Source of the DNA: Streptomyces albogriseolus
GTDB lineage: Bacteria; Actinomycetota; Actinomycetes; Streptomycetales; Streptomycetaceae
Length of the DNA stretch: 64,000 bases
Direction: 5' to 3'
Assembly: GCA_014650475.1 (NCBI GenBank)
Contig: BMVA01000002.1
Coordinates: forward strand, 248,001 to 312,000
Each line of letters opens with the position of its first letter. The stretch's first letter is position 1. Shown here piece by piece: positions 1 through 64,000 of the stretch. Below the pieces are notes generated by a model. It was not told the DNA's origin. It made no database searches and saw nothing but the letters and a program-made list of their open reading frames with translations. A program made the position numbers and the translations under genes.

Positions 1-1719
1 GGGCTTCAGCTCCTGACGGACGGTCAGGACCTGCTGCTCGCCCGCGTCGAAGAAGTTGGTCTTCAGCAGCGGGGCCATGGCGAAGGTGGCGATCAGCACG
101 ACGACGGCGATGGCGACGCTGGTCAGCCGGCGCCGGGTGGCGAAGCGCAGCACGGGCACATAGGCGCGCTGGAGGCGGCTCTTCGCCTCCTTCTCCTCGG
201 CCTGCCTGCGGGCCTCCTCGGCGTCCTCCGGGGTGCCCTTCGGGGGCCGCAGGAACCAGTACGACAGCACCGGGACGACCGTCAGCGACACCAGCAGGGA
301 CGCCAGCAGCGCCGCGGTGACGGTGAGGCTGAAGGAGCCGAACAGCTCGCCCACCATGCCGCCGACCAGGCCGATCGGCAGGAACACGGCGACGGTGGTG
401 AGGGTGGAGGAGGTGACCGCTCCGGCCACCTCGCGCACCGCGTTCATGATCGCGGAGTGGCGTTCCTCGCCGTAGCCGAGGTGCCGCTTGATGTTCTCCA
501 GGACGACGATGGAGTCGTCGACGACCCGGCCGATGGCGATGGTCAGACCGCCCAGGGTCAGCATGTTGAGGGACAGGTCGCGGGTCCACAGCACGATCAG
601 CGCGAGCACCACCGACAGCGGGATGGACACCGCCGTGACGAGGGTGGAGCGAACCGACGCGAGGAAGACGAGGATCACCAGCACGGCGAAGAGCAGGCCG
701 AGCGCGCCCTCGGTGGTGAGGCCGTCGATGGCCTTCGAGACCGCGGGGCCCTGGTCGCTGACCACGGTGAGGGTGGCGCCGTCGCCGAGGTCCTCGCGCA
801 GTCCGGGCAGCTTCTTCTCGACGGCCTCGGAGATGGCGACGGCGCTGCCGTCGTGGTCCATGGTGGCCATGACGGCGAGGCTGGGCCGGCCGTTGGTGCG
901 GGTGAGGGAGTCGGAGCGCGCCTCCTCCTGCCGGACGGCGGCCACGTCGCCGAGGCGGACGGGCTTGCCCTCGCCGGGGGCGGCCGTGACCATCAGGTCC
1001 TGGATCTGCCGCAGGGAGGTGAAGCCGCCGCCGACCTGGACGGTGCGGTTGGCGCCGTTCTCCTCGAAGGAGCCGGCCGGGACGGTCGCGCCGCCGGCCT
1101 GGAGGGCCTGGGCGACCGACGCGCCGGTCAGGCCCGCCCTGGCGAGCTTCGCCTCGTCGGGGACGACGGTGACCTGGAGGTCCCGTCCGCCGTCCACCAG
1201 GACCTGGCCTACGCCGTCGATGCTCTTCAGCGCGGGCACCACCGTGCGGTCCAGCTGGTCGGCGAGCGCCTGCTGGTCCTTGTCGGAGGTGACGGCGAGC
1301 ACCACGGTCGGGATGTCGTCCGTGGATCCTGCGACGACCTGCGGGTCCACCCCGGACGGCAGCCGGGCGCCGGCCCGGTTGACGGCCTGCTGCACGTCGG
1401 CGACGAGCTGCTGGGTGTTGTTGCCGTAGTCGAAGGACGCCATGATCACGGCGTTGCCCTCGCTCGCCTTCGAGGTGACGCCGGAGATGCCGTCGACGGC
1501 CTCCAGGCTGTCCTCGATGGGTTCGACGACCTGCTTCTCCACCACGTCCGGCGAGGCGCCCTGGTAGGGGGCGATCACGGAGACCATGGGCAGTTCGATG
1601 GTGGGCAGGAGCTGCTGTTTGAGCTGGGGTATCGCGATCGCCCCGAAGACGAGCGCGATGATCGACATCAGTCCGATCAGCGCCCGTTGCGCGAGGCTGA
1701 ATCTGGACAGCCAGGACAT
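1..1719 (-). CDS. RND-superfamily efflux permease (AcrB/HAE1 type), C-terminus beyond window
   Basis: Proton-driven inner-membrane exporter of the resistance-nodulation-division family. The first 573 codons are present and the rest lies beyond position 1. A membrane helix sits at about residues 10-30, followed by a long periplasmic-type porter domain (about 35-330) and a block of helices containing GRVVDDSIVVLEN (about residue 400), the TM4 motif whose paired aspartates carry protons in AcrB-type pumps. A second cytoplasmic loop rich in E and K starts near residue 500. The ATG at 1719 starts MSWLSRFSLAQRALIG. It lies downstream of, and on the same strand as, a NarL-type two-component pair (159-nt gap), so control by that pair is a reasonable inference. 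Two palindromes lie in the gap. Substrate cannot be told from sequence; single-polypeptide Streptomyces members lack an outer-membrane partner. Confidence 0.9.
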   Translation of the reverse strand, partial: MSWLSRFSLAQRALIGLMSIIALVFGAIAIPQLKQQLLPTIELPMVSVIAPYQGASPDVVEKQVVEPIEDSLEAVDGISGVTSKASEGNAVIMASFDYGNNTQQLVADVQQAVNRAGARLPSGVDPQVVAGSTDDIPTVVLAVTSDKDQQALADQLDRTVVPALKSIDGVGQVLVDGGRDLQVTVVPDEAKLARAGLTGASVAQALQAGGATVPAGSFEENGANRTVQVGGGFTSLRQIQDLMVTAAPGEGKPVRLGDVAAVRQEEARSDSLTRTNGRPSLAVMATMDHDGSAVAISEAVEKKLPGLREDLGDGATLTVVSDQGPAVSKAIDGLTTEGALGLLFAVLVILVFLASVRSTLVTAVSIPLSVVLALIVLWTRDLSLNMLTLGGLTIAIGRVVDDSIVVLENIKRHLGYGEERHSAIMNAVREVAGAVTSSTLTTVAVFLPIGLVGGMVGELFGSFSLTVTAALLASLLVSLTVVPVLSYWFLRPPKGTPEDAEEARRQAEEKEAKSRLQRAYVPVLRFATRRRLTSVAIAVVVLIATFAMAPLLKTNFFDAGEQQVLTVRQELKP

Positions 1720-1775
1720 GGGTCAGGGTCTCTTTTCCGTGGAGCGGCGAAGGTCCGGCAGACGGGCGCGCGCAC

Positions 1776-1815
1776 AGTGGGCGGCCCACTCCACACCCTG
1801 GGCCATGGCCCAGGG
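1776..1815 (-). promoter_or_regulatory. Two adjacent perfect palindromes upstream of the RND gene
   Basis: AGTGGGCGGCCCACT (1776-1790, 7-bp arms around one G) is followed after 5 nt by the 20-bp perfect palindrome CCCTGGGCCATGGCCCAGGG (1796-1815). Both lie between the response regulator stop (1879) and the exporter start (1719). They could be operators for the adjacent NarL-type regulator or a transcript hairpin between the two genes. Only the symmetry is directly seen. Confidence 0.45.
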
Positions 1816-1878
1816 CCGATCCGTGGTCCCGAGGTCCGATTCTTCACGCGGCGCCTACTCCCGCCGCAGTACTCGCGG

Positions 1879-2568
1879 CTACGCCTGGTCCGTCCTCGGA
1901 CGGACCAGGCCCGACTCGTAGGCGATGACCACGAGCTGGGCCCGGTCGCGGGCGCCCAGCTTGGCCATGGCACGGTTGACGTGGGTCTTGACGGTGAGCG
2001 GGCTGACCTCGAGGCGTTCGGCGATCTCGTCGTTGGAGTGACCGCCGGCGACCTGGACCAGCACCTCCCGCTCGCGCACGGTGAGGGAGTCCAGGCGCTC
2101 GGCGCGCTCGGGGTCGCGGTCGGGGCCGGGCGGGCCGTCCTGGGCGAGGAAGCGGGCGATCAGGCCCTTGGTGGCCTGCGGGGACAGCAGCGCCTCTCCC
2201 CCGGCGGCGATGCGCACGGCGCCCAGCATCTCGCCGGGCTCGGCGCCCTTGCCGAGGAAGCCGGAGGCGCCGGCCCGCAGGGACTGCACCACGTAGTCGT
2301 CGACCTCGAAGGTCGTCAGTATCACCACCCGGACCCCGTCGAGGGCGGGGTCGGCGCTGATCTCGCGGGTGGCGGCGAGGCCGTCGGTGCCGGGCATGCG
2401 GATGTCCATGAGGACCACGTCGGGCAGGTGTTCGCGGGCCAGCCGGACGGCCTCGGCGCCGTCGGACGCCTCGCCCACGACCTCCATGTCCGGCTCGGAG
2501 TCGACGAGAACGCGGAAGGCGCTGCGCAGCAGTGCCTGGTCGTCGGCGAGCAGGACGCGGATCGTCAT
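1879..2568 (-). CDS. NarL/FixJ-family response regulator
   Basis: Two-component response regulator of 229 aa. The receiver domain (about 1-120) has the acidic pair DD at 9-10 and phosphoacceptor D55 in VLMDIRMPGTDG. A LuxR-type helix-turn-helix (about 160-220) contains LTVREREVLVQVAGG and TVKTHVNRAMAKLG. I chose the ATG at 2568 (MTIRVLLADDQ): the 26 extra upstream codons are Pro/Ala-rich and would overlap the kinase gene. The kinase stop lies 22 nt upstream, so the two form an operon, followed by the RND exporter. The phosphorelay partner is almost certainly the adjacent kinase. Confidence 0.93.
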   Translation of the reverse strand: MTIRVLLADDQALLRSAFRVLVDSEPDMEVVGEASDGAEAVRLAREHLPDVVLMDIRMPGTDGLAATREISADPALDGVRVVILTTFEVDDYVVQSLRAGASGFLGKGAEPGEMLGAVRIAAGGEALLSPQATKGLIARFLAQDGPPGPDRDPERAERLDSLTVREREVLVQVAGGHSNDEIAERLEVSPLTVKTHVNRAMAKLGARDRAQLVVIAYESGLVRPRTDQA

Positions 2569-2590
2569 GCGGGCTCCAGCGGGGCGTCGG

Positions 2591-3814
2591 TCACGGGCGG
2601 CCGCCGGGGGCGGCGGAGGTGCGGGGCTCGACGGGAAGGATCGCATGCACGCGGAAGCCGCCGCCGTAGCGGGGGCCGGTGGTGAGGGTGCCGCGCAGGG
2701 CGGTGACGCGTTCGCGCATGCCGAGCAGTCCGTGCCCGCCGCCGGGGGTGGGGTCGTGGCCCTGGTCGCTGCCGTCGTCGAGCACGGTGACCTCGATGTG
2801 CGGTCCGACGCGTACGACGCTGACCTCGGCGCGCGCGTCGGTCCCGGCGTGCTTCTGCACGTTGGTCAGCGCCTCCTGGACGATCCGGTACGCGGCCAGG
2901 CCGACGGCGGCGGGCAGTTCGGTGCCCTGGTCGGCGCGGGCGACCTCGACGCGGAGCCCGGCGTTGCGGAAGGTGGCGGCGAGCTCGTCGAGGCGGTCGA
3001 GGCCGGGGGCGGGCTCGGTGGGCGCCTCGGGGTCGCCGGACTGGCGCAGCAGGCCGACGGTGGCGCGCAGTTCGCCGAGCGCGTGGCGGCTGGCCTCGCG
3101 GACGTGGGCGAGGGCCTCCTTGGCCTGGTCGGGGCGCTTGTCCATGACGTGGGCGGCGACCCCGGCCTGCACGTTGACCAGGGCGATGTGGTGGGCGACC
3201 ACGTCGTGCAGGTCGCGGGCGATGCGCAGGCGCTCCTCGGCGACCCGGCGGCGGGCCTCCTCCTCGCGGGTGCGTTCGGCGCGTTCGGCGCGCTCGCGGA
3301 TGGCCTGGACGAAGGCGCGGCGGCTGCGGACGGCGTCCCCGCCGGTGGCGCCGATGCCGGTCCAGGCGAGGATCGCCAGGTTCTCCTGGGCGTACCAGGG
3401 CAGGGGCCCGGCGGCCATCGCGGTGCCGGTGAGGACGGTCATGGTGAGCAGGCCGAGCCGCCAGGTGGTGGGGCGGTCGGTGGAGGCGGCGACGGTGTAG
3501 AGGGCGATCACCGCGCACATGGCGACGGGGGCGCGGGGGTCGCCGGTGACGGACTCGACGACGGAGAGGCCGCCCGCGACGCCGAGCACCGTGCGGGGGG
3601 CGCGGCGGCGGAAGACGAGCGCGGCGGCGCCGAGCGTCATCAGGACCAGGCTGAGCGGGTCGGGGGTGCGCAGGCCCCAGCTGACCCCCTCGGGGTCGTG
3701 CGGTTCGACGAAGGACCCGGCGACCATGCACAGCAGGACGCCGACGGCCAGCACCGTGTCCACGGCGGCCGGGTGGGCCCGCGCCCGGCAGCGGGCGCGT
3801 GTCAGGGTGCTCAC
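2591..3814 (-). CDS. NarL-type sensor histidine kinase (HisKA_3)
   Basis: Membrane sensor kinase of 407 aa starting at a GTG. Four or five membrane helices (about 18-155) come first, then a charged coiled region (EAERTREEEARRRVAEERL, about 175-197), the dimerisation/phosphoacceptor motif RIARDLHDVVAHH with H203, and an HATPase_c domain ending with GHGLLGMRERV (G2 box). The sequence AYRIVQEALTNVQKHA is the N box. The short loops between helices suggest intramembrane or ligand-poor sensing; the signal is unknown. It is cotranscribed with the response regulator just downstream and probably governs the RND exporter. Confidence 0.93.
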   Translation of the reverse strand: MSTLTRARCRARAHPAAVDTVLAVGVLLCMVAGSFVEPHDPEGVSWGLRTPDPLSLVLMTLGAAALVFRRRAPRTVLGVAGGLSVVESVTGDPRAPVAMCAVIALYTVAASTDRPTTWRLGLLTMTVLTGTAMAAGPLPWYAQENLAILAWTGIGATGGDAVRSRRAFVQAIRERAERAERTREEEARRRVAEERLRIARDLHDVVAHHIALVNVQAGVAAHVMDKRPDQAKEALAHVREASRHALGELRATVGLLRQSGDPEAPTEPAPGLDRLDELAATFRNAGLRVEVARADQGTELPAAVGLAAYRIVQEALTNVQKHAGTDARAEVSVVRVGPHIEVTVLDDGSDQGHDPTPGGGHGLLGMRERVTALRGTLTTGPRYGGGFRVHAILPVEPRTSAAPGGRP

Positions 3815-3923
3815 GGCTGGTTGCGGTGACCGGGGCGGACGCCCGTGCGGCGCGGCCCCGGCTCCCCCCTCTCTGCGGACTGCCTCTTCGCGGACGGCCG
3901 GATCCGGTTGTCCCGGGGACGTC

Positions 3924-4205
3924 TCAGGTCCCCGGGATGAGGCCGTCGTCGGTGAGGAGGTCGCGGACCTCCTCGAGGGTGGCGCCGGGGGCCGGGAGGA
4001 TGAGGTCGGACGGCTCCAGGGAGTCGTCCGGCAGCGGCTCGCCCAGCTCGTGCACCTTGTCCAGCAGGGCCTGGAGCGTGGCGCGGAAGCCGGGTCCGTC
4101 GCCGTTCTCCATCTCGGCGAGCAGTTCCTCGTCCAGCTTGTTCAGCTCGGGCAGCCGGCTCTCCTCCAGCGTCAGCTGCCCCTCCCCCATGATCCGTACG
4201 ATCAT
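3924..4205 (-). CDS. pspAA: PspA-associated protein PspAA
   Basis: Small 93-aa acidic protein beginning MIVRIMGEGQ, the characteristic start of the PspAA domain found next to PspA in actinobacteria and archaea. It continues with a Leu/Glu-rich helical part (LDEELLAEMENGD) and a C-terminal LPAPGATLEEVRDLL segment. It follows pspA by 20 nt on the same strand, so they are cotranscribed. Role inferred from family and context: accessory or modulator of the PspA membrane-stress scaffold. No membrane segment is visible. Confidence 0.85.
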   Translation of the reverse strand: MIVRIMGEGQLTLEESRLPELNKLDEELLAEMENGDGPGFRATLQALLDKVHELGEPLPDDSLEPSDLILPAPGATLEEVRDLLTDDGLIPGT

Positions 4206-4225
4206 GTCGCCCTCCTCGGCGTGGG

Positions 4226-5029
4226 CTACTGCTTGTCGAAGCGCGGGGTGTCCTGCGGCTGCTGCCGGGTCTGCGGCTGCGCCTGGTCCTGGCCGCCCTC
4301 GAGGGCCTGCCGGTCGCCGGAGGTGCCCCCGGCCAGCTCGGCCTTCATGCGCTGCAGTTCGAGCTCCACGTCCGTGCCGCCGGAGAGCCGGTCCAGCTCG
4401 GCCTGGATGTCGTCCTTGTGCATGCCGGACTGGTCGTCCAGGGCGCCGGAGGCGAGCAGCTCGTCGATCGCGCCGGCCCGGGCCTGGAGCTGGGCGGTCT
4501 TGTCCTCGGCCCGCTGGATGGCCAGGCCGACGTCGCCCATCTCCTCGGAGATGCCGGAGAAGGCCTCGCCGATCCGGGTCTGCGCCTGGGCGGCGGTGTA
4601 GGTGGCCTTGATGGTCTCCTTCTTGGTGCGGAAGGCGTCCACCTTGGCCTGGAGGCGCTGCGCGGCCAGCGTCAGCTTCTCCTCCTCGCCCTGGAGCGTG
4701 GCGTGCTGGGTCTCCAGGTCCGTCACCTGCTGCTGGAGGGCGGCGCGGCGGGAGAGGGCCTCGCGGGCCAGGTCCTCGCGGCCCAGCGCGAGCGCCTTGC
4801 GGCCCTGGTCCTCCAGCTTCGACGACTGGGACTGGAGCTGGTTGAGCTGGAGCTCCAGGCGCTTGCGGCTGGTCGCCACGTCGGCGACGCCACGGCGGAC
4901 CTTCTGGAGCAGCTCCAACTGCTTCTGGTACGAGTAGTCGAGGGTCTCGCGCGGGTCCTCGGCCCGGTCAAGGGCCTTGTTCGCCTTCGCGCGGAAGATC
5001 ATCCCCATACGCTTCATGACACCGCTCAT
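4226..5029 (-). CDS. pspA: PspA/IM30-family phage-shock protein
   Basis: Peripheral membrane-repair protein of 267 aa, ESCRT-III-like. The sequence begins MSGVMKRMGMIFRAK, the amphipathic membrane-binding helix, followed by almost uninterrupted coiled coil (about 25-225: LDYSYQKQLELLQKVRRGV and the Q/E-rich helices) and a Q/G-rich tail specific to actinobacteria (QALEGGQDQAQPQTRQQPQ). The ATG at 5029 is used rather than one 26 codons upstream, because the extra residues do not resemble the family. It is transcribed with pspAA and divergently from the DUF3043 gene. Members protect membrane integrity under envelope stress. Confidence 0.92.
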   Translation of the reverse strand: MSGVMKRMGMIFRAKANKALDRAEDPRETLDYSYQKQLELLQKVRRGVADVATSRKRLELQLNQLQSQSSKLEDQGRKALALGREDLAREALSRRAALQQQVTDLETQHATLQGEEEKLTLAAQRLQAKVDAFRTKKETIKATYTAAQAQTRIGEAFSGISEEMGDVGLAIQRAEDKTAQLQARAGAIDELLASGALDDQSGMHKDDIQAELDRLSGGTDVELELQRMKAELAGGTSGDRQALEGGQDQAQPQTRQQPQDTPRFDKQ

Positions 5030-5095
5030 GGGCTTCGCGCGCCCCCTTCTGACGGACTCCAGCTCCAGTGACTGCGACAGAACCCACAGTACGGG

Positions 5096-5124
5096 CCCTG
5101 CATCCATTACCGCACTGTCCGGGG
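5096..5124 (-). promoter_or_regulatory. Candidate pspA promoter
   Basis: Reading on the minus strand, TGCGGT (5124-5119) and TACTGT (5101-5096) are separated by 17 nt, 67 nt upstream of the pspA ATG. The -10 fits the Streptomyces TANNNT pattern while the -35 is poor. The remainder of the 296-nt divergent gap (5030-5325) shows no repeat or RNA structure I could identify. Confidence 0.3.
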
Positions 5125-5325
5125 ACGGATGCGCTCATCCCCAAGGACGAGTGAGTACCCTCCTGATCCGGCGTAGGGAGTAGGTGGTCCCCGGGGTGGC
5201 GGCCGCCGGTCGTCCCGGAGGCCCCCGCTACGTCCCCATCTGTCCTAGGAGAGACGTCCGGTGTTGCCGGATCGTTCCCCGCGGGGCTGTGGTCCAACCC
5301 CGGCCACCCCGTACCCTTGGGTTTT

Positions 5326-5925
5326 GTGTTCCGTAGCCGTGCCAAGGAAGAGAAGGCACCGGGCGCCGACAAGGCGACGGTGACCGACTCCATGCAGCCC
5401 CGTCACCCCGAGGCCCCCAAGGGCCGCCCCACACCCAAGCGCAGCGCGGCCCAGTCGCAGCGCCGCAGCGTGGCCAACACGACGATGTCGCGCAAGGAGG
5501 CCGCCAAGCGTCAGCGCGAGGAGCGCCGTGCCGCACTGGAGCGTCAGCGCCAGGCGCTGGCCAGCGGCGACGAGCGGTACCTGCCCGCGCGCGACAAGGG
5601 CCCGGTGCGCCGGTTCGCCCGTGACTTCGTGGACTCGCGCTTCCACATCGCGGAGTGGTTCCTGCCGATGGCCGTGGTCATCCTCGTGCTGAGCATGGTG
5701 CAGGTGGCGCAGCTGCAGAACATCGCGCTGCTGCTGTGGCTGGTCGTCATCGTGATGATCGTGCTCGACTCGGTCGTGACGGGCTTCCGTCTGAAGAAGA
5801 CGCTCGCCGAGCGCTTCCCCGACGAGAACCGGCGCGGCGCGGTGGCCTACGCGCTGATGCGCACGCTCCAGATGCGCCGGCTGCGGCTGCCCAAGCCCCA
5901 GGTGAAGCGCGGGGAGCGGCCCTGA
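5326..5925 (+). CDS. DUF3043 membrane protein
   Basis: Actinobacterial protein of 199 aa and unknown function. The N-terminal third is hydrophilic and very basic (MSRKEAAKRQREERRAALERQRQ, a probable helix), and two membrane helices follow (AEWFLPMAVVILVLSMVQV and the LLLWLVVIVMIVLD segment). A basic tail with LPKPQVKRGERP ends the protein. I prefer the GTG at 5326 (VFRSRAKEE) over the TTG nine nt upstream because homologues begin there. TACCCT at 5312-5317 lies 8 nt before the GTG and no Shine-Dalgarno is present, so the message may be leaderless. The methyltransferase start appears to overlap its stop. Confidence 0.85.
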   Translation: MFRSRAKEEKAPGADKATVTDSMQPRHPEAPKGRPTPKRSAAQSQRRSVANTTMSRKEAAKRQREERRAALERQRQALASGDERYLPARDKGPVRRFARDFVDSRFHIAEWFLPMAVVILVLSMVQVAQLQNIALLLWLVVIVMIVLDSVVTGFRLKKTLAERFPDENRRGAVAYALMRTLQMRRLRLPKPQVKRGERP

Positions 5926-6689
5926 GCGCCACCCCGTTCGCGCACGGTACGACGGCGCCGGGTCCGCCTTGCGGGCCCGGCCGTCTGCGTGACGTCGTCC
6001 GTGAGGAGCTGGTGGCCCGCCAGCTGGAGGAGCAGATAGTCGGGCGTTTCCCGGTCGGGAAGCGGCTGCGGGTGCTCGACGTGGGCATGGGCCGGGGCGC
6101 GCAGGCGCTGCGGCTGGCCCGGGCCGGCCATCAGGTGACGGGCGTCGAGCAGGACGCCGCGTCGATCGCGGCGGTCCGGGAGGCGTTCGCCGGGGAGCCG
6201 GAGGGCATCCGGGAGCGGATGCGGATCATCGAGGGGCATGCCGGGGACACGGGTGTGCACTTCCTGCCGGGCAGTTTCGACGTCGTGCTCTGTCATGGCG
6301 TGCTCATGGACGACGTGGAGGATCCGGACGCGCTGCTCGCGGGGGTGGCCCGGATGCTGGCGCCCGGCGGGATGCTGTCGCTGCTCGTGCGCAACGGCGA
6401 CGCGGCGGCGATGCGGGCGGGTCTGTCGGGCGACTGGGCGGGGGCGCTGGCGGCGTTCTGCACGCCGACGGCGTCGTACGGGCTGAAGCGGCTGACGTCG
6501 ACGCTCGCGGGGATCGGGGCGCCGCTGCACACCTGGTACGGCGTGCGGGTCTTCACGGACACGGCGGCGGACGACGCGGTGCTGCCGGACGACCTGGACG
6601 CGGTGCTGGCGGTCGAGGACCGGGCCGGGCGCACGGACCCGTACCGGGGGATCGCCGCGCTGCTGCACCTGTGCGGGGTCCGGGGCTGA
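5922..6689 (+). CDS. Class I SAM-dependent methyltransferase
   Basis: Rossmann-fold methyltransferase of about 255 aa. Motif I is VLDVGMGRGAQALRLA, the acidic end of strand 2 is VTGVEQD, and the post-motif segment FDVVLCHGVLMDD-VEDPDALL is of the UbiE/CmoA-like type. The family resembles CmoM/SmtA-like enzymes, but the substrate is not recognisable. The start is uncertain: no ATG or GTG fits upstream. The CTG at 5922 overlaps the previous stop (CTGA) and has GGGGAG five nt before it; a later GTG near 6012 would remove about 30 residues. It ends within an 11-bp inverted repeat. Probably coupled to the DUF3043 gene. Confidence 0.85.
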   Translation: MSATPFAHGTTAPGPPCGPGRLRDVVREELVARQLEEQIVGRFPVGKRLRVLDVGMGRGAQALRLARAGHQVTGVEQDAASIAAVREAFAGEPEGIRERMRIIEGHAGDTGVHFLPGSFDVVLCHGVLMDDVEDPDALLAGVARMLAPGGMLSLLVRNGDAAAMRAGLSGDWAGALAAFCTPTASYGLKRLTSTLAGIGAPLHTWYGVRVFTDTAADDAVLPDDLDAVLAVEDRAGRTDPYRGIAALLHLCGVRG

Positions 6690-6703
6690 GGGCTCAGCCC
6701 CGG
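6680..6703. terminator. Hairpin over the methyltransferase stop codon
   Basis: CCGGGGCTGAG at 6680-6690 pairs perfectly with CTCAGCCCCGG at 6693-6703. The stop codon of the upstream gene lies in the left arm. It separates two convergent genes and could stop transcription from either side. It is followed by short repeats of GGTGACCTCGGC (6719-6759). Confidence 0.5.
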
Positions 6704-6759
6704 AGAACCTCAGCCGCGGTGACCTCGGCCCCGGTGGCCCCGGCCCCGGTGACCTCGGC

Positions 6760-7008
6760 TCACGCGCCTTCGCCGGCGCTCTCGGTCTCCGCCGCCGTGG
6801 TCCCGTCCGCGTGCAGGCTCATCGGGCCGTAGATCTCGGTGCCGTCCTCCAGCAGCCGGACCTGGTCGGCGCCGCCCTCCAGGAGGGCCTTCCAGTTCTC
6901 CCCGATCCAGGACTCGGCGTCCCCCTGCGTGGTGAACTCCTCCGGCGTCACCGCGGGCTCGACCTGCGTCCCGTCGGCCTTCTCGAACCGCCACGTCCAT
7001 GCCGCCAT
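6760..7008 (-). CDS. Conserved hypothetical protein, 82 aa
   Basis: Small acidic soluble protein that I do not recognise as a named family. It begins MAAWTWRFEKADGTQVEPAV, contains the pair FTTQGDAESWIGENWKALL, and ends with a low-complexity acidic Ala/Glu tail. The ATG at 7008 is preceded by GGGAGG at suitable spacing; an in-frame start 29 codons earlier has no such signal. The tryptophan-rich pattern is typical of small proteins widespread in Streptomyces. It is transcribed away from cobU, with a 116-nt shared upstream region. Confidence 0.75.
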   Translation of the reverse strand: MAAWTWRFEKADGTQVEPAVTPEEFTTQGDAESWIGENWKALLEGGADQVRLLEDGTEIYGPMSLHADGTTAAETESAGEGA

Positions 7009-7124
7009 GTACGCCTCCCAAGCGTGTGAGCTCACTGCACAGCAGAAGCCGGATCTTGGTCCGGCTCCTGACCAAGAGCGTAGTCGGACGGGCATCGGCT
7101 GTGGGGAAAGGCGAGAATCGGGGC

Positions 7125-8324
7125 GTGGAACTGACTCTGCTCGGCACCGGCGCCCCGGCGGGACTGCCCCGCCCCGACTGTCCCTGCGCGGCCTGCGCGT
7201 GCGCGCTGGGACCGGACGCGCGGGCTGCGGCCTCGCTGCTGGTGGACGGCGCGCTGCTGCTCGACCTGACCCCCGGCGCGGCCTTCGCCGCGGCCCGTGC
7301 GGGGCGTTCGCTGGGCGGGGTGCGCCAGGTGCTGCTGTCGCACCCGCACGACGGGCCGGCGGTGGAGGTGCCGGCCGGGCTGCCGCAGCCGGGGCGGGTG
7401 CCGGACGGGCGGGAGCTGGCGCTGCTGACGGGGCACCGGGTGCGGGCGGTGGCGCTGGACGCGCCCGGCACCGGGTACGCGGTGACCGGTCCCGACGGGC
7501 AGCGGCTGCTGTATCTGCCGCCGGGCGGCGCCCCCGCCGGTCTCGAGGCGCCGGCCGAGCCGTACGCGATGGTCGTGCTGGACGTGGTGGGCCGCCCGGA
7601 CGCGCTGGCGCGGCTCCGGGAGACGGGCGCGGTGGTGCCGACCACGGACGTGATCGCCGTGCACCTGGACCACGACGTGCCGCCGGGCCCCGAGGTACGG
7701 CGCCGGCTCGCGGCCGCGGGGGCGCGCGCCGTGCCGGACGGCACCACGCTGGAGGTCGGCGCGTACGAGGACGTGCCCGACGTGCCGCGCCGCACGCTGG
7801 TGCTGGGCGGGGCGCGGTCGGGCAAGTCGGTGGAGGCGGAACGGCGCCTGGAGTCCTTCCCCGAGGTGCTGTACGTGGCGACCGGCGGCTCGCGCAACGG
7901 CGACACGGAGTGGGCGGCGCGGGTGTCGGCGCACCAGGAGCGGCGGCCGGGGTCCTGGCGGACCGTGGAGACCTGCGACCTGGTGCCGCTGCTCAAGGGC
8001 GACGGCCCGCCGCTCCTGGTCGACTGCCTGTCGCTGTGGCTGACGGACGCGATGGACGCGGTGGGCGCCTGGGACGACGCGGAGTGGGCGGACGGCGGCG
8101 AACGCGCCCTCCGCGACCGCGTACGGGCCCTCACGGACGCGGTCCGCGAGACCCGCCGCACGGTGGTCGCGGTCTCCAACGAGGTCGGCTCCGGCATCGT
8201 CCCCGCCACCGCGTCCGGCCGCCGCTACCGCGACGAACTGGGCCGTCTGAACGCGGCGTTCGCCCAGGAGTGCGAACAGGTGCTGCTGGTGGTGGCGGGT
8301 CAGGCGCTGGTGCTGCGGGGCTGA
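7125..8324 (+). CDS. cobU: CobU (adenosylcobinamide kinase/GMP transferase) with N-terminal MBL-like domain
   Basis: Bifunctional late-B12 enzyme: phosphorylates adenosylcobinamide and attaches GMP to give adenosylcobinamide-GDP. CobU proper is about residues 222-399 with P-loop GGARSGKS (228-235), VDCLSLWLTD and the family signature VSNEVGSGIVP. Residues 1-215 are additional: VELTLLGTGAPAGLPRPDCPC, LLSHPHDGPAVE and AVHLDHDVPPG look like a metallo-beta-lactamase-fold domain whose HxHxDH motif is reduced to HPHD, so metal hydrolysis is doubtful. The GTG at 7125 is chosen because the fold's first strand starts right there. The domain may gate substrate or be a relic of a separate protein. Its 3' end overlaps the convergent methyltransferase by 25 nt. 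Confidence 0.92.
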   Translation: MELTLLGTGAPAGLPRPDCPCAACACALGPDARAAASLLVDGALLLDLTPGAAFAAARAGRSLGGVRQVLLSHPHDGPAVEVPAGLPQPGRVPDGRELALLTGHRVRAVALDAPGTGYAVTGPDGQRLLYLPPGGAPAGLEAPAEPYAMVVLDVVGRPDALARLRETGAVVPTTDVIAVHLDHDVPPGPEVRRRLAAAGARAVPDGTTLEVGAYEDVPDVPRRTLVLGGARSGKSVEAERRLESFPEVLYVATGGSRNGDTEWAARVSAHQERRPGSWRTVETCDLVPLLKGDGPPLLVDCLSLWLTDAMDAVGAWDDAEWADGGERALRDRVRALTDAVRETRRTVVAVSNEVGSGIVPATASGRRYRDELGRLNAAFAQECEQVLLVVAGQALVLRG

Positions 8325-9376
8325 GGCCGCGGCTTCGGTGTGCGGGCGATCAGCCGGTAGGTGTTGGCGAACGGGGTGTGGCGGATCAGGGGGGCCAGGG
8401 CCAGGTCGCCCGCCGCCGCCGCGACGACCAGGGGGGTGCCGGCGCGCAGCAGCACCGTTCTCAGCCGCTGCCGGGCCGGGGAGGGCGGGACGGCTCGCCA
8501 GGGGGTGTCCGGGGCGGGGAGGGCGTGGGAGAGGGCGAGGGCGGCGAGGCCGGCCAGGTCGTGGGGTACGTGGGCGGCGCGGTGGCCGGCGGTGACGATC
8601 TCGCAGCCGCGCGCCTCGAGTTCCTCGCGGAGGTTGCGGCGGGGCAGCAGGTGCAGCCGGCGGGGCTGGTCGTAGGGCAGCCACCAGCGGCCGAACAGGG
8701 CGGCGTACGCGCAGCGCGGGTCGAGCGTCTCGACGATCAGGTGCCCGCCGGGGCGCAGGGCGTCGAGGGCGGCGTGCAGTTCGGCGCGCGGGTCGGTGGT
8801 GCGCTCCAGGTGGTGCAGCAGGCTGACCACGTCGTAGCGGCCGGCCAGCCGGGCCAGCACCCGGGGGTCGGTGAGCGGCCCCACGTGGGCCTCCTCGACC
8901 CGGCCGAGCTCACGGGCCCGCTCGACGCGCGGGGTGAGGTCGGTGCCGTCGAACGCGGTGTACGGGAAGAACTCCCGCGCGGTCTCCGGGAAGCGGGCGT
9001 TTCCGGTGCCGACGTCCAGCCAGCTCTCCGGCTCCCCGAACGGCAGCATCGCGCGGGCCGTGGCGCGGCGGCGGTGGCGTACGGCGTGCAGGGCGAGGAC
9101 CCGTTCGGTGGCGGGGTCGCGGGGGGCGCCGCGCACCGCGCGCCGGTAGAAGGCCAGGCCCTCGGGGGTGAGCCGGGGGTTCTGGAAGGTGTGGCCGCAG
9201 TCGCGGCACTCGTCGACGGTGAACAGCCCGGGCCGGTGCCGGCGCAGGTCCCCCGTTCTCAGCCGGGTGCGCAGCCGCGCGGAGCCGCACCAGGGGCAGT
9301 CCGGGCGGCGCGGTTCGTGCACGCGGGCGGAGCCGTGCGGGGCGGGGAACGCGGTGTCGGGGGCGGTGGCGGACAT
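8300..9376 (-). CDS. SAM methyltransferase with N-terminal zinc-ribbon-like cysteines
   Basis: Protein of 358 aa. An N-terminal CPWC ... CRDC pair of cysteine dyads (about residues 25-60) looks like a small zinc ribbon. It is followed by a class I methyltransferase core with motif I WLDVGTGNARFPETA, the acidic residue in TAFDGTDLTP, and VVSLLHHLERTTDP. A C-terminal extension (about 250-358) includes a hydrophobic stretch. This layout matches Methyltransf_23-type enzymes with a ribbon, often acting on sugars or lipids; the substrate is unknown. The ATG at 9376 has GGGAG at good spacing; the 32 codons upstream are not family-like. Confidence 0.85.
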   Translation of the reverse strand: MSATAPDTAFPAPHGSARVHEPRRPDCPWCGSARLRTRLRTGDLRRHRPGLFTVDECRDCGHTFQNPRLTPEGLAFYRRAVRGAPRDPATERVLALHAVRHRRRATARAMLPFGEPESWLDVGTGNARFPETAREFFPYTAFDGTDLTPRVERARELGRVEEAHVGPLTDPRVLARLAGRYDVVSLLHHLERTTDPRAELHAALDALRPGGHLIVETLDPRCAYAALFGRWWLPYDQPRRLHLLPRRNLREELEARGCEIVTAGHRAAHVPHDLAGLAALALSHALPAPDTPWRAVPPSPARQRLRTVLLRAGTPLVVAAAAGDLALAPLIRHTPFANTYRLIARTPKPRPQPRSTSA

Positions 9377-9585
9377 GGGCGGCTCCCGGCGTGAGGTCGT
9401 ACGGCACGCGGGTGGCGCGACGTGCGGGGACGGTCGGGGACGCACGGAGGGATCTCCGGCATTCCCGAGCAAAACGTTACGTACGGGAGGGCCTCACGGG
9501 GTGGATCACGGCCGGGGTGGCGTGGTGGGGGTGAGGCCGCGAACGCGGGGACGACCGGCGCTCCGGGGTGTTCGACGAGGGCCGG

Positions 9586-9591
9586 TACTGT
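9586..9591 (+). promoter_or_regulatory. -10 box of a probable leaderless cobT transcript
   Basis: TACTGT ends 7 nt before the cobT ATG at 9599 and there is no Shine-Dalgarno sequence. This spacing puts the transcription start at or next to the ATG. No convincing -35 hexamer is seen. Confidence 0.45.
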
Positions 9592-9598
9592 TCGGCGA

Positions 9599-10663
9599 AT
9601 GAGCTCGCTTAATCTCGACGACTTCACCGATCTGATCGAGCGTCCGGACGGCGGGGTGCGCCGTGACGCGGAGGAGCACCGGGCCCGTCTGGTGGTGCCG
9701 CCCGGGTCGCTGGGCCGCCTGGACGACCTGGGTGAGTGGCTGGCCGCGGCGCAGTCCTCGGTGCCGGTGCGGCCGGTGGAGCGGCCGCGGGTGGTGCTGT
9801 TCGCCGGCGACCACGGGATCGCGCGGCGGGAGGTCTCCGCGCGTTCTGCGGGCACCGCCGTGGAACTGGTGCGGGACGTGCTGGAGGGCGGCCGGCCGGT
9901 CTCCGTGCTGGCGCGGCGGCTGGACGTGCCGGTGCGGGTGGTCGACATGGCGCTGGACTGCGACCCGGCGTCGCTGCCCGAGGACGTCGTACGCCACCGG
10001 GTGCGGCGCGGCAGCGGGTGCATCGACGTCGAGGACGCGCTGACCCTGGAGGAGGCCGAGGCGGCGTTCCGCGCGGGGATGGCCGTGGCGGACGAGGAGG
10101 CCGACTCCGGTACGGACCTGGTGGTGCTGGGTGACGTCAGCGTCGGCGGCACGACCGCGGCGGGCGTGCTGGTGGCGGCGCTGTGCGGGACGGACGCCTC
10201 GGTGGTGACCGGGCGCGGCGGCCTGCCGATCGACGACCTGGCGTGGATGCGCAAGTGCGCGGCGATCCGGGACGCGTTGCGCCGGGCGCGGCCGGTGCTG
10301 GGGGATCAGCTGCGGCTGCTGGCGACGGTGGGCGGGGCGGACCTCGCCGCGATGACCGGGTTCCTGCTGCAGAGCGCGGTGCGGAAGCTGCCGGTGCTGC
10401 TGGACGGGGTGGTGACGGCGGCGTGTGCGCTGGTGGCGCAGCGGGTGGCGTTCCGGGCGCCGGACTGGTGGCTGGCGTCGCATGCGAGCGGGGAGCCGGG
10501 GCAGGCGAAGGCGCTGGACCGGATGGCGCTGGAGCCGGTGCTGCCGCAGGGGGTCGCGGTGGGGGAAGGCGCGGGGGGGTTGCTGGCTCTGCCGTTGGTG
10601 CGGGCCGCGGCGGCGCTGGCCGCGGAGTTGCCTGTCCGGCAGGAGCTTGCCAAGGAGGCGTGA
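9599..10663 (+). CDS. cobT: Nicotinate-nucleotide--dimethylbenzimidazole phosphoribosyltransferase
   Basis: Makes alpha-ribazole phosphate, the activated lower ligand of cobalamin, from dimethylbenzimidazole and nicotinate mononucleotide. Length 354 aa is normal for CobT. Visible family motifs are PPGSLGRLDDLGEWLAAAQ, VVLFAGDHGIARREVSARS, the glycine-rich LGDVSVGGTTAAG, and the catalytic glutamate in VAVGEGAGG near the C-terminus. The ATG at 9599 gives MSSLNLDDFTDLIERPDGG. It sits between cobU and cobS, separated from them by opposite-strand genes, so each late B12 gene seems to have its own promoter. No cobalamin riboswitch is apparent upstream. Confidence 0.95.
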   Translation: MSSLNLDDFTDLIERPDGGVRRDAEEHRARLVVPPGSLGRLDDLGEWLAAAQSSVPVRPVERPRVVLFAGDHGIARREVSARSAGTAVELVRDVLEGGRPVSVLARRLDVPVRVVDMALDCDPASLPEDVVRHRVRRGSGCIDVEDALTLEEAEAAFRAGMAVADEEADSGTDLVVLGDVSVGGTTAAGVLVAALCGTDASVVTGRGGLPIDDLAWMRKCAAIRDALRRARPVLGDQLRLLATVGGADLAAMTGFLLQSAVRKLPVLLDGVVTAACALVAQRVAFRAPDWWLASHASGEPGQAKALDRMALEPVLPQGVAVGEGAGGLLALPLVRAAAALAAELPVRQELAKEA

Positions 10664-10735
10664 GGTCGGCGCCCTCCGAACGCGCGGGGAGGCGCGGTGC
10701 CCCTCCGGGGCGGGGGGGGGGGAGAAACGCCCCTC

Positions 10736-10758
10736 AGGGGCGCGGGGAACTGCGCGAA
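10736..10758 (-). repeat. Dispersed 23-nt intergenic repeat, copy A (inverted)
   Basis: AGGGGCGCGGGGAACTGCGC plus GAA. It is an exact reverse complement of copy B at 10836-10858, the two flanking 77 nt. Related copies occur at 19651 and 23752. All lie just after stop codons. Confidence 0.85.
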
Positions 10759-10812
10759 CGGCAGCGAAACCCACGGTGCCTCTGAAAACCCGGGAGGGGA
10801 CCATCCCGCCTC

Positions 10813-10858
10813 GGGGGCTTCGCCCCCGGACCCCCTTCGCGCAGTTCCCCGCGCCCCT
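10813..10858 (+). repeat. Composite repeat: GC hairpin element plus 23-nt element (copy B)
   Basis: A 23-nt block with self-pairing GGGGGCTTCGCCCCC and the tail GGACCCCC (10813-10835) is followed directly by the 23-nt element (10836-10858) whose core is GCGCAGTTCCCCGCGCCCCT. The same composite recurs at 23727-23773. Together with copy A it can form a long stem between cobT and the membrane-protein gene, and would act as a bidirectional terminator. Confidence 0.8.
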
Positions 10859-10868
10859 GGAGGGGGTT

Positions 10869-11630
10869 TCACTTGCCGGGTTCCAAGGGACGGGGCGCGT
10901 CCGGCTTGCCTCCGAGCCAGTCCTGGACCGCCCGGGCCGGGCGGGTCCAGCGGCGGTCGTGGTGGTAGGCCCGGAGCAGGGACTTGGCGCGGGCCCGGTA
11001 ACGGTGCCGGTAGAAGCGTTTGGCCCAGGGCGAGCCGGGGCGGGCCAGGCGCACGGACCCGATGACCGCCACCACCGGGACGATCACGCCGAACACCGCG
11101 AGGCGGACCTTCCCCTTGCTCAGGGCGATCAGCGCGAAGCCGAAGTTGACCGCGATGCCGCTCAGCACGCCCGCGCGGTTCTGGAGTTCCTGCTGGGAGA
11201 GGTCGTTGACGCCGAACGGCGCGAATCCGGCCAGCAGCAGAACCACCAGCGCCGCCGTGAGCACCACCATCTCCACGCTCTTGCGTCCGGCCTCGGACCA
11301 GTACACGTCGTCCAGGTGCAGGATCAGCGCGAACTCGTCGAGCACGAGCCCCGCGCCGACGCCGAACAGCACCGCGCTGAGGTACGGGCCGGAACCGTGC
11401 CCCCCGCTCGCCACCGCGCCGAAGCCGCCGATGACGGTGAGGATGACGCCCGGCACCACGTGGTGGATGTGCACCGAGCCCGCGGTGACGTTGCCGAAGG
11501 GGCCTTTGCCGGCCCGGATCAGGCGGGTGATGATCCGCGTGATCACGAAGGTGAGGACGAACGCGGTCAGGGCGATGAGCAGCGGCAGCTTGCCCGGCTC
11601 GATGATGTTCCGCTCCAGCCACTGTCCCAT
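10869..11630 (-). CDS. Polytopic integral membrane protein, unknown function
   Basis: Protein of 253 aa with about six hydrophobic helices: residues 16-38, 57-76, 82-103, 118-140, 155-172 and 178-195, followed by a basic C-terminal tail (YRHRYRARAKSLLRAYHHDRR). Conserved-looking polar residues sit in or next to helices: GSVHIHHVVPG and LDEFALILHLDDVYW, giving a cluster of His, Asp and Glu that could bind metal or take part in catalysis. I do not recognise the family; such proteins are common in actinobacteria. It starts at the ATG at 11630, 60 nt from divergent cobS. Confidence 0.85.
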   Translation of the reverse strand: MGQWLERNIIEPGKLPLLIALTAFVLTFVITRIITRLIRAGKGPFGNVTAGSVHIHHVVPGVILTVIGGFGAVASGGHGSGPYLSAVLFGVGAGLVLDEFALILHLDDVYWSEAGRKSVEMVVLTAALVVLLLAGFAPFGVNDLSQQELQNRAGVLSGIAVNFGFALIALSKGKVRLAVFGVIVPVVAVIGSVRLARPGSPWAKRFYRHRYRARAKSLLRAYHHDRRWTRPARAVQDWLGGKPDAPRPLEPGK

Positions 11631-11678
11631 ATGCGTACTTTATTCATGGCCGCACCCGGCGCCCTGGTGACCGCCGGG

Positions 11679-11684
11679 TAATCT
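11679..11684 (+). promoter_or_regulatory. -10 box of a probable leaderless cobS transcript
   Basis: TAATCT ends 6 nt before the GTG at 11691, and no Shine-Dalgarno is visible. The spacing predicts transcription starting at the GTG. Confidence 0.45.
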
Positions 11685-11690
11685 GCGCCG

Positions 11691-12491
11691 GTGCCCGAGC
11701 CCTCCCCCGCGTCCTCCGCCTCCCCTGCCGACGGCCTCCGCTTCGCCTTCGGCACCCTCACCGTGCTCCCGGCCGGGCTGACCCGCTGGGACCGTTCGGC
11801 CGCGCGGGCGGGCATGCTCTGCGCGCCCGTGGTCGGCCTGGCGGTGGGCGTGCTCGCCGCCGCGACGGGACTGGCACTGCTGCTTCTCGGGGCGGGGCCG
11901 CTGCTCGCCGCCGTGGCCTCCGTCGCCGTGCCGGCCGCGCTGACCCGGGGGCTGCACCTGGACGGGCTGGCCGACACCGCGGACGGTCTGGGCAGCGGCA
12001 GGCCCGCCGAGGACGCGCTGCGGATCATGAAGCAGTCGGACGTCGGACCGTTCGGGGTGCTCACCCTGGTGCTCGTGCTGCTGGCGCAGGTGGCCGCGCT
12101 GGCGCAGGCGTACGGCGGTTCCTGGGGGCGGGGCGCGCTGGCCGCCGTGGTGTCGGCGGTCGCGGCGCGGGTCGCCCTCACCCTGGCCGCGCGCACCGGT
12201 GTGCCGGCCGCCCGGCCGGAAGGGCTGGGCGCGGAGGTCGCGGGCGTGGTGCCGGCGCGGGGCGCGGCGGTCACCCTGGTGCTGGCGGCGGGGCTGCTCG
12301 CGGGCGCGGGCGCGGCGCTGGGGGCGTACGACGCGGTGCGCGCCGGGCTGGCGGTGGTGGCGGCGGCGGGGACGGCCGAACTGCTGCTGCGGCGTTGCGT
12401 GCGAAGGTTCGGCGGGGTGACCGGCGATGTGTTCGGCGGGGTCGCGGAGACGGCGGCGACGACCGCGCTCGTCGTCATGTCACTGGGCTGA
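11691..12491 (+). CDS. cobS: Adenosylcobinamide-GDP ribazoletransferase (cobalamin synthase)
   Basis: Final joining step of cobalamin synthesis: condenses adenosylcobinamide-GDP with alpha-ribazole (phosphate) in the membrane. The 266-aa sequence has the acidic signature HLDGLADTADGLG followed by GRPAEDALRIMKQSDVGPFG, which defines CobS, and five to seven Ala/Leu-rich membrane helices. GTG start at 11691 (VPEPSPASSASPADGL), no Shine-Dalgarno. Convergent with the GH114-like lipoprotein gene. Together with CobU and CobT it completes the nucleotide-loop assembly pathway in this window. Confidence 0.94.
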   Translation: MPEPSPASSASPADGLRFAFGTLTVLPAGLTRWDRSAARAGMLCAPVVGLAVGVLAAATGLALLLLGAGPLLAAVASVAVPAALTRGLHLDGLADTADGLGSGRPAEDALRIMKQSDVGPFGVLTLVLVLLAQVAALAQAYGGSWGRGALAAVVSAVAARVALTLAARTGVPAARPEGLGAEVAGVVPARGAAVTLVLAAGLLAGAGAALGAYDAVRAGLAVVAAAGTAELLLRRCVRRFGGVTGDVFGGVAETAATTALVVMSLG

Positions 12492-12499
12492 AACGGTGA

Positions 12500-12519
12500 C
12501 GCCGGCCTCGCTGCCGGCG
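12500..12519. terminator. Short hairpin between convergent cobS and lipoprotein genes
   Basis: CGCCGGC (12500-12506) pairs with GCCGGCG (12513-12519) around a 6-nt loop, 9 nt after the cobS stop. The only obvious stem in the 78-nt convergent gap. Weak call because of the high local G+C. Confidence 0.35.
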
Positions 12520-12569
12520 GCGCTCCCTCGCCGACCGGGCCGCCGGCACCTCGGTGGCGTCCGTGGAGC

Positions 12570-13385
12570 TCAGCAGGTTCGCCGCCACGCGTCCAGTGCG
12601 TACCTCTTGAGCAGCGAACTCAGCTTCAGACGGCGGGAGTCGGCGCAGAAGCGGCCGGTGGGCAGCTCGTACTCGGCGTGGAAGACGGCCTTGCCCGCCT
12701 CGACGAACGGGGTGAGCCTTCCGCACTCGCCGTACTGGGCGCACTGCTCGTTGACCGCGAAGTCGAAGTCGCCGACCAGGTCGGGGATCTGGTCCAGGTC
12801 GTTCTTCAGGCCGACGGCCATGCCGCGCTCGTGCGCGAGCCGGGCGATCAGCCGGTTGTAGCGGAGCTGGTCGGCTGCCGTGAGCGGGAAGCCGGTGCGG
12901 TTGCGGTAGCCGTCCATGTTGTCCGGCTCCACCGCGTCGAAGCCCTTGTCCCGGCACATGTCGAGGCGTTCGGCCATCAGCGGCTCCAGGACGTCGGTGC
13001 GGCGGATGTCGAGCCAGCGCTCGCCCTCCCAGCCGTTGCCCCGGCCGATGACCGACCTCGGGAAGTCGTCCGCGTCGGGGCGGAAGTCCTCCCAGGCCCC
13101 GGTGGACAGGTAGCAGACGACCTTGCGGCCGTCACGGTGCAGCGCGTCGACGGTCTCCTTCGAGTGGTGGAAGCCGTCGATGTCGTAGACCGGGACGTCG
13201 ACGGAGGTGTCCAGGCGGCCGGTGAGCTGCCACTGCCAGTCCAGACCGGGCCGCGGCCGCCACCACTCCCCCGACGGCTCCCCCGACGGCTCCGGCGACG
13301 GTCCCGCGTCCGCGCCGCCGGAGCTCCCGGAACACCCCGTCAGCACCAGGGCCAGCAGGACCACAAGCGCGCACACTCTTCTCAC
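12570..13385 (-). CDS. Secreted lipoprotein, GH114 endo-alpha-1,4-polygalactosaminidase-like
   Basis: Lipoprotein of 271 aa. The signal peptide VRRVCALVVLLALVLTGC has lipobox LTGC (Cys 18), followed by a Ser/Gly/Pro linker and a TIM-barrel domain with WQWQLTGRLD, VPVYDIDGFHHS, VVCYLSTGAWEDFRPDADDFP and GFDAVEPDNMDGY, the last being the acidic catalytic-type motif of GH114. Family members cleave galactosamine-containing exopolysaccharide. The GTG at 13385 is chosen because GGGGGA lies 7 nt upstream and it begins the signal peptide; longer frames upstream read through intergenic DNA. The enzyme would act at the outer face of the membrane or wall. Confidence 0.85.
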   Translation of the reverse strand: MRRVCALVVLLALVLTGCSGSSGGADAGPSPEPSGEPSGEWWRPRPGLDWQWQLTGRLDTSVDVPVYDIDGFHHSKETVDALHRDGRKVVCYLSTGAWEDFRPDADDFPRSVIGRGNGWEGERWLDIRRTDVLEPLMAERLDMCRDKGFDAVEPDNMDGYRNRTGFPLTAADQLRYNRLIARLAHERGMAVGLKNDLDQIPDLVGDFDFAVNEQCAQYGECGRLTPFVEAGKAVFHAEYELPTGRFCADSRRLKLSSLLKRYALDAWRRTC

Positions 13386-13790
13386 CGGACGTTCCCCCAG
13401 GTACTCGGGCCGCCGCAGACGGCGGCACAGCAACACCCGTATGATCACCCGCCCCGTGGCCCCCGGGCACGCGAACCGGCCACCGCCGCGACCGCACCGG
13501 CCGCCCACGGTCCCCGCGTCCGAGCCCCGCCCGGCCACAACGGCGGCGGACGGCCGCGCTCTCGGCCCGGTGTCGGCCGCCCCGGGACGGGGAACCCGCC
13601 GCGGGGCCGGGCGCACCGGCCATGAACGCGGGCGCACACGCGCGTAGGCTCGGGGCCGAGTGTTCGCCGCACCGGGGGAGGCCCCGACGGGATCGCACCC
13701 GGACGTCACGATTAGGGTCGGCTGCCGGGCCCGGTCGACCCACACCCTTCGGCCACTGAAACTTCACATCGGAAGCGAGAATTCACCACC
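13386..13790. other. 405-nt divergent intergenic region
   Basis: Lies between the GH114-type lipoprotein and pepA. The only recognisable element is TAGGGT (13713-13718), a good Streptomyces -10 hexamer 72 nt before the pepA start. No -35 match, repeat, small gene or RNA structure is convincing in the rest. Its G+C is as high as the coding DNA around it. Confidence 0.5.
13713..13718 (+). promoter_or_regulatory. Candidate pepA -10 box
   Basis: TAGGGT matches the consensus for principal-sigma promoters in Streptomyces. No clear -35 at 16-18 nt spacing, hence a low score. Confidence 0.4.
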
Positions 13791-15329
13791 GTGACTGCTC
13801 TGACTCTCAGCACCGCCGCGGTCGCCGGCCTGCGCGCCGACGCGATCGTGATCGGTGTCGCCAAGGGCTCCGCGTCCAAGCCCGGGGGACCCGTCGTCGC
13901 ACCGGGCGCCGAGGCCGTGGACCAGGCGTACGACGGCAACCTGGCCGGTGTCCTGGAGACCCTCGGCGCGTCCGGTGCCGAGGGCGAGGTGACCAAGCTC
14001 CCCGCGCCGGCCGGCTTCAAGGCGCCGCTCGTCGTGGCGGTGGGCCTCGGCTCCCAGCCCGGAAAGGACTCCGGTTACGACGCCGAGGCGCTGCGCAAGG
14101 CGGCCGGCGCCGCCGCCCGCGCCCTCGCCGGCACGAAGAAGGCCGCGTTCGCGCTGCCCCTGGCGGACGCCGCCGACGCCGGCGCGGTCGCCGAGGGCGT
14201 GCTGCTCGGCGCGTACTCCTTCGACGCCTACAAGGACCAGGGCGACGCGAAGAACGGCAAGAACGGCAAGGCCCCGCTCGCCGAGGCCGCGCTGCTCGGC
14301 GGCAAGCCCCGCGACAAGGCGTACAAGGCGGCCGTCGAGCGCGCCGTCGCCGTGTCGGAGGAGCTCAACCGGGCCCGCGACCTGATCAACACCCCGCCGA
14401 ACGACCTCAACCCCGAGGCGTTCGCGGCGGTCGCGCAGACGGCGGCGAAGGAGCACGGCATCAAGGTGCAGGTGCTCGACGAGAAGGCCCTCGTCAAGGG
14501 CGGCTACGGCGGCATCCTCGGCGTCGGCGCCGGCTCCGCGTCCGGTCCCCGCCTGGTGAAGCTGTCCTACACCTCGTCCAAGGCGAAGAAGCACCTCGCG
14601 CTGGTCGGCAAGGGCATCACCTACGACTCGGGCGGCATCTCGCTCAAGCCGGCCGGCCACAACGAGACGATGAAGTGCGACATGAGCGGCGCCGCCGCCG
14701 TGTTCGCCGCCGTCGTCGCCGCCGCCCGCCTCGGCCTGGAGGTCAACGTCACCGGCTGGCTGGCGCTGGCCGAGAACATGCCCTCCGGCTCGGCGACCCG
14801 CCCGGGTGACGTGCTGCGCATGTACAGCGGCAAGACCGTCGAGGTGCTCAACACCGACGCCGAGGGCCGGCTGGTCCTGGCGGACGCGCTGTGGGCGGCC
14901 TCTCAGGAGAAGCCGGACGCCATCGTGGACGTGGCGACCCTGACCGGCGCCATGATGCTGGCGCTGGGCAGCCGCACCTTCGGCATCATGGCCAACGACG
15001 ACGCCTTCCGCGCCGCGGTGCACGAGGCCGCCGAGGAGGCGGGCGAGCCGGCCTGGCCGATGCCGCTGCCGGAGCACCTGCGCAAGGGCATGGAGTCGTC
15101 GACCGCCGACATCGCCAACATGGGCGAGCGGATGGGCGGCGGCCTGGTCGCCGGCCTGTTCCTGCGCGAGTTCGTCGGCGAGGGCATCACCTGGGCCCAC
15201 CTCGACATCGCGGGCCCCGCCTTCAACGAGGGCGGCCCCTTCGGCTACACCCCCAAGGGCGGGACCGGTTCCGCGGTGCGCACCCTGGTGCGGCTGGCGG
15301 AGCGGGCCGCCGCGGGCGAGCTGAGCTGA
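13791..15329 (+). CDS. pepA: Leucyl aminopeptidase (M17)
   Basis: Cytoplasmic metallo-aminopeptidase of 512 aa, the usual length. The N-terminal domain (about 1-190) is followed by the catalytic domain with VGKGITYDSGGISLKPAGH (Lys and first metal-binding Asp) and the family signature NTDAEGRL, plus the later RMGGGLVAGLFLREF. Two divalent metals are bound between these motifs. The GTG at 13791 begins VTALTLSTAAVAGLRADAIV. Functions in peptide turnover; some M17 members also bind DNA, but nothing here speaks to that. A Lys/Gly insert (AKNGKNGKAPLAEA) is a lineage feature. Confidence 0.95.
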   Translation: MTALTLSTAAVAGLRADAIVIGVAKGSASKPGGPVVAPGAEAVDQAYDGNLAGVLETLGASGAEGEVTKLPAPAGFKAPLVVAVGLGSQPGKDSGYDAEALRKAAGAAARALAGTKKAAFALPLADAADAGAVAEGVLLGAYSFDAYKDQGDAKNGKNGKAPLAEAALLGGKPRDKAYKAAVERAVAVSEELNRARDLINTPPNDLNPEAFAAVAQTAAKEHGIKVQVLDEKALVKGGYGGILGVGAGSASGPRLVKLSYTSSKAKKHLALVGKGITYDSGGISLKPAGHNETMKCDMSGAAAVFAAVVAAARLGLEVNVTGWLALAENMPSGSATRPGDVLRMYSGKTVEVLNTDAEGRLVLADALWAASQEKPDAIVDVATLTGAMMLALGSRTFGIMANDDAFRAAVHEAAEEAGEPAWPMPLPEHLRKGMESSTADIANMGERMGGGLVAGLFLREFVGEGITWAHLDIAGPAFNEGGPFGYTPKGGTGSAVRTLVRLAERAAAGELS

Positions 15330-15339
15330 CACGGCCTCG

Positions 15340-15381
15340 GGTGACGGGCCTCGTACGCGGGTGCGACGGGGCCCCGTCACC
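15340..15381 (+). terminator. Imperfect hairpin after pepA
   Basis: GGTGACGGGCC (15340-15350) pairs with GGCCCCGTCACC (15370-15381) with one bulged base; the inner sequence is long and only partly paired. Starts 10 nt after the pepA stop. Confidence 0.4.
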
Positions 15382-15556
15382 GGGGAGTGGGACGTCTCAC
15401 ACCACGGCCCGGCGTCTCGTACGGCCCCGACAAGTGCGAGGATAGGGCTCGGCAGGACAGGGCCCCACACAAGGGCCGAGAACATAGAGCGGCCGGACAC
15501 CAGCCGCCGACCGGTCACTGGAGACCGGCGTGGCGCACATGCATGGAGGACGTGAC

Positions 15557-16945
15557 GTGGCGAACGACGCCAGCACCGTTTTCGACCTAGTGATCCTCGG
15601 CGGTGGCAGCGGTGGGTACGCCGCGGCCCTGCGCGGGGCGCAGCTGGGCCTGGACGTCGCCCTGATCGAGAAGGGCAAGGTCGGCGGTACCTGCCTGCAC
15701 AACGGATGCATCCCCACCAAGGCCCTGCTGCACGCGGGTGAGATCGCCGACCAGGCCCGCGAGAGCGAGCAGTTCGGTGTGAAGGCCACCTTCGAGGGCA
15801 TCGACATCGCGGCCGTCCACAAGTACAAGGACGACGTGATCGCCGGCCTGTACAAGGGTCTTCAGGGGCTGATCGCCTCCCGCAAGATCACCTACATCGA
15901 GGGTGAGGGCCGGCTGTCCTCCCCCACCTCCGTCGACGTGAACGGCCAGCGCCTCCAGGGCCGCCACGTCCTGCTGGCGACCGGCTCCGTGCCGAAGTCG
16001 CTGCCGGGCCTGGAGATCGACGGCGACCGGATCATCTCCTCCGACCACGCCCTGGTCCTGGACCGCGTGCCGAAGTCCGCGATCGTCCTGGGCGGCGGCG
16101 TCATCGGGGTCGAGTTCGCGTCCGCGTGGAAGTCGTTCGGCACCGACGTCACCATCATCGAGGGCATGAAGCACCTCGTCCCGGTCGAGGACGAGAACAG
16201 CTCCAAGCTGCTCGAGCGCGCGTTCCGCAAGCGCGGCATCAAGTTCAACCTGGGCACCTTCTTCGAGAAGGCCGAGTACACCCAGGACGGCGTCAAGGTC
16301 ACCCTGGCGGACGGCAAGACGTTCGAGGCCGAGGTCCTGCTCGTCGCCGTCGGCCGCGGCCCGGTCTCGCAGGGCCTGGGCTACGAGGAGGCCGGGGTCG
16401 CCATGGACCGCGGCTACGTCCTGGTCGACGAGTACATGCGCACCAACGTGCCGACGATCTCGGCCGTGGGCGACCTCGTCCCGACGCTCCAGCTCGCCCA
16501 CGTCGGCTTCGCCGAGGGCATCCTGGTGGCGGAGCGGCTGGCCGGTCTGAAGACCGTCCCGATCGACTACGACGGCGTCCCGCGGGTGACCTACTGCCAC
16601 CCGGAGGTCGCCTCCGTCGGCATCACCGAGGCCAAGGCCAAGGAGATCTACGGTGCGGACAAGGTCGTCGCCCTGAAGTACAACCTCGCGGGCAACGGCA
16701 AGAGCAAGATCCTGAAGACCGCGGGCGAGATCAAGCTCGTCCAGGTCAAGGACGGTGCGGTGGTCGGCGTCCACATGGTCGGCGACCGTATGGGCGAGCA
16801 GGTCGGCGAGGCGCAGCTGATCTACAACTGGGAGGCGCTGCCGGCCGAGGTGGCCCAGCTCGTGCACGCCCACCCGACGCAGAACGAGGCGCTCGGCGAG
16901 GCCCACCTGGCCCTGGCCGGCAAGCCCCTGCACTCCCACGACTGA
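15557..16945 (+). CDS. lpdA: Dihydrolipoyl dehydrogenase (E3)
   Basis: Flavoprotein of 462 aa that reoxidises the dihydrolipoyl groups of 2-oxoacid dehydrogenases. FAD-binding LVILGGGSGGYAAALRGAQ is at the N-terminus, the redox disulfide is in GGTCLHNGCIPTKALLH, the NAD-binding motif is VLGGGVIGVEFAS, and the catalytic His-Glu dyad lies in HAHPTQNEALGE near the C-terminus. I use the GTG at 15557 (VANDASTVFDL) because GGAGGA is 6 nt upstream. The E2 gene follows after 61 nt, so they are likely cotranscribed. One E3 probably serves several complexes. Confidence 0.96.
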   Translation: MANDASTVFDLVILGGGSGGYAAALRGAQLGLDVALIEKGKVGGTCLHNGCIPTKALLHAGEIADQARESEQFGVKATFEGIDIAAVHKYKDDVIAGLYKGLQGLIASRKITYIEGEGRLSSPTSVDVNGQRLQGRHVLLATGSVPKSLPGLEIDGDRIISSDHALVLDRVPKSAIVLGGGVIGVEFASAWKSFGTDVTIIEGMKHLVPVEDENSSKLLERAFRKRGIKFNLGTFFEKAEYTQDGVKVTLADGKTFEAEVLLVAVGRGPVSQGLGYEEAGVAMDRGYVLVDEYMRTNVPTISAVGDLVPTLQLAHVGFAEGILVAERLAGLKTVPIDYDGVPRVTYCHPEVASVGITEAKAKEIYGADKVVALKYNLAGNGKSKILKTAGEIKLVQVKDGAVVGVHMVGDRMGEQVGEAQLIYNWEALPAEVAQLVHAHPTQNEALGEAHLALAGKPLHSHD

Positions 16946-17006
16946 CGCCCTCAGTCACCGGGCGCGACGACACAGACTTCCGCACTTCTAAGGAGCAACC
17001 GAAACC

Positions 17007-18800
<1,794 letters not shown>

Positions 18801-18836
18801 ACCGGGCGGTGACCCCGGTCAGCTGATCCGGTCCCT

Positions 18837-18883
18837 CGGTGCCCCCGTCCGGAAGCCCTCACGGCTTCCGGACGGGGGCACCG
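18837..18883 (+). terminator. Strong intrinsic-type hairpin after the E2 gene
   Basis: A 21-bp perfect stem: CGGTGCCCCCGTCCGGAAGC.. pairs with its complement ending at 18883 around the 5-nt loop CTCAC. It begins 37 nt after the stop. There is no U-tract, as usual in Streptomyces. It should separate lpdA-sucB from the regulator gene. Confidence 0.8.
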
Positions 18884-19017
18884 TCACATGGGGCGTGTAA
18901 GTCTCGTCTCACCTGGGCGAAAGCGCCCCCGCGCGCCCCACCCCGGCGGGCTCCCGGCCGTATTGTCTATTCGTCAAAGCCCCCCGGGGGCCCGCGGGCC
19001 CCGCTAAGGAGCCCCTC

Positions 19018-19641
19018 ATGACCGCGCCCGTCGTCCACTCGCTGCGCGAACAGATCCGCGAGCACATCCTGGAAGGGATCATCAGCGGGCGCTGGAAGCC
19101 GGGCGAGCGGATCGTGGAGCGGCGCATCGCGACCGAGCTGGAGGTCAGCCAGACGCCCGTACGGGAGGCGCTGCGCGAGCTGGAGTCGCTGCGGCTGATC
19201 GAGTCGGCGCCGAACAAGGGCGTGCGGGTGCGGAACCTGACGGCCGCCGACCTGGAGGAGAGCTACCCGGTCCGGGCCGGTCTGGAGGCGATCGCGGCGG
19301 AGCTGGCGGCGGCGCGGCTGGCGGAGGACTGCTCGGCGCTGGAGCCGCATGTCGCCGCGCTGTACGAGGCGGACCGGCTGTCGGACGGGACCGCGCAGGT
19401 GCGGCACACGGTGGGGTTCCACCGGGAGCTGGTGCGGGCGGCGGGGAACTCGGTGCTGCTGCACACCTGGGAGGGGCTGGGGATCGAGGTGTTCACGGCG
19501 CTGTCGATACGGTGGCTCGGCACCGTGCAGCAGTCCTACGCGGAGGAGCACGAGGAGCTGGTCGCGGCCTTCCGCCGCCGTGACCCGCATATCGCGGAAC
19601 TGGTCAAGTCCCATGTGCTGGGGTGCGCACCGCGCGCCTAG
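19018..19641 (+). CDS. GntR-family transcriptional regulator, FCD subfamily
   Basis: Protein of 207 aa. The N-terminal winged helix (about 8-75) contains LREQIREHILEGIISGRWKP and SQTPVREALRELESLRLIE, the GntR signature; the C-terminal all-helical FCD domain (about 85-200) is the effector-binding part, with His and Asp residues (FHRELVRAAGNS) that often bind metal plus a carboxylate ligand. ATG at 19018 preceded by AAGGAG. Located between the E2 and E1 genes of pyruvate dehydrogenase, it is a good candidate regulator of aceE, similar in position and logic to PdhR (also FCD) of E. coli. A palindromic candidate operator lies upstream of aceE. Confidence 0.92.
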   Translation: MTAPVVHSLREQIREHILEGIISGRWKPGERIVERRIATELEVSQTPVREALRELESLRLIESAPNKGVRVRNLTAADLEESYPVRAGLEAIAAELAAARLAEDCSALEPHVAALYEADRLSDGTAQVRHTVGFHRELVRAAGNSVLLHTWEGLGIEVFTALSIRWLGTVQQSYAEEHEELVAAFRRRDPHIAELVKSHVLGCAPRA

Positions 19642-19650
19642 CTGAACGTC

Positions 19651-19686
19651 TTGCGCAGTTCCCCGCGCCCCTGAAGGGGCGCGGGG
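19651..19686 (+). repeat. Dispersed repeat copy C, doubling as terminator hairpin of the gntR gene
   Basis: Starts with TTGCGCAGTTCCCCGCGCCC (19651-19670), one base different from copy B. Its right half, CCCCGCGCCCC (19661-19671), pairs perfectly with GGGGCGCGGGG (19676-19686), forming an 11-bp stem with a 4-nt loop 10 nt after the regulator stop. The repeat therefore appears to have been co-opted as, or derived from, a terminator. Confidence 0.8.
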
Positions 19687-19816
19687 CCGGTGGCGCTCGT
19701 CGGCGCGCAACCCCCCTCACCTGCGCGAACGCGCGAAAACACCGTCACCGCGTGCCACCGCCGGAGGCACCCCGTGCCGACTTTCTCCGGATCAAGAGAT
19801 TTTGCCCCTCAACCCT

Positions 19817-19846
19817 TTGATCGATCATCGATCAGGGAGTTATTGT
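19817..19846 (+). promoter_or_regulatory. Candidate aceE promoter overlapped by palindromic operator
   Basis: TTGATC (19817-19822) and TATTGT (19841-19846) are 18 nt apart, a plausible -35/-10 pair. The perfect palindrome TGATCGATCATCGATCA (19818-19834, 8-bp arms around one base) covers the -35 and most of the spacer, an arrangement expected for repression. The AT-rich patch stands out in otherwise GC-rich DNA. The FCD-GntR regulator encoded immediately upstream is the obvious candidate protein. Confidence 0.6.
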
Positions 19847-19950
19847 CGCCTGCGGACTTCCACCGAAGTCCGCAGCCCTGTCCTGCCAAAGACAAAGGGC
19901 ACCCCCGAACCCTTCTGAGGGCACCCCCTTCGACTGAGGAAGGCGGCGAC

Positions 19951-22653
19951 ATGACCGACCCCAACGCCATCCAGCCGAGCGAGCTCGACCAGCTCCCGGA
20001 CCGCGACCCCGAGGAGACCGCCGAGTGGCAGGCCTCCCTGGACGCCGTTGCCGCGGCGGCCGGGCCGCACCGTGCCGCGTACCTGATGCGGCGCACGCTG
20101 GAGCGTGCCGAGGGCGCCGGCGTCGCGCTGCCCAAGCTGCTCGAGACCGACTACGTCAACACCATCCCCACCGCGGCCGAGCCCGCCGTGGACGGCGACG
20201 AGGCGATGGAGCAGCGCATCACCGCCTGGAACCGCTGGAACGCGGCGGCGATGGTGACCCGCGGCAGCAAGTACGGCGTCGGCGGCCACATCGCCACCTT
20301 CGCCTCGGCCGCGTGGCTCTACGAGACCGGCTTCAACCACTTCTTCCGCGGCAAGGAGGGGGACGGCTCCGGCGACCAGCTCTACATCCAGGGCCACGCC
20401 TCCCCCGGCATCTACGCCCGCGCGTTCCTCGACGGCCGGATCGGCGAGGAGCAGCTCGACAACTTCCGCCGGGAGGCGGGCGGCAACGGCCTGCCGTCCT
20501 ACCCGCACCCGCGGCGTCTGCCCTGGCTGTGGGAGTTCCCCACCGTGTCGATGGGCCTCGGCCCGATCTCCGCGATCTACCAGGCGCGCTTCAACCGCTA
20601 TCTGACCAGCCGCGGCATCAAGGACGTCTCCGACTCCCACGTGTGGGCGTTCCTCGGCGACGGCGAGATGGACGAGCCCGAGTCGACGACCGCGCTCACC
20701 CTGGCTGCCCGCGAGCGGCTGGACAACCTGACCTTCGTCGTCAACTGCAACCTGCAGCGCCTCGACGGCCCGGTCCGCGCCAACTTCAAGATCGTGCAGG
20801 AGCTGGAGGCCCAGTTCCGCGGCGCCGGCTGGAACGTGATCAAGACTCTGTGGGGCACCGCCTGGGACGAGCTGTTCCAGCTCGACACCACGGGCGCCCT
20901 GGTCCGCCGCCTCCGCGAGGTGCCGGACGCGCAGGTGCAGACGTACCAGACGCGCGACGCCGCCTACATCCGCGAGGACTTCTTCGGCAAGGACCCGGCG
21001 CTCGCCGAGATGGCGAAGCTGCTGAGCGACGACAAGATCCTCGAGTGCTTCCACCTCTCGCGCGGCGGCCACGAGTCCCGCAAGGTCTACGCCGCGTACA
21101 AGGCCGCGCTCTCCCACAAGGGCGCGCCGACCGTGATCCTGGCGCAGACCGTCAAGGGTCACACCCTCGGTGAGGGCTTCGCGTCGAAGAACGCCAACCA
21201 CCAGATGAAGAAGCTGACGGTGGACGAGTTCAAGGCGATGCGCGACCGTCTGGAGCTGCCGATCGCGGACTCGCAGTTCGCCGACGGCGTGGTGCCCTAC
21301 GCGCACCCGGGCGCCGACTCCCCCGAGGTCCGCTACCTCCAGGAGCGCCGCGCCGCCCTCGGCGGTCCCGCCCCGGCCCGCCGCGTGCACCCGGTCGCAC
21401 CGCTGCCGCAGCCGGCCGAGAAGGCGTTCACCGCCTTCGACAAGGGCTCCGGCTCGCAGAACGTGGCCACCACGATGGCGTTCGTCCGCCTGGTCAAGGA
21501 CCTGGTCCGCGACAAGGAGACCGGCAGGCGCTGGGTGCCGATCGTCCCCGACGAGGCGCGCACCTTCGGCATGGAGAGCCTCTTCCCGTCCCTCGGCATC
21601 TACTCGCCGATGGGCCAGACGTACGAGCCGGTCGACCGTGACCAGCTGATGTACTACAAGGAAGCCAAGAACGGCCAGATCCTCAACGAGGGGATCACCG
21701 AGGCCGGCGCCATGGCCGAGTTCATCGCCGCGTCGACGTCGTACTCGACGCACGGCGAGACGATGATCCCGTTCTACATCTACTACTCGATGTTCGGCTG
21801 GCAGCGCACCGGCGACCAGATGTGGCAGCTCGGCGACCAGCTCGGCCGCGGCTTCCTGGTCGGCGCCACCGCGGGCCGCACCACGCTGACCGGCGAGGGC
21901 CTCCAGCACGCCGACGGCCACTCCCCCGTCATCGCGGCGACCAACCCGGCCGCCCTGACGTACGACCCGGCGTTCGCGTACGAGATCGCGGTCATCGTCA
22001 AGGAGGGTCTGCGCCGGATGTTCGGCGAGGCCAAGCCGGACGAGGACCAGAACGTCTTCTACTACCTGACGGTCTACAACGAGCCGCTGCCGCAGCCCGC
22101 GAAGCCGCAGACGGCCGGCGTCGACGAGGGCATCGTCAAGGGCCTGTACCGCTTCAACACGGCGGAGTCCGCGGGCCTGTCCCCCGCCGCCAACTCCCCG
22201 CGCATCCAGCTGCTGGGCTCCGGCACGGCGATCCACTGGGCGCTGAAGGCGCAGGCGCTCCTCGCCGAGGAGTGGGGTGTGGCCGCCGACGTGTGGTCCG
22301 CCACCTCGTGGACCGAGCTGCGGCGCGACGCGATGGAGGCCGACGAGGCCCTGCTGCGCGGCGAGGACCGGGTGCCGTTCGTCCGGCAGGCGCTCCAGGG
22401 CGCCGAGGGACCGGTGCTGGCGGTGTCCGACTACATGCGCCAGGTCCCGGACCAGATCGCGCAGTGGGTCGAGCAGGACTACACCTCGCTGGGCGCCGAC
22501 GGCTTCGGTCTGTCGGACACCCGTGAGGCGGCCCGCCGCCACTTCGGCGTGGACGCCGAGTCCATCGTCGTCGCCGCCCTGGCCCAGCTCGCCCGCCGCG
22601 GCGAGGTGAGGGCCACCGCGGTGAAGGAGGCCCGGGAGAAGTACGGCCTGTAA
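19951..22653 (+). CDS. aceE: Pyruvate dehydrogenase E1, homodimeric type
   Basis: Thiamine-diphosphate enzyme of 900 aa, the usual size for AceE. It decarboxylates pyruvate and acetylates the E2 lipoyl groups. The thiamine-diphosphate/Mg motif is [21 protein letters not shown] with the closing [11 protein letters not shown]; the pyrimidine-binding domain contains [18 protein letters not shown]. Start chosen at the ATG at 19951 ([20 protein letters not shown]), with GAGGAAGG upstream; an upstream in-frame extension covers the promoter and is not protein-like. It completes the E3-E2-E1 set. The 105 nt between the putative -10 and the ATG is a normal leader. Confidence 0.96.
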
Positions 22654-22671
22654 CGGCCGGGTTCGCAGGGG

Positions 22672-22715
22672 GAGGCCCCCGTCGTCACGCGTGTGCGCGT
22701 GGCGGCGGGGGCCTC
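22672..22715 (+). terminator. Intrinsic-type hairpin after aceE
   Basis: A 20-bp stem with two G-U pairs: GAGGCCCCCGTCGTCACGCG (22672-22691) pairs with 22696-22715 around TGTG. It begins 19 nt after the aceE stop and ends 16 nt before the next start codon, overlapping the promoter region of the next gene. Confidence 0.75.
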
Positions 22716-22718
22716 TTG

Positions 22719-22724
22719 CATGAT
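22719..22724 (+). promoter_or_regulatory. -10-like box of a probable leaderless WYL-gene transcript
   Basis: CATGAT ends 6 nt before the ATG at 22731; the stem of the aceE terminator ends 3 nt upstream of it. There is no Shine-Dalgarno, so a leaderless start is the simplest reading. Confidence 0.35.
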
Positions 22725-22730
22725 GGGCGC

Positions 22731-23717
22731 ATGCGTGCTGCCCGGTTGATCAAGATGGTGCTGCTGCTGCAGTCCCGGCCCTCCATGACCGCCGCCGAAC
22801 TGGCCCGGGAGCTGGAGGTGTCGGAGCGTACGGTCACCCGCGACGCGCAGGCGCTGTCCGAGGCGGGTGTGCCGGTGTACGCGGACCGGGGGCGGATCGG
22901 CGGCTACCGGCTGGTCGGCGGGTACCGGACCCGGCTGACGGGCCTGGCCCGCGGCGAGGCGGAGGCGCTGTTCCTGTCCGGGGTGCCGGGCGCGCTGCGC
23001 GAGATGGGCCTGGAGGACGCGGCCTCGGTGGCCCGGCTGAAGGTGTCGGCCGCGCTGCTGCCGTCGCTGCGGGACGCCTCGCGGACGGCGGCGCAGCGGT
23101 TCCACCTGGACGCGCCGAACTGGTTCCGGGAGCCGGAGACTCCGGAGCTGCTGCCGGCCGTCGCGGACGCGGTGTGGGACGACCGGCGGATCACCGCCCG
23201 CTACCGGCGCGGGGCCGGGGAGCGGCGGCACGAGGTGGAGCGGGAGCTGGAGCCGTACGGGCTCGTGCTGAAGGCGGGCGTCTGGTACCTGTGCGCGCGG
23301 GTCGCGGGGCGGGACTCCTTCCGGGTGTACCGGATCGACCGGTTCACGGCGGTGGAGCCGGGCGAGGAGCGGTTCGAACGGGCGGAGGACTTCGAGCTGC
23401 CCGCGTTCTGGGAGGAGCGGGCGGAGCAGTTCGCCCGGTCGATCCTGCGGGCGGAGGTGGTGGTGCGGCTGACCGCGGAAGGGGTGCGGAGGCTGCCGTA
23501 CGCGGTGGACGCGGGGGTGGCGCGGGAGGTGCTGGAGGGGGTGGCCGAGCCCCGTGACGGGGAGTGGGTCACCGTGACGCTGCCGGTGGAGTCCGAGGAG
23601 GTGGCCCGGATGCAGTTGGCTTCGCTGGGGGCGGAGGTGGAGGTGCTGGAGCCGGTGTCGTTGCGGGAGTTGTTCGCCGCCGAGGCGGAGAGGCTGGTGC
23701 GGTTGTACCGGGGGTGA
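22731..23717 (+). CDS. WYL-domain transcriptional regulator
   Basis: Regulator of 328 aa. N-terminal HTH_11 winged helix (about 1-60: RLIKMVLLLQSRPSMTAAELA and SERTVTRDAQALSEAGVPVYADRG), then a WYL domain (about 145-235) with YGLVLKAGVWYLCARVAGRDSFRVYRIDR shared between positions around 180-210, and a C-terminal WCX-type extension. WYL domains are thought to sense nucleic-acid or small-molecule ligands. The ATG at 22731 (MRAARLIKM) is chosen over one five codons earlier that overlaps the terminator. Targets unknown; no defence genes are nearby, so a metabolic role is as likely as any. Confidence 0.9.
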   Translation: MRAARLIKMVLLLQSRPSMTAAELARELEVSERTVTRDAQALSEAGVPVYADRGRIGGYRLVGGYRTRLTGLARGEAEALFLSGVPGALREMGLEDAASVARLKVSAALLPSLRDASRTAAQRFHLDAPNWFREPETPELLPAVADAVWDDRRITARYRRGAGERRHEVERELEPYGLVLKAGVWYLCARVAGRDSFRVYRIDRFTAVEPGEERFERAEDFELPAFWEERAEQFARSILRAEVVVRLTAEGVRRLPYAVDAGVAREVLEGVAEPRDGEWVTVTLPVESEEVARMQLASLGAEVEVLEPVSLRELFAAEAERLVRLYRG

Positions 23718-23726
23718 GCGGCCCCG

Positions 23727-23773
23727 GGGGGCTTCGCCCCCGGACCCCCGTTTGCGCAGTTCCCCGCGCCCCT
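23727..23773 (+). repeat. Composite dispersed repeat (hairpin block plus copy D)
   Basis: Same two-part structure as 10813-10858: GGGGGCTTCGCCCCCGGACC.. (23727-23749), then TTGCGCAGTTCCCCGCGCCC.. (23752-23773). It begins 10 nt after the WYL-gene stop and ends 16 nt before the next start, so it forms a terminator and much of the next gene's leader. Confidence 0.8.
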
Positions 23774-23789
23774 TGAGGCTTGTTCCGTG

Positions 23790-24311
23790 ATGGACGAGAC
23801 GGAGTTCTGGGCGTTGGTGGACGGGGCTCGGGAGGATGCCGAGGGGGATCCCGAGGAGCAGGCCGATCTGCTCGTGGAGCGGCTCGTGCTGCTGGACCCC
23901 GAGGCCGTGCTGGACTTCGCCCGTCACTTCGAGGCGCGCTGCCGGCGCGCGTACCGCTGGGACCTGTGGGGCGCCGCGTGGGTGCTGCTGGACGGGGCCG
24001 GCGACGACGCCTTCGACTTCTTCCGGTGCTGGCTCATCGGCCAGGGCCGTGAGGTGTTCGAGGGCGCGCTGCACGACCCGGACGCGCTCGCCGGGCTGCT
24101 CGACGACTTCGACGAGGAGATCGACGGCGACGGGGAGGACCTGGGCTACGCGGCGGACGAGGCGTACGAGCAGCTCACCGGGCTGGTGATGCCCGGCCTC
24201 GGCCTCCCTCCGGCCCCCGCGGAGCCGGAGGGCACGCCGCTCGACCTCGAGGACGAGGCGCTGCTCGCCGCGCGCTACCCGCGACTGTGGGAGAGGTTCC
24301 GCGGGAACTGA
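23790..24311 (+). CDS. DUF4240 domain protein
   Basis: Acidic soluble protein of 173 aa beginning MDETEFWALVDGAREDAEGD, the typical start of DUF4240, with RRAYRWDLWGAAWVLLDGAGDDAFDFFRCWLIGQG split over residues 52-88 as the conserved core. Such proteins are widespread in streptomycetes, sometimes fused to WGR domains; the biochemical role is unknown. The ATG at 23790 is preferred to the GTG directly before it. The only upstream purine run (TTGAGG) belongs to the edge of the dispersed repeat. Transcribed with or separately from the WYL gene; the hairpin between suggests separately. Confidence 0.8.
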   Translation: MDETEFWALVDGAREDAEGDPEEQADLLVERLVLLDPEAVLDFARHFEARCRRAYRWDLWGAAWVLLDGAGDDAFDFFRCWLIGQGREVFEGALHDPDALAGLLDDFDEEIDGDGEDLGYAADEAYEQLTGLVMPGLGLPPAPAEPEGTPLDLEDEALLAARYPRLWERFRGN

Positions 24312-24335
24312 GCCGCCGCGGGGCGTGAGCGCCGG

Positions 24336-24512
24336 TCACAGGCGCCGGTGGGGGCTCTGCGCCTGGCGCAGGGGGGCCGCGTTGGCCTGCATGAGGGCGG
24401 AGGCCGTGGAGGCGGCGGGGCCGAGGACGACGGCCGCAGCGGCGCACAGGGCGGTCCAGGGGCGGCGCAGGGCGTCCGCCCAGGTGGTACTTCGGTCAGA
24501 GGTGTCGCTCAT
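24336..24512 (-). CDS. Small membrane protein translationally coupled to the amidase
   Basis: Fifty-eight residues starting MSDTSDRSTTWADALRRPW, followed by one hydrophobic helix (WTALCAAAAVVLGPAASTAS) and a polar basic tail (QAQSPHRRL). Its ATG overlaps the amidase stop (ATGA), implying coupled translation. No family recognised. A role at the membrane next to the secreted amidase is only an inference from coupling. Confidence 0.65.
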   Translation of the reverse strand: MSDTSDRSTTWADALRRPWTALCAAAAVVLGPAASTASALMQANAAPLRQAQSPHRRL

Positions 24513-25426
24513 GGGCTCAGCTCTTCGTTCCGTGCGTCGTCTTCCGCAGTGACGCGCTGTGTGTCGGTGCCGGTGTCCCGGCCGGGGCCGGTTCCGGCGT
24601 CGCGGCCCTGGAGGCGGGCCGCGAGGTCTCTGAGCTCCGGGAGCCGCGCGTGCAGGGCGGCGCCCGGGCAGTCGGTCATGTAGCCGTCGCTGTGCCCCGC
24701 GACGGCGGGCAGGGTGGCGGTGGCGCCGGCCGCGTAGCGGCTGCCGCCGTTGCTGGAGACCAGCCGCACCTCGGAGCGCGGGTCGGTGCCTGAGGGGCCG
24801 AGCTTCCAGGCGGTCACCGCGGCGATCGAGCGCAGCATCACGTCCGGCACCTCCACGCCCTCGGTGAAGGTGCCGAGGGCGGCGATCCCCGCGGTGCGGT
24901 GGTTGAAGCCCTGGGTGTGGGCGCCGGTGACGGGCCGGTCGGCGCCGCCCGCGCGGCCCTCGTAGACGGTGCCGCAGCGGTCGACGACGAAGTTGTAGCC
25001 GAGGTCGTCCCAGTCGCGGCCCTGGGTCTGCCCCTCGTACAGCGCCCGGATGATGCCGGGGGCGTCGGCGCAGTCGTACCCGTTGGGCGAGTCGGTGTGG
25101 TGGATGAACACGGCGACGACCTGGTCGTCGTAGCGCGGCGGGGGCTGGTCGCGGGCCGCGTCGCCGAGCCACGCCGCGCGCGGCACGATGTCCGGCCGGG
25201 GGGCGTGGAAGACGGGCGCGGGGCGGGCGGCGGCCTGGGCGTCGGAGGACTCGGCGGCCCGTTCGACGCCGTAGGCGCTCAGCACCAGCGCGACGGCCGC
25301 GGCCGCTCCCGGCACGAAGCCGAGGGGCACGGTGACCGTTCTCGGCAGCCGCGTGGAACCGGGCCCGCCGGGTATCCGGGCCGGGCGGGGCTTCCGCGCG
25401 CCGCGCGGTCTCCTGGGGACACGCAT
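24509..25426 (-). CDS. Exported N-acetylmuramoyl-L-alanine amidase (PGRP/Amidase_2 type)
   Basis: Protein of 305 aa. A basic N-terminus with several Arg/Pro repeats precedes a membrane helix or signal segment (about 35-52, VPLGFVPGAAAAVALVLSAYG). The amidase domain (about 78-250) contains PRAAWLGD, the zinc-site VAVFIHHTDSPNGYDC, NFVVDRCGTVYEGRAGG, the second ligand region FNHRTAGIAALGTF and HSDGYMTDCPG near the end, which supplies the last His/Cys ligand as in T7-lysozyme-type enzymes. It would cleave the stem peptide from glycan strands in the wall. Coupled to a 58-aa membrane protein downstream. Confidence 0.9.
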   Translation of the reverse strand: MRVPRRPRGARKPRPARIPGGPGSTRLPRTVTVPLGFVPGAAAAVALVLSAYGVERAAESSDAQAAARPAPVFHAPRPDIVPRAAWLGDAARDQPPPRYDDQVVAVFIHHTDSPNGYDCADAPGIIRALYEGQTQGRDWDDLGYNFVVDRCGTVYEGRAGGADRPVTGAHTQGFNHRTAGIAALGTFTEGVEVPDVMLRSIAAVTAWKLGPSGTDPRSEVRLVSSNGGSRYAAGATATLPAVAGHSDGYMTDCPGAALHARLPELRDLAARLQGRDAGTGPGRDTGTDTQRVTAEDDARNEELSP

Positions 25427-25638
25427 GGTCCCACTGTGGGCATGACCACAGCGGCGCGCGACGTCTGCTCCGCCAGTCGGTGGACGGCCGGTGGAACCAT
25501 CGTCCTGGTGCGTGACGTTCTCACCGGTGCACGCGCGCCTCGCGGGCGCCCTTCCCGCATCCGGCGGGCGCGTGGCTGATCACGTGGCCCCCGGGCCCCG
25601 TACTGAGGATCGGTGGTCCCGAGAGAAAGGCGGCGTGC

Positions 25639-26823
25639 GTGGATCTGCTCGACATCCTGCTGATGCTGGTCGTCCTGGCCTATGCGGCGTCCGGTTACCG
25701 GCGCGGACTGGTCGCCGGCTGTGTGTCCCTGGCCGGTTTCGTGGGCGGCGCGGTCGTCGGCGTGTGGATCCTGCCGTGGGTGATGGACCTGGTGACGCCG
25801 GGGACGACGCGGGCGACGGTGACCGCGGTGTTCACGGTGCTGCTGCCCGCGGTGGTGGGGCACGAACTGGCGGGGCGGCTGGGACTGCGGCTGCGCCGGG
25901 AGCTGGACCGGGGCCCGCTGCGGGTGGCGGACGGGGTCGGCGGGGCCGCGGCGAACGCGGTGGCGGTGCTGATCGTGGCGTGGGTGGCGGCGAGCGTGCT
26001 GGGCGCGTCCTCGTCGCCGCTGGTGACGTCGGCGATCCGGGACTCACGGCTGCTGGGCGCGGTGCAGGACGCGATGCCCGACACCACGCCCGCCTGGTTC
26101 TCGCGGGCCACGTCGGCGCTGACCGAGGCGGGTTTCCCACAGGTGTTCAACCCGTTCGAGAACGAGTCGACCGCCGAGGTCGCCGCGCCGACCGGGGACA
26201 ACGTGACGGCGGCCGCCACCCGCGCGGCGCAGCGCAGCACGGTGAAGGTGGAGGGGGTGGCCGGCACGCAGGGCCGCGAGGGCAGCGGGTTCGTGTACGC
26301 GCGGGAGCATGTGATGACCAACGCGCACGTGGTGGCGGGCATCGACGAGCCCACCGTGCGGGTGGGCGGCGTCGGGCGGGCGTACGAGGCGCGGGTGGTG
26401 CTGTTCGACGCGCAGACCGACGTGGCCGTGCTGCACGTGCCGGACCTGGTGGCGCCGGTGCTGGCCTTCGACGACGACGCGGAGCGGGGCGCGGCGGCGG
26501 TGGTGGCGGGCTATCCGCAGGACGGCGACCTGAACCTCCAGGCGGCGACGGTCGCGGCGCGGGTGCAGGCGCGGGGGCAGAACATCTACAACGACGCGCC
26601 GGTCACCCGGGAGATCTACTCGATCCGCTCCACGGTCCGCCCGGGCAACTCGGGCGGACCGCTGCTGACCACCGACGGGCGGGTGTTCGGCGTGGTGTTC
26701 GCGCGCTCCACCTCGGACGCGGAGACGGGGTACGTGCTGACGGCGGAGGAGGTGGCCGACGAGGCCGCGCGGGCGGCGACGGCGACCACGCCGGTGGACA
26801 CGGGGCAGCCGGTGACGTCGTAG
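25639..26823 (+). CDS. MarP-like membrane serine protease (CvpA + trypsin-like)
   Basis: Protein of 394 aa. Four N-terminal helices (about 1-125) are of CvpA/colicin V production type, then an extracytoplasmic chymotrypsin-like protease (about 195-385) with His in VMTNAHVVAG, Asp in TDVAVLHV and Ser in RPGNSGGPLL. This is the architecture of MarP of Mycobacterium tuberculosis, which is needed for acid resistance and activates a peptidoglycan hydrolase. The upstream neighbour here is a divergently encoded peptidoglycan amidase, so a comparable substrate relationship is an attractive inference. GTG start at 25639. Confidence 0.92.
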   Translation: MDLLDILLMLVVLAYAASGYRRGLVAGCVSLAGFVGGAVVGVWILPWVMDLVTPGTTRATVTAVFTVLLPAVVGHELAGRLGLRLRRELDRGPLRVADGVGGAAANAVAVLIVAWVAASVLGASSSPLVTSAIRDSRLLGAVQDAMPDTTPAWFSRATSALTEAGFPQVFNPFENESTAEVAAPTGDNVTAAATRAAQRSTVKVEGVAGTQGREGSGFVYAREHVMTNAHVVAGIDEPTVRVGGVGRAYEARVVLFDAQTDVAVLHVPDLVAPVLAFDDDAERGAAAVVAGYPQDGDLNLQAATVAARVQARGQNIYNDAPVTREIYSIRSTVRPGNSGGPLLTTDGRVFGVVFARSTSDAETGYVLTAEEVADEAARAATATTPVDTGQPVTS

Positions 26824-26836
26824 GGCGGGCCGCCCG

Positions 26837-27328
26837 TCAGACGAGGCTCTGCCCCATCAGGACGTCGTCGACGTAGCGCCCGTCGAGGTGGAACTCGCCG
26901 GGCAGCACGCCCTCGACGGCGAAGCCCTCGGAGGCGTACAGCGTGCGGGCGACGGTGTTGGGGCCGAGGACCCGCAGGGTGATCCGGCGGGCTCCCCGGC
27001 GGCGGGCCTCCGCCACGGCGGCCCGCACCAGGGCGCGGCCTGTGCCCCTGCCGCGCGCCTCCTCGGCCACGGCGAGGCCGCGGATCTGCAGGACGTGCGC
27101 GTTGGTCGGCACCCCGGTGGGGTGGCCGAGGCGGACGTAGCCCACGACCCGTCCGTCGTCCTCGGCGACGAGGTGGGCGTCCGGGCCGCAGGCCGGGTGG
27201 AAGAAGGGCTCGTCGGGTCCGGGCGGCTCGGGCCGGACCTCGTGCAGCGGCGACCAGGTCTCCCGGTCCAGGCGGGCCAGCGCGGCCTCGTCGTCGGGGC
27301 GGGCGGGACGTATGAGCGGTTCCGGCAT
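26837..27328 (-). CDS. GNAT-family N-acetyltransferase
   Basis: Acetyltransferase of 163 aa. Motif A is IRGLAVAEEARGRGTGRALVRAAV (about 90-115), including the acetyl-CoA pyrophosphate loop ARGRGTG; the C-terminal part has LYASEGFAVEGVLPGEFHLDGRY. Likely modifies a small molecule or protein amine; substrate unknown. The ATG at 27328 has TAGAGT ending 7 nt upstream and no Shine-Dalgarno, suggesting a leaderless message; a GTG three codons earlier is possible. Convergent with marP, 13 nt between stops. Confidence 0.9.
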   Translation of the reverse strand: MPEPLIRPARPDDEAALARLDRETWSPLHEVRPEPPGPDEPFFHPACGPDAHLVAEDDGRVVGYVRLGHPTGVPTNAHVLQIRGLAVAEEARGRGTGRALVRAAVAEARRRGARRITLRVLGPNTVARTLYASEGFAVEGVLPGEFHLDGRYVDDVLMGQSLV

Positions 27329-27391
27329 GCGCGTCACTCTACGTGCCGTCCTCACCGTGCTTTCCGGTGCCGCCGGGGCAGGATGAACACC

Positions 27392-28294
27392 ATGGAACAT
27401 GCGCGGATCGCGGTGGCCGGGGCGTCCGGACTGATCGGCTCTGCCCTGGCGCGGTCGCTGACGGCGGACGGGCACACGGTGGTGCGGCTGGTGCGCCGGG
27501 CGCCCCGGTCGGCGGACGAGGTCCGCTGGGACCCCGGCCGCGGGACCGTGGACGCGGCGGGGCTCGCCGGGTGCGACGCGGTGGTGAACCTGGCGGGCGC
27601 CGGGGTCGGCGACCGGCGCTGGACGGACGCGTACAAGGACCTGATCCACTCCAGCCGGGTGCGGGGCACGACCGCGCTCGCCGAGGCGGTCGCCGGGCTG
27701 CCCGGGGACGCCCGGCCGCGGGTGTTCCTGAACGGCAGCGCGATCGGCTACTACGGCGAGACCGGCGACCGTGCGGTGGACGAGAGCGCGCCTCCGGGCG
27801 AGGGGTTCCTGCCGGAGGTCTGCGTGGAGTGGGAGGCCGCCGCGGCCCCGGCCCGGGAGGCGGGCGTGCGGACGGTGTTCGCGCGCACGGGGCTCGTGGT
27901 GGCGCGCGGGGGCGGGGCGTGGGGGCGGCTGTTCCCGCTGTTCGAGGCCGGTCTGGGCGGGCGGCTCGGGGACGGGCGGCAGTACTGGTCGTACATCGCG
28001 CTGCACGACGAGGTGGCGGCGCTGCGGCATCTCCTGGACACCGAGGGGCTGTCGGGACCGTTCAACCTGACGGCTCCCGAGCCGCTGACGAACCGTGAGA
28101 TCACCGCGGCGATGGCGCACGTGCTCAGGCGTCCCGCCGTGTTCGCGGTGCCGGCCCCGGTGTTGCGGACGGTGCTCGGCGAGATGGCCGGGGACGTGCT
28201 GGGCAGCGCGCGGGTGCTTCCGGCGCGGCTGCTGGAGTCGGGGTTCCGCTTCGCCTTTCCGCGGATCGAGGGGGCGATCAGGGCGGCGCTGTAG
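27392..28294 (+). CDS. TIGR01777-family epimerase (YfcH/SulA-like)
   Basis: Extended short-chain dehydrogenase of 300 aa. NADP-binding AVAGASGLIGSALARSL is at the N-terminus; the family motif FLNGSAIGYYGETGDR comes near residue 115 and FARTGLVVARGGGAW follows. A C-terminal DUF1731 segment (RPAVFAVPAPVLRTVLGEMA) confirms TIGR01777. Often annotated as a cell division inhibitor by weak analogy; the true reaction is unknown. AGGA lies 8 nt before the ATG at 27392; an in-frame ATG three codons earlier is an alternative. Confidence 0.9.
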   Translation: MEHARIAVAGASGLIGSALARSLTADGHTVVRLVRRAPRSADEVRWDPGRGTVDAAGLAGCDAVVNLAGAGVGDRRWTDAYKDLIHSSRVRGTTALAEAVAGLPGDARPRVFLNGSAIGYYGETGDRAVDESAPPGEGFLPEVCVEWEAAAAPAREAGVRTVFARTGLVVARGGGAWGRLFPLFEAGLGGRLGDGRQYWSYIALHDEVAALRHLLDTEGLSGPFNLTAPEPLTNREITAAMAHVLRRPAVFAVPAPVLRTVLGEMAGDVLGSARVLPARLLESGFRFAFPRIEGAIRAAL

Positions 28295-28515
28295 GGGGCG
28301 GCGGGCGAGGGCGGCGGGCGACCTCCTCTGATCCCTCTGCGACCGCATCGTGCCCGTCGGGGGCGCGCATGCGACCGTCGTGCGCCCGTGCACTGTGTGT
28401 GCGCGCCTGACCCGGCACCAGAGCGCGGACCTAACCTCGAGCCGAACTCGGGTATCCCTGGGGCCTGTTGAGGGCATGACGTCTCCAGCGCCCGCGCAAC
28501 CTCGAGGAGGGGCAC

Positions 28516-29922
28516 GTGCTAGAGCCCACGTACCAGGCGGACGTCGTCGTCGTGGGAGCCGGGGTGGCCGGACTCTCCGCGGCACGTCGACTGACCAGCG
28601 CAGGAGTCTCCACCGTCGTCCTGGAGGCCGCCCATGAGGTGGGAGGCCGCACGGCGACCGAGAAGGTCGACGGCTTCCGCCTCGACAGAGTCGGCCGGCT
28701 GCTGTCCACGGCGTGTGCCGAACTGCACGTCACCCCGGGGCTGGAGGACCTGGTGCTGCGGCCGTTCGCGCCCGGTGTCCTGCTGCACAGCGACGGGCGA
28801 CATCATCGCGCGGGCGTGCAGCCGGGCAGCCGGCGCGCACGTGGCGCACAGAGCGCGAGGGGCGCACTTCACGCGGTGCGCGCCCTGGCGAGCACCCCCC
28901 TGCCGGGGCCGCGCAGGCCGGTCGCGGTGCCCGGACGGCAGGTGTCCGTGCCCCGCAGCCGGGGCGGCGCCCCGCTGGGCACGGCGCTGGACCAGGCGCG
29001 GCTCGGCGCCGCGCTGAACCGGCTGGCGGGCACGTCGGTGGAGCGGCTGCTGGCCCGCCCCGAGACGACCGCCGCCGAGGCGCTGCACGGCCGGGGGCTG
29101 CCCGCCCGCACCGTCGACGGCTTCCTGCGCCCGCTGCTCGCCGCCCTGTTGTGCGACCCGGAGCTCACCACGTCCAGCAGGTCGGCCGACCTCGCGCTGC
29201 GCGACTTCGCGAGCGGGCGGCTGTGTCTGCCGGCGGGCGGTGCGGAGGCGCTGCCGCAGCTGCTGGCGCGGTCGCTGCCGCCGGGCACGGTGCACACGGG
29301 GGTGCGGGTCACCTCGGTCTCCACGACCTCGGTGGCCACGGCGGAGCACGGGGAGTTCCGGTGCGCGGCCGTGCTGGTCGCGACCGGCGCGCGGGACGCG
29401 GCGGAGCTGCTGCCGGGGCTGCGGGTGCCGGACTTCCACCCGGTGACGGTGGTGCACCACACCACCGACGAGCCGCCGGGCACGGACGCCTCGCTGCTGC
29501 TGGACGCGGACCGGGGCGGCCCGGTGGCGCACACGGCGGTCGTCAGCGCGGTCGACCCGTCCCGCGCCCCGGCCGGCCGCACGCTGGTGACCTCCACGGT
29601 CCTCGGCCCGGCCACGGCGGACACCGACGCGGCCGTGCGGACGCATCTGGCGCGGCTGTACGGGGTGCCGACGGCGCGCTGGGAGACGCTGGCGGTGCGG
29701 CACACCGCGGACGCGGTCCCGGCGATGCGCCCGCCGCACGACCTGCGCCGTCCGGTACGGCTGCTGGCCGGTCTGTACGTCTGCGGCGACCACCGCGACA
29801 GCGGCGCGGTCCAGGGCGCCCTCCGCTCCGCCGAGCGCGCGGCCACCGCCCTCCTGACCGACCTGGGCGTGCGCCGCCCGATGCACACGGCCGACCCGCT
29901 CCCCACGGCCCGGGCGGCCTGA
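28516..29922 (+). CDS. FAD-dependent amine-oxidase-like oxidoreductase
   Basis: Flavoprotein of 468 aa. The dinucleotide-binding motif VVVVGAGVAGLSAARRLTSAG and the GG motif EVGGRT are followed by a substrate domain, and the C-terminal FAD contact LYVCGDHRDSGAVQGALRSA is the classical end of NAD(P)/amine-oxidase-like enzymes such as phytoene desaturase relatives. The substrate is unknown. GTG at 28516 with GAGGAGGGG upstream. A stretch near residues 95-125 is unusually Arg/Ala/Gly-rich, but this is common in the Streptomyces homologues I recall. A strong hairpin follows. Confidence 0.88.
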   Translation: MLEPTYQADVVVVGAGVAGLSAARRLTSAGVSTVVLEAAHEVGGRTATEKVDGFRLDRVGRLLSTACAELHVTPGLEDLVLRPFAPGVLLHSDGRHHRAGVQPGSRRARGAQSARGALHAVRALASTPLPGPRRPVAVPGRQVSVPRSRGGAPLGTALDQARLGAALNRLAGTSVERLLARPETTAAEALHGRGLPARTVDGFLRPLLAALLCDPELTTSSRSADLALRDFASGRLCLPAGGAEALPQLLARSLPPGTVHTGVRVTSVSTTSVATAEHGEFRCAAVLVATGARDAAELLPGLRVPDFHPVTVVHHTTDEPPGTDASLLLDADRGGPVAHTAVVSAVDPSRAPAGRTLVTSTVLGPATADTDAAVRTHLARLYGVPTARWETLAVRHTADAVPAMRPPHDLRRPVRLLAGLYVCGDHRDSGAVQGALRSAERAATALLTDLGVRRPMHTADPLPTARAA

Positions 29923-29933
29923 CCCCCCGTACC

Positions 29934-29971
29934 GGCGCCCGCCGACGGTGAACACACCTTCGGCGGGCGCC
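29934..29971 (+). terminator. Intrinsic-type hairpin after the FAD oxidoreductase gene
   Basis: GGCGCCCGCCGA (29934-29945) pairs with TCGGCGGGCGCC (29960-29971); after one mismatch, GGTG and CACC extend the stem to leave a 4-nt loop. It starts 12 nt after the stop. Confidence 0.75.
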
Positions 29972-30125
29972 TTCCAACACCCCGCCGACTGCGGGCAGTC
30001 GTGCCTCCCCCAGTGCCTCAAGGGCCTGGGAGGTGCCCCCAGGGCGGCACGGGTGGGCGCAGGCGGCACCTCGTCGGCGCCGAGCTGCGCCAACACCCCC
30101 CGCCTGCCCCGACACCCCGCGCCTC

Positions 30126-31589
30126 TCAGACGAACGTCGTCGCGACCCTGTCCCGGTACGTCCGCACAGGCGCCGCGTCCCGATACGGCTCCAGCCTCCG
30201 CTCGAAATCGCGCACATACTCCACCGCCCGCACCGACCGCATCTCCGACGCCTGCGCGGCCGCCTCCGCCGCGAGCTGGCACGCCTGGTCCAGCTCCCCC
30301 AGCCCGAGCCGCGCGGTGGCGAGGACGACCCGGCAGAACAGCCGGCTGCGGGCGAACCCCGGCGCCCGCAACTGCAGCGACCGTTCCGCGTGCTGGGCCG
30401 CCGCCCGGAACTGCTGCAGATCCCGGTGGCAGTGGCCGAACTCGTCGGCCAGCTGGGCCTCGTCGAAGAACCGCGCCCAGTGCGGCACCTCGTCGCCGGG
30501 CCGCGCCGCGTCCAGCGCGCGTTCCGCGCGGACCAGCGCGGCCGTGCAGGCCCGTACCTCCCCGAGCACCCCGTGCCCGCGCGCCTCGGCGGCGTGCAGC
30601 AGGGCCTGGACGGCGGGCGGGGCGGAGCTGCCCACGCCCTGCTGGGCGACCCGGGCGAGCTGCACGGCCTCGCGTCCGTGGCCGAGGTAGACGGCCTGGC
30701 GGCTCATGGTGACCAGCACGTACGCGCCGTACGCCCGGTCGCCGGCCGCCTGTGCCAGCCGCAGCGCCTGGACGAAGTACCGCTGGGCGAGCCCGTGCGC
30801 GGCGATGTCGAACGAGGTCCAGCCGGCCAGCCGGGTCAGGTCGGCCGCGGCGGCGAAGAGCCGGCGGCCCGTCTGCTCGCCGTAGGTGCCGCGCAGCATC
30901 GGCTCCAGCTCGTGCTCCAGGTACCGCACGAGGGCCTGGCGGGCGTGCCCGCCGCCGTACGCGTCGTCGAGGGTGCGGAACAGCTCGCCGACGGAGCGCA
31001 GCGCCGCGATGTCGCCCCCGGTGACCCGGTAGCCGGGCGCGCGGTCGGCCGCCCCGCGCCGGCGGGCGGTGATCTCGGCGGGCGTCACGGGCCGTACCGG
31101 CGAGCGGCCCTGGGCGGGCACCCGGACCGGCTCGGCGCGGGCGACCTTCTCGTCGGGCCGTCCGATCAGCCAGTCGCGGCTGGGCACCACGAGCCCCGCC
31201 GAGGTGAACGCGATCTTCCGCAGCTCGGCGTGGCTGCCGGAGTCCTTGCGCCACAGCCCGCTGACGATGTCGACGGCCTCCTCGGGGGTGGCCGCGAACT
31301 CCAGTCCCGCGTAGACCGGCGCGCAGGCGTCCAGTCCGAGGTCCTGGGCGGTGAGCCGGCGGCCGAGGCGCCGGGTGAAGACCTCGGCGATCAGCGCCGG
31401 GGTCGTGCCGCGCGGCTGCTGTCCGCGCAGCCAGCGGGTGACGGAGGTCTTGTCGTATCTCAGGTCGAGCCCGTGTTCGAGACCGAGCTGGTCCACGCGA
31501 CGGGCGAGTCCCGCGTTGGAGAACCCCGCTTCTGCGATGAGCGCGGCGAGCTGGCGGTTGGGGGTGCGCTGCGCGGGTCGTTCCGTCAT
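30126..31589 (-). CDS. NsdA-like regulator with N-terminal HTH and TPR-like repeats
   Basis: Protein of 487 aa. N-terminus NRQLAALIAEAGFSNAGLARR ... TSVTRWLRGQQPRG is an XRE-like helix-turn-helix of the type found in NsdA/NsdB, streptomycete regulators that hold back sporulation and antibiotic production. The rest (about 200-470) is helical with repeated A/L/R patterns typical of TPRs (for instance AAADLTRLAGWTSFDIAAHG and AQAAGDRAYGAYVLVTMSRQ). The exact target genes are unknown. AGGAGA lies rather far (13 nt) from the ATG. Transcribed away from lipB across a 276-nt gap with no strong structure. Confidence 0.8.
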   Translation of the reverse strand: MTERPAQRTPNRQLAALIAEAGFSNAGLARRVDQLGLEHGLDLRYDKTSVTRWLRGQQPRGTTPALIAEVFTRRLGRRLTAQDLGLDACAPVYAGLEFAATPEEAVDIVSGLWRKDSGSHAELRKIAFTSAGLVVPSRDWLIGRPDEKVARAEPVRVPAQGRSPVRPVTPAEITARRRGAADRAPGYRVTGGDIAALRSVGELFRTLDDAYGGGHARQALVRYLEHELEPMLRGTYGEQTGRRLFAAAADLTRLAGWTSFDIAAHGLAQRYFVQALRLAQAAGDRAYGAYVLVTMSRQAVYLGHGREAVQLARVAQQGVGSSAPPAVQALLHAAEARGHGVLGEVRACTAALVRAERALDAARPGDEVPHWARFFDEAQLADEFGHCHRDLQQFRAAAQHAERSLQLRAPGFARSRLFCRVVLATARLGLGELDQACQLAAEAAAQASEMRSVRAVEYVRDFERRLEPYRDAAPVRTYRDRVATTFV

Positions 31590-31865
31590 CTGCGGTGCGG
31601 TCTCCTGCCTTCCGGCTGTTGTGTCTGTCCGGATTGCCTGTGAGCAGCCCTTATGGCCTTGCGGTCGGCGCGAATGTAGCGGAGAGTGAACACCCGGTCG
31701 CAGAGATCAACGGGCATTCATCCGATCGTGTGAGGATTGATCGGAAGCTGACGGTGCGCGCGACGGACGGCCCTGGCGGCGGCCGACGGCCGGAGGTCCG
31801 TCGAACGGTCGTACAGTGGCGTGGGCGCGTTTCGCGCCTGACGACCTTCGAGGGAGGCGTTTGCC

Positions 31866-32684
31866 GTGGGTGAGTTGCGGTTCGTCCGGATGGGCTTCGG
31901 CGACGAGGCGGTGGACTACCAGGCGGCCTGGGACGAACAGCGCCGGGTGCACGCCGCGCGGTTCGCCGACGAGGTGCCCGACACCGTGATCCTGCTGGAG
32001 CACCCGCCCGTCTACACCGCCGGGCGGCGCACCGAGGACAGCGAGCGGCCCCTCGACGGCACCCCCGTCATCGACGTGGACCGCGGCGGCAAGATCACCT
32101 GGCACGGGCCGGGCCAGCTGGTGGGCTACCCCATCCAGAAGCTGCCCCGCCCGGTGGACGTGGTCGCGCACGTCCGCCGCCTGGAGGAGGCGCTGATCCG
32201 CACCTGCGCGGAGTTCGGCCTGGAGACCACCCGGGTCGAGGGCCGCAGCGGCGTGTGGGTGCTGGGCGACCCGGTCGAGCGGCGCCCGGCGCTCGGAGGC
32301 CTCTCCCTGGACTTCGACCCGCGGCTGCACGACGAGGAGTTCGACCCCCGGCTCAACGGCCCGGAGTACGCCCCCTCCAACGCCGGCCAGCGCCGTGAGG
32401 ACCGCAAGATCGCCGCGATCGGCATCCGGGTCGCCAAGGGCGTCACCATGCACGGCTTCGCGCTGAACGTGAACCCCGACAACAAGTGGTTCGACAAGAT
32501 CATCCCGTGCGGCATCCGGGACGCGGGCGTCGCCTCCCTGGCCAACGAGCTGGGCCGCGACGTCACGATCCAGGAGGTGCTGCCCGTCGTGGAGCGCCAT
32601 CTGAAGGACGTGCTGGAGAACGCCGACCTGAGGCCGCGGGCGGTCGAGAAGGCCCCGGCGGCCGTCGGCACGTCCGGCGCCTGA
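31866..32684 (+). CDS. lipB: Octanoyl-[ACP]:protein N-octanoyltransferase
   Basis: First step of lipoate synthesis: moves octanoate from acyl carrier protein to the lipoyl lysine of E2 and GcvH. The 272-aa sequence has [15 protein letters not shown], the substrate pocket segment [18 protein letters not shown], catalytic Lys in [10 protein letters not shown] and catalytic Cys in [15 protein letters not shown] roughly 30-residue insertion ([20 protein letters not shown]) precedes the Lys and is usual for Streptomyces LipB. GTG start at 31866. lipA follows 72 nt later, and the E2 client is encoded 15 kb upstream. Confidence 0.95.
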
Positions 32685-32756
32685 GGGCCCTCCGGGCATT
32701 CACATCCACGGGCGTACGCTTGAGGACGCCGAAGAATCAATCGCTAGGAGCCGGTC

Positions 32757-33722
32757 GTGTCCGCAGTCGCACCCGACGGACGCAAGATGCTGCGCCTGGA
32801 GGTCCGCAACAGCCAGACCCCCATCGAGCGCAAGCCCGAGTGGATCAAGACCCGGGCGAAAATGGGCCCCGAGTACTCCAAGATGCAGAACCTGGTCAAG
32901 AGCGAGGGCCTGCACACCGTCTGCCAGGAAGCCGGCTGCCCCAACATCTACGAGTGCTGGGAGGACCGCGAGGCGACCTTCCTCATCGGCGGCGACCAGT
33001 GCACCCGGCGCTGCGACTTCTGCCAGATCGACACCGGCAAGCCCGAGGCCCTGGACCGGGACGAGCCGCGCCGCGTCGGCGAGTCGGTCGTCACGATGGA
33101 CCTGAACTACGCCACGATCACCGGCGTCGCCCGCGACGATCTGGAGGACGGCGGCGCCTGGCTGTACGCGGAGACCGTGCGCCAGATCCACGCGCAGACG
33201 GCGGACCGCGCCGAGGGCCGCACCAAGGTCGAGCTGCTGGCCCCCGACTTCAACGCCGTCCCCGAGCAGCTCGCGGAGGTCTTCTCCTCCCGCCCCGAGG
33301 TGTTCGCGCACAACGTGGAGACGGTCCCCCGGATCTTCAAGCGGATCCGCCCCGGCTTCCGCTACGAGCGCTCCCTGAAGGTGCTCACCGAGGCCCGCGA
33401 CGTCGGCCTGGTCACCAAGTCCAACCTGATTCTCGGCATGGGCGAGACCCGCGAGGAGGTCAGCGAGGCGCTGAAGCAGCTGCACGACGCGGGCTGCGAG
33501 CTGGTCACCATCACCCAGTACCTGCGCCCCTCCGTGCGCCACCACCCCGTGGAGCGCTGGGTGAAGCCGCAGGAGTTCGTGGAGCTGAAGGAGGAGGCCG
33601 AGCAGATCGGCTTCTCCGGTGTGATGTCCGGGCCGCTGGTCCGCTCCTCGTACCGGGCCGGGCGCCTGTACCAGATGGCGATCGAGAAGCGCGGCGCCTT
33701 CGTCGCCTCCCAGGCGGTCTGA
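32757..33722 (+). CDS. lipA: Lipoyl synthase (radical SAM)
   Basis: Inserts two sulfur atoms into protein-bound octanoate. The 321-aa protein has both iron-sulfur cluster motifs: the auxiliary CxxxxCxxxxxC in [16 protein letters not shown] and the radical-SAM CxxxCxxC in [11 protein letters not shown], plus the C-terminal RSSYRAG, whose Ser ligates the auxiliary cluster. GTG at 32757 with AGGAG 6 nt upstream. It probably shares a transcript with lipB. Confidence 0.96.
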
Positions 33723-33797
33723 GCAGAGCGGGGGCAGGCCCGCCGCCATGCTGTGAATTCACGCACAAGGCCCTACCGGCGGGTAGTGGCCGAGAGA

Positions 33798-33846
33798 ACG
33801 CGGTCCCGGCCGTCCTCCCAGTTGAGGGCACAGGCCGGGGCCGCGT
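33798..33846 (+). terminator. Hairpin after lipA
   Basis: ACGCGGTCCCGGCC (33798-33811) pairs with GGCCGGGGCCGCGT (33833-33846) with one G-U pair; the 21-nt loop can form a further small stem (CCTC with GAGG). Located 76 nt past the stop. Confidence 0.55.
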
Positions 33847-33895
33847 CGGCGTCCGGGGTCCCGGCGCGAAGGCTTCATGCCTGTTTGACCGGTCG

Positions 33896-33933
33896 GTCAC
33901 GTCCTGGTAACACCAGGCAGTGACCCTGGTATC
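33896..33933 (+). promoter_or_regulatory. Candidate GlnR box upstream of the 66-aa gene
   Basis: Half-sites GTCAC-n6-GTAAC-n6-CAGTG-n6-GTATC repeat every 11 bp over 38 nt, the same length and spacing as the boxes before glnA and glnII here. The first two match the published pattern gTnAc-n6-GaAAc well and the last two poorly. The gene downstream occupies the place of S. coelicolor SCO2195, which I recall as a reported GlnR target. The same stretch also holds an imperfect 11-bp inverted repeat, so another regulator is possible. Confidence 0.5.
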
Positions 33934-33979
33934 ACCGCACGCCACCAATTGCCCGTCGGCATCGAGGGAGACCGTCACC

Positions 33980-34180
33980 ATGCAGGCCGCGCCCGTCCGC
34001 GCCACCGCCATCCCGTCCCTCACCACCGCTCTGCGCGCCGTCGAGTCGCTGCTGATGAGCGGCGGCCAGCGCACCGCACGGCGCAACGCCTGGACGTCCG
34101 TGCTGGAGGACCGCCGTCGCGCCAAGGACCGGGTCGAGGCGGAGCGCGTCCTCGGCCAGAGCCTGATCGCCCGTCCCTGA
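33980..34180 (+). CDS. Small conserved protein, 66 aa (SCO2195 position)
   Basis: Basic helical protein starting MQAAPVRATAIPSLTTALRA, followed by VESLLMSGGQRTARRNAWTS and a charged C-terminal helix (VLEDRRRAKDRVEAERVL). No membrane segment, no cysteine, no family I recognise. The ATG at 33980 has GAGGGAG 9 nt upstream; the longer frame from 33920 would include the putative operator. By position between lipA and the DUF4191 gene it corresponds to S. coelicolor SCO2195. The preceding GlnR-like box suggests induction or repression by nitrogen supply; a small regulatory partner is possible but unproven. Confidence 0.7.
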   Translation: MQAAPVRATAIPSLTTALRAVESLLMSGGQRTARRNAWTSVLEDRRRAKDRVEAERVLGQSLIARP

Positions 34181-34215
34181 GCCCGGCCGCTCCGGGGGCG
34201 ACCCCGGCACTGCCG

Positions 34216-34244
34216 TCGAACGCGCTCCGGGGGACACGTAGACT
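34216..34244 (+). promoter_or_regulatory. Candidate leaderless promoter of the DUF4191 gene
   Basis: TCGAAC (34216-34221) and TAGACT (34239-34244) are 17 nt apart, and the -10 ends 7 nt before the ATG at 34252. No Shine-Dalgarno is present. Confidence 0.5.
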
Positions 34245-34251
34245 TCATGGC

Positions 34252-34956
34252 ATGGCGAGGAAGGAAACCGCAGCGGACGCTGCGAACCCCGGGCGACTGA
34301 AGCAGATCGCCCTGACCTACAAGATGACCCGCAGGGCCGACAAGAAGATCGGTCTTGTACTCGCGGCTGTCGGAATCGTCACCTTCGGTGTCTTCCTCGC
34401 GATCGGTTTCTTGATCGGGCACCCCATCTATCTCGGCATCCTGGGCTTCCTGCTCGCCTTCCTCGCGACGGCGATCGTGTTCGGCCGCCGTGCCGAACGG
34501 GCCGCCTTCGGACAGATGGAGGGACAGCCGGGCGCCGCCGCGGCCGTGCTCGACAACATCGGCCGAGGCTGGACGACGACCCCGGCGGTCGCGATGAACC
34601 GCAACCAGGACGTGGTGCACCGCGCGGTCGGCAAGGCCGGCATCGTGCTGGTCGCCGAGGGCAACCCGAACCGGGTGAAGAGCCTGCTGGCCGCCGAGAA
34701 GAAGAAGATGAACCGCATCGTCGCGGACGTCCCCGTGCACGATCTGATCGTGGGCACCGGCGAGGGCCAGGTGGAGCTGAAGAAGCTCCGCACCACGATG
34801 CTGAAGCTGCCGCGCGTCCTCACCGGCCCGCAGGTCACCGCGACCAACGACCGGCTGCGCGCGCTGGGCGACCTGATGAGCAACATGCCGCTGCCGAAGG
34901 GGCCGATGCCGAAGGGCATGAAGCTGCCGAAGGGCGGCGGTCAGCGGGGCCGCTGA
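34252..34956 (+). CDS. DUF4191 membrane protein
   Basis: Actinobacterial protein of 234 aa. A basic N-terminus leads to two membrane helices (about 38-60, IGLVLAAVGIVTFGVFLAIG, and 65-83, IYLGILGFLLAFLATAIVFG), then a soluble domain with GQPGAAAAVLDNIGRGWTT and the conserved-looking VGKAGIVLVAEG, and a Lys/Pro/Met-rich tail (MPLPKGPMPKGMKLPKGG). Conserved next to lipA/glnA throughout actinobacteria (Mycobacterium has the same order), function unknown. Possibly linked to lipoate or glutamine metabolism only by position. Confidence 0.88.
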   Translation: MARKETAADAANPGRLKQIALTYKMTRRADKKIGLVLAAVGIVTFGVFLAIGFLIGHPIYLGILGFLLAFLATAIVFGRRAERAAFGQMEGQPGAAAAVLDNIGRGWTTTPAVAMNRNQDVVHRAVGKAGIVLVAEGNPNRVKSLLAAEKKKMNRIVADVPVHDLIVGTGEGQVELKKLRTTMLKLPRVLTGPQVTATNDRLRALGDLMSNMPLPKGPMPKGMKLPKGGGQRGR

Positions 34957-34970
34957 GCCCGCCGGACGTG

Positions 34971-35029
34971 ACACACGAGGACGGGGGCGCCGGGAATCCA
35001 AGATTCCCGGCGCCCCCGTCCTCGTATGT
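34971..35029. terminator. Very long bidirectional hairpin between convergent genes
   Basis: A 28-bp stem with a single mismatch: arm 34971-34998 (ACACACGAGGACGGGGGCGC..) pairs with 35002-35029 around CAA. It begins 15 nt after the DUF4191 stop and ends 13 nt before the RDD-protein stop, so it serves both convergent genes. Confidence 0.85.
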
Positions 35030-35041
35030 GTGCGGGCCGGA

Positions 35042-35509
35042 TCAGACGCGGACCTCGACCGTGCGGGCCAGCCGGTCGTGCAGGCCGCGGCCGTCGCGGT
35101 CCCAGACGAGCGCGGGGATCGCGAGGCACAGCAGCACCGAGCGCAGCAGGCCGCGCAGCGGCTGCACCCGGCCGGTGTCGACGCCGACCACGCGCAGTCC
35201 GAAGAGCCGCTTGCCGGGCGTGAAGCCGACGGTGCCGACGGTGAGCACGCTCAGCACCAGGAACACCAGCAGCGCCCAGTTGCCGGTGCGGGCGTCGTAG
35301 CCGTCGGTGAACAGACCGTATGCGATCAGGAGGCACAGGCCCCAGTCCACGGCGAGGGCGCCGATCCTGCGGCCGGGGCGTGCGATCGAGCCCGGTCCCT
35401 GCTCCGGCAGCCCCAGCTGCTCACCCCGGTAACCGAAGTCGGCACCGGCCTCCTCCATGGCCGCGCGCGGGCCGGACAGCCATGATCCGATTGCTTGCCT
35501 GTTGTCCAC
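35042..35509 (-). CDS. RDD-family membrane protein
   Basis: Protein of 155 aa. After a soluble N-terminus (VDNRQAIGSWLSGPRAAMEE) come the RDD motifs: RPGRRIGALAVDWGLCLLIA with the Arg-Asp pair, then a second helix ALLVFLVLSVLTVGTVGF, GKRLFGLRVVGVDTG, and GRGLHDRLARTVEVRV at the end. RDD proteins are small membrane proteins, some acting as Na+/H+ exchangers; function here unknown. GTG start at 35509 agrees with homologues. Divergent from glnA; conserved beside it in Mycobacterium as well. Confidence 0.9.
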   Translation of the reverse strand: MDNRQAIGSWLSGPRAAMEEAGADFGYRGEQLGLPEQGPGSIARPGRRIGALAVDWGLCLLIAYGLFTDGYDARTGNWALLVFLVLSVLTVGTVGFTPGKRLFGLRVVGVDTGRVQPLRGLLRSVLLCLAIPALVWDRDGRGLHDRLARTVEVRV

Positions 35510-35584
35510 CCGTCCACGGTACTGCGACCGGATATGACCGGGAGACGGCGGGGTGTGCCGGAGCTACCGTGGAAGAGGGGCCGG

Positions 35585-35622
35585 TTAACTTGCGCGAAAC
35601 AAACGGGTCACGCCCGAGAAAT
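35585..35622 (+). promoter_or_regulatory. GlnR box upstream of glnA
   Basis: TTAAC-n6-GAAAC-n6-GTCAC-n6-GAAAT matches the GlnR pattern gTnAc-n6-GaAAc repeated twice. It ends 98 nt before the glnA ATG and 11 nt before a -10 hexamer, so its last half-sites overlap the -35 region. GlnR control of glnA is established in S. coelicolor. Confidence 0.85.
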
Positions 35623-35632
35623 GACCCGTCCC

Positions 35633-35638
35633 TAGGGT
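35633..35638 (+). promoter_or_regulatory. glnA -10 box
   Basis: TAGGGT, a strong Streptomyces -10 hexamer, 82 nt before the ATG. The expected -35 position falls inside the GlnR box. Confidence 0.6.
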
Positions 35639-35719
35639 CGAGTGCAGCGTGTGCCCCCCGCACTGGCCGCACGAACGATCTACCACCCCGGCGGGACGGT
35701 CGGGAGTAGGAGGAGCTGG

Positions 35720-37129
35720 ATGTTCCAGAACGCCGACGAGGCCAAGAAGTTCATCGCGGACGAGGACGTCAAGTTCATCGACGTCCGCTTCTGCGACCTG
35801 CCGGGCGTGATGCAGCACTTCACGATCCCGGCGTCGGCCTTCGACCCGGCCGAGGAGCTGGCCTTCGACGGCTCCTCGATCCGCGGCTTCCAGGCCATCC
35901 ACGAGTCCGACATGGCGCTGCTGCCCGACCTGTCCACCGCGCGGGTCGACCCCTTCCGCCGTGACAAGACCGTCAACATCAACTTCTTCATCCACGACCC
36001 GATCACGGGCGAGCAGTACTCCCGTGACCCGCGCAACGTGGCGAAGAAGGCCGAGGCGTACCTCGCCTCCACCGGCATCGCCGACACCGCGTTCTTCGGC
36101 CCCGAGGCCGAGTTCTACGTGTTCGACAGCGTGCGCTTCAAGACCTCGGAGAACGAGTCCTTCTACCACATCGACTCCGAGGCGGGCGCCTGGAACACCG
36201 GTGCGCTGGAGGACAACCGCGGTTACAAGGTCCGCTACAAGGGCGGCTACTTCCCGGTCCCGCCGGTCGACCACTTCGCCGACCTGCGCGCCGAGATCTC
36301 CCTGGAGCTGGAGCGGTCCGGCCTGCAGGTCGAGCGCCAGCACCACGAGGTGGGCACCGCCGGCCAGGCCGAGATCAACTACAAGTTCAACACGCTGCTC
36401 GCGGCCGCCGACGACCTGCAGCTCTTCAAGTACATCGTGAAGAACGTCGCCTGGCGCAACGGCAAGACCGCGACCTTCATGCCGAAGCCGATCTTCGGTG
36501 ACAACGGCTCGGGCATGCACGTCCACCAGTCGCTGTGGTCGGGCGGCGAGCCCCTCTTCTACGACGAGCAGGGCTACGCCGGCCTGTCGGACATGGCCCG
36601 CTACTACATCGGCGGCATCCTGAAGCACGCGCCGTCGCTGCTGGCGTTCACCAACCCGACGGTGAACTCGTACCACCGTCTGGTGCCGGGCTTCGAGGCG
36701 CCGATCAACCTGGTGTACTCGCAGCGCAACCGCTCCGCGGCCATGCGTATCCCGATCACCGGCTCGAACCCGAAGGCCAAGCGCGTCGAGTTCCGCGCCC
36801 CGGACTCCTCCGGCAACCCGTACCTGGCCTTCTCGGCGCTGCTGCTGGCCGGCCTGGACGGCATCAAGAACAAGATCGAGCCGGCCGAGCCGATCGACAA
36901 GGACCTCTACGAGCTGGCTCCCGAGGAGCACGCGAACGTGGCCCAGGTCCCGACCTCCCTCGGCGCCGTGCTGGACCGCCTCGAGGCCGACCACGAGTTC
37001 CTCCTCCAGGGCGACGTCTTCACGCCGGACCTGATCGAGACGTGGATCGACTACAAGCGCCAGAACGAGATCGCCCCGCTCCAGCTGCGTCCGCACCCGC
37101 ACGAGTTCGAGCTCTACTTCGACGTGTGA
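35720..37129 (+). CDS. glnA: Glutamine synthetase type I (GSI-beta)
   Basis: Dodecameric ATP-dependent enzyme making glutamine from glutamate and ammonium; 469 aa. Visible signatures are [17 protein letters not shown] in the beta-Grasp region, [11 protein letters not shown] and [16 protein letters not shown] (metal/glutamate binding), [16 protein letters not shown] (ATP/metal loop) and the adenylylation tyrosine in [10 protein letters not shown], showing the beta subtype controlled by GlnE. The ATG at 35720 is preceded by AGGAGGAG. Transcription probably depends on GlnR through the box upstream. A second, unrelated GSII gene lies 10 kb downstream. Confidence 0.97.
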
Positions 37130-37164
37130 CCGGACTCCCGCGCGTGTGACGCGTCGGTTCCTCG

Positions 37165-37205
37165 CGCCGCCCCCGTCCCTGGTTCGTCCAGGGGCGGGGG
37201 CGGCG
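37165..37205 (+). terminator. Intrinsic-type hairpin after glnA
   Basis: CGCCGCCCCCGTCCCTGG (37165-37182) pairs with CCAGGGGCGGGGGCGGCG (37188-37205) with one G-U pair and a 5-nt loop, 36 nt after the stop. Confidence 0.75.
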
Positions 37206-37286
37206 GCGTTGTCCGGAAAGCTTCCCTCTGCGCGGGCGGGGAGGGATCCTGGTGATGACACTGCTGTTCGAGAGAAGGTCACGGGG

Positions 37287-37544
37287 ATGTCCGAGCGGGA
37301 CGACGAGGAGCGCGAGTTCGATCTGAGGTGGGCGGACGGGGCCGCGCACAAGGAGCCCTCGGCCCGCGCGCGGATGCTCGCCGCCCGCTGGAAGGAGAAC
37401 CCGCCAGGACCGGTGCCGTTCCGCGCCGAGCCCGAGCACCGGGGGCCGGCGGGGCGGTCGTCGTGGGTGTCCACGGCCGTGGTGCTCGGCTGTGTCGTCG
37501 CGGTGATCGTCCTCCTCGGGTACGTGAACCTCGGGCGGTACTGA
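37287..37544 (+). CDS. Small single-pass membrane protein, 85 aa
   Basis: Begins MSERDDEEREFDLRWADGAA, a strongly acidic segment, followed by a basic Arg/Pro linker and one C-terminal helix (STAVVLGCVVAVIVLLGYV). The positively charged linker just before the helix predicts N-in orientation. No family recognised, though the position after glnA is conserved in streptomycetes as far as I recall. Start at the ATG at 37287; only weak AAGG is upstream. Convergent with the ABC permease gene. Confidence 0.7.
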   Translation: MSERDDEEREFDLRWADGAAHKEPSARARMLAARWKENPPGPVPFRAEPEHRGPAGRSSWVSTAVVLGCVVAVIVLLGYVNLGRY

Positions 37545-37560
37545 CGGGCCGGCCGCCTGG

Positions 37561-40113
37561 TCAGTCGCCCTGGGCGACGGCGACCGTCGGCGGGGTACGG
37601 GAGGCGCGCAGGGCGGGGACCGTGCCCGCGGCGGCCGTCACCAGGACGAGGGCGGCGAGGACCGCCGCGAGCTGTCCCGCCGGCACGGTGAACGGGGCGC
37701 TCGTCTCGGCGACCCGCACCACCAGCCACGAGTACGGCACGCCCAGCGCCAGGCCGAGGATCCCGCCCAGGACGCCGTAGAGCGCGCACTCCAGGGTGAC
37801 CATGCGGTGCACGGCCGCCCCTGAGAGGCCCAGGGCGCGCAGCAGCCCGAACTCGCGCCGGCGCTCGACCACGGTGAGGCCCGCCGTGGTGGCGACGCCC
37901 GCGACCGCCACCAGGACGGTCAGGCAGAGGAGCAGGACCACCGTGGTGGCCATCGTCCGCAGGTCGTCGTCCGTTCCCGTCCGGGTGGCCGCGTCCTCGG
38001 CGACGACCCGGCCGTCGCCGCGCCCCGGCCCGGTCAGCGTCCCGGTGACGGCCCGGTGCGCGCGGGTGCGGCCCTCGGCCCCGTCCGCCGCGGCGTTGGC
38101 GGTGATCAGGGTGGGTGCGGGGTCCGCCCCCATACGGGTGAGGTCCGCCGCCGTCACGAAGAAGTCGCCGCCGTACGGTCCGGCGCCGGGCAGCGTCGCC
38201 GCCACGGTGAGCCGTACGGGACGGCCCTCGGACTCCAGGGTCACGCGGTCGCCCGCCGCCACGCCGAGGCGGTGCGCGTGCTCGGCGTCCACGACGACGT
38301 GCGCGGGGCCGAGCCGGCCGAGGGCGCCGGTGCGGGCGGTCAGGCCGGTCCCGGAGCGGACGGTGGTGAGGTCCAGGTCGGAGACGGTCGCGCTGCGGCC
38401 GTCCTGGACCACCTCGGCGGTGCGGATCGCGGTCACGTCGGCCAGCTCGGGGCGGGCGGCGAGGTCGGCGGCGAGCGTGCGGTCCAGCGTCCCCCCTTCC
38501 CTCGCGTACAGGCGGAAGTCCGCGGGCGCCTCCAGCGTCTCCTTGTACCGCTCGTAGGCGTCCAGGCTCGCGAGGCAGGTCAGGGTCGAGCCGACCAGAC
38601 AGACGCCGAGCGCCACCACGACCGAGACCGAGGCGGCACGGGCGGGCGCTCCCCCGACGCCCGCGACGGCGAGCCGGCCCGCCGCTCCGGTACGGCGCAG
38701 CGGCACCGCGAGGGCCGACAGCACCGGCCGGACCAGCAGGGGGCCGAGGGCGATCAGCGCGAGGAAGGCGAGTCCGCCGGAGACCACCACGAGGGTCAGC
38801 GCCGTGAACCGGTCGTACGCCGTGTCGCCCGGCTCGGGCAGTTCTGCGTACTGCTGCCGGGCGAGGAGCACGGCGCCCGCCGCGCACAGCACGCCCAGCA
38901 CGGTCCGCCCGGCGCCGCTCACCGTGCTCTCCCCCGAGGTGGCGGTGCGCAGCGCCTGGAGCGGGGAGACGCGGGAGGCGGTGAGGGACGGGGCCAGGAC
39001 CGCCAGCACCGCGAGGAGTCCGGTGCCGAGCACGGTGAGGGCGGCCTGCGCCGGCGGGAGCGCGGCGGGGGCGGACAGGTCGTGCCCGAACCGGCCGGCG
39101 ACCGGGGGGACGAGGTGTGCGCAGCCCCACGCGGCGAGCACGCCGGCCGCGCCGGCCAGCAGGCCGACCACCGCGCCCTCGGCGACGAGGGCCGCCGCGA
39201 GCCGCCTCGACGTGGCGCCGATGGCGCGCAGCAGCGCCAACTGCCGTACGCGGCGGGCGAAGACGATGCGGAAGGTGGAGGTGGCGACGAGCACGGCCGC
39301 GCCGACCGCGACGGCGAGGAACACGCCGGCCAGCTCCAGGGTGTCGCTCGCGTCCGCGACGGCCGCGCGGGCCTCCTCGTCGCGCACCTCGTCCCCGGAC
39401 CGTACGACCGCTCCGGGCACCGCCCGCCGGATCCGTTCCGCCGCCTCTGTGGCCGCGGCGGGCGGGTCGGTGCGGACGTCGACGCGGGAGTAGCCCTGCA
39501 TGCCGAGCAGCTTCAGGAGGTCGGGGCCGGGCGCGTACCCGGTGGGTTCCGCGGCCGCGGTGGCGGCGGAGCGGACGATGCCGGTGATCTCGACCGGGAC
39601 GCGCCTGGTGCTCTCGCCGTCGGGCGCGGGGAGCAGCAGGGTGAGCGTCGATCCGGGGGCGAGTCCGTACGCCTCGGCGGCGCGGGTGTCGACGGCGATC
39701 CGGCGCGGGCCGGAGGGGTAGGCGCCGTCGACCGGCCGGACCTGCGCGAGGGGACCGGCGCCGGGGTCCGCGGCGAGGGCGAGGTAGCGTTCGGCGGCGC
39801 TGCCGCCGACCGGGGTGCCCGCGTCGACCCGGCCGACGGCCTCGGTCACCCCGGGCGTCCTCCTGATCGCGTCCAGGCCGGCCTCGCCGATGTCCGCCGC
39901 GTCCTTCGGCGTGACGACCAGCGACACCGCGTCGGGGGTGCCGCGGAACCGGTCGACGACGGTCGCGGTGACGATCTGCTGGGCCATGACGGCCCCGAAG
40001 ACCACGAACGCGGCGATCAGCAGCGACAGCCCGGTGGCCGCGAACCGGCCCGGTCTGCGCAGGAGTTCGGCCGCCTGGGAGCCCAGGACGGTCGCGCGCC
40101 ACGGGCCGTTCAC
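37561..40113 (-). CDS. ABC transporter permease with two FtsX domains
   Basis: Large permease of 850 aa of the MacB/FtsX type. N-terminal helix (about 25-45, AATGLSLLIAAFVVFGAVMA), long extracytoplasmic domain (about 50-250), first FtsX domain (three helices from about 265 to 385, including FARRVRQLALLRAIGATSRR), middle helices near 410-530, a second extracytoplasmic domain, and a second FtsX domain at the C-terminus with VVERRREFGLLRALGLSGAA. Such transporters couple ATP hydrolysis to movement of lipoproteins or peptides in the envelope. GTG start at 40113 overlaps the ATPase stop (GTGA), implying translational coupling. Confidence 0.9.
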   Translation of the reverse strand: MNGPWRATVLGSQAAELLRRPGRFAATGLSLLIAAFVVFGAVMAQQIVTATVVDRFRGTPDAVSLVVTPKDAADIGEAGLDAIRRTPGVTEAVGRVDAGTPVGGSAAERYLALAADPGAGPLAQVRPVDGAYPSGPRRIAVDTRAAEAYGLAPGSTLTLLLPAPDGESTRRVPVEITGIVRSAATAAAEPTGYAPGPDLLKLLGMQGYSRVDVRTDPPAAATEAAERIRRAVPGAVVRSGDEVRDEEARAAVADASDTLELAGVFLAVAVGAAVLVATSTFRIVFARRVRQLALLRAIGATSRRLAAALVAEGAVVGLLAGAAGVLAAWGCAHLVPPVAGRFGHDLSAPAALPPAQAALTVLGTGLLAVLAVLAPSLTASRVSPLQALRTATSGESTVSGAGRTVLGVLCAAGAVLLARQQYAELPEPGDTAYDRFTALTLVVVSGGLAFLALIALGPLLVRPVLSALAVPLRRTGAAGRLAVAGVGGAPARAASVSVVVALGVCLVGSTLTCLASLDAYERYKETLEAPADFRLYAREGGTLDRTLAADLAARPELADVTAIRTAEVVQDGRSATVSDLDLTTVRSGTGLTARTGALGRLGPAHVVVDAEHAHRLGVAAGDRVTLESEGRPVRLTVAATLPGAGPYGGDFFVTAADLTRMGADPAPTLITANAAADGAEGRTRAHRAVTGTLTGPGRGDGRVVAEDAATRTGTDDDLRTMATTVVLLLCLTVLVAVAGVATTAGLTVVERRREFGLLRALGLSGAAVHRMVTLECALYGVLGGILGLALGVPYSWLVVRVAETSAPFTVPAGQLAAVLAALVLVTAAAGTVPALRASRTPPTVAVAQGD

Positions 40114-40853
40114 CGTCGCCTCCCGGGGGTGTCGTCGGGGGTGGTGTGCTCGTCCCGTACGACGCGTCCGTCGGCGAGGGCCAGCACGCGGTCCGCGTAC
40201 CGGGTGGCGGCGGGGTCGTGGGTGACCATCACGACCGTCTGGCCGAGTTCGTCGACGGCCCGGCGCAGCATGGTGAGCACCTCGGCGCCGGCCCTGGAGT
40301 CGAGGTTGCCGGTGGGCTCGTCGGCGAAGACCACGGCGGGGCGGGCGACCAGCGCGCGGGCGACGGCGACCCGCTGCTGCTGCCCGCCGGACAGTTCGGC
40401 GGGGCGGTGGGACAGCCGGTGGGCGATGCCAAGGACCTCGCACAGGTGGTCCACCCGTTCGCGGTCCGGGCGGCGGCCGGACATGGTGACGGGCAGCACG
40501 ATGTTCTCGTAGGCGGTCAGCTGCGGCAGCAGGTTGAACGACTGGAAGACGAACCCGATGCGCTTGCGGCGCACCCGGGTCAGCTGCCGGTCGGAGAGCC
40601 CGGTGAGCTCCGTGCCGTCCAGGACGACGCTGCCGGAGGTGACGGTGTCGAGTCCGGCGACGCAGTGCATGAGGGTCGACTTGCCGGACCCGGAGGGGCC
40701 GACGACGGCTGTGAACCGGGCGCGGTGGACGGCGACGGACACCCCGTCGAGGGCGCGGACCTCGTCGGTGCCCTGGCGGTAGGTCTTGACCAGGGCGGTG
40801 GTGGTGATGACGTCGTCGGGTGCGGGGCCGCGTGCGGCGGCGTGGGCGGTCAT
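40110..40853 (-). CDS. ABC transporter ATP-binding protein (LolD/MacB type)
   Basis: Nucleotide-binding subunit of 247 aa. Walker A VVGPSGSGKSTLMH, Q-loop VFQSFNLLPQLTAYEN, signature LSGGQQQRVAVARALV, Walker B VVFADEPTGNLDSRAG and the switch His in VMVTHDPAATRYADR are all present. The type matches MacB/LolD/FtsE-like exporters. Its stop overlaps the permease start, and a 147-aa membrane protein precedes it by 21 nt, so the three form an operon. Confidence 0.95.
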   Translation of the reverse strand: MTAHAAARGPAPDDVITTTALVKTYRQGTDEVRALDGVSVAVHRARFTAVVGPSGSGKSTLMHCVAGLDTVTSGSVVLDGTELTGLSDRQLTRVRRKRIGFVFQSFNLLPQLTAYENIVLPVTMSGRRPDRERVDHLCEVLGIAHRLSHRPAELSGGQQQRVAVARALVARPAVVFADEPTGNLDSRAGAEVLTMLRRAVDELGQTVVMVTHDPAATRYADRVLALADGRVVRDEHTTPDDTPGRRR

Positions 40854-40874
40854 GAGGTGCGTCCCCCGGTCCGG

Positions 40875-41318
40875 TCAGGAGCCGAGCGGCGGCAGGGTGA
40901 GGGTGACGCCGGAGTCCACGCAGTGGCCCCGCGCCTCCTCCTGAAGGCTCTTCACGTCCTTCGCGGACGGCGTCTCCGCGGACTTCTTCGCGGTCTCCAG
41001 CGCCCAGCCCTCGTAGCGGGAGATCTTCGCCCCGAGGTAGCCGTCCTCCATCGTGGCGCGGCGCTCGTCGCCGGTCTCCTTCCACCACTTCTCCGCCTCC
41101 GGCACCGGGCCCGCGGCGATCCCCGCGGCCTCGGTGACGATGCGCTGCGCCAGCCGGCAGTCCTCGGCGGACGCCTGGCTCAGCTCGTCGCGGTCCTGCC
41201 ACCAGTACGCGCCCCCGGCGGCCAGGGCGGCGACGACCGCGCCGGCGACGGCGCCGAGGATCAGGCGGTTGCGCGTGCGGTTCGGTCCGGCCGTGGGCGT
41301 GCTGGTGATGGTGGCCAT
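40875..41318 (-). CDS. Membrane-anchored extracytoplasmic protein, first gene of ABC operon
   Basis: Protein of 147 aa with a single N-terminal helix (about 20-40, LILGAVAGAVVAALAAGGAY) and a soluble outer domain. Two cysteines (DCRLAQRIV and HCVDSGVT) probably form a disulfide; the domain is rich in Lys/Glu/Ala helices and two Trp (EKWWKETGDE). No recognised family. As first gene of the ABC operon it may be a substrate-binding or accessory subunit. The ATG at 41318 has GGGAGGA upstream; an earlier ATG 13 codons before lacks one. Confidence 0.75.
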   Translation of the reverse strand: MATITSTPTAGPNRTRNRLILGAVAGAVVAALAAGGAYWWQDRDELSQASAEDCRLAQRIVTEAAGIAAGPVPEAEKWWKETGDERRATMEDGYLGAKISRYEGWALETAKKSAETPSAKDVKSLQEEARGHCVDSGVTLTLPPLGS

Positions 41319-41503
41319 GGGGTCCTCCCGTGTCTTCTCGGCCGCGTTCTGCGGCACTGAGAAGTCTGGATCCGGGGGCCCTGAGGCGGATCGGCCACGG
41401 ATCCGAGATCGGAGGCGGGTGATCCGGTACGCCGGGCGGGGCGCGCTCTGCGCCTGAGGGGGCAGAGGGCGGACGCGCCTCTGCCCCCTCAGGGGGATGC
41501 GGC

Positions 41504-42178
41504 TCAGGAGGAGGGGCGCACCAGCCCGGACTCGTAGGCGAAGACGACGGCCTGGGCGCGGTCCCGCAGATGCAGCTTGGCCATGAGGTTGCCCAGGTGC
41601 GTCTTCACCGTGGCCTCCGCGACGTACAGTTCGGCGGCGATCTCGGCGTTGGACAGGCCCCGGGCGACCAGGCCGAGCACGTCCCGTTCGCGGCCGGTGA
41701 GCAGGTCCAGCCGCTCCGACTGCCCGTTCGCCGGGGCGAGCCGGTCCGAGACGCGGTCGAGGAGCAGCCGGGTGATGCGCGGGGCGACCACGGACTCGCC
41801 CGCGGCCAGGACGCGGATGGCGTGGACGACCTCGTCGGCGGGGGCGTTCTTCAGCAGGAAGCCCCCGGCCCCGGCGCGCAGGGCGGCGAAGGCGTCCTCG
41901 TCGTCGTCGAAGGTGGTGAGGACCAGCACGCCGGGCGGGTCGTCGCGGCGCATCAGCCGCTCGGTGGCCCGGATGCCGTCCATGACCGGCATGCGGACGT
42001 CCATGATGACGACGTCCGCGTCGACCTCGTCGAGCAGGTCGAGGGCCTGCTGTCCGTTCTCCGCCTCGCCGACGACCTCGATGTCGTCCTGGCCGGCCAG
42101 CACCATGGAGAAGCCGGCCCGGATGAGCGGCTGGTCGTCCACCACGGCCACCCGGATCGGCCTGTCGGTCCTCGTCAT
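41504..42178 (-). CDS. NarL/FixJ-family response regulator
   Basis: Response regulator of 224 aa. Receiver with acidic pair in VAVVDDQPLIRAG and phosphoacceptor Asp in VVIMDVRMPVMDG; LuxR-type HTH with LTGRERDVLGLVARGLSNAEIA and ATVKTHLGNLMAKLHLRDR. ATG at 42178 overlaps the kinase stop (ATGA), so translation is coupled. Located upstream of the ABC operon on the same strand (185-nt gap), it is a likely activator of that operon. Confidence 0.94.
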   Translation of the reverse strand: MTRTDRPIRVAVVDDQPLIRAGFSMVLAGQDDIEVVGEAENGQQALDLLDEVDADVVIMDVRMPVMDGIRATERLMRRDDPPGVLVLTTFDDDEDAFAALRAGAGGFLLKNAPADEVVHAIRVLAAGESVVAPRITRLLLDRVSDRLAPANGQSERLDLLTGRERDVLGLVARGLSNAEIAAELYVAEATVKTHLGNLMAKLHLRDRAQAVVFAYESGLVRPSS

Positions 42179-43476
42179 CGCTCCGTCCTCACCGAAGTCT
42201 TCGTCGTCACCGGGGCCTTCGTCGCCGCCGGAGTCTTCGTCGTCACCGGCGTCTTCGTCCTCACCGGGATCGAGGCACGTACCTGCCATCCGCTGCCGAG
42301 CCGGGGGCCGGCCTCGAAGGCGCCCCCGGCGAGTTCCACCCGCTCGCGCATGCCCACCAGCCCGTTGCCCCCGGACGCCCCGGCGACGGCCCGGCCCGCG
42401 AGGGCGCCGGCCCCGTCGTCGGTCACGTCGATCAGCAGGGTGCCGTCCTCCTCGCGGACGCGGATGCCGACGCCCGCCCCGGACCCGGCGTGCCGGAGGG
42501 TGTTGGTGAGGCACTCCTGGACGATGCGGAAGGCCGTCATCTCCTCCGCGGGCGACAGCCGTCCCTCGCCCACGTCGACGGACAGGTCCACGGTCAGCCC
42601 GGCGCTCCGCGCGCGGTCGGCTACGACCTCGATCTCGTCGAGGGTGACCAGCCGCCGGTCCTCCCCCGCGCCCGCGGACCCCGGCTGTCCCTCGCGCAGC
42701 ACCCGCACGACGCGGTGCATGTCATCGATGGCGTCCCGGCCGGTCGCGGCGATGGTCTTCAGCGCGGACTCCGCCAGGTCCGGCGACGTGCGCAGCACGG
42801 CCCCGGCGCCGTCGGCCTGGAGGATCATCACGGCCAGGCTGTGCGCCACCACGTCGTGCAGCTCGCGGGCGATCTCGGCGCGTTCGCGGGCCGCGGCGAG
42901 CCGGACCCGCTGCTCCTGCTCCCGCTCGGCGTGCCGGGCACGGGCGGCCTGGCTCTCGGCGTAGAGACGGCGGGTGTGCAGGGCGAAGGCGGTGAGCCAG
43001 ACCGTCAGCGCCAGGCCCCAGAAGACCAGGAGGGACTCGCTGCCGAATCCCTCGACGCCCAGGAACGGCGCACCGGCCGAGGCGGCCCCCGTCGCCAGCA
43101 GCACCGCGCCGCCCGCCGCGTACGGCATCCAGGGGATCCGGGAGTGGTGGACGACCGACATCATGGCGAACAGCACGGCCACGTCGTACGCGGCGGGCGC
43201 GTGGGCGGGCGGAGGGTCGGCGGACGGGTCGTGCAGGAGGAACTGCACGAGGGCCAGCGCCATGACGACCGTCATCACGGTGACGGGACGCTTCCTGCGG
43301 GCCAGCAGGGCCAGGGCCATCAGGGCGCCCAGGAGCAGGTCGTATGCGCCGGCGTACTCGTACGCCGCCACCAGGACCGCCAGGGCGAGCGCGATGTCGA
43401 CCGCACGGCCGAGGACGCGTGCGTACCGGCCGGACGGCGTGATCCACGGAACCGGGCCACTGCTCTCCTCGGTCAA
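42175..43476 (-). CDS. NarL-type sensor histidine kinase with repeat-bearing C-terminal tail
   Basis: Sensor kinase of about 433 aa: several N-terminal helices (from about residue 20 to 165), coiled linker (ARARHAEREQEQRVRLAAAR), phosphoacceptor box IARELHDVVAHSLAVM with the His, N box AFRIVQECLTNTLRHA and G box GNGLVGMRERV. After the ATPase domain the last 25-30 residues are Thr/Lys/Pro/Val repeats. Start taken as the TTG at 43476, which has AGGCAGG upstream and begins LTEESSGPVPWITP; the open frame continues to 43566 in Arg/Gly-rich sequence without family resemblance, so the start is uncertain. Confidence 0.9.
   Translation of the reverse strand: MTEESSGPVPWITPSGRYARVLGRAVDIALALAVLVAAYEYAGAYDLLLGALMALALLARRKRPVTVMTVVMALALVQFLLHDPSADPPPAHAPAAYDVAVLFAMMSVVHHSRIPWMPYAAGGAVLLATGAASAGAPFLGVEGFGSESLLVFWGLALTVWLTAFALHTRRLYAESQAARARHAEREQEQRVRLAAARERAEIARELHDVVAHSLAVMILQADGAGAVLRTSPDLAESALKTIAATGRDAIDDMHRVVRVLREGQPGSAGAGEDRRLVTLDEIEVVADRARSAGLTVDLSVDVGEGRLSPAEEMTAFRIVQECLTNTLRHAGSGAGVGIRVREEDGTLLIDVTDDGAGALAGRAVAGASGGNGLVGMRERVELAGGAFEAGPRLGSGWQVRASIPVRTKTPVTTKTPAATKAPVTTKTSVRTER
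42197..42268 (-). repeat. Four tandem 18-bp units in the 3' end of the kinase gene
   Basis: Units at 42197, 42215, 42233 and 42251 have the plus-strand form GTCTTCGTCGTCACCGGG with a few changes and encode copies of T-K-(T/A)-P-V/A-T. The repeat adds a basic Thr/Pro tail after the catalytic domain. Confidence 0.85.
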
Positions 43477-43647
43477 CCGTCCTGCCTCTCTCCTCCACCG
43501 GGCGCGGGCAAGTGCCGCGCGGACCGGACGACTTCGGGGCGGTCGGCACCCCCCGCCGCCGCCCATACTGCCTCAGCCCGCGGCGGGAGCGGACACGACG
43601 GTGCCGGGCGCCCCCCGCGCGGGAGGAGCCCGGCACCGGCCGTGGGC

Positions 43648-43962
43648 TCAGCGGTTGTAGCGCATGAACGCCCGCACCATGTGGCACGTGGTGTCCGACG
43701 GCGGGTGGACGCCGATCAGTTCGGCGGCGTCGCGGATCGTGTCGTCGCGCGCCTGGCCCGGGTGGTACACGCCGGAGTCGAGCAGGGCGATGGCGAGGCG
43801 CATGGCCTTCAGGCGGCGGTTGTGGGTGATGTACCACTCGCGCGGGCGGCCCGGCGGCAGCGGGCGCTTCTCCACCGGGGCGCAGGGCAGTTCGAGCAGG
43901 ACGGGTCGCTTCGCGGTGGACTGGACGGGCAGGGGCTTCGGCTTGAGTGCGGCAGCGGGCAC
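43648..43962 (-). CDS. Conserved hypothetical basic protein, 104 aa
   Basis: Protein of unknown function. The N-terminus is Pro/Lys-rich (ALKPKPLPVQSTAKRPVLL), the core has PPGRPREWYITHNRRLKAMRLAIALLDSG, and the end is VHPPSDTTCHMVRAFMRYNR. Such proteins occur across Streptomyces. Start decision: AGGAGGA abuts the ATG at 43968 with no spacing, whereas the GTG two codons later (43962) is 5 nt from it; I therefore place the start at the GTG. It may be a small nucleic-acid-binding protein from its charge, but this is only a guess. Confidence 0.75.
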   Translation of the reverse strand: MPAAALKPKPLPVQSTAKRPVLLELPCAPVEKRPLPPGRPREWYITHNRRLKAMRLAIALLDSGVYHPGQARDDTIRDAAELIGVHPPSDTTCHMVRAFMRYNR

Positions 43963-44159
43963 GGGCATCCTCCTGTCGCGGTCGGGGCCGTCGTCCGGGG
44001 TCCACGGCGACCTCGGCGATTCCCTCGAACACTGCTTCCATTCTACGGGCCGCCACTGACAATGGGCAGGCCTCCTTCAGCCATCAAATGCGCAGGTGGA
44101 GTCGGGTTTTGACGCTCCGGGACGGGTGGTGCGCGAGGGACACGCGGGTGGCCCATTAA

Positions 44160-44188
44160 TTCGAACAAGCAGGGGTGCGGCGTACCGT
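44160..44188 (+). promoter_or_regulatory. Candidate leaderless promoter of the arsC-like gene
   Basis: TTCGAA (44160-44165) and TACCGT (44183-44188) are separated by 17 nt; the -10 ends 7 nt before the ATG at 44196. No Shine-Dalgarno. Confidence 0.5.
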
Positions 44189-44195
44189 GTGCGGC

Positions 44196-44555
44196 ATGGA
44201 GATCTGGATCAACCCCGCCTGTTCCAAGTGCCGCAGCGCGATCAGCCTGCTCGACGCGGAGGGGGCGCGGTACACCGTCCGCCGCTATCTGGAGGACGTG
44301 CCCACCGAGGCCGAGATCCGGGAGGTGCTGGAGCGGCTCGGGCTGGAGCCGTGGGACATCACCCGGACCCAGGAGGCGGCGGCCAAGGAGCTGGGGCTCA
44401 AGGAGTGGCCGCGGGACGCCGGGGCGCGGGACCGCTGGATCGGGGCGCTGGCCGCGCACCCGAAGCTGATCCAGCGGCCCATCATCACGGCGGACGACGG
44501 GACGGCGGTCGTGGCCCGCACGGAGGACGCGGTACGGGACGCGCTGTCCCGCTGA
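44196..44555 (+). CDS. ArsC/Spx-family thioredoxin-fold protein
   Basis: Small 119-aa protein of the arsenate reductase (glutaredoxin-dependent)/Spx/YffB family. The redox motif CSKC follows strand 1 (MEIWINPACSKCRSAISLL), and RRYLEDVPTEAEIREVLERLG and HPKLIQRPIITADDG match the conserved region with the family RPI motif. The Arg triad of true arsenate reductases is only partly visible, and no arsenic-resistance genes are adjacent. It could be an arsenate reductase or a general thiol protein. Leaderless start likely. Confidence 0.85.
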   Translation: MEIWINPACSKCRSAISLLDAEGARYTVRRYLEDVPTEAEIREVLERLGLEPWDITRTQEAAAKELGLKEWPRDAGARDRWIGALAAHPKLIQRPIITADDGTAVVARTEDAVRDALSR

Positions 44556-44701
44556 CTCCTGTCCCCCCTGTCTCGCTGACGGCGCGGCCCGAACCCCCCT
44601 GTGACGCAGGCCACTTCGGCGACTTGGGCCGGCCGCTGAGCAACTGCGTTCGGTATCTCGTACATAGCGGCGTACGCTCCCCCGATCCCTTGGAGGCGCG
44701 C

Positions 44702-45370
44702 ATGTCGCGCAGGAGAACTTTCGGCCCGAAGAAGAAGCTCGCGCTGTTGCTGAGCGCGGCCACGGTGGCGGGCGGCGGCGCCTTCGTCATGGCGACCACG
44801 TCCAACGCCAGCCCGCCGGCGGCCACCACCAAGTCGGCGGCGGACTCGACGGTGTGCCAGGGGCTGGCCACCGCGCTCGGCAACAACGAGCGGTTCATCG
44901 CGGGCCAGCGGGCCAACCCGGACGCCCAGTCCGAGGCGCGGATCGCCAACCGCGAGGCCGTCATCGCGCAGATCAAGGTGCAGCAGGAGGCGTCCGGGTG
45001 CACGGTGGGGGAGTCGGCTCAGGGCTCCCAGCCAGCGCAGCCGGAGCAGCCCGCCCCGTCGCAGCCCGCCGCGGGCGGCCAGGCGGGGCAGGACGGGCAG
45101 GCGGGCGGCGGCGCCGCGGCCGGTGAGCAGGTGTGCAACGGCTCCACGGTCACCCTGTCCGGCGAGGCCGGCGCCCCGGCCGCGTCCAGCAACCAGTTCC
45201 CGGCCGGCACCCGGCTCAAGGTCACCAACCTGGACAACGACAAGTCCACGACGGTGGAGGTCACCTCGGTGTCCGGCAGCTGCGTGCTGCTCAACAACGC
45301 CGCCTTCGAACAGGTCCGCGAGCCCGGCAAGTTCCTGATCCGCCGGGCCCTGATCGAGAAGGTGGGGTGA
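44702..45370 (+). CDS. Secreted protein with C-terminal double-psi-barrel-like domain
   Basis: Protein of 222 aa. Signal/anchor segment at about 12-34 (LALLLSAATVAGGGAFVMAT) after a basic RRRTFGPKKK. A Cys-bracketed helical segment follows (STVCQGLATALGNNERFIAG to the Cys of ASGC), then a Gln/Pro/Gly linker (about 105-145), and a C-terminal domain with STVTLSGEAG, FPAGTRLKVTNLDNDKSTTV and LIRRALIEKVG, which looks like a DPBB/RlpA-type barrel. Probably wall-associated. The 14-bp tandem repeat starts at its stop codon. Its plan (helical Cys segment, low-complexity linker, domain) parallels that of the DUF1996 protein 5 kb downstream. Confidence 0.8.
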   Translation: MSRRRTFGPKKKLALLLSAATVAGGGAFVMATTSNASPPAATTKSAADSTVCQGLATALGNNERFIAGQRANPDAQSEARIANREAVIAQIKVQQEASGCTVGESAQGSQPAQPEQPAPSQPAAGGQAGQDGQAGGGAAAGEQVCNGSTVTLSGEAGAPAASSNQFPAGTRLKVTNLDNDKSTTVEVTSVSGSCVLLNNAAFEQVREPGKFLIRRALIEKVG

Positions 45371-45405
45371 GGTCCACAGGGTGAGGTCCACAGGGTGAGG
45401 TTCCC
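45367..45405 (+). repeat. 14-bp tandem repeat over the stop codon
   Basis: GTGAGGTCCACAGG occurs at 45367-45380 and 45381-45394 exactly, followed by the partial copy GTGAGGTTCCC. The TGA of the first copy is the stop codon of the secreted-protein gene. Looks like recent slippage. Confidence 0.8.
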
Positions 45406-45467
45406 GCACGGGCGGGGTCCGGGCACGGGTGAGTCCACGCACGCGAGGTGAGGCCCGGCACGCCCGC

Positions 45468-45504
45468 AGGGGCCCGCCGCTCCGGTGAGGAGCGGCGGGC
45501 CCCT
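45468..45504 (+). terminator. Perfect 16-bp hairpin between the secreted-protein gene and glnII
   Basis: AGGGGCCCGCCGCTCC (45468-45483) pairs with GGAGCGGCGGGCCCCT (45489-45504) around a 5-nt loop, about 100 nt after the upstream stop. In this 347-nt intergenic stretch (45371-45717) the other elements are the tandem repeat and the GlnR box. Confidence 0.8.
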
Positions 45505-45577
45505 TCACGTCCCATCGCATACACCCGGCCCCCTCCCCCGCGCCCTCACGGAGTGAGGCCGGGCACACAGGCGCCCG

Positions 45578-45615
45578 GTAACACGGGGTTCACACATGGG
45601 CAACGGACGGGAAAT
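45578..45615 (+). promoter_or_regulatory. GlnR box upstream of glnII
   Basis: GTAAC-n6-TTCAC-n6-GCAAC-n6-GAAAT, four half-sites at 11-bp spacing, ends 102 nt before the GTG start. A TTGACA hexamer follows at 45622-45627. GlnR control of glnII is established in S. coelicolor. Confidence 0.8.
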
Positions 45616-45717
45616 CGCCTGTTGACAAGCTGCGGGGCATCGACGGCGGCGCCCCAGTGCCGCAGCGCCGCAGCATCCGCACCAAGCGCCCAGACCCACC
45701 CCCGAAGGATGTGGACC

Positions 45718-46746
45718 GTGAGCTTCAAGGCCGAGTACATCTGGATCGACGGCACCGAGCCGACCGCCAAGCTGCGGTCCAAGACGAAGATCCTGGGCGA
45801 CGACGCGAAGGGCGCCGAGCTGCCGATCTGGGGCTTCGACGGGTCCTCCACCAACCAGGCCAAGGGCCACGCCTCCGACTGCGTGCTCAAGCCGGTCTTC
45901 ATCTGCCCGGACCCGATCCGCGGCGGCGACGACGTCCTGGTGCTGTGCGAGGTCCTCAACACGGACATGACGCCGCACGAGTCCAACACCCGCGCCGCGC
46001 TGGCCGAGGTCGCCGAGAAGTTCGCGGCGCAGGAGCCGATCTTCGGCATCGAGCAGGAGTACACCTTCTTCAAGGACGCCTACCCGCTGGGCTTCCCCAA
46101 GGGCGGCTTCCCGGCCCCGCAGGGCGGCTACTACTGCGGTGTCGGCTCCGACGAGATCTTCGGCCGTGACGTCGTCGAGGCCCACCTGGACAACTGCCTG
46201 ACGGCGGGTCTGGGCATCTCCGGCATCAACGCCGAGGTCATGCCCGGCCAGTGGGAGTTCCAGGTCGGCCCGCTGGCCCCGCTGGAGGTCGCCGACCAGC
46301 TGTGGGTGGCCCGCTGGCTGCTCTACCGCACCGCCGAGGACTTCGGGATCGCCGCCACCCTCGACCCCAAGCCGGTCAAGGGCGACTGGAACGGCGCCGG
46401 CGCGCACACCAACTTCTCCACCAAGGCGATGCGCGAGTCCTACGACGCGATCATCACCGCCGCCGAGTCGCTGGGCGAGGGCTCCAAGCCCCTCGACCAC
46501 GTCAAGAACTACGGCGCCGGCATCGACGACCGCCTCACCGGCCTGCACGAGACCGCCCCGTGGAACGAGTACTCCTACGGCGTCTCCGACCGCGGCGCCT
46601 CGGTCCGCATCCCGTGGCAGGTCGAGAAGGACGGCAAGGGCTACATCGAGGACCGCCGCCCCAACGCCAACGTCGACCCGTACGTGGTGACCCGTCTGCT
46701 GGTCGACACCTGCTGCACCGCGCTGGAGAAGGCCGGCCAGGTCTGA
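45718..46746 (+). CDS. glnII: Glutamine synthetase type II (eukaryotic type)
   Basis: Second glutamine synthetase, 342 aa, of the GSII class otherwise typical of eukaryotes, Rhizobiales and streptomycetes. Signatures: VSFKAEYIWIDGTEPTAKLR at the N-terminus, LPIWGFDGSSTNQA, FGIEQEYTFF, GQWEFQVGP (metal/glutamate site), and GDWNGAGAHTNFSTKAMR (ATP loop). It has no adenylylation tyrosine region. The GTG at 45718 is chosen to match homologues that begin (M)TFKAEY; GAAGGA is 8 nt upstream. The protein is heat-labile in known cases and made under nitrogen limitation. Confidence 0.96.
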   Translation: MSFKAEYIWIDGTEPTAKLRSKTKILGDDAKGAELPIWGFDGSSTNQAKGHASDCVLKPVFICPDPIRGGDDVLVLCEVLNTDMTPHESNTRAALAEVAEKFAAQEPIFGIEQEYTFFKDAYPLGFPKGGFPAPQGGYYCGVGSDEIFGRDVVEAHLDNCLTAGLGISGINAEVMPGQWEFQVGPLAPLEVADQLWVARWLLYRTAEDFGIAATLDPKPVKGDWNGAGAHTNFSTKAMRESYDAIITAAESLGEGSKPLDHVKNYGAGIDDRLTGLHETAPWNEYSYGVSDRGASVRIPWQVEKDGKGYIEDRRPNANVDPYVVTRLLVDTCCTALEKAGQV

Positions 46747-46763
46747 TCCGCGCCGCACGACCC

Positions 46764-46797
46764 CGAGGGGCGCCCGCCGGACGGCGGGCGCCCCTCG
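46764..46797 (+). terminator. Intrinsic-type hairpin after glnII
   Basis: A 15-bp perfect stem: CGAGGGGCGCCCGCC (46764-46778) with GGCGGGCGCCCCTCG (46783-46797), loop GGAC, 17 nt after the stop. Confidence 0.8.
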
Positions 46798-46859
46798 CGC
46801 GGTCTGCCGACAGCAGATCGCCCTTCCCCCGCGCCGCCCGGCGGGGCACAGTCGCCGGT

Positions 46860-47870
46860 ATGAGACTTCTGGTGCTGGGTGGTACGGAGTTCGCGGGCCG
46901 GGCGGTCGTCGAGGCGGCCCTCGGGAGGGGCTGGGAGGTGACCGTCTTCCACCGGGGACGGCACACGGCGCCGGACGGCGTCCGGGAGCTGCTGGGCGAC
47001 CGCACCGCGGTGGACGGCCTGGCGGCGCTCGACGAGGACCCGGGGACGTGGGACGTCGTCGTCGACACCTGGTCGTCCGCCCCGCGCGCGGTGCGGGACA
47101 CGGCGCGGCTGCTGCGGGACCGCGCCGGACGGTACGTGTACGTGTCGAGCCGCTCGGTGTACACCTGGGCGCCGCCCGCCGGGTACGACGAGGACGCGCC
47201 GGTGGTGGAGGGGGCCTCCCCGGACGCCGGGCCGACGGACTACGCGCGGGACAAGCGGGGCGGGGAGCTGGCCGCCGTGGACGCCTTCGGCGCGGACCGC
47301 TCGCTGCTGGTGCGGTCCGGGCTGCTGCTCGGGCCGTACGAGAACGTGGGCCGGCTGCCCTGGTGGCTGAACCGTGCGGCGCGCGGCGGTCCGGTGCTCG
47401 CCCCCGGCCCCCGGGACCTGCCCTTGCAGTACGTCGACGTGCGCGACCAGGCGGAATGGATCCTCGACGCGGCGGAGCGGGGGCTGAGCGGGCCGTACAA
47501 CCTCACGTCGCCGTCGGGACACGCCACCATGGGCGAGCTGCTGGAGGCGTGTGTGCGGGTGACCGGGGGTCCGGCCGAGCTGCGGTGGACGGCGCCCGAG
47601 GTGATCCTCGACGCCGGGGTGGAGCCGTGGACCCAGCTCCCGGTGTGGGTGCCGCCGCACAGCGACCTGCACGACACCCTGCACGCGGCGGACGTCTCCC
47701 GGGCGGTCGCCGCCGGACTGCGCTGCCGCCCGGTCGCGGAGACCGTCGCCGACACCTGGGCGTGGCTGCGGGAGATCGGCGGGACGGCCCCGCAACGGCC
47801 GGACCGCACGGCCAAGGGACTGGACCCGGAGGTCGAGGCGAAGGTGCTGGCCGCAGCCTCCGGGGTGTAG
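46860..47870 (+). CDS. NAD-dependent epimerase/dehydratase-family protein
   Basis: Extended SDR-like protein of 336 aa. Nucleotide-binding LLVLGGTEFAGRAVVEAALG, strand with VTVFHRGRH, catalytic-type VSSRSVYTW and YARDKRGGE (Tyr-x3-Lys), and the later LPLQYVDVRDQAEWIL typical of reductase-type members. Homologues are annotated as isoflavone-reductase-like or epimerases without defined substrate. CACAGT ends 6 nt before the ATG and there is no Shine-Dalgarno, so the mRNA may be leaderless. Next gene is the third kinase, 68 nt downstream. Confidence 0.88.
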   Translation: MRLLVLGGTEFAGRAVVEAALGRGWEVTVFHRGRHTAPDGVRELLGDRTAVDGLAALDEDPGTWDVVVDTWSSAPRAVRDTARLLRDRAGRYVYVSSRSVYTWAPPAGYDEDAPVVEGASPDAGPTDYARDKRGGELAAVDAFGADRSLLVRSGLLLGPYENVGRLPWWLNRAARGGPVLAPGPRDLPLQYVDVRDQAEWILDAAERGLSGPYNLTSPSGHATMGELLEACVRVTGGPAELRWTAPEVILDAGVEPWTQLPVWVPPHSDLHDTLHAADVSRAVAAGLRCRPVAETVADTWAWLREIGGTAPQRPDRTAKGLDPEVEAKVLAAASGV

Positions 47871-47938
47871 GTGGCACCACCCCGAGGGTGGGGGCCGGGC
47901 CCCGTGTGCGGACCGCCGGTGACGGCCAGACTGGGCCC

Positions 47939-49204
47939 ATGACGACCGGGACGGACGGACACGGCAGGGCGGGCGCGGCGCGGGGCTTCCCGCTCGCGGC
48001 GGCACGGGGACTCGCGCTGGCGCTGGTGTCGCTGCCGGGGGCGGTGGTGTGCTTCGTGACGGCCGTGGTGTCGATCGGCCTGATCCCGGTCGGCGTCGGC
48101 ATCGTCACCACCCCGTACGTGCTGAAGGGGGTGCGGGCGTTCGCGGATCTGCGGCGGGTGCTGGCGGCGGAGTGGGGCGGGGTGCGGATCCCGCGCGCGT
48201 ACCGGCCGCTGCCGAAGGACGCGAACCCGTGGGGGCGGACGTTCGGCATGCTGAGCGATCCGGCGACCTGGCGGGACCTGCTGTGGCTGCTCGTCGACAT
48301 GACGGCCGGCTTCGTCACCGCGCTGCTGACGGCCGCCCTGCTCCTCTACCCGCTGGAAGGGCTGGCGGTGGCGGCCGGGCTGTGGCGGGTGCTGCCGGAC
48401 CCGTGGTGGTACGGGTTCGTGCCGGTGTCCGGGCAGGCGACCGCGCTGGGCGCCGGGGCGCTCGCCCTGGCGCTGCTCGCGGCCGGGCACGTGACCGCCG
48501 TACGGGTGCTGCGCGCGCACTTCCTGCTCGCCCGGGCCGTGCTGGCCCCGGGCGGGAGCGAGCTGGCCGAGCGGGTGCGGGTGCTGACCGAGACCCGGCG
48601 GGACGCGGTGGACTCCTCCGCCGCCGAACTGCGGCGCATCGAGCGGGACCTGCACGACGGGGCGCAGGCGCGGCTGGTCGCCGTGGGGCTCGATCTGGGG
48701 ACGATCGAGGCGCTGGTCGAGAAGGACCCGGCGCAGGCGCGGGAGCTGCTGGCGCGGGCCCGGCAGTCCTCGGCGGAGGCGCTGACCGAGCTGCGGGAGC
48801 TGGTGCGGGGCATCCATCCGCCGGTGCTGGCCGAGCGGGGGCTCGGCGACGCGGTGCGGGCGCTGGCGCTGCGGCTGCCGGTGACCACGGAGGTGAACGT
48901 GTCGCTGCCCGGGCGGGCCGACGCGCCGGTGGAGTCGGCCGCGTACTTCGCGGTGAGCGAGGTGCTCACCAACGCGGTGAAGCACTCCGGCGCGGACCGG
49001 ATCTGGGTGGACGTGCACCATGCGGAGGGCCGGCTGCGGATCACCGTCACGGACAACGGGCGGGGCGGTGCGGTGGCCGGGGCCGGTTCGGGTCTGGCCG
49101 GGGTGGAGCGCAGGCTCGGTACATTCGACGGCGTCCTGGCCGTCAGCAGCCCCGCGGGCGGCCCCACCCTGGTCACCGTGGAGCTCCCGTGCGCGTTGTC
49201 CTAG
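47939..49204 (+). CDS. NarL-type sensor histidine kinase with putative membrane sensor domain
   Basis: Kinase of 421 aa. The N-terminal membrane region has two pairs of helices (about 22-60, LALALVSLPGAVVCFVTAVV..., and about 120-190) of the Sensor-domain type; the catalytic part has IERDLHDGAQARLVAVGLDL with the phosphoacceptor His, YFAVSEVLTNAVKHSG (N box), and GSGLAGVERRLG. Ligand unknown; the repeated short loops suggest membrane or cell-wall stress sensing. CAGACT ends 6 nt before the ATG at 47939, so it may be leaderless. The response regulator overlaps its 3' end. Confidence 0.93.
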   Translation: MTTGTDGHGRAGAARGFPLAAARGLALALVSLPGAVVCFVTAVVSIGLIPVGVGIVTTPYVLKGVRAFADLRRVLAAEWGGVRIPRAYRPLPKDANPWGRTFGMLSDPATWRDLLWLLVDMTAGFVTALLTAALLLYPLEGLAVAAGLWRVLPDPWWYGFVPVSGQATALGAGALALALLAAGHVTAVRVLRAHFLLARAVLAPGGSELAERVRVLTETRRDAVDSSAAELRRIERDLHDGAQARLVAVGLDLGTIEALVEKDPAQARELLARARQSSAEALTELRELVRGIHPPVLAERGLGDAVRALALRLPVTTEVNVSLPGRADAPVESAAYFAVSEVLTNAVKHSGADRIWVDVHHAEGRLRITVTDNGRGGAVAGAGSGLAGVERRLGTFDGVLAVSSPAGGPTLVTVELPCALS

Positions 49205-49842
49205 CCGAAGACCTCTTCCTGCTGCGCGACGGACTGGTCCGGCTGCTCGAGGCGCACGGCTTCGAGATCGCGGCGGCGGTGGCGTCCGGCCCCGAGCTGA
49301 CCCGGGCGCTGGCCGAGGAGCAGCCGGACGTCGCCGTGGTCGACGTGCGGCTGCCGCCGACGCAGACCGACGAGGGGCTGCAGTGCGCGCTGGAGGCCCG
49401 GCGCGGGCGGCCCGGACTGCCGGTGCTGGTGCTCTCCCAGCACGTGGAACAGCTGTACGCGCGTGAGCTGCTGGCCGACGGCAAGGGCGGGGTGGGCTAT
49501 CTGCTGAAGGACCGGGTGTTCGACGCGGAGCAGTTCGTGGACGCGGTGCGGCGGGTGGCGGCGGGCGGCACGGCCATGGACCCGCAGGTGATCCAGCAGT
49601 TGCTGGCGCGGCGGTCGGCCGAGGACCGGCCGCTGGAACGGCTGACGCCCCGGGAGCTGGAGGTGCTGGAGCTGATGGCGCAGGGGCGGACCAACGCGGC
49701 GATCGCGGCGCGGCTGGTGGTGACGGAACGGGCCGTCGCCAAGCACACCGCCAACATCTTCGCGAAACTGGGCCTGGAGGTGTCGGACGACGACAACCGT
49801 CGCGTGCTGGCGGTTCTCGCGTATCTCGACCACGGCCGGTGA
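49189..49842 (+). CDS. NarL/FixJ-family response regulator
   Basis: Response regulator of 217 aa. VRVVLAEDLFLLRDGLVRLL starts the receiver, phosphoacceptor Asp is in VAVVDVRLPPTQTDEG (the TQTDEG extension after the Asp is typical of this subfamily), and the HTH contains LTPRELEVLELMAQGRTNAAIA and RAVAKHTANIFAKLGL. GTG start at 49189 overlaps the kinase gene by 16 nt, with GGAG upstream inside it. Partner of the adjacent kinase; candidate target is the secreted DUF1996 gene 213 nt downstream. Confidence 0.94.
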   Translation: MRVVLAEDLFLLRDGLVRLLEAHGFEIAAAVASGPELTRALAEEQPDVAVVDVRLPPTQTDEGLQCALEARRGRPGLPVLVLSQHVEQLYARELLADGKGGVGYLLKDRVFDAEQFVDAVRRVAAGGTAMDPQVIQQLLARRSAEDRPLERLTPRELEVLELMAQGRTNAAIAARLVVTERAVAKHTANIFAKLGLEVSDDDNRRVLAVLAYLDHGR

Positions 49843-50055
49843 AACCGGACGCCGGGCTTCACGCCGGGTGGAGCACCCACAACTCCCGGTATCCACAAGG
49901 CTGTTGAAACCTACGGAACCGCACTGACTTCGCACCGATTCCTGTGACGGGTGAACACCCGTGGGGCGGGCCGCGTACTCATGGGCGCCGCTTCCCCTCA
50001 CGGGCGCCTCGATGCCCCGCACAGGGATGCCCCGCAAGGAAGTCAGAGGAGTTCC

Positions 50056-51585
50056 ATGGGACGCAACACAAGAAAACGCCGTACACCGCTGGCCACGAAG
50101 GTGATAGCCGGGGCGGCGGCCCTGGCGATCGGTGGGGGCGGTCTGGTCTGGGCCAACTTCTACGCCTCGGCGCACGAGGAGAACGGGGGGCACAACGCCA
50201 CCAAGTCGGGGCAGGTCCGGGTCGCCACGATCAACTGTCCGGACGTGGGCCAGAAGCTGACCAAGGTGCCCCGCAAGGCGCGCTGGGGCGTCGCGCGTGA
50301 ACTGGCGCGGCTCGACCGCCAGATCACGGACGCGTACACGCGTCTCGCCGAGACGCGCCAGGCGCAGGCGGGCGACGCGAACTACGTCGACAACGCCATC
50401 CTCGGTCCGCTGAAGGACAAGCGCGTGGCCACCCTGGACCGCATCAACATCAACATCAAGCGGGCCGGCGGCCAGGAGCGCGACCTCAACCGGTTCGCCC
50501 GCTGCCAGGGCGTGCCCGCCGAGCAGCCCGCCGACGGTGACGGCGGCCAGGACGGCGGAGGCCAGAACGACGGCGGCCAGAACGACGGCGGGCAGAACGA
50601 CGGCGGGCAGGACGGCGGCCAGAACGGCGGCGGCCAGGACAACGGCGGTCAGGCCGGGAACGGTCCGGTGGCGGACGACTTCATCCGCATCGAGGACGTC
50701 CAGCCGGGCACCCGCAACCTGCCCAACGGCCTCCCCGCCAACGGCGACACCGGCTCGACCGGCAGCTTCACCACCGTGTGCGGCACCAACGAGAACGCGC
50801 TGCGCAACTCGGACAACGTGATCGTGGCGCCCGGCGTCAGCAACGGCGCCCAGCACCAGCACGACTACGTCGGCAACCAGGCCAACAACGCCTTCGCGAG
50901 CGACGAGGACCTGGCGAACGGCGACACGAGCTGCCAGAACCAGGGCGACCGGTCGTCGTACTTCTGGCCCGTGCTCCGGATCCAGGACGGTACGCAGGAC
51001 ATCGACCAGGGCCAGCCGGGCGGCGGCCAGGACGGCAACGTCGGCAAGATCGTCGCGCCCACCGCGGCGGAGCTGAAGTTCGTCGGCAACCGCACGAGCG
51101 ACGTCGTCGCGATGCCGAGGGCGCTGCGCATCATCACCGGTGACGCGAAGGCCTTCACCAACGGCCTGAACAACGCCAACACGGCCTGGAGCTGCACCGG
51201 CTTCGAGGACCGCCAGGTGACGGACAAGTACCCGATCTGCCCGGAGGGCAGCGGCGTGGTCCGTACGACCAGCTTCCAGAGCTGCTGGGACGGCCAGAAC
51301 ACCGACAGCGCCAACCACCGCACGCACGTCGCCTTCGTCGGCGGGGACGGCGCCTGCCCGAACGGCTTCCAGGCCATCCCCCAGCTCCAGGTCCGCCTGG
51401 TGTACGACAACATCCCGGCCCCGCAGATCGACAACGGGCAGCTGGTGAACCCGTACGCGGTGGACACCTTCCCGGAGCAGCTGCACAAGCCGATCACCGA
51501 CCACAACGACTTCATCAACTTCTTCGACGAGGACCTGATGAACGAGATGGTCGAGTGCATCAACAGCGGCCGCGACTGCCAGTAG
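50056..51585 (+). CDS. Secreted DUF1996 protein
   Basis: Exported protein of 509 aa. Signal segment at about 12-35 ([21 protein letters not shown]) after RKRR. Residues about 55-150 form a helical segment bounded by Cys ([10 protein letters not shown] and RFARCQG). A Gly/Gln/Asn/Asp repeat linker covers about 160-205. The DUF1996 domain (about 210-509) has [25 protein letters not shown]-like cysteines, [30 protein letters not shown] and [18 protein letters not shown]. In fungi and streptomycetes such domains occur on secreted, often wall-associated proteins; activity unknown. GAGGAG precedes the ATG. Confidence 0.88.
50536..50650 (+). repeat. Short tandem repeats encoding the GGQND linker
   Basis: Variable 9-15-bp units such as GGCGGCCAGAACGAC repeat about eight times and encode [10 protein letters not shown]. 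Linker between helical segment and DUF1996 domain; prone to slippage. Confidence 0.75.
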
Positions 51586-51602
51586 GCGGTAACGCACAAG
51601 GG

Positions 51603-51640
51603 AGAAGGCCGGCGGTGGGAGATCCCACCGCCGGCCTTCT
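51603..51640 (+). terminator. Hairpin after the DUF1996 gene
   Basis: AGAAGGCCGGCGGTGGGA (51603-51620) pairs with TCCCACCGCCGGCCTTCT (51623-51640); the closing pair must open to leave a 4-nt loop. It lies 18 nt after the stop and 28 nt before the convergent lipoprotein stop, so it can serve both. Confidence 0.8.
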
Positions 51641-51667
51641 GTCTGCTGCGCCGGGCGCGTGAGCGGC

Positions 51668-52099
51668 TCAGCCGTGGTGGCCGCCCTTGTTGTGGCTGCC
51701 GCCGGGGTTCATGTGCTCGGAGCCCTCCTCCAGGTCGCCGCCGAGCGTGCTCCGCAGCGCCTCGACCGTCCCCTCCTCGCCGACGGCGACCCACTTGCGG
51801 CCGACGAGGTAGTAACCGCCGTAGTCCTTGGCCGTGTTGAGCCATTCGCGCTGGCCGCGGTCGGTGGCGAAGGTGGCGAGGACGTACTTCTCGCCGCCCT
51901 TCTCGCACAGCGCCTGCCGGATGGTGTCGGCGTCGGTCTGCATGTCGGGGTCGCACTTCGCCTCGGCGGCCAGCTTCTCCAGGCTGCCGGTGGCGGTGGG
52001 CGGCACCTCGTGCTCCCCGTGGCCGCCGGACCCGCAGCCCGCCAGCGCCAGGGCCGCCACCGCGCAGGTCAGCGCGAGCTTCGGTCGGGTCACCCTCAT
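51668..52099 (-). CDS. Putative lipoprotein, 143 aa
   Basis: Signal peptide MRVTRPKLALTCAVAALALAGC with lipobox LAGC (Cys 22), then Gly/His-rich residues and a small domain with KCDPDMQTDADTIRQALCEKGG (two cysteines probably paired), YVLATFATDRGQREWLNTAKDY and GGYYLVGRKWVAVGEE. The C-terminus is His/Gly-rich (SHNKGGHHG) and may bind metal. No family name known to me. The ATG at 52099 has GGAGGA at 4-9 nt; the 36 extra codons upstream lack a signal peptide. Confidence 0.8.
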   Translation of the reverse strand: MRVTRPKLALTCAVAALALAGCGSGGHGEHEVPPTATGSLEKLAAEAKCDPDMQTDADTIRQALCEKGGEKYVLATFATDRGQREWLNTAKDYGGYYLVGRKWVAVGEEGTVEALRSTLGGDLEEGSEHMNPGGSHNKGGHHG

Positions 52100-52291
52100 G
52101 TGTTCCTCCGGTCCTGACGGCGACATCGTGGGGCGGCGACATGCCGCACGGAGCCCCCGCACGGGGCCCTCGGCATTCGATACGGCTGCGGCGCGCCCGG
52201 CGCTCAATCGCCGCGCCGGATCCGCGCGGCCGGTGGCCGGAAGGGGCGCGGGGCCAGGTGACCATCGGCGGATTCGCTCGTTCTGCTGAAC

Positions 52292-54214
52292 GTGCAGTCA
52301 CAGGATGCCGCCGCCCAGTCCCCCGCGCCCTCCTCCCCGGCCGGTCCGGCCGTGGACGTCGAACAGGCCGAGGCCGCGCTCGTCGAGCACTATCCGCGGC
52401 TCGTGCGGCTCGCCTATCTGGTGCTGCCGTCCCGCATGGGCCGCACCCGGCGGGTGCTCACCGCGCACGCCCTGGTCCAGCGGGCGCTGCCCCGGGGCCG
52501 GTCCGACGCGCCGCTGATCCCCTCCCAGAGCGCCGGCCGGGACGGCGATCCCGGTTACGCGCTGGTCCGGCTGCACGTGGTGCGGTCGGCGCTGGAGGCG
52601 GGCCTGCCGCTGCGCCGCCGGGGCCTGCCCAAGCGGTCCCAGCTGCCGCCGCTGCTGCCGCAGGTGTGGGGTCTGAAGGTGTTCCCGCGGCCGGGCGGCG
52701 CCGACGAACTGGCCCTGGACCAGCGGCTGTCGGCGCTGTCCGGGCCGGCCCGTGCCGCGCACGCGCTGCGCGGTCTTGAGCGGCTGCCGGACGCCGACGT
52801 GCGCCGGGTGCTGGACGACGCGGGCGTCACGGATCCGGACGCCGCGCTGGCGGAGGCCGACGGCATCCCCGACCCGTACCGGCTGCTCGGGTCCCCCGAG
52901 TTCGACCCCTGTTCGCTGCAGGCCCGGCCGACGGACCTGCTGCGCCGCCGCCGGCATCTGAAGGCCGGGCTGGTCGGGGCGGCGGCGCTGGCGGTGTGCG
53001 GGGCGCTGCTGTCGATGCCCGGGGACGGCTGGGGCGCCGACGGCCCGGCCGCTCCCCCGTACGCGCGCAACCCCGCCGCGCAGGCCGCGCTGGACCCGGC
53101 GCGGCTGACCAGGGTGCCGGCCTCGGCGTGGAGGACGTCGGCGCGCACGGACTTCTCGGTGTGGCCGGCGCGCGGCACGCTCACCGGCGACCGCGCGCTG
53201 CTGCGCCGCGCGCTCGCCGTGTGGGCCCGGCCGGGTGAGGGCGTCACGGCGTCGGCCACCCCGGGCACCCCCGCCGGCGGGCCCGCCGGACCGCCCCAGC
53301 TGCTGTACGCGGGCACGGTGGACGCCGCGCGCGTGGTGATCCTGTACGACGGCTGGCGTCTGGCCCGGTACGCCGAGCCGCGGGAGGGCGCCCGGGGCGC
53401 GGCCCTGGACCTGGCGCGGGTGGACGGGGCCGGGCGGGCCGGGGCGAGCGCGGTGGTGCTGAGCCGCTCGGACGGCAACGTCCGCTTCCTGGTCGCCCCG
53501 TGGGTGCGCGAGGCGGGCGAGCGGGACCTGCGGGAGCCGGCTGCGGGCGCGAAGGATCTGCCCCTGGAGGACGGGGTGACCGGGCCGTTCGTCCCGGGGC
53601 AGGGACGGGAGCCGTGCACGGCGTGGAACGCGCTGGAGCTGACCGACGGCGCCGGCGCCCGGCTGCTCACCGACCTGGGCGAGCTGGTCCCGGCGCGGCT
53701 GACCACCGGCCGTCCGGGCGAGGCGAAGGACGTGTCCGGCGCGAAGGCGCTGCGCGCCTGGGAGCCGTACGCCTGCTCGCTGGCGGTGATGCGGTCGGCG
53801 GGCGTCCGCAGCGTCAACGCCTGGGCATACGCGGAGCAGCCGCTGCCCGGCGGCGACGGACGGGCCGAGTGGCTGTGCACGCGCGGCGAGACCTGGCGGG
53901 GTACCGGGGCGCGGGTGCTGGCGCAGTTCCACACGCCGGGCGCGCGGTACGGGGCGGTGGCGGCGCGCGCCGAGGACGTGCCGGCCTGCGGGGAGCGGCA
54001 ACCGGACGTGCTGGCCGGGGTGTTGTGGAAGTCCGCCGACGGCGCCTGGCACCTGCTCGCGGCCGGCAGCGACGGGGTGGAGTCCGTGGAGGCGACCGGC
54101 GGGGTCGAGGGGAAGGCGAAGGACCGGCTGCTGTCGGTGCGTGCCGAGAAGGGTGCGCGGGCCGACCTCAGGGGCACACTTGAGGGCGGGGGGTCGGTCG
54201 GCGGGCTGGGGTGA
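52292..54214 (+). CDS. Membrane protein with sigma-factor-like cytoplasmic N-terminus
   Basis: Protein of 640 aa, no named family that I know. Residues 25-112 read like a decayed sigma-70 region 2: EAALVEHYPRLVRLAYLVLP, then ALVRLHVVRSALEAGLPLRRR, resembling the region 2.4 pattern of ECF factors. Residues 141-190 (LDQRLSALSGPARAAHALRG) resemble region 4 without a clear recognition helix. One membrane helix follows (about 224-242), then about 390 extracytoplasmic residues with four or five Cys (EPCTAWNALELTDG, YACSLAVMRS, WLCTRGETW, PACGERQ). GTG start at 52292. Next gene is a TetR regulator. A one-piece membrane signalling protein is an inference. Confidence 0.75.
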   Translation: MQSQDAAAQSPAPSSPAGPAVDVEQAEAALVEHYPRLVRLAYLVLPSRMGRTRRVLTAHALVQRALPRGRSDAPLIPSQSAGRDGDPGYALVRLHVVRSALEAGLPLRRRGLPKRSQLPPLLPQVWGLKVFPRPGGADELALDQRLSALSGPARAAHALRGLERLPDADVRRVLDDAGVTDPDAALAEADGIPDPYRLLGSPEFDPCSLQARPTDLLRRRRHLKAGLVGAAALAVCGALLSMPGDGWGADGPAAPPYARNPAAQAALDPARLTRVPASAWRTSARTDFSVWPARGTLTGDRALLRRALAVWARPGEGVTASATPGTPAGGPAGPPQLLYAGTVDAARVVILYDGWRLARYAEPREGARGAALDLARVDGAGRAGASAVVLSRSDGNVRFLVAPWVREAGERDLREPAAGAKDLPLEDGVTGPFVPGQGREPCTAWNALELTDGAGARLLTDLGELVPARLTTGRPGEAKDVSGAKALRAWEPYACSLAVMRSAGVRSVNAWAYAEQPLPGGDGRAEWLCTRGETWRGTGARVLAQFHTPGARYGAVAARAEDVPACGERQPDVLAGVLWKSADGAWHLLAAGSDGVESVEATGGVEGKAKDRLLSVRAEKGARADLRGTLEGGGSVGGLG

Positions 54215-54267
54215 TCCGGGGGAACACCGGTGCCCGCTCCGGCCCGTGGGAGGCCGGAATCGATCGG

Positions 54268-54273
54268 TAAGGT
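54268..54273 (+). promoter_or_regulatory. -10-like box just upstream of the tetR-type gene
   Basis: TAAGGT ends 6 nt before the ATG at 54280. An inverted repeat GAACACC (54222-54228) and GGTGTTC (54271-54277) spans the region, with the right arm overlapping the box, which would suit autoregulation. Confidence 0.35.
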
Positions 54274-54279
54274 GTTCGT

Positions 54280-54975
54280 ATGGGTACCGGGGTGCGTCGG
54301 AGGATGGGAGTCGAGGAGCGCCGGCAGCAGTTGATCGGCGTGGCTCTCGAGCTGTTCAGCAAGCGTTCCCCGGAAGAGGTCTCGATCGACGAGATAGCGT
54401 CCCGGGCGGGCATCTCGCGTCCGCTCGTCTACCACTACTTCCCCGGCAAACTGAGCCTGTACGAAGCCGCGTTGAGGCGGGCGGCGGAGGATCTGTCGTC
54501 CCGGTTCACCGAGCCGCACGAAGGTCCGCTGGGGACGCGGCTGCGGCGGGTGATGGCGCGCTTCTTCGACTTCGTGGAGGAGCACGGCCCCGGCTTCTCC
54601 GCCCTGATGCGCGGCGGCCCCGCCGTGGGCTCCTCGACCACCAACGCGCTGGTGGACTCGGTGCGTCAGGCCGCGTACGAGCAGATGCTGGCGCACATGG
54701 GCGTGGTGGGCCCGGCGCCGGCCCGGCTCGAGCTGGTGGTGCGCTCGTGGATCTCGCTGGTGGAGTCGACGGCGCTGATCTGGCTGGACGGGCGGCGGGT
54801 GCCGCGCGAGGAGCTGGAGACCCAGCTGGTGCAGGACTTCGCGGCGCTGGCCGCGGTCGCCGCGGCCCGGGACGAGGAACTCGCCACGCTGCTGCGGGGA
54901 CTGGTCAAGCAGGAGCCGGGCGACGGCCCGTTCACCGACCTCGCCGCCCGGCTGATCTCCCTGGCCGGGGAGTGA
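54280..54975 (+). CDS. TetR-family transcriptional regulator
   Basis: Regulator of 231 aa. N-terminal DNA-binding domain (about 10-65) with RRQQLIGVALELFSKRSPEE and the HTH VSIDEIASRAGISRPLVYHYFPGKLSLYEAAL; C-terminal ligand domain about 80-215, containing FFDFVEEHGPGFSALMRGG. The subfamily resembles regulators of lipid or efflux genes; ligand unknown. The ATG at 54280 is used; an internal ATG eight codons later (MGVEERRQQ) is possible. Convergent with the isomerase gene, 6 nt between stops. Confidence 0.92.
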   Translation: MGTGVRRRMGVEERRQQLIGVALELFSKRSPEEVSIDEIASRAGISRPLVYHYFPGKLSLYEAALRRAAEDLSSRFTEPHEGPLGTRLRRVMARFFDFVEEHGPGFSALMRGGPAVGSSTTNALVDSVRQAAYEQMLAHMGVVGPAPARLELVVRSWISLVESTALIWLDGRRVPREELETQLVQDFAALAAVAAARDEELATLLRGLVKQEPGDGPFTDLAARLISLAGE

Positions 54976-54981
54976 GCCCGG

Positions 54982-55341
54982 CTACTCGCCCTCGAACTTC
55001 CGGTAGGACGGGTCGAGGTCACGGATCTCGGCGGAGGCGTGCAGCGTCCGGCCGTCGGCCGGCTTGACGTACTGCCGCAGCAGGTCCAGGGCCGCCTCGG
55101 CGAGGCGGGCCTTGGTCTCGTCGGTGCGGCCGGCCAGCAGGGCGATGTGCACGTGCACCAGCGCGTGCCCCTCGGTGTCGGGGCCGACCACCGGGTCCTC
55201 GGTGCGCCGGAACCGCGTCTTGCACGCGGGCGGTTTCGCCGCCGCGATCTCCACCACGGCCACGTGCAGGTCCCGCGCGAAGGCGGGCCGGTCGAAACCG
55301 TCCGCCAGGTTGTCCGAGTAGTCGACGGTGATCTGCGGCAT
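54982..55341 (-). CDS. 5-carboxymethyl-2-hydroxymuconate isomerase-like protein (CHMI)
   Basis: Small protein of 119 aa of the CHMI/tautomerase superfamily. Pro2 (the catalytic Pro after Met removal) starts MPQITVDYSDNLADGFDRPA. The later segment HVHIALLAGRTDETKARLAE resembles the family core. CHMI isomerises an intermediate of homoprotocatechuate degradation, but no other genes of that pathway are near, so the substrate may differ. GGAGG lies upstream of the ATG. Downstream of pulA on the same strand, 55-nt gap; probably read through from there or from its own promoter. Confidence 0.85.
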   Translation of the reverse strand: MPQITVDYSDNLADGFDRPAFARDLHVAVVEIAAAKPPACKTRFRRTEDPVVGPDTEGHALVHVHIALLAGRTDETKARLAEAALDLLRQYVKPADGRTLHASAEIRDLDPSYRKFEGE

Positions 55342-55396
55342 GGGCCCTCCTGGTGCAGGTCAGGAGGGCCCACCTTAGCCGCAGCCGGTCAGCCGG

Positions 55397-60805
<5,409 letters not shown>

Positions 60806-60915
60806 GGCGTGAACTCCTTGCGCTTACGGCTCATTGGGTCCGACCCCACGCCCCGGCGGAGCCTGTTTCGGCCACATCACCGGAGCGTCGGCGTGACCGT
60901 ACCGTCGTTGAAAGG

Positions 60916-60946
60916 CTTACAGCAATAGTCGTGAAAATGTCGGCAA
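60916..60946 (-). promoter_or_regulatory. Possible maltose-type control region upstream of pulA
   Basis: On the minus strand, TTGCCG (60946-60941) and TTGCTG (60925-60920) flank an AT-richer stretch, followed by CTTTCAACG. The same two hexamers, closer together, occur upstream of the neighbouring alpha-amylase. Streptomyces amylase genes are known to be controlled by MalR/Reg1 through TTGCAG-like repeats; whether these are such sites is inference. Confidence 0.3.
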
Positions 60947-61072
60947 GAACTTCCAGCGGGAGCTTTCCGGCAGGAGCGGACGAGTCCGGCGGGCACGGAG
61001 GGGGAAACGGCGCGCCGCCGGTCTCCTGTCGGGGAGTCCGGCGGGCGCGGAGTGCGGGTGGCGGATGGCCCG

Positions 61073-61741
61073 TCAGGCCGCCGCGGTCGCGCAGATGTAG
61101 TCGTACGGACGGCCGATCGCGAGCGTCAGCTTCAGCGGGTCCGTGGTGCCCGAGGGGCACTCGGCCTCCGTCTTGGTCAGGTCCAGGACCTTGTAGTCGG
61201 CGGACCCGGCCTGGGCGCAGGCGATCTCCTGGGCGCCCGCGTCGATGCAGTCACCCTTCACCAGCTGCCCGCCGCCCGCGCCCGCGTCACCGGGGTGGTC
61301 GCCGGACAGATTGCGCCCGCAGACGGTGCTGTTGGGGATGCCGCCGCTCTCGGAGCCGCCGAAGGAGAGGGACACCTGGATGATGATGTCGGTGCCGGCC
61401 GGGCACTGGATGGAGTCCGGCAGGATGGCCGCGTCCATGATCTCGAGGGCCTTGAAGGTGGCGCCGGGGTCGTCGCAGTCGAACGCCTGGTAGCTGTCGC
61501 CGGACCCTTCGGGGTCCGGGCCGCCGCAGTCGCCGGCCTTCCACTCGCCCGACTTCTCGTCCGGCGCCGTGGAGGACGACGAGGACGACGGCAGCGGCGA
61601 GGAGGCGGACGAGGAGTCGTCGTCGTTCTTGTAGACGTTGTAGCCGACGATCGCGCCGAGGACGATCAGCGGGACCAGCAGCGCCCGCAGGCGTGCCGCG
61701 ACACGTCCGGGCGGGCGTCCGGTGGTGTTGTTGTAAGCCAT
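61073..61741 (-). CDS. Single-pass membrane protein with two Cys-rich repeats (LppU-like)
   Basis: Protein of 222 aa. Membrane helix at about 20-38 (ALLVPLIVLGAIVGYNVY), a Ser-rich linker (DDDSSSASSPLPSSSSSST), then two tandem repeats of one small fold: about 66-145 (KAGDCGGPDPEGSGDSYQAF to VCGRNL) and about 160-222 (VKGDCIDAGAQEIACAQAGS to YDYICATAAA), each with GDC, a DC/AC, a mid C and a C near the end. The pattern resembles LppU/SCO3897-type domains; function unknown. GGGGGAG upstream. Sits between pulA and the amylase, so possibly part of the starch-inducible block or an insertion in it. Confidence 0.75.
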   Translation of the reverse strand: MAYNNTTGRPPGRVAARLRALLVPLIVLGAIVGYNVYKNDDDSSSASSPLPSSSSSSTAPDEKSGEWKAGDCGGPDPEGSGDSYQAFDCDDPGATFKALEIMDAAILPDSIQCPAGTDIIIQVSLSFGGSESGGIPNSTVCGRNLSGDHPGDAGAGGGQLVKGDCIDAGAQEIACAQAGSADYKVLDLTKTEAECPSGTTDPLKLTLAIGRPYDYICATAAA

Positions 61742-61887
61742 TGGACGGCTCCCCCTGCGGCGCGGAAGACGGACGCGTGGAAGGGATCGCGCCGCCTGTC
61801 CTCACCCAGCGGGGGCCGGTGCGGACCCCGTGATCACGCTAACGTCCGGCGGCCACGGAACCGGCCGCCGGACGTCACAGTTGTGCT

Positions 61888-63261
61888 TCAGCAGGTGCTC
61901 TTGCCCGCGTACACGGCGAGGGCGGTGTTGCTGCCGAGGGTCGCCGTGAGCCGGCCCGAGCCGTCCACCGTCACCGGCTTGTCGCTCTGCACGTCGCAGT
62001 ACGTGCCCGCCGGGAGGGAGGTCTGGTAGGTGCGGGTCAGGGAGCCGGACTCGTGGTTGATCGCCACAAAGCCCTTGCTGCCCCGGCCGAAGGCGATGGC
62101 GTCACCGCCGTTGTCCCACCAGTTGGTGACCGCCTGGCCCCGGGTGGCGTTGCGGAAGCCGACCATGGACCTGATCTCCCGCCAGTTGTGCTGGCACTTC
62201 CAGCCGTTCTGCCAGCAGGCGTCCACCCGGCCGCCGTTGGGGGGACCGGCGTCGTGGTCGGTGAACTCGTAACCGGAGTTGATGTCCGGGGCGCCGTAGG
62301 GCCAGGCCAGCATGAAGACGTTGGCCAGGGTGTAGGTGGCGTTGTCCTTGTAGCTGAGCGTGGAGCCGTTGCGCTCGGTGTCGTGGTTGTCGACGAAGAC
62401 GCCGGCCGAGCCGCTCGTCAGATAGCCCCAGCCCTCGCCGTAGTTCTTCAGGTAGGCCAGGTTCTCGTTGTTGAAGACCCGCTTGAGGTCGTAGGCGTAG
62501 CGGAACTCCTGGACGTCGCCGGTGCCGGTGTACTCGGTGGGCTGGACGGCCTCGCCGGCGCCGAAGATGACCTCGTGCTTCCAGTAGGCGGAGGGGTTGG
62601 TCAGACGCGACTTGATGTTGGCCAGGTCGGCGGCGGGGATGTGCTTGGCCGCGTCGATGCGGAAGCCGTCCACGCCGAGGGAGAGCAGGTCGTTCATGTA
62701 CCGGGCGATGGCTCCGCGGACGTAGTCCTCGCCGGTGTCGAGGTCGGCGAGGCCGACCAGTTCGCAGTTCTGGACGTTCCAGCGGTCGCCGTAGTTGTTG
62801 ATCTGCGACGTGCAGTTGTCGAAGTCGTACGAGGAGTAGAGGCCGGGGTAGGTGTACTTCGTGTACGACGAGCCGCCGGTGCCCGTGCCGCTGCCGGCGG
62901 ACATGTGGTTGATGACGGTGTCGGCGACGACCTTCACGCCGGCCGCGTGACACGTGTCGACCATGTTCTTGAAGGCGGCGCGGTCGCCCAGACGTCCGGC
63001 GATCTTGTAGCTCACCGGCTGGTACGACGTCCACCACTGGGAGCCCTGTATGTGCTCGGCGGGCGGGGAGACCTGCACGTAGCCGAAGCCCGCGGGGCCG
63101 AGGGTGGTGGTGCACTCGCGGGCGACCGAGGCGAAGTTCCACTCGAAGAGGACGGCCGTGACGTCCTTGGAGCCGGGCGGGGAGGCCTCCGCCGCCGTCG
63201 GGGTCATGACAACCGAGGCGGCCGCGAGGGCGGCGATCCCGGCGAGGGTTCTGCGTGCCAT
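61888..63261 (-). CDS. Secreted alpha-amylase (GH13)
   Basis: Extracellular endo-amylase of 457 aa. Signal peptide [20 protein letters not shown] ending at [12 protein letters not shown]-barrel motifs: [13 protein letters not shown] (region I, Ca site), [11 protein letters not shown] (catalytic Asp), FGAGEAVQ (catalytic Glu), [11 protein letters not shown] (third Asp). The C-terminal beta domain ends at Ala-Gly-Lys-Ser-Thr-Cys; there is no starch-binding module. ATG at 63261 chosen with AAGGA 8 nt upstream; an ATG five codons earlier also exists. It supplies maltodextrins to the downstream maltose system. Confidence 0.96.
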
Positions 63262-63308
63262 GTGGGGATCCTTCATCGTCGAAGGGTGTGGGGAGTACCG
63301 GCAGGGGC

Positions 63309-63351
63309 TGCTTGAAGCTTCTTGCAGAAAACTTCAGCAACCTTGCGGCAA
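63309..63351 (-). promoter_or_regulatory. Repeat-rich putative MalR/Reg1-type control region of the amylase gene
   Basis: Reading the minus strand: TTGCCG, TTGCTG, CTGCAAG, CTTCAAG lie within about 45 nt, and the plus-strand forms CTTGCAG and CTTGAAG are visible at 63331-63310. Such direct and inverted copies have been described for amylase gene control in Streptomyces. A further inverted repeat CAACTT...AAGTTG occurs at 63398-63418. Confidence 0.45.
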
Positions 63352-63432
63352 CGCAGATGTTAGAGGCCCGCAACCCGAAAGGGCAGCGGGCCGTACCAAC
63401 TTGAAGGAAAAAAGTTGCCGGGCGTACGACCG

Positions 63433-64000
63433 TCAGGCCGTCGTCCACCACACGGTCGTGTCCGCCGCGACCACGGCCTCGCCGCCCGTCTCCTCCACCT
63501 CGCCGCTGGTGATCAGGACCCGTCCGTACCCGGGCACGGTCACCGGCGCGCCCGTGGTGTTGGCGACGCACACGAAGTCCCCGCGGCGGAAGGCCAGCAC
63601 ACCCTCGGGCGCCGTCAGCCACTCCACCGCGTCACCCGCGCCCAGGTCCGCCTGCTCGCGGCGCACGGCGAGCGCGGAACGGTACAGCTCCAGTGTGGAG
63701 CCGGGCACGCCGGTCTGCGCCTCGACGCTCAGCTCGCCCCAGCCCTCCGGCTGCGGCAGCCAGCTGCCGCCGTCGCCGAAGCCGTAGCTCGACCCCTCGC
63801 GGGTCCACGGGATCGGCACCCGGCAGCCGTCGCGGAAGCCGTCCTGCCCCGCGCCGCGGAAGTAGGCCGGGTCCTGGCGCACCTCGTCCGGCAGGTCCAC
63901 GACGTCCGGCAGGCCCAGTTCCTCGCCCTGGTAGACGTAGGCCGAACCGGGCAGCGCCAGCATCAGCAGGGTCGCCGCGCGGGCCCGGCGCAGGCCCAGC
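63433..64000 (-). CDS. aglA: Alpha-glucosidase (GH13), C-terminal part; start beyond window
   Basis: The last 188 residues of an intracellular maltodextrin-hydrolysing GH13 enzyme. MLALPGSAYVYQGEELGLPD and CRVPIPWTREGSSYGFGDGG are the conserved post-barrel segments of alpha-glucosidase/oligo-1,6-glucosidase, followed by the all-beta domain with VLAFRRGDFVCVANTTGAPV. In S. coelicolor aglA follows malEFG and has this orientation relative to the amylase, so the maltose ABC operon is expected just beyond the right edge. Confidence 0.88.
   Translation of the reverse strand, partial: LGLRRARAATLLMLALPGSAYVYQGEELGLPDVVDLPDEVRQDPAYFRGAGQDGFRDGCRVPIPWTREGSSYGFGDGGSWLPQPEGWGELSVEAQTGVPGSTLELYRSALAVRREQADLGAGDAVEWLTAPEGVLAFRRGDFVCVANTTGAPVTVPGYGRVLITSGEVEETGGEAVVAADTTVWWTTA

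Follow-up and report, generated by a model that had tools for sequence, protein, structure and literature searches.

A 64,000-nucleotide stretch of Streptomyces albogriseolus DNA (the window) encodes a 640-residue protein that, as our computations support, descends from an in-frame fusion of a SigE-type ECF sigma factor with a single-helix membrane segment rich in Arg and with an outer domain. ECF sigma factors, membrane anti-sigma factors and anti-anti-sigma factors are normally separate proteins. We consider a fusion for sensing and mimicry the best explanation, with a probability of about one half: the outer domain would sense, the sigma-like domain would contact a partner, most likely an anti-sigma factor, and a real ECF sigma factor would be set free. 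The gene and its parts, all on the forward strand, are as follows.

52257..52282, +, ECF-type promoter-like element GGTGACC-N14-TCGTT, from sequence conservation
52292..54214, +, gene encoding the 640-aa sigma-like protein tethered to the membrane; GTG at 52292, stop at 54212-54214
52349..52609, +, sigma2-like part, residues 20-106, from hhalign, AF2 and VIA-align
52649..52714, +, linker motif between the sigma2-like and sigma4-like parts, residues 120-141
52700..52867, +, sigma4-like part, residues ~137-192, from hhalign, AF2 and VIA-align
52892..52954, +, juxtamembrane stretch, residues 201-221, bearing an Arg cluster and C207, which is nearly invariant
52955..53026, +, single transmembrane helix, residues ~222-245, from hydropathy
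53027..54211, +, outer domain, residues ~246-640, from AF2 and the Cys count

A conserved family of fused proteins

The reading frame, whose third-position GC is 0.95 over 52292-54214, had been placed correctly in an earlier note on this DNA; it opens with GTG and encodes 640 residues up to its stop. The gene occurs once in its own genome, and its nearest named relatives, at 91-93% protein identity, are found in S. griseoincarnatus, S. werraensis, S. althioticus, S. pseudogriseolus and S. cellulosae; the S. coelicolor orthologue may be one of SCO2221-2225. Of 150 genomes sampled from the host's taxonomic family, profile searches detected these proteins in 109; class-wide, they were detected in 35 of 296 genomes, eight of them outside the taxonomic family and mostly with weak or partial matches. 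The two halves share a single open frame at 39 of 43 homologue loci, so that orthologues keep them fused; the frame is apparently broken at three loci (L036, L038, L039) and cut by a contig end at one (L041), and these four were excluded from the homologue alignments. The alignment used throughout has 68 rows (the window protein, the 39 loci and 28 sequences chosen from the profile-search loci) and represents a subset of the homologues found.

Pairwise omega for the whole protein lies between 0.27 and 0.41 in seven comparisons, with ranges of 0.09-0.43 for the sigma2-like part, 0-0.59 for the sigma4-like part and 0.31-0.46 for the outer domain; some short segments (linker, membrane helix, N-terminus) reach 0.65-1.11 in single pairs. 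This purifying selection and the wide conservation rule out simple decay, one reading of the 'decayed version' considered earlier. Judged by its sequence, the sigma-like domain is altered rather than decaying, and the computations support an old fused form that is held by purifying selection.

Several cousins depart from this architecture. Short ones occur in another actinobacterial family (loci L082-L086, of which L082 and L083 carry two genes each, ~8.1 and ~4.6 kb apart), where frames of 255-333 aa combine a degenerate sigma-like part with a membrane helix and end in a charged tail where the large outer domain would be. In hhalign comparisons, short cousins of other families reach a probability of 99.7 against the sigma-like domain, and only 43.8 against SigE-type sigma factors; a piece of a further cousin (genome G470, locus L229) had no NCBIfam match. 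Frames at L081 (1087-2004) and L087 (1627-2145) have the sigma-like part and, by eye, no membrane helix, and are apparently soluble pseudo-sigmas. Conversely, a matching frame at L101 (1967-3562) keeps the outer domain and, unless an upstream frameshift hides it, has no recognizable sigma-like part, hinting at an independent job for the outer domain. At L089 (1879-2299), two short frames match the sigma-like part in an apparent remnant of a second copy.

The sigma-like domain

The helices that the earlier note had assigned to sigma regions 2 and 4 are present and conserved among homologues; they are predicted at residues 23-44, 51-63 and 87-103 in the sigma2-like part and at 137-146, 151-161, 167-176 and 182-189 in the sigma4-like part, the last in the place of the recognition helix. 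Sequence searches with family profiles do not recover this relationship. Pfam and NCBIfam give no hit to the window protein up to E 1, a sequence search of the PDB gives none up to E 10, and none of the sigma family profiles tried reaches its cut-off on it. The 40 relatives searched gave one match to Sigma70_r4_2 (E 0.11) and one to PhyR_sigma-like (E 0.075). In its own genome, the gene is absent among the matches listed for PF08281 and among the 86 listed for TIGR02983 up to E 10, while a search with the profile of the domain returned this gene only; no sigma factor of the same genome is thus close enough to be found in this way.

Profile-profile comparison gives a different picture. Against 11 sigma factors of the same genome (the eight above the TIGR02983 cut-off of 141.55 bits and the next three), the N-terminal alignment obtained an hhalign probability of 97.8 with a score of 64.2 over 149 columns, or a score of 65.4 when only match columns were used; against 26 ECFs, the sigma-like domain obtained 97.2 and 57.8. 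Taken singly, its halves gave 60.1 and 84.3. As controls, the outer domain gave 1.1 and the reversed alignment 4.7, and 300 shuffles of the match columns scored at most 12.0, compared with 65.4 for the real alignment. Of 100 shuffles of all columns, one scored 131 over 41 columns, which we take to be a gap-column artefact, and the next best 9.2. With this one score set apart, the shuffles, the reversal and the outer-domain control rule out a chance resemblance to sigma factors.

The AF2 fold and its comparison by VIA-align, a check that the earlier note had proposed, likewise point to a sigma factor, although Foldseek E-values are weak (best 0.56) and helical models, as the VIA tool cautions, reach such Z values through their common arrangement. 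The predicted fold also matches that of PhyR; true sigma factors score equally well, so that the fold by itself does not single PhyR out. In the model, the sigma-like domain adopts a closed conformation, unlike the open polymerase-bound form. The profile search proposed at the same time had a divided outcome, as no sigma match to the window protein came from Pfam, NCBIfam or the family searches of the own genome, whereas profile-profile comparison and the reverse search, run with the profile built from this family (below), point to sigma factors. These two, together with the fold comparison, are the basis on which we regard the cytoplasmic part as derived from sigma2 and sigma4.

Altered DNA-reading residues and a conserved linker

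The suspicion that the DNA-recognition residues are degraded is confirmed. In 26 ECFs, the stretch of the region 4.2 recognition helix is basic, with means of 3.23 Lys and Arg and 0.38 Asp and Glu (net +2.85; above zero in 25 of 26). In the 68 homologues, by contrast, it is acidic, the corresponding means being 0.71 and 3.06 (net -2.35; above zero in two).

Region 2.2 has changed as well. An Asp found in 23 of the 26 ECFs is replaced by Ala, Ser or Gly in 60/68 homologues, and a Glu found in 18 of them by Arg in 62/68. A Gln is kept in 67/68, one His is invariant, and Leu occupies neighbouring positions. We take these Asp, Gln and Glu to be core-binding residues.

Between the two parts lies a linker with the approximate consensus LPxVWGLRLFPRSGGADELA, which we did not see, by eye, in the 11 aligned sigma factors. 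Its mean top-residue frequency across the 68 homologues is 0.83, and 10 of its 22 positions reach at least 90%. Mean conservation is 0.70-0.87 for the sigma-like helices and the linker, compared with 0.68 for the outer domain, 0.65 for the recognition helix and 0.46-0.50 for the loops.

Membrane segment and outer domain

The juxtamembrane stretch has a mean conservation of 0.84 across 68 homologues, and its C207 is present in 65 of them. It leads into the single membrane helix, noted before at about 224-242, whose hydrophobic peak in 19-residue windows falls within residues 222-245; by the positive-inside rule, its orientation would be N-in/C-out. The Cys residues of the window protein are 207, 236, 442, 495, 529 and 566, and the last four, which the Cys-containing outer domain already proposed harbors, occur in all 68 homologues. 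AF2 predicts this domain to be mostly beta. Foldseek and VIA return for it a mixed set of weak matches, many of them to propellers, and it is possibly propeller-like. The motif H-x3-C-x2-C, presumably that of a ZAS-like zinc finger, is found in 0/68 homologues.

An ECF-type promoter-like element travels with the gene

The element GGTGACC-N14-TCGTT ends 9 bases ahead of the GTG start, so that the mRNA may be leaderless. Its exact form occurs once in the 8.07 Mb genome and in the same place at 33 of the 43 loci. In an alignment of 42 sequences, it is conserved, is preceded by 35 bases without any position at 90%, and is kept together with the start codon. At 36 further loci (two of which, L035 and L042, also belong to the 43), scoring with a spacer of 13-15 gave 11-12 of 12 in 26 cases, two of these with a spacer of 15 at full score and one with 15 at a score of 11, while 50 shuffles per locus never exceeded 10. 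The remaining ten, at 7-10, do not surpass their own best shuffles; one of them (L100) has the exact motif farther upstream. The element thus accompanies the gene through different genera and neighbourhoods.

Canonical ECF promoters have a spacing of 16-17 bp, as given in an excerpt of PMC7730460, and the 16 bases between GTGAC and CGTT agree with this. The element also resembles, without equalling, the BldN motif CGTAAC-N16-CGTTGA (PMC2375139, in part). Given its conservation, its ECF-like spacing and this likeness, an ECF sigma factor probably drives the gene, and autoregulation is possible. The looser motif GTRACC-N14-YCGTT has 11 matches in the genome, seven of which, including that of the sigma-like gene, lie at most 60 bp from a coding-like ORF, a count that comes without a random baseline; with such matches near other ORFs, another ECF may own the promoter class. 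Across the whole genome, GTGAC-N16-CGTT occurs 33 times in forward and 13 times in reverse orientation, and the backward-pattern control 5 and 4 times.

Possible origin from a sigma gene and its membrane partner

In 394 genomes of the class, the domain profile found three sigma factors outside the family (in G167, at the second place of G083 and in G204) at E 9.4e-5 to 0.0016. These three were typed out of six possible sigma places outside the family, those in G190, G298 and G493 being left out, and all have TIGR02983 as their best NCBIfam match, at 135, 178 and 132 bits, one of the three being above the cut-off. The whole-protein profile added a fourth sigma factor (L088, E 1.9e-4), which carries Pfam Sigma70_r2 and r4.

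By eye, the gene after each of the three typed sigma factors encodes a protein that combines a short cytoplasmic stub with an Arg cluster and a single membrane helix. In the own genome, where we inspected 26 sigma loci for a downstream membrane protein, such a protein follows three of the eight SigE-type genes above the cut-off (L145, L147, L148), and one with a longer stub follows a fourth (L144); it also follows three genes below the cut-off (L149, L153, L157). The segment ARPTDLLRRRRHLKAGLVGAAALAV of the sigma-like protein fits the same pattern of stub, Arg cluster and membrane helix by eye, which suggests an origin by fusion of a sigma gene with the gene of its downstream membrane partner.

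Comparison with known systems

The protein shares with SigE-type sigma factors the profile-profile and structural likeness of sigma2 and sigma4, and with the membrane proteins encoded downstream of them, by eye, the Arg-rich juxtamembrane stretch and the single helix. It differs in being one fused chain, in its acidic recognition helix, its conserved extra linker and its outer domain with four Cys, and it stays below the score that defines the SigE family TIGR02983.

PhyR is a soluble sigma mimic, an anti-anti-sigma factor that acts on NepR. Our protein is instead membrane-anchored and actinobacterial; a receiver domain, a feature of PhyR, was absent from its Pfam matches up to E 1, and no NepR-like partner was recognized at the examined loci.

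The premise that a sigma factor and its membrane partner are as a rule separate proteins must be qualified, because fused actinobacterial sigma factors with a zinc finger, namely ECF48, ECF52 (SCO4117) and ECF53, have been described (in parts of PMC8999054 and PMC5826349). Like them, the present protein unites a sigma domain, a C-terminal membrane helix and an outer extension in one actinobacterial chain. It departs from them in lacking their zinc finger and in being missed by sigma family profiles, whereas the sigma domain of SCO4117 is recognized by TIGR02937 (PMC5826349, in part). In sum, it joins features of PhyR and of ECF48/52/53 and lacks a defining feature of each. ECF57, a sigma factor with a WD40-like C-terminal extension according to an excerpt of PMC8999054, shares the order of a sigma-like part and a beta-rich, here possibly propeller-like, extension; in our protein the sigma part is degenerate, a membrane helix lies in between, and the propeller is a predicted possibility. 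The open-licence literature searched names no such protein, which is not proof of absence from print, and term searches within the available text of PMC6767563 and PMC9205884 returned nothing on the gene.

Possible modes of action

The sigma-like domain would no longer read promoters, since the recognition helix has become acidic and the presumed core-binding residues of region 2.2 are replaced at two positions, and it would thus act by protein contact at the membrane. The outer domain most likely senses something at the envelope or wall, which would change the binding of a partner by the sigma-like domain. The best candidate for this partner is an anti-sigma factor, as NepR is for PhyR, and this would free a real ECF sigma factor; probable transcription from an ECF-type promoter would place the gene in a feedback loop. 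We favour mimicry over the other readings on account of three likenesses to PhyR: the fold, the closed form and the loss of DNA-reading residues. A more specific version, in which the protein is a one-component transmembrane pseudo-sigma, a membrane-anchored actinobacterial counterpart of PhyR that passes on an outside signal by capturing or releasing an anti-sigma factor and is expressed under an ECF promoter, we put forward tentatively.

Rather doubtful, in our estimate, is a role of the sigma-like domain as adaptor or scaffold outside transcription, the main function then resting with the outer domain, perhaps at the cell wall. The four invariant Cys residues would fit, as would the L101 frame without a sigma-like part and the lack of a regulatory gene pairing by eye at 17 divergent loci; however, the sigma-like helices and the linker, if not the recognition helix and the loops, are conserved at least as well as the outer domain. 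It is unlikely that the protein is still an active ECF sigma factor with altered DNA recognition that is held at the membrane, set free by proteolysis in the manner suggested for ECF52, and transcribes its own gene. This reading is kept alive by the promoter-like element, a feature to be expected of an active ECF under autoregulation, moving as it does with the gene across genera and neighbourhoods and occurring in full once in the genome; moreover, proteolytic release is the model expected for ECF48/52/53 (PMC8999054, in part). Yet it sits poorly with the acidic recognition helix, with the replacement of most of the region 2.2 Asp and Glu residues and with the failure of every sigma family profile to reach its cut-off, and the 11 looser motif sites, counted without a baseline, would allow another ECF to own the promoter class. 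The retained region 2.2 Gln and the adjoining Leu positions leave room for polymerase binding, and with it for a membrane-anchored RNA polymerase decoy whose sigma2-like part binds the core without productive promoter recognition. We consider this decoy improbable, given that the presumed core-binding Asp and Glu have mostly given way to small residues and Arg, and that the model predicts a closed conformation in place of the open, polymerase-bound form.

If the sense-and-mimic reading is true, the protein shows how a sigma scaffold turns into a signalling adaptor, through charge reversal of its DNA-reading helix and a membrane anchor. As the sigma family profiles tried miss it, others of its kind may have gone unnoticed elsewhere, and the sigma factor in control could be sought directly through the conserved promoter.

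Gene neighbourhood

The TetR gene named in the earlier note is indeed next in the window (54280-54975), but it is not always adjacent: it was found at 41 of the 43 homologue loci, and in 21 of these 41 a gap of 1.2-2.6 kb separates it from the sigma-like gene. Because the neighbourhood varies among loci, we dropped TetR as a partner. No neighbouring sigma or anti-sigma gene was recognized by eye in the ORF lists of 17 divergent loci and four cousin loci. A divergent gene at 51668-52099, by eye a putative small lipoprotein without a Pfam match, is present at most of the 43 loci. Beyond it, at 47951-51585, lie a histidine kinase/LuxR-type response regulator pair and a DUF1996 protein; at L042, a relative of the LuxR-type regulator lies directly upstream of the sigma-like homologue. 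On the other side, starch-degradation genes (a pullulanase with an amylase domain and an alpha-amylase) adjoin at 55397-63276, and the sigma-like homologue of L107, like that of L108, has beside it a gene that by eye resembles one for an alpha-glucosidase.
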